Source of the DNA: Rubritepida sp.
GTDB taxonomy: Bacteria > Pseudomonadota > Alphaproteobacteria > Acetobacterales > Acetobacteraceae
Direction of reading: 5' to 3'
DNA length: 10,019 nt
NCBI GenBank assembly: GCA_022843345.1
Contig: JALHNW010000040.1
Location: forward strand, 1-10,019
Shown: positions 1 to 10,019 of the stretch, one piece after another
Numbering within the stretch: position 1 is the stretch's first letter
Layout: every line of letters starts with the position of its first letter
The notes under the pieces: generated by a model
Seen by the model: only the letters and a program-made list of their open reading frames with translations
Database searches by the model: none
What the model was told of the DNA's origin: nothing
Program-made: the position numbers and the translations under genes

Positions 1-63
1 TGCGCCGCTTGACGGCGCGCGCCTGATCGGGCGCGCTGTCCCCAAGGCCAGGGGAGGCGCGCC

Positions 64-933
64 ATGTTCTTCGAGGGATTCACGCTGGACACCCGCGCGG
101 GAACGCGCGTGCGCATCGGCGGTTCCGGCCCGCCGCTGCTGCTGCTGCACGGCAACCCGCAGACCCATGCCATGTGGCACGCCGTGGCCCCGGCGCTGGC
201 GCGGCGCTTCACCGTGGTCTGCCCCGACATCCGCGGCTACGGCCTGTCCGACAAGCCCGCGCCCAGCGCCGACCACGCCCCCTACGCCAAGCGCGAGATG
301 GCGAAGGGCCCGCTGGAACTGATGCGCGGCCTGGGGTTCGGGAAATTCCAGGTGGTGGCGCATGACCGCGGCGCGCGCGTGGCGCACCGCCTGGCACTGG
401 ACCACGCCGACGCCGTGCAGCGCCTGTGCGTGATGGACATCGTCCCCACGCTGCACCACTTCGAGAACACCGACATGTCCTTCGCCATGGGCTACCACCA
501 CTGGTTCTGGCTGGCCCAGCCGCACCCGGTGCCCGAGACCTTCATGGGCCACGACGTGGAATGGTGGTTCGACGCCCAGACCTCGCGCGAGCCCAAGGAC
601 AAAGGCTTCTTCCACCCCGAGGCGCGGGCCGACTACCTGGCGGCGCTGCGCGCGCCCGGCACGCTGCACGGCATCTGTGAGGACTACCGCGCCGCGGCGA
701 CGGTGGACCTGGAACACGACCGCGCCAGCCGCGCGGCGGGGGAGAAGCTGCGCTGCCCGCTGCTGGCGCTGTGGGGCGCGAAGGGGCGGATCGGGCAGTG
801 GTACGCGCCGCTGGAGGTGTGGCGCGCGTACTCGGATGCGGAAGTTTCTGGCCATGCGGTGAACAGCGGGCATTATCTGGCGGAGGAGGCGCCCGCAGAG
901 GTGCTGGCCGCATTGGAGGACTTCCTGGAATGA
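64..933 (+). CDS. Haloacetate (fluoroacetate) dehalogenase-like alpha/beta hydrolase
   Basis: A 289-residue cytoplasmic alpha/beta hydrolase without a signal peptide. The N-terminal half shows the oxyanion-hole motif LLLLHGNPQT (25-34) and the strand/turn VVCPDIRGYG (51-60). The nucleophile elbow AHDRGAR gives Asp101, followed by Arg102 and Arg105. Asp125 in MDIVPT is the likely acid and His270 in NSGHYL the base. The cap carries His146-Trp147 (YHHWFWLAQP) and Tyr208. From my knowledge of Rhodopseudomonas fluoroacetate dehalogenase, the nucleophile, acid, two carboxylate-binding arginines, halide-binding His-Trp-Tyr set and catalytic His all have counterparts at nearly the same spacing. The expected reaction is hydrolytic removal of halide from a haloacetate to give glycolate (EC 3.8.1.3). 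Substrate choice cannot be read from sequence, and epoxide hydrolases are close relatives. GGGGAGG at 51-57, six bases before the ATG, supports the start. The stop overlaps the start of the Bug receptor gene, so the two are probably co-transcribed. Confidence 0.88.
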   Translation: MFFEGFTLDTRAGTRVRIGGSGPPLLLLHGNPQTHAMWHAVAPALARRFTVVCPDIRGYGLSDKPAPSADHAPYAKREMAKGPLELMRGLGFGKFQVVAHDRGARVAHRLALDHADAVQRLCVMDIVPTLHHFENTDMSFAMGYHHWFWLAQPHPVPETFMGHDVEWWFDAQTSREPKDKGFFHPEARADYLAALRAPGTLHGICEDYRAAATVDLEHDRASRAAGEKLRCPLLALWGAKGRIGQWYAPLEVWRAYSDAEVSGHAVNSGHYLAEEAPAEVLAALEDFLE

Positions 934-1892
934 ACCGCCGCACCCTGCTGGCCGCCGCCACGCTGCCCTTCGCCGCCCACGCGCAGCCAGCCTGGCAGCC
1001 GCGCGGCCCCGTCACCGTCATCGTTCCCAACCCGCCGGGCGGCGGCACCGACTTCGCCGCGCGGCTGTTCACCGAGGGGCTGTCCCAGGCGCTCGGCGTG
1101 CCGGTGGTGGTGGACAACCGCGGGGGTGCGAACGGCAACATCGGCATCGGCGCCGCGGTGCGCGCGGCACCCGACGGGCAGACGCTGCTGCTGCAATACA
1201 GCGGCTACCACGCCGGCAACCCGGCGATGATGCGCAACCTGCCCTGGGACCCGCTGCGCGACCTCGTGCCCGTGGGCATGGGCACGCTGGCGCCGCACGG
1301 CATCTTCGTCTCGCCCGCCGTGCCGGCGAACACGCTGGCCGAGTTCATCGCGTGGGCGCGGGAGCGGCCGGGGGCGCTGAACTACGCCTCCGCCGGCATC
1401 GGCTCCATCCAGCACATCGCGGGCGTGCTGTTCGGCCGCGCCATCGGGGTGGAGATGACGCACGTCCCCTACCGGGGCGCCGCGCCGGCCTTGCAGGACG
1501 TGGTGGCCGGGCGCGTCGAGCTGTTCATCACCACGCCGTCCAGCGCCATCGCGCTGGTGCAGGGCGGCCGCGTGAAGGCGCTGGCGATGGCGAGCGCGCG
1601 GCGCTCGCCCGGCCTGCCAGAGGTGCCGACAACGGCCGAGGCGGGGCTGCCTGGCTACACCATGGACGCCTGGTTCGCCTTCTTCGCCCCCGCCGGCATC
1701 CCCGCCGCCGCGCGCGAGCGCCTGAACGCCGAGCTGCGCCGCCTGGCGCAGGACCCCGCCATCCGCGCCCGCGCCGAGGCCGGCGGCGCCACCCTGCAAC
1801 CCATGACCCTGGCCGAACTGGACGCCCTGGCGGAGCGCGAGGTGCGCGAGCTGGGCGCGGTGATCCGCGCCGCCGGCATCACGCTGGAGTGA
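930..1892 (+). CDS. Bug-family (TctC) tripartite tricarboxylate transporter substrate-binding protein
   Basis: A 320-residue periplasmic receptor. The signal peptide has an Arg-Arg pair (MNRRTLL), a short hydrophobic core and a likely cleavage after AHA near residue 18. Family hallmarks are VPNPPGGGTDFAAR (32-45), VVDNRGGANGNIG (60-72), HVPYRGAAPALQDVVAGRVEL with the ligand-loop PYRG (178-198), VPTTAEAGLPGY (232-243) and PAGIPAAARERLNAEL (254-269). Full length for the family. I chose the ATG at 930: it is preceded by GGAGGA at 915-920, overlaps the hydrolase stop as ATGA, and gives a proper signal peptide. A longer in-frame extension upstream reads through the hydrolase and is not protein-like. 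Bug proteins bind carboxylates or other small polar solutes for TctAB permeases, but no tctA or tctB is in the window. Pairing with a dehalogenase-like enzyme suggests, as inference only, a carboxylate or halocarboxylate ligand. Confidence 0.92.
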   Translation: MNRRTLLAAATLPFAAHAQPAWQPRGPVTVIVPNPPGGGTDFAARLFTEGLSQALGVPVVVDNRGGANGNIGIGAAVRAAPDGQTLLLQYSGYHAGNPAMMRNLPWDPLRDLVPVGMGTLAPHGIFVSPAVPANTLAEFIAWARERPGALNYASAGIGSIQHIAGVLFGRAIGVEMTHVPYRGAAPALQDVVAGRVELFITTPSSAIALVQGGRVKALAMASARRSPGLPEVPTTAEAGLPGYTMDAWFAFFAPAGIPAAARERLNAELRRLAQDPAIRARAEAGGATLQPMTLAELDALAEREVRELGAVIRAAGITLE

Positions 1893-2364
1893 CGACCAGG
1901 GGCGGGTGCCCCCACGCCCGCAGCACCCGCACCAGCTCCGCGCCCGCCAGCGCGGTGGAGCGCGTGTTCACCAGCGGGTGGAACCACGCCGCCTCCGCCC
2001 CGGCCAGCGCCGCGTCCAGCAGCACGGCGACGCTGCCGGGCGGCGCGTTCACCAGGGCCAGCGGCGTCACGCTGCCCGGCTCCACGCCCAAGGTCGCGCG
2101 CAATTCATCCGCGCTGCCCATGGACACGCGCCCCCACCCGGCCAGGCGCGCCAGCGCGTTGACCGACACCTGCCGGTGCTCCTCCAGCACCGCCAGCGCG
2201 AAGCCGCCATCCCGCCGCCGCAGGAACAGGTTTTTTGAATGTGCGCCGGGCAGCGCGCCGCGCAACGCCTGGGATTCCGCCACCTTGAACACGGCGGCGT
2301 GCGACACCGTGCGATGCGCCACGCCGAGTGCCGTGAGCCGCGCGAGCAGGCCTTCGGGCGTCAC
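1879..2364 (-). CDS. YbaK/ProX-type aminoacyl-tRNA deacylase
   Basis: A 161-residue single-domain protein of the YbaK/ProX editing family, acting in trans in the cytoplasm to hydrolyse mischarged tRNA, typically Ala-tRNA(Pro) in ProX members. Visible family features are SHAAVFKVAESQALRG (21-36), PGAHSKNLFLRR with the conserved Lys44-Asn45 (39-50), the strand-turn GSVTPLALVN (97-106) and the C-terminal FHPLVNTRSTALAG (128-141). The length is typical. The start is GTG at 2364. It gives the usual N-terminus, and I see no better in-frame start upstream. No Shine-Dalgarno precedes it: the bases directly upstream read GCCTCCC on the coding strand, and an inverted repeat (2372-2390) sits there. The 3' end overlaps the convergent Bug receptor gene by 14 bases. 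The gene lies 100 bases after dctM on the same strand. A housekeeping role unrelated to its transporter neighbours is likely. Which amino acid it edits is not certain. Confidence 0.9.
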   Translation of the reverse strand: MTPEGLLARLTALGVAHRTVSHAAVFKVAESQALRGALPGAHSKNLFLRRRDGGFALAVLEEHRQVSVNALARLAGWGRVSMGSADELRATLGVEPGSVTPLALVNAPPGSVAVLLDAALAGAEAAWFHPLVNTRSTALAGAELVRVLRAWGHPPLVVTPA

Positions 2365-2371
2365 GGGAGGC

Positions 2372-2390
2372 GCCGCGGCTTCGCCGTGGC
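2372..2390. other. Inverted repeat in the leader of the deacylase gene
   Basis: GCCGCGGC (2372-2379) and GCCGTGGC (2383-2390) flank a three-base loop TTC. In plus-strand RNA all eight positions pair (one G-U). In minus-strand RNA, which carries the deacylase message, one position is an A-C mismatch. No T tract follows in either direction. It begins eight bases upstream of the GTG start of the deacylase gene. It could be an attenuating hairpin, part of a terminator region, or chance in GC-rich DNA. Confidence 0.35.
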
Positions 2391-2432
2391 AACGCAGCGC
2401 CCCCGCACAGGAGGAAGCGCCCTGACCGGGGC

Positions 2433-2463
2433 CCCCGCCGCGTCGCGCAGCGACGTGGTGGGG
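2433..2463. terminator. 14-bp hairpin immediately after dctM, possible terminator
   Basis: Bases 2433-2446 pair with 2450-2463 around the loop GCA, with core CGTCGC/GCGACG. In plus-strand RNA all 14 pairs form, two of them G-U (2437-2459 and 2440-2456). In minus-strand RNA those two become A-C mismatches, leaving 12 Watson-Crick pairs. It sits directly after the dctM stop codon at 2465-2467, where a terminator for the TRAP operon would be expected. There is no U tract, so intrinsic termination is unproven; it may instead protect the 3' end or act on plus-strand read-through. Confidence 0.4.
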
Positions 2464-2464
2464 A

Positions 2465-3745
2465 TTATCGGTACCACAGCGACGGCAGCCACATCACGAC
2501 GCCGGGCACGTAGGTGCACAGCAGCAGCACGCCGACCAGCGGCACCATGAACGGCAGCACCCCCTTGGCCGCATCCTCGAAGGAGATGCCGCCCACGCGG
2601 GCCAGGATGAACACCACGATCCCGACGGGGGGCGTCAGCAGCCCGATGCACAGGTTCAGCACCATGATGAGGCCGAAATGCACCGGGTCCACGCCGATCG
2701 TCTCCATCACCGGCAGCATGATGGGCGTGAGGATGAGGATGGCCGGCAGCGGCTCGATGGCCAGCCCCACGATGAGCAGGAAGATGTTGGCCAGCAGCAG
2801 GATCAGCCATTTCTGCTCGGTGATCGCCAGCACCCAGCCCACCACCTGCTCGCTCGCGCGCGTGGTGGTCAGCATCCAGCCGAACGCCTCGGAGGCGGCG
2901 ACGATCAGCAGGATGGTGGCGGTGATCTCCACCGTCTCGAAGCTTACCTTGGCGATCGCGCGCAGCCCCAGCGTGCGGTAGACGACGACGCCCAGCAGCA
3001 GCGCCCAGGCCACCGCGCAGATCGCGCCCTCGGTGGGCGTGAACAGCCCCGCGCGCATGCCGCCGATGATCAGCACGGGCGTGAGCAGCGGCAGGATGCC
3101 GCGCGCCAGCGTGCGCCCCATCTCGTACAGCCGGAACTGCGCGTCGGCGCCGTAGCCGTGGCGCACGGCATACCAGCGCACCATGCACATCAGGCAGACC
3201 GCCACCAGCAGCCCCGGCACAATGCCGGCGGCGAACAACTGCCCGATGGAGGCGTTGGCCGACACGCCATACACCACCAGCGGCAGGGACGGCGGCAGCA
3301 GCGGCCCCAGCATGGAGCTCGCCGCCGTGATGCCCACCGCGAATTTGGGGTCGTAGCCATGCGCGCGCATCGCCCGCACCTCGATGGTGCCCAGCCCCGC
3401 GGCGTCGCCCACCGCCGTGCCCGACATGCCGGCGAAGACGACGGAGCCCACCACGTTCACCTGGCCCAGCCCGCCGCGCATCCAGCCCACCGCGGCCACC
3501 GCGAAGGCGTAGATGCGCTCGGTGATGCCGGACGAGTTCATCAGCATGCCGGCGAAGATGAAGAAGGGCACGCAGAGCAGCGGAAAGGAATCCACGCCGC
3601 CCACCATGCGGTGCACGATGGCGAGCAGCGGGATGGAGCCGTCCAGCAGCGCGAAGATCACCCCCGCACCGGCGAGTGCGATGGCGACGGGAACGCCGAT
3701 CGCCATCAGCGCCAGGAACCCCAGCAGCAGGATGGCGGCGGTCAT
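2465..3745 (-). CDS. dctM: TRAP transporter large permease subunit (DctM)
   Basis: A 426-residue inner-membrane protein, the usual DctM length, with about a dozen hydrophobic segments. It forms the sodium-coupled transport channel of a TRAP system. Family signatures are FFIFAGMLMNSSGITERI (61-78), FAGMSGTAVGDAAGLGT (104-120), the SMLGPLLPPSLPLVVYG stretch (144-160), GLFTPTEG (233-240), IEPLPAILILTPIMLPV (330-346) and GLLTPPVG (368-375). I start it at the ATG at 3743-3745, which overlaps the dctQ stop as ATGA and has AGGA about nine bases upstream. The open frame extends much further upstream, but that part reads through dctQ and is not protein-like. The first residues MTAAILLLGFLALMAIGVPVA match the normal DctM N-terminus. 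Substrates of the family are mostly organic acids, but the substrate is set by DctP, and no dctP is visible in the window. Confidence 0.95.
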   Translation of the reverse strand: MTAAILLLGFLALMAIGVPVAIALAGAGVIFALLDGSIPLLAIVHRMVGGVDSFPLLCVPFFIFAGMLMNSSGITERIYAFAVAAVGWMRGGLGQVNVVGSVVFAGMSGTAVGDAAGLGTIEVRAMRAHGYDPKFAVGITAASSMLGPLLPPSLPLVVYGVSANASIGQLFAAGIVPGLLVAVCLMCMVRWYAVRHGYGADAQFRLYEMGRTLARGILPLLTPVLIIGGMRAGLFTPTEGAICAVAWALLLGVVVYRTLGLRAIAKVSFETVEITATILLIVAASEAFGWMLTTTRASEQVVGWVLAITEQKWLILLLANIFLLIVGLAIEPLPAILILTPIMLPVMETIGVDPVHFGLIMVLNLCIGLLTPPVGIVVFILARVGGISFEDAAKGVLPFMVPLVGVLLLCTYVPGVVMWLPSLWYR

Positions 3746-4296
3746 GCCAGCACGTCCTGCGCCGCCGGCGCGTCGCCGTGCCGCCAGCGCCGCCACACCC
3801 ACTGCACCTCGCGCCCCAGCATCAGCACGAAGCCCGCGCAGACCGGCCAGTACACCCAGGCCAGCGAGGCATCGAGGCTGTCCATCGGCATCACGCCCAT
3901 GCGGTCGGCCAGGTCGAAGGAGATCCAGGCGCCGAAGGCCCAGAAGCCCAGGCGGATGGCGTCCTGCACCGCCCGCAGCGCGGCGCGCGCGCGCGCGGGC
4001 AGCGCGTGCTCCAGCGCCTCCACGCGGATGTGGGTGCCGCGCCGCACCGCGCCGGCCGCGCCGATGAAGGTCAGCACGACCAGCAGGTAGCGCGCCGCCT
4101 CCTCCGTCCAGGAGATGCTGTCGTTCATCACGTAGCGCGAGAAGAACTGGGTGAAGACCAGCGCGCCGAGCACCCACAGCAGGAGAAGGCCGGCCCATTC
4201 CTCCGGCCCGTGGTTGCGCCAGCGGAAATGCCGCAGGTCGTCGGCGTAGCCGGCCTCCTCGGCCATTCCCACGCCCTCGAACGGCTTCTGCGCCAT
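3742..4296 (-). CDS. dctQ: TRAP transporter small permease subunit (DctQ)
   Basis: A 184-residue inner-membrane protein with four hydrophobic segments (about 34-52, 68-84, 112-130 and 146-162). The family signature SWTEEAARYLL (62-72) is followed by the GAAGAVRRGTHIRVE stretch (79-93), typical of DctQ. It partners DctM in the membrane domain. The ATG at 4296 follows GGGAGG in the run at about 4301-4311 (minus strand), so I prefer it over the internal Met11. That choice gives a roughly 30-residue charged, soluble N-terminal extension, which is slightly long for the family. The gene lies 59 bases after the stop of the metallo-hydrolase gene and overlaps dctM by ATGA, so it is probably co-transcribed with dctM and possibly with the hydrolase. 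An exact TTGACA on the minus strand (4349-4354) lies in the gap, but I see no matching -10. Confidence 0.93.
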   Translation of the reverse strand: MAQKPFEGVGMAEEAGYADDLRHFRWRNHGPEEWAGLLLLWVLGALVFTQFFSRYVMNDSISWTEEAARYLLVVLTFIGAAGAVRRGTHIRVEALEHALPARARAALRAVQDAIRLGFWAFGAWISFDLADRMGVMPMDSLDASLAWVYWPVCAGFVLMLGREVQWVWRRWRHGDAPAAQDVLA

Positions 4297-4355
4297 CGCC
4301 CGCCTCCCCCCTATGCTTGGAGGGAAGCGGACACGCCGCCGCCGCGCCTGTCAAA

Positions 4356-5339
4356 TCACCCCACGGAGGTGACGTTCATCCCCGCCGGCACCCAGCGGAA
4401 CGCCTCGCCCTGGCGGGCCACGTGGCCCAGGCCGGGCCAGGGGAAGTGGTAGGACAGCATGTGGTGGCGGTCGGTCGCGATGCGCTCCAGCATGCGCCGG
4501 CGCGTGCGGGCGCTCTGCGCGGGGTCGGTGTCGAAGGCGAATTCCCAGTCGGGGCGGCCCAGCATCACCGCGTGGTGGTGCGCCAGGTCGCCCGTGTTCA
4601 CCACCGTCATCGGCCCGTTCGTGATGGCGTAGACGTGGTGCCCCACCGTGTGGCCGGGCGCGGCCAGCGCCACCACCCCGGGCGCCACCGGCTGCTCGTC
4701 GCGCACCATCACCAGGCGGTCGCGGTAGGCTTCCAGGTTCTTGCGCGCGCCGTCGATGAACGGGACCATGAAGGCCGGGCCGCGCTTGTTGCCCTCGTCG
4801 GTCCAGAAGCGCAGGTCGGCCTCGCTCACCGCCACCTGGGCGTTGGGGAAGACGCGGTTGCCCTGCGCGTCCACCAGGCCCCAGCAATGGTCGCAATGCG
4901 CGTGGGTCAGCACCACCATGTCGAACTGCTCGGGCGCGAAGCCGGCGGCGCGCAGGTTGGCCAGCAGCTTGCCGGTGGTGGGGCCGAACATGCGGCTCGC
5001 CTCGCCCATGCTCTCGCCCATGCCGGTGTCGAACAGGATCAGCTGGCGGCCGGTGTTGAGCACCAGGGCGTTCTGCTCCAGCAGCACGCCGTCGCCGGGC
5101 AGGAAGTTCTCGCGCAGCACCTGCTGCATCTGCTCGGCGGGCGCGGAGGGGAAGCCGTCGGCCGGGCGGCCCAGCGGCAGCGCGCCGTCGGAGACCACCG
5201 TGGCCTCGAAGGCGCCGATGCGGAAGCGGTACCAGGCCGGCGCCTGGGTGCCCAGCATGGGCGCGGCGGCCCGCGCTGCGAGGGGGGCGAGGGCGAGGGT
5301 GGCGGCGAGGCCCATGGCCCCGCGGCGGGTGGCGTGCAT
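4356..5339 (-). CDS. Exported MBL-fold metallo-hydrolase, methyl-parathion-hydrolase-like
   Basis: A 327-residue enzyme with an N-terminal signal peptide (MHATRRGAMGLAATLALAPL, cleavage near ARA at 22-24), so probably periplasmic. Metal ligands are all visible: THAHCDH (145-151: His146, His148, Asp150, His151), His230 in PGHTVGHH, Asp251 in NTGDLAHHH and His298 in LSYHFPWPG. These positions lie within a few residues of the ligand set I recall for methyl parathion hydrolase, and LILFDTG (100-106) is typical of the wider fold. It probably hydrolyses an ester, lactone or phosphoester with a two-metal centre. The natural substrate cannot be inferred, and quorum-quenching lactonases share the fold. 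The start at 5337-5339 has GGAGG on the minus strand at about 5348-5352; a longer in-frame extension upstream crosses the riboswitch region and is not protein-like. It is first in a minus-strand run leading into dctQM, so its substrate or product may be what the TRAP system carries (inference). Confidence 0.88.
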   Translation of the reverse strand: MHATRRGAMGLAATLALAPLAARAAAPMLGTQAPAWYRFRIGAFEATVVSDGALPLGRPADGFPSAPAEQMQQVLRENFLPGDGVLLEQNALVLNTGRQLILFDTGMGESMGEASRMFGPTTGKLLANLRAAGFAPEQFDMVVLTHAHCDHCWGLVDAQGNRVFPNAQVAVSEADLRFWTDEGNKRGPAFMVPFIDGARKNLEAYRDRLVMVRDEQPVAPGVVALAAPGHTVGHHVYAITNGPMTVVNTGDLAHHHAVMLGRPDWEFAFDTDPAQSARTRRRMLERIATDRHHMLSYHFPWPGLGHVARQGEAFRWVPAGMNVTSVG

Positions 5340-5459
5340 CCGTGTGTCCTCCGGTGTCGTTGCTTGCGCCGAGGCTAGGGCAATCGTTGCGCGCGCATCC
5401 ATCGAAATCGCCACGGCCCCGCTTGCGCCCGGCGCGCCGATGCCGCAGGAATGGCCACA

Positions 5460-5569
5460 GACACATGGGGGCGCGCCCGCCGGCAATGCCGGAGCGGCGC
5501 TGAGAGGCGGGGGCCAGCCCCGCGACCCTGGAACCTGATCCGGTTCGTACCGGCGGAGGGAATGGTGTC
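5460..5569 (+). promoter_or_regulatory. TPP riboswitch aptamer (THI element)
   Basis: The conserved core is present. CTGAGA lies at 5500-5505 (pyrimidine-binding arm), GAACCTGATC at 5531-5540, and GTACCGGCGGAGGGAA (5547-5562) closes the pyrophosphate-binding arm. Helices I can pair by eye: P1, GACAC 5460-5464 with GTGTC 5565-5569; P3, CCGGC 5480-5484 with GCCGG 5488-5492; a variable GCGGGG/CCCCGC stem at 5507-5523; P4, CCCT 5526-5529 with AGGG 5557-5560; and P5, CCGG 5540-5543 with CCGG 5550-5553. It binds thiamine pyrophosphate in the nascent mRNA. The downstream gene on this strand is the solute-binding protein at 5618. Bases 5340-5459, between here and the divergent metallo-hydrolase start, hold no promoter I can call with confidence. 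Confidence 0.95.
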
Positions 5570-5587
5570 GGGGCACGCGCGCGCGCC

Positions 5588-5615
5588 TTCCCTCCGGACT
5601 GCATCCTGGGAGGGA
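5588..5615 (+). promoter_or_regulatory. Riboswitch expression platform: RBS-sequestering switch
   Basis: The anti-Shine-Dalgarno segment TCCCTCC (5589-5595) is perfectly complementary to GGAGGGA (5609-5615), the ribosome binding site just before the ATG at 5618. The same segment, extended to TTCCCTCCG (5588-5596), is perfectly complementary to CGGAGGGAA (5554-5562) in the 3' arm of the aptamer. The two pairings exclude each other. With TPP bound, the aptamer holds 5554-5562, so 5589-5595 is free to mask the RBS. Without TPP, 5588-5596 can pair back onto the aptamer strand and expose the RBS. The complementarity is seen directly; the OFF-with-TPP logic is inferred from how TPP riboswitches usually work. 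Confidence 0.75.
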
Positions 5616-5617
5616 TC

Positions 5618-7192
5618 ATGCTCAACCGCCGCCACCTGCTCGCCGCGCCCCTGGCCGTGCCGCTCGCCGCCAGCGCGCAGACGGCCCGCGCCCGCACCCT
5701 GCGCTTCATGCCCCAGGCGGCGCTGGCGGTGCTGGACCCGGTGTTCAACCCCTCCACCATCATCACCACCCACGGCTTCTGCGTGTGGGACACGCTGTAC
5801 GGTGCCGACCGCGCCATGCGCCCGCATCCGCAGATGGCGCGCGGCCACGCCGTCAGCGCGGACGGCCTCGAATGGCGCATCACCCTGCGCGAGGGCCTGC
5901 GCTTCCATGATGGCGAACCGGTGCGCGGGCGGGACTGCGTGGCCTCCATCCGCCGCTGGGCGCAGCGCGACAATTTCGGCGGCGCCCTGATGCGCGTCGT
6001 GGCGGAACTCGACGCGCCCGACGACGCCACGATCCGCTTCCGCCTCACCCGCCCATTCCCGGCCCTGCCCGACGCGCTGGCGAAACCCGGCAGCAGCCCC
6101 TGCTTCATGATGCCCGAGCGCTTCGCCACCCTGCCCGCCGACCGTCCGCTGGGCGTGGACGCGATGATCGGCTCCGGCCCCTGGCGCTTCCTGCCCGGCG
6201 ACTGGGTGCAGGGCGCCCGCGCCGCCTACGCCCGCAACGAGCACTACGTGCCGCGCGACGAGCCGGCCGAGGCGATGACCGGCGGCAAGCGCGTGCATTT
6301 CGACCGCCTGGAGCTCACCTGGATCCCCGATGGCGGCACCGCGGCCGCCGCACTCCGCACCGGCGAGGTGGACTGGGTGGAATACCCCCTGCCCGACCTG
6401 GTGCCGGTGCTGGAGCGCGACCGCGGCGTCCGCACCCAGGTCTACGACCCCAACGGCTTCCTGGGCTTCCTGCGCTTCAACCACCTGCACGCCCCGTTCA
6501 ACGACGTGCGCGTGCGCCGCGCCATCCGCGACCTGCTGGTGCAGCCGGACTTCATGCAGGCCGTGGCCCTGCCGGGCGACTGGCAGGAATGCCACTCGAC
6601 CTTCGCCTGCTCCCTGCCCGGCGCGCTGGAATTCCCGCCCGCCCCCCGCGGCCCGGCGGCGGCCGAGCGCGCCCGGAGCGCGCTGCGCGACGCCGGCTAC
6701 AACGGCGAGCCGATCATCCACATCAACCCCAGCGACTTCCCGGCGGTGACGCAGCAGGGCCGCGTCACGGTGGCCGCCATGCGCGCCATCGGGCTGAACA
6801 TGCAGCCGTTGGAAAGCGACTGGGCGACGGTCCTCGCCCGCCGCGCCAACCGCGCGGCACCCGCGCAGGGCGGCTGGCACCTGCACAACACCAACGCGCC
6901 GGCAGCGACCATCGCCAACCCCGCGGTGAGCTTCGTCATCCGCATGAACGGCAACGCCGCCTGGCCCGGCTGGCCGGAGGATCCGGCCGTGGAAGCGGAG
7001 GTGACGGCCTGGTTGGAAGCCCCAGATTCCGAGGCGCAGGCCGCCGCCATGCGCCGGTTGCAGGAGAAGGCGTGGGACAGCGTGCCCATCGCCCCCACCG
7101 GCCTGTTCCGCCTGCGCACAGCCTTCCGCGCCGACCTGTCGGGGGTGCTGCAGGCGCCGAGCCCGATGCTGTGGAACCTGCGCCGGGGTTAG
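5618..7192 (+). CDS. TPP-riboswitch-controlled ABC transporter substrate-binding protein, family 5 (peptide/nickel type)
   Basis: A 524-residue periplasmic binding protein, normal for SBP family 5 (DppA/OppA/NikA). The signal peptide MLNRRHLLAAPLAVPLAASA carries an Arg-Arg pair and ends near ASA (18-20). Family features include DTLYG (58-62), ADGLEWRITLREGLRFHDGEP (81-101), GSGPWRF (185-191), the LRTGEVDWVEY segment (246-256) and FNHLHAPFNDVRVRRAI (287-303). The C-terminal lobe continues to NLRRG at the end. GGGAGGGA ends two bases before the ATG, a short spacing. The gene is single: the next gene is convergent and begins two bases after its stop, and no permease or ATPase gene is in the window. 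Family members bind peptides, nickel, opines and other small ligands. The TPP riboswitch upstream suggests that the ligand is thiamine, a precursor or a thiamine-related compound, but the sequence alone cannot show this. I know of no thiamine receptor in this family. Confidence 0.93.
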   Translation: MLNRRHLLAAPLAVPLAASAQTARARTLRFMPQAALAVLDPVFNPSTIITTHGFCVWDTLYGADRAMRPHPQMARGHAVSADGLEWRITLREGLRFHDGEPVRGRDCVASIRRWAQRDNFGGALMRVVAELDAPDDATIRFRLTRPFPALPDALAKPGSSPCFMMPERFATLPADRPLGVDAMIGSGPWRFLPGDWVQGARAAYARNEHYVPRDEPAEAMTGGKRVHFDRLELTWIPDGGTAAAALRTGEVDWVEYPLPDLVPVLERDRGVRTQVYDPNGFLGFLRFNHLHAPFNDVRVRRAIRDLLVQPDFMQAVALPGDWQECHSTFACSLPGALEFPPAPRGPAAAERARSALRDAGYNGEPIIHINPSDFPAVTQQGRVTVAAMRAIGLNMQPLESDWATVLARRANRAAPAQGGWHLHNTNAPAATIANPAVSFVIRMNGNAAWPGWPEDPAVEAEVTAWLEAPDSEAQAAAMRRLQEKAWDSVPIAPTGLFRLRTAFRADLSGVLQAPSPMLWNLRRG

Positions 7193-7194
7193 GG

Positions 7195-8073
7195 TCAGCC
7201 CGGCAGTGGCGCGTCGCGCTTTCCATCCATGTGGATGAAGGCGAAGTGCGTGGCCCAGTAGCCATCATCCAGGTGGCTGTTGGGATGCGGGTCGGGCAGC
7301 GTCCTGGGGCGACCGAAGCCGCCGCGGCCCACGGAGATGTCGTGGAACCACATCTCCACCCGCTCGAAGTAGCGGCCGAAATAGGCCGTGACGGCAGGGA
7401 TGTCCCCCTCGCCGAACAGCACGTCGCAGCCCGAATTGGTGGTGTCGGAGGTGGTGCGGTCCTCGAACCACCCGGCGTGGTGGGTGCGCCAGAGCGGGCG
7501 CGTCGCGTTGTGGTGGTCCACGGCGTGCAGCGCACCGGACTGGATGTAGGGGAAGTAAGGATTGTAGATGAACTGGAAGGTGATCTTGCCATCGGGCTTC
7601 AGCAGGCGCAGCGCGTCGCGCAGGATCAGGTCGCGCGTCTGGAACACGCAGATGTGCTGCAGGGAGATGGTGCAGTACACGAAGTCATAGCTGCCGCTCG
7701 GGGCGTCGCCGCAGTTGGTGCCATCCGTCACCCAGAACCGGCTGCCCGGGGTGCGTTCGCGCGCAAGGCCGACCATCACGGAGCTGATGTCCGCGCCGTC
7801 CACCTCGCCGAAGAGGCGGCGCATCCGGCGCACCATGCGCCCCTCGCCGCAGGCGATGTCGAAGGCGCGCCGCTTGCCGAAATCCTCGAAGAGCGGACGG
7901 CGGATGTCTGCGTTGCGGAACAGCAGGTTGGTCTCGTAGGGCAGGTTCTCGTGAAAGTCGTAGGACCCGACCACGCCCTCCCAGGAACGCTTGGCATTCT
8001 CCTCGTAGAAATTTTTCTGCATCGTGGCGTAGCGCCGAATGCTCTCCGTCCCTGCGCTGTCTTCGCCCGTCAT
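7195..8073 (-). CDS. Class I SAM-dependent methyltransferase
   Basis: A 292-residue cytoplasmic protein. Motif I is AFDIACGEGRM (70-80), followed by the acidic post-I turn VDGADIS (91-97), the motif IV region YDFVYCTISLQHI (129-141) and LRLLKPDGKITFQFIY (155-170). This is a Rossmann-fold methyltransferase of the Methyltransf_11/25 type. The substrate is unknown. The C-terminal third is rich in aromatic residues and histidine (ALHAVDHHNATRPLWRTHHAGW, split around 181-202), which may form the acceptor site. The ATG at 8073 lacks a clear Shine-Dalgarno; Met18 (MQKNFYEENAK) is an alternative start. Base composition is lower in GC than the neighbours: hand counts of 60-base blocks give 65% (7381-7440), 58% (7561-7620) and 52% (7981-8040), against 77% at 8941-9000. 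That hints at acquisition by transfer next to the tRNA gene. The frame stays open far upstream across the tRNA and the glycosidase gene, but that part is a shadow. Confidence 0.85.
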   Translation of the reverse strand: MTGEDSAGTESIRRYATMQKNFYEENAKRSWEGVVGSYDFHENLPYETNLLFRNADIRRPLFEDFGKRRAFDIACGEGRMVRRMRRLFGEVDGADISSVMVGLARERTPGSRFWVTDGTNCGDAPSGSYDFVYCTISLQHICVFQTRDLILRDALRLLKPDGKITFQFIYNPYFPYIQSGALHAVDHHNATRPLWRTHHAGWFEDRTTSDTTNSGCDVLFGEGDIPAVTAYFGRYFERVEMWFHDISVGRGGFGRPRTLPDPHPNSHLDDGYWATHFAFIHMDGKRDAPLPG

Positions 8074-8101
8074 CCGTGATCCATCCGTCAACCGAGGCTG
8101 G

Positions 8102-8131
8102 ACGGTACCCCCACCGTTCCCATGCGTGCAA
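8102..8131 (-). promoter_or_regulatory. Possible sigma70-type promoter for the methyltransferase gene
   Basis: On the minus strand, TTGCAC (8126-8131) and TACCGT (8102-8107) are separated by 18 bases. This would place the transcription start about 20-25 bases before the ATG at 8073. The -35 is good (TTG plus two matches); the -10 is mediocre. There is no other candidate in the gap up to the tRNA. Confidence 0.35.
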
Positions 8132-8147
8132 GCTGGCGCCCCCGCGC

Positions 8148-8177
8148 TTGCCGGCGACCCGCTTTCCCGCCTAAGAT
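8148..8177 (+). promoter_or_regulatory. Sigma70-type promoter of the tRNA-Gly gene
   Basis: TTGCCG (8148-8153) and TAAGAT (8172-8177) are separated by 18 bases and lie 11 bases upstream of the mature tRNA 5' end, the expected distance for a short leader. Both boxes are close to consensus and stand out in GC-rich surroundings. The same transcript could continue into the glycosidase-like gene at 8308. Confidence 0.7.
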
Positions 8178-8187
8178 GCGGGCGAGC

Positions 8188-8262
8188 GCGGGCGTAGTTC
8201 AGAGGTAGAACGTCAGCTTCCCAAGCTGAATGTCGGGGGTTCGATTCCCCCCGCCCGCTCCA
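8188..8262 (+). tRNA. tRNA-Gly (anticodon CCC)
   Basis: A complete 75-base cloverleaf with encoded CCA. The acceptor GCGGGCG (8188-8194) pairs with CGCCCGC (8252-8258), and the discriminator base is T8259. The D stem is GTTC/GAAC (8197-8200 with 8208-8211). The anticodon stem TCAGC/GCTGA (8213-8217 with 8225-8229) carries loop TTCCCAA, so the anticodon CCC is at 8220-8222 and reads GGG. The T arm is GGGGG/CCCCC around TTCGATT (8235-8251). All stems are fully paired, so the gene looks functional. Confidence 0.97.
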
Positions 8263-8307
8263 TCGCCGCGCCGCAACATCCCGCCCGCATCCCGCGTTCC
8301 CCCCACG

Positions 8308-9639
8308 ATGAACGCCGCCACGCCCCCCGGCCCCCAGATGTGGGGCGGCCCCGAATGCAGCATGGTGCGCGTCGGCCAGGACATGCGCGACCAGTTCGCC
8401 GACACCGGCCACACCCTGCGCGCCGTGCGCGACCTCGAGGCCTGCGCCGCCCTGGGCCTGCGCGTCCTGCGCTACCCCGTCTCGTGGGAGCGCGTCTCGC
8501 CCGACCACCCGGACGAGTGCGACTGGGCCTGGCACGACGCGCAGCTCGACGCCATGCGCCGCATGGGCATCCGCCCCATCTTGGGCCTCGTCCATCACGG
8601 CGGCGGCCCGCGCCGCACCAGCCTGGCCGACCCCCACTTCGCCACCAGGCTGGCCGAGTTCGCCGGTCAGGTCGCCCGCCGCTACCCCTGGGTGACGGAC
8701 TGGACGCCGGTGAACGAGCCGGTGACGACCGCCCGCTTCTCCGGCCTCTACGGCCACTGGTACCCGCACCGCGAGGACGAGCGCGCCTTCCTGCGCATCC
8801 TCGCCAACGAATGCCGCGCCGTGGTCCTGTCCATGCAGGCCATCCGGGCCGAGATCCCCGCCGCGCGCCTCGTGCAGACGGAGGATTTGGGCAAGACCTT
8901 CTCCCGCCGCGGCATGCGCGCCCAGGCCGCCTACGACAACGCCCGCCGCTGGCTGGGCTTCGACCTGCTGCTGGGCCGCATCGCCCCGCGCTCCTTCTGG
9001 CACGCGCGCATGGTGGCGGCCGGCGTGCCGCCCGCCTGGCTGGCGGAGTTCCGCCGCGCCCCCATCGGCCCGATGATGCTGGGCTTCAACCACTACGTCA
9101 CCAGCGAGCGCTTCCTGGACGACCGCCTGGCGCTGTACCCGCGCAACCTGCACGGCGGGAACGGCCGCGTGCGCTACGTGGACACGGAGGCGCTGCGCGT
9201 GCCCATGCCCGCCGGCAGCACCGGCTGGCTGCCCCGCATGCGCGAGGCGATGGACCGCTACCCCGGCCTGCCGGCGGCGGTGACGGAGGTCCACCTGGGC
9301 TGCGAGGACCCCGCCCACCAGATCCGCTGGCTGGCCGAGTGCTGGGAGGCCGCGCGCACCCTGCACGCCCAGGGCTACCCGGTGGAGGGCGTCACCGCCT
9401 GGTCGCTGTTCGGCGCGGTGGACTGGTGCTCCCTGCTGACGGAGCGGCGCGGCCGCTACGAGCCGGGGGTGTTCGACGTCTCCTCCGGCACGCCGCGCCC
9501 CACGCCGCTGGCCGCCGCGGTCGCTGCCTGCGCGAGGGGCGGCGCCTTCGAGCACGAGGCGCTGTCCGCCCCCGGCTGGTGGCGCCACCCGGGGCGGCTG
9601 CACCCCGGCCTGGTCATTCCCGCCGCCGCACCACGGTGA
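8308..9639 (+). CDS. Family 1 glycosyl hydrolase-like protein
   Basis: A 443-residue cytoplasmic TIM-barrel protein related to GH1 beta-glycosidases. The N-terminal MWGGPECSMVRVG (11-23) and LGLRVLRYPVSWERVSP (49-65) resemble the first barrel strands. GLVHHGGGP (93-101) matches the conserved His loop. WTPVNEP (132-138) holds the predicted acid/base Glu137. VTEVHLG (325-331) holds the predicted nucleophile Glu327, in place of the classical TENG. GVTAWSLFGAVDW (361-373) parallels the late GH1 WSL motif. Both catalytic acids are thus present, but the nucleophile region and length differ from true GH1 enzymes. I recall similar domains fused to an RmlD-type sugar-nucleotide reductase; here the protein ends after GWWRHPGRL with no such domain. 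The ATG at 8308 lies 45 bases after the tRNA and has no Shine-Dalgarno; Met11 is an alternative. The substrate is unknown. The gene overlaps the convergent Usp gene by 26 bases. Confidence 0.82.
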   Translation: MNAATPPGPQMWGGPECSMVRVGQDMRDQFADTGHTLRAVRDLEACAALGLRVLRYPVSWERVSPDHPDECDWAWHDAQLDAMRRMGIRPILGLVHHGGGPRRTSLADPHFATRLAEFAGQVARRYPWVTDWTPVNEPVTTARFSGLYGHWYPHREDERAFLRILANECRAVVLSMQAIRAEIPAARLVQTEDLGKTFSRRGMRAQAAYDNARRWLGFDLLLGRIAPRSFWHARMVAAGVPPAWLAEFRRAPIGPMMLGFNHYVTSERFLDDRLALYPRNLHGGNGRVRYVDTEALRVPMPAGSTGWLPRMREAMDRYPGLPAAVTEVHLGCEDPAHQIRWLAECWEAARTLHAQGYPVEGVTAWSLFGAVDWCSLLTERRGRYEPGVFDVSSGTPRPTPLAAAVAACARGGAFEHEALSAPGWWRHPGRLHPGLVIPAAAPR

Positions 9640-10019
9640 CGGAGCAGGGCGCGCCCCGCGCCAGCTCCGCGCTCGTGCTGCCCAGCACGCGCCGGCCGAT
9701 GCCGTCCGCGCTGGCCCCCAGCACCAGGTGGTCCACGGCGTTCGTCTCCACGTATTCCATGAGGGCGCCGGCCACGCTCGCCGCCTCCAGCACGTGGAAG
9801 GTCACGCGCCCGTCGGGCAGCTCCATCGGGGCGGCCCAGTGGCGCAGCTCCAGCAGGCGCTGGAGGTGGCGGTTGCGCCCCTCCTCGTCCAGCGTCGTGT
9901 CCATGCGCAGCAGGTTGGTGCGCAGCACGTTCAGGCAGGCCAGCCGTGCGCCCGGTGTGGCCGCCAGCACGTGCCGCAGCGTGCGGCGCAGCGCCTCGTC
10001 CAGGCCGGCATCGCCCCCC
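9614..10019 (-). CDS. Universal stress protein domain, C-terminal part (gene runs off the right edge)
   Basis: The frame is open from the window edge to the TGA at 9614-9616, giving 134 visible residues, so the 5' end is missing. Visible segments are ARLACLNVLRT (a Usp beta strand), FHVLEAASVAGALMEYVE and VDHLVLGASADGIGRRVLGS, then APCSVTVVRRRE at the end. This matches the second half of a UspA fold. The nucleotide-binding motif G-x2-G-x9-G-S/T is degenerate here: it reads GASA followed by eight residues and GS, so ATP binding is doubtful. The stretch LDEALRRTLRHVLAATPGAR before the first visible strand resembles the linker of bifunctional Ser/Thr-kinase/Usp proteins as I remember them, so this may be the tail of such a fusion. 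A GTG at 9970 could start a short protein, but it lies inside the domain and I do not favour it. Confidence 0.8.
   Translation of the reverse strand, partial: GGDAGLDEALRRTLRHVLAATPGARLACLNVLRTNLLRMDTTLDEEGRNRHLQRLLELRHWAAPMELPDGRVTFHVLEAASVAGALMEYVETNAVDHLVLGASADGIGRRVLGSTSAELARGAPCSVTVVRRRE

Follow-up and report, generated by a model that had tools for sequence, protein, structure and literature searches.

Many bacteria rely on other organisms for thiamine precursors, which are in short supply. The DNA analyzed here (hereafter the window), a stretch of 10,019 nucleotides from Rubritepida sp. (assembly GCA_022843345.1, contig JALHNW010000040.1), contains a gene for a family 5 ABC solute-binding protein behind a predicted thiamine pyrophosphate (TPP) riboswitch. 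The sections of earlier comparative work that we consulted name thiB, thiXYZ, thiV and omr as TPP-linked importers (PMC2211319), and thiT, cytX, ykoF and thiPerm as further thiamine transport genes (PMC10881298). A TPP-controlled family 5 receptor was named nowhere in the literature that we searched, which was covered mostly at the level of titles and abstracts and included few subscription papers. To our knowledge, there is no earlier case of this receptor family in TPP-controlled vitamin uptake; such uptake is known, and the family 5 receptor in that role is the new part.

A TPP aptamer upstream of the receptor gene

We searched the window using Infernal and found a predicted TPP riboswitch aptamer (RF00059) at positions 5457–5578 of the forward strand, with a match to the full model (positions 1–105; 46.9 bits, E = 2.1e-8). 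The ATG of the receptor gene (5618–7192, + strand, 524 aa) lies 39 nt past the end of this match; the arrangement described in the first-pass annotation, a TPP aptamer directly upstream of a single family 5 solute-binding protein gene, was accordingly confirmed. The Rfam search that it proposed for this region gave a significant full-length match, although the score is below the Rfam cut-off of 54.3 bits, and the element is consequently absent from a scan at the gathering threshold, which shows only a tRNA. Since the last 12 positions of the RF00059 model are 3′ of helix P1, the aptamer core ends at approximately position 5566. The element is the sole TPP match at E ≤ 0.001 in its own assembly (E = 4.4e-8; 2.5 Mb in 465 contigs, 84% complete).

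The CUGAGA and GAACCUGAUCCGG...CCGGCG stretches of the aptamer core are intact; their invariance was observed in an alignment, and we take them to be the motifs that characterize a TPP riboswitch. This alignment comprised the window aptamer and 30 of the 39 mapped orthologue-linked aptamers (31 sequences, that of locus L092 being short at its 3′ end), and its helices correspond to P2 to P5 of the known fold. Double changes that preserve the pair were found for 5 of the 19 predicted pairs. P1 was absent from the consensus structure predicted from the 31 sequences, and two of its five pairs are non-standard in the window aptamer, as aligned by Infernal. The P3 loop of the window aptamer contains a 13-base insert; its nearest relatives, L092 and L093, are without this insert, yet score 43.4 and 43.5 bits, respectively.

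In known TPP riboswitches, TPP represses expression, and on this basis we assume repression for the receptor gene as well. A Shine–Dalgarno-like GGGAGGGA (5608–5615, + strand), recognized by eye, precedes the ATG at 5618, and a CU-rich linker (5588–5595, + strand) is a candidate anti-Shine–Dalgarno sequence by complementarity (P = 0.047 for the window). The minimum-energy fold of positions 5457–5625 pairs 5590–5595 with 5609–5614 of the Shine–Dalgarno region, and nine bases in the 3′ part of the aptamer (5554–5562, + strand) are complementary to the linker at 5588–5596, which would allow an alternative pairing. The fold of the 5′ UTR was no more stable than those of shuffled sequences (z = –1.02, 27 of 200 as good). 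When complementarity was compared with that of shuffled linkers, 6 of 40 loci gave P < 0.05 (median 0.40). The anti-Shine–Dalgarno pairing is therefore suggestive in the window and weak over the set of loci, and translational control is weakly supported by these sequence comparisons. Neither a sigma-70-like promoter nor a terminator was found by pattern.

Conservation of the TPP element in receptor orthologues

We scanned genome contigs using peptide patterns of the receptor and obtained 47 loci, comprising 43 orthologues (L092–L134, 58–85% identical) and four relatives (L135–L138, 42–46%). TPP elements were searched for in 43 genomes (the 42 orthologue genomes and that of L137), with L111 scanned as a locus alone, and their positions on the loci were derived from contig coordinates and strand. 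L121 was excluded from the assessable orthologues, as its gene start is 49 nt from the contig end. The first-pass annotation had pointed to orthologues without an upstream TPP element as evidence that would speak against its proposal; on the contrary, an element was found with 39 of the 42 assessable orthologues, ending 44–205 nt before the matched coding stretch, and the genome of L137 (G102) contains a single TPP element, located directly before a 76% identical orthologue (L211). The scores of 37 of the 40 orthologue-linked elements were above the Rfam cut-off (exceptions: L092, L093 and L096), and the core motifs confirmed the placement of 38 of 39 elements, L122 having a variant core. Using the scan at the Rfam cut-off, no element was detected in three orthologues, L111 (Dankookia), L118 and L120 (both Roseicella), and a permissive scan of L118 likewise gave no TPP match. 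In both Roseicella genomes, a TPP element immediately precedes ThiC.

It is hardly credible that the match in the window arose by chance or is the non-functional remnant of an aptamer: its score below the cut-off and its two non-standard P1 pairs would fit such an origin, but the low E value, the intact core, the presence of the element at the same position in the orthologues (36 of 39 above the cut-off) and the pair-preserving double changes all argue against it, and this conservation together with the double changes led us to reject a chance match.

A reverse survey started from the TPP elements of same-genus and same-family genomes, for which 60 of 61 TPP places were examined (G034:C42 was left out). 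The receptor was directly downstream at 19 of the 60 places (17 of 20 same-genus genomes, as well as G023 and G025), and the remaining matchable places were mainly before ThiC or ThiG. As genomes G060–G102 partly duplicate the assemblies G001–G035, the two surveys are not independent.

Restriction of TPP control to one clade

In a tree of 84 rows, the orthologues formed a clade of 45 rows with an SH-aLRT support of 100, and its stem is 0.7 changes per site long. We obtained this tree using a quick method, with long-branch warnings outside this clade. The TPP label required 4 changes on the tree, compared with a mean of 28.2 for shuffled labels, and none of 500 shuffles was as low. This pattern would fit one gain and a few losses, although it is no proof of a single gain.

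We further searched the proteins of 385 sampled genomes across the class, scoring at most three candidates per genome. Matches at E ≤ 1e-80 were found in 63 genomes (the own genome included), and the 29 loci then scanned for TPP elements are a sample of these. The data did not support TPP control throughout the subfamily, since a match over the cut-off was found at none of these 29 wider homologues (L160–L188, 36–45% identity) and at none of five paralogue loci (L135, L136, L138, L201 and L202); the scans of both groups, as well as those of L111 and L120, were performed at the Rfam cut-off, which the window element itself fails, so that weak elements may be missed. At the protein level, 40 positions were conserved across 33 orthologue rows but differed for the most part in 29 further rows; they include T47, T51, C55, W189, E399 and N426, at which other residues prevail in the 29 rows. 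Such clade-specific positions are as expected if the ligand had changed.

The receptor protein and its genomic neighborhood

The receptor matches SBP_bac_5 (PF00496) at 193.1 bits, against a cut-off of 32.4, and also has the receptor fold of the family; its N-terminus resembles an export signal by eye, and is a putative one. A structure model of high confidence was obtained (pLDDT 92.0, pTM 0.89). The closest relative in the PDB is 8vdx from Bordetella bronchiseptica (36–37% identical), the listing of which names no ligand. In the PDB listings, the ligands of family 5 receptors with solved structures include peptides, opines, metal complexes, sialic acid and other small molecules, and no thiamine-like ligand appears among them. 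PF00496 was the sole Pfam match at E ≤ 0.001, and the NMT1 domain of ThiY-type receptors (PF09084) was not found, which places the receptor outside that family even though it may function in a similar way to ThiY; similarly, the nine NCBIfam matches at E ≤ 0.001 included no thiB model. Scores for peptide receptors were below the equivalog cut-offs (GsiB, 79.7 versus 594 bits; DppA, 28.2 versus 1005; OppA, 24.9 versus 947). In contrast to DppA, OppA, GsiB and NikA of the same family, the receptor is under predicted TPP control and has clade-specific residues. Its nearest relatives by protein are found in Roseococcus, Sabulicella and other Acetobacteraceae/Roseomonadaceae.

In the window, the receptor gene is preceded by a divergent gene of the metallo-beta-lactamase fold (PF00753) and followed by a convergent methyltransferase-like gene. 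In agreement with the first-pass annotation, which had reported neither a permease nor an ATPase nearby, a Pfam scan detected none among the window proteins scanned. An all-against-all comparison of ORFs, by which the neighbors elsewhere were compared instead of by Pfam, revealed no conserved downstream partner across 48 loci; apart from ORFs overlapping the receptor and the upstream cluster c06, the commonest neighbor cluster (c08) occurred at 13 of the 48 loci, mostly on the opposite strand. An operon with a permease is thus unsupported. Elsewhere in the own assembly, contig C16 (L201) contains three tandem family 5 paralogues (42–45% identity) together with a Dpp/Opp-type permease and two ATPases. 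By inference only, this permease/ATPase set is a candidate partner transporter for the receptor; the tandem receptors with one such set suggest that one transporter may serve several receptors here.

Other transport genes are present in the window. At 64–1889 (+ strand), an alpha/beta hydrolase gene, for which the best NCBIfam models are haloalkane dehalogenases with scores far below the cut-off, is followed by the gene for a TctC-type receptor (PF03401), a second receptor for which no permease of its own kind was seen in the window. At 2468–4296 (– strand), the TRAP membrane genes DctM (PF06808, 425.3 bits) and DctQ (PF04290) were found, and no DctP receptor was seen in the window. A tRNA-Gly (CCC) at 8188–8262 (+ strand) overlaps the 5′ part of an ORF for a GH1-like protein (8230–9636), the true start of which is probably further downstream.

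Thiamine pathway genes in receptor-holding genomes

Of the 43 receptor-holding genomes surveyed, 20 gave no ThiC match, and all 20 contain a TPP-linked receptor. In 19 of these 20 genomes no second TPP element was found, one being present in G063, in searches whose stricter filters lose some weak matches. Among the 23 genomes with ThiC, 20 contain a TPP-linked receptor, two lack it and one could not be judged. A second set of genomes, overlapping in part with the first, includes five near-complete (98–100%) genomes without ThiC (G002, G003, G009, G010 and G015), in which ThiD, ThiE, ThiG and ThiL all scored over their cut-offs. Less complete genomes without ThiC were more variable: all four proteins were present in G014, no ThiE match was found in G013, where ThiL was in two pieces below the cut-off, and no strong ThiG match was found in G018. 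The own assembly of the window (84% complete) gave no ThiD match. ThiL was matched in all of 26 genomes, in 25 of them over the cut-off, and thiamine pyrophosphokinase (PF04263) in none of the 26, while the same search matched 7 of 14 control genomes.

For TenA (TIGR04306, cut-off 130), the match in G003 scored 132.5 bits and that in the own assembly 125.1 bits, just under the cut-off. PF03070 was matched in all 18 genomes searched; three proteins were checked singly, and of two copies in the own assembly one proved to be PqqC, which weakens TenA as a proof of pyrimidine salvage.

Judging from gene content, the five near-complete genomes without ThiC should lack only the pyrimidine half (4-amino-5-hydroxymethyl-2-methylpyrimidine, HMP) of thiamine. 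As ThiG is kept and with it thiazole synthesis, the missing part is the pyrimidine; with thiazole made and the joining enzymes kept, import of a pyrimidine would be needed unless another HMP synthase exists.

The ligand of the receptor

We lean towards the reading that the receptor is repressed by TPP and captures HMP or a related pyrimidine. An HMP-type ligand is favored because genomes without ThiC keep ThiD, ThiE, ThiG and ThiL, and because the receptor is often their sole TPP-linked gene. The periplasmic receptor would capture the pyrimidine half of thiamine, that is, HMP or its aminomethyl- or formylaminomethyl-pyrimidine salvage forms, and would deliver it to an ABC permease of the Dpp/Opp type whose genes are located elsewhere. 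In the cell, ThiD and ThiE would couple the pyrimidine to thiazole from the ThiG-dependent route, with TPP then made by ThiL. When plentiful, TPP would bind the aptamer in the 5′ UTR and less receptor would be produced, with the CU-rich linker perhaps covering the Shine–Dalgarno sequence once TPP is bound. The presence of the TPP-linked receptor in 20 of the 23 genomes with ThiC is a point against this reading, and indicates that the receptor is not tied to pyrimidine auxotrophy alone. Further points against it are that none of the listed ligands of solved family 5 receptors resembles thiamine, that the own assembly, G013 and G018 each gave no match or no strong match for one of the retained pathway proteins, that the anti-Shine–Dalgarno pairing is weak over the set of loci, and that the receptor has no linked permease.

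A receptor for intact thiamine, TMP or TPP, comparable in this to ThiB, would suit the same observation; we consider this reading less likely, but the strongest competitor. TPP elements also precede thiamine importers such as thiB (PMC2211319, in the part consulted), and the presence of ThiL in all 26 genomes, none of which gave a pyrophosphokinase match, would make phosphorylated forms usable. Imported TPP could then be used directly and TMP via ThiL, while thiamine would first be cleaved by TenA or phosphorylated by an undetected kinase, a scheme to which we give only limited credence; ThiD, ThiE and ThiG, which the five near-complete genomes without ThiC keep, would be needless if TPP or TMP were imported.

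We consider it rather improbable that the receptor serves for a peptide or some other nutrient, with TPP control reflecting a link to TPP-dependent metabolism, or for a thiamine derivative other than the pyrimidine, such as a thiazole-type compound. The fold and the nearest characterized families, which are peptide, opine and nickel receptors, point in this direction, as do the nearest solved relative, for which no ligand is listed, and the location of the own-assembly paralogues beside a Dpp-like permease and ATPases; however, TPP control is confined, in our sample, to one long-stemmed clade set apart by 40 positions, and 19 of the 20 genomes without ThiC gave no further TPP element.

The first-pass annotation had reasoned that TPP control implies a ligand related to thiamine. 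Conservation of the element in orthologues and the pattern of pathway genes both support this part of the proposal, whereas the ligand itself, its transport and the response to TPP remain predictions. In this context, the candidate ligands are reduced to compounds related to thiamine, the pyrimidine moiety being the most likely.

Comparison with known thiamine uptake systems

The closest parallel to the pyrimidine reading is found in SAR11, an HMP auxotroph with a likely HMP importer, ThiV, behind a TPP riboswitch (PMC11452348; PMC10881298). As far as the sections consulted describe it, in both cases alphaproteobacteria without ThiC but with other thiamine genes contain a transport gene linked to a TPP element, and TenA is near ThiV in one SAR11 cluster (PMC11452348; PMC10881298). 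ThiV is a sodium:solute symporter, whereas the protein studied here is a family 5 ABC receptor without a linked permease. According to the portions available of the respective papers, the ThiXYZ (ThiY, NMT1/THI5-like) and ThiBPQ (ThiB) systems likewise have ABC receptors for pyrimidine or thiamine behind TPP elements (PMC2211319; PMC10881298). Unlike ThiY and ThiB, the present receptor belongs to PF00496, matches no thiB model and has no conserved adjoining ATPase or permease. From the reading of translations, a TPP element precedes genes for an ATPase, a permease and an NMT1-like receptor in G031, and genes for an ATPase and a permease in G035. At locus L071 of G021, a genome with no ThiC match, ORFs resembling a TonB receptor and an NMT1-like receptor were recognized by eye behind a TPP element, possibly another thiamine uptake arrangement in the same family.

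In Clostridioides difficile, an ABC-type operon without significant homology to known thiamine transporters is located behind a predicted TPP riboswitch (PMC11477304, as described in the part consulted). This system is a whole operon in a Firmicute, and it was compared by description only, the family of its receptor being unstated in that part of the source (PMC11477304); by analogy, it may be a relative in kind of the TPP-linked receptor.

Implications for thiamine auxotrophy

The fuller picture, which we put forward tentatively and as a nearly even question, is that the receptor represents a new family 5 class for the pyrimidine of thiamine. It would have been recruited a single time, through gain of a TPP riboswitch at the root of a Roseomonadaceae clade, and would allow several lineages to dispense with ThiC, HMP-type pyrimidines being scavenged via a shared Dpp-like permease. 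A recent survey, in the sections that we consulted, scored thiamine auxotrophs by known importers, including thiB, thiT, thiY, thiV, cytX and others (PMC10881298). If the proposal is true, a TPP-controlled family 5 receptor would escape such importer lists, and would likely be annotated as a peptide receptor. Cultured Roseococcus and Rubritepida would then offer a direct test of both pyrimidine auxotrophy and the receptor, and the case would show that a protein from a broad receptor family can acquire a vitamin-related role through the gain of a riboswitch.
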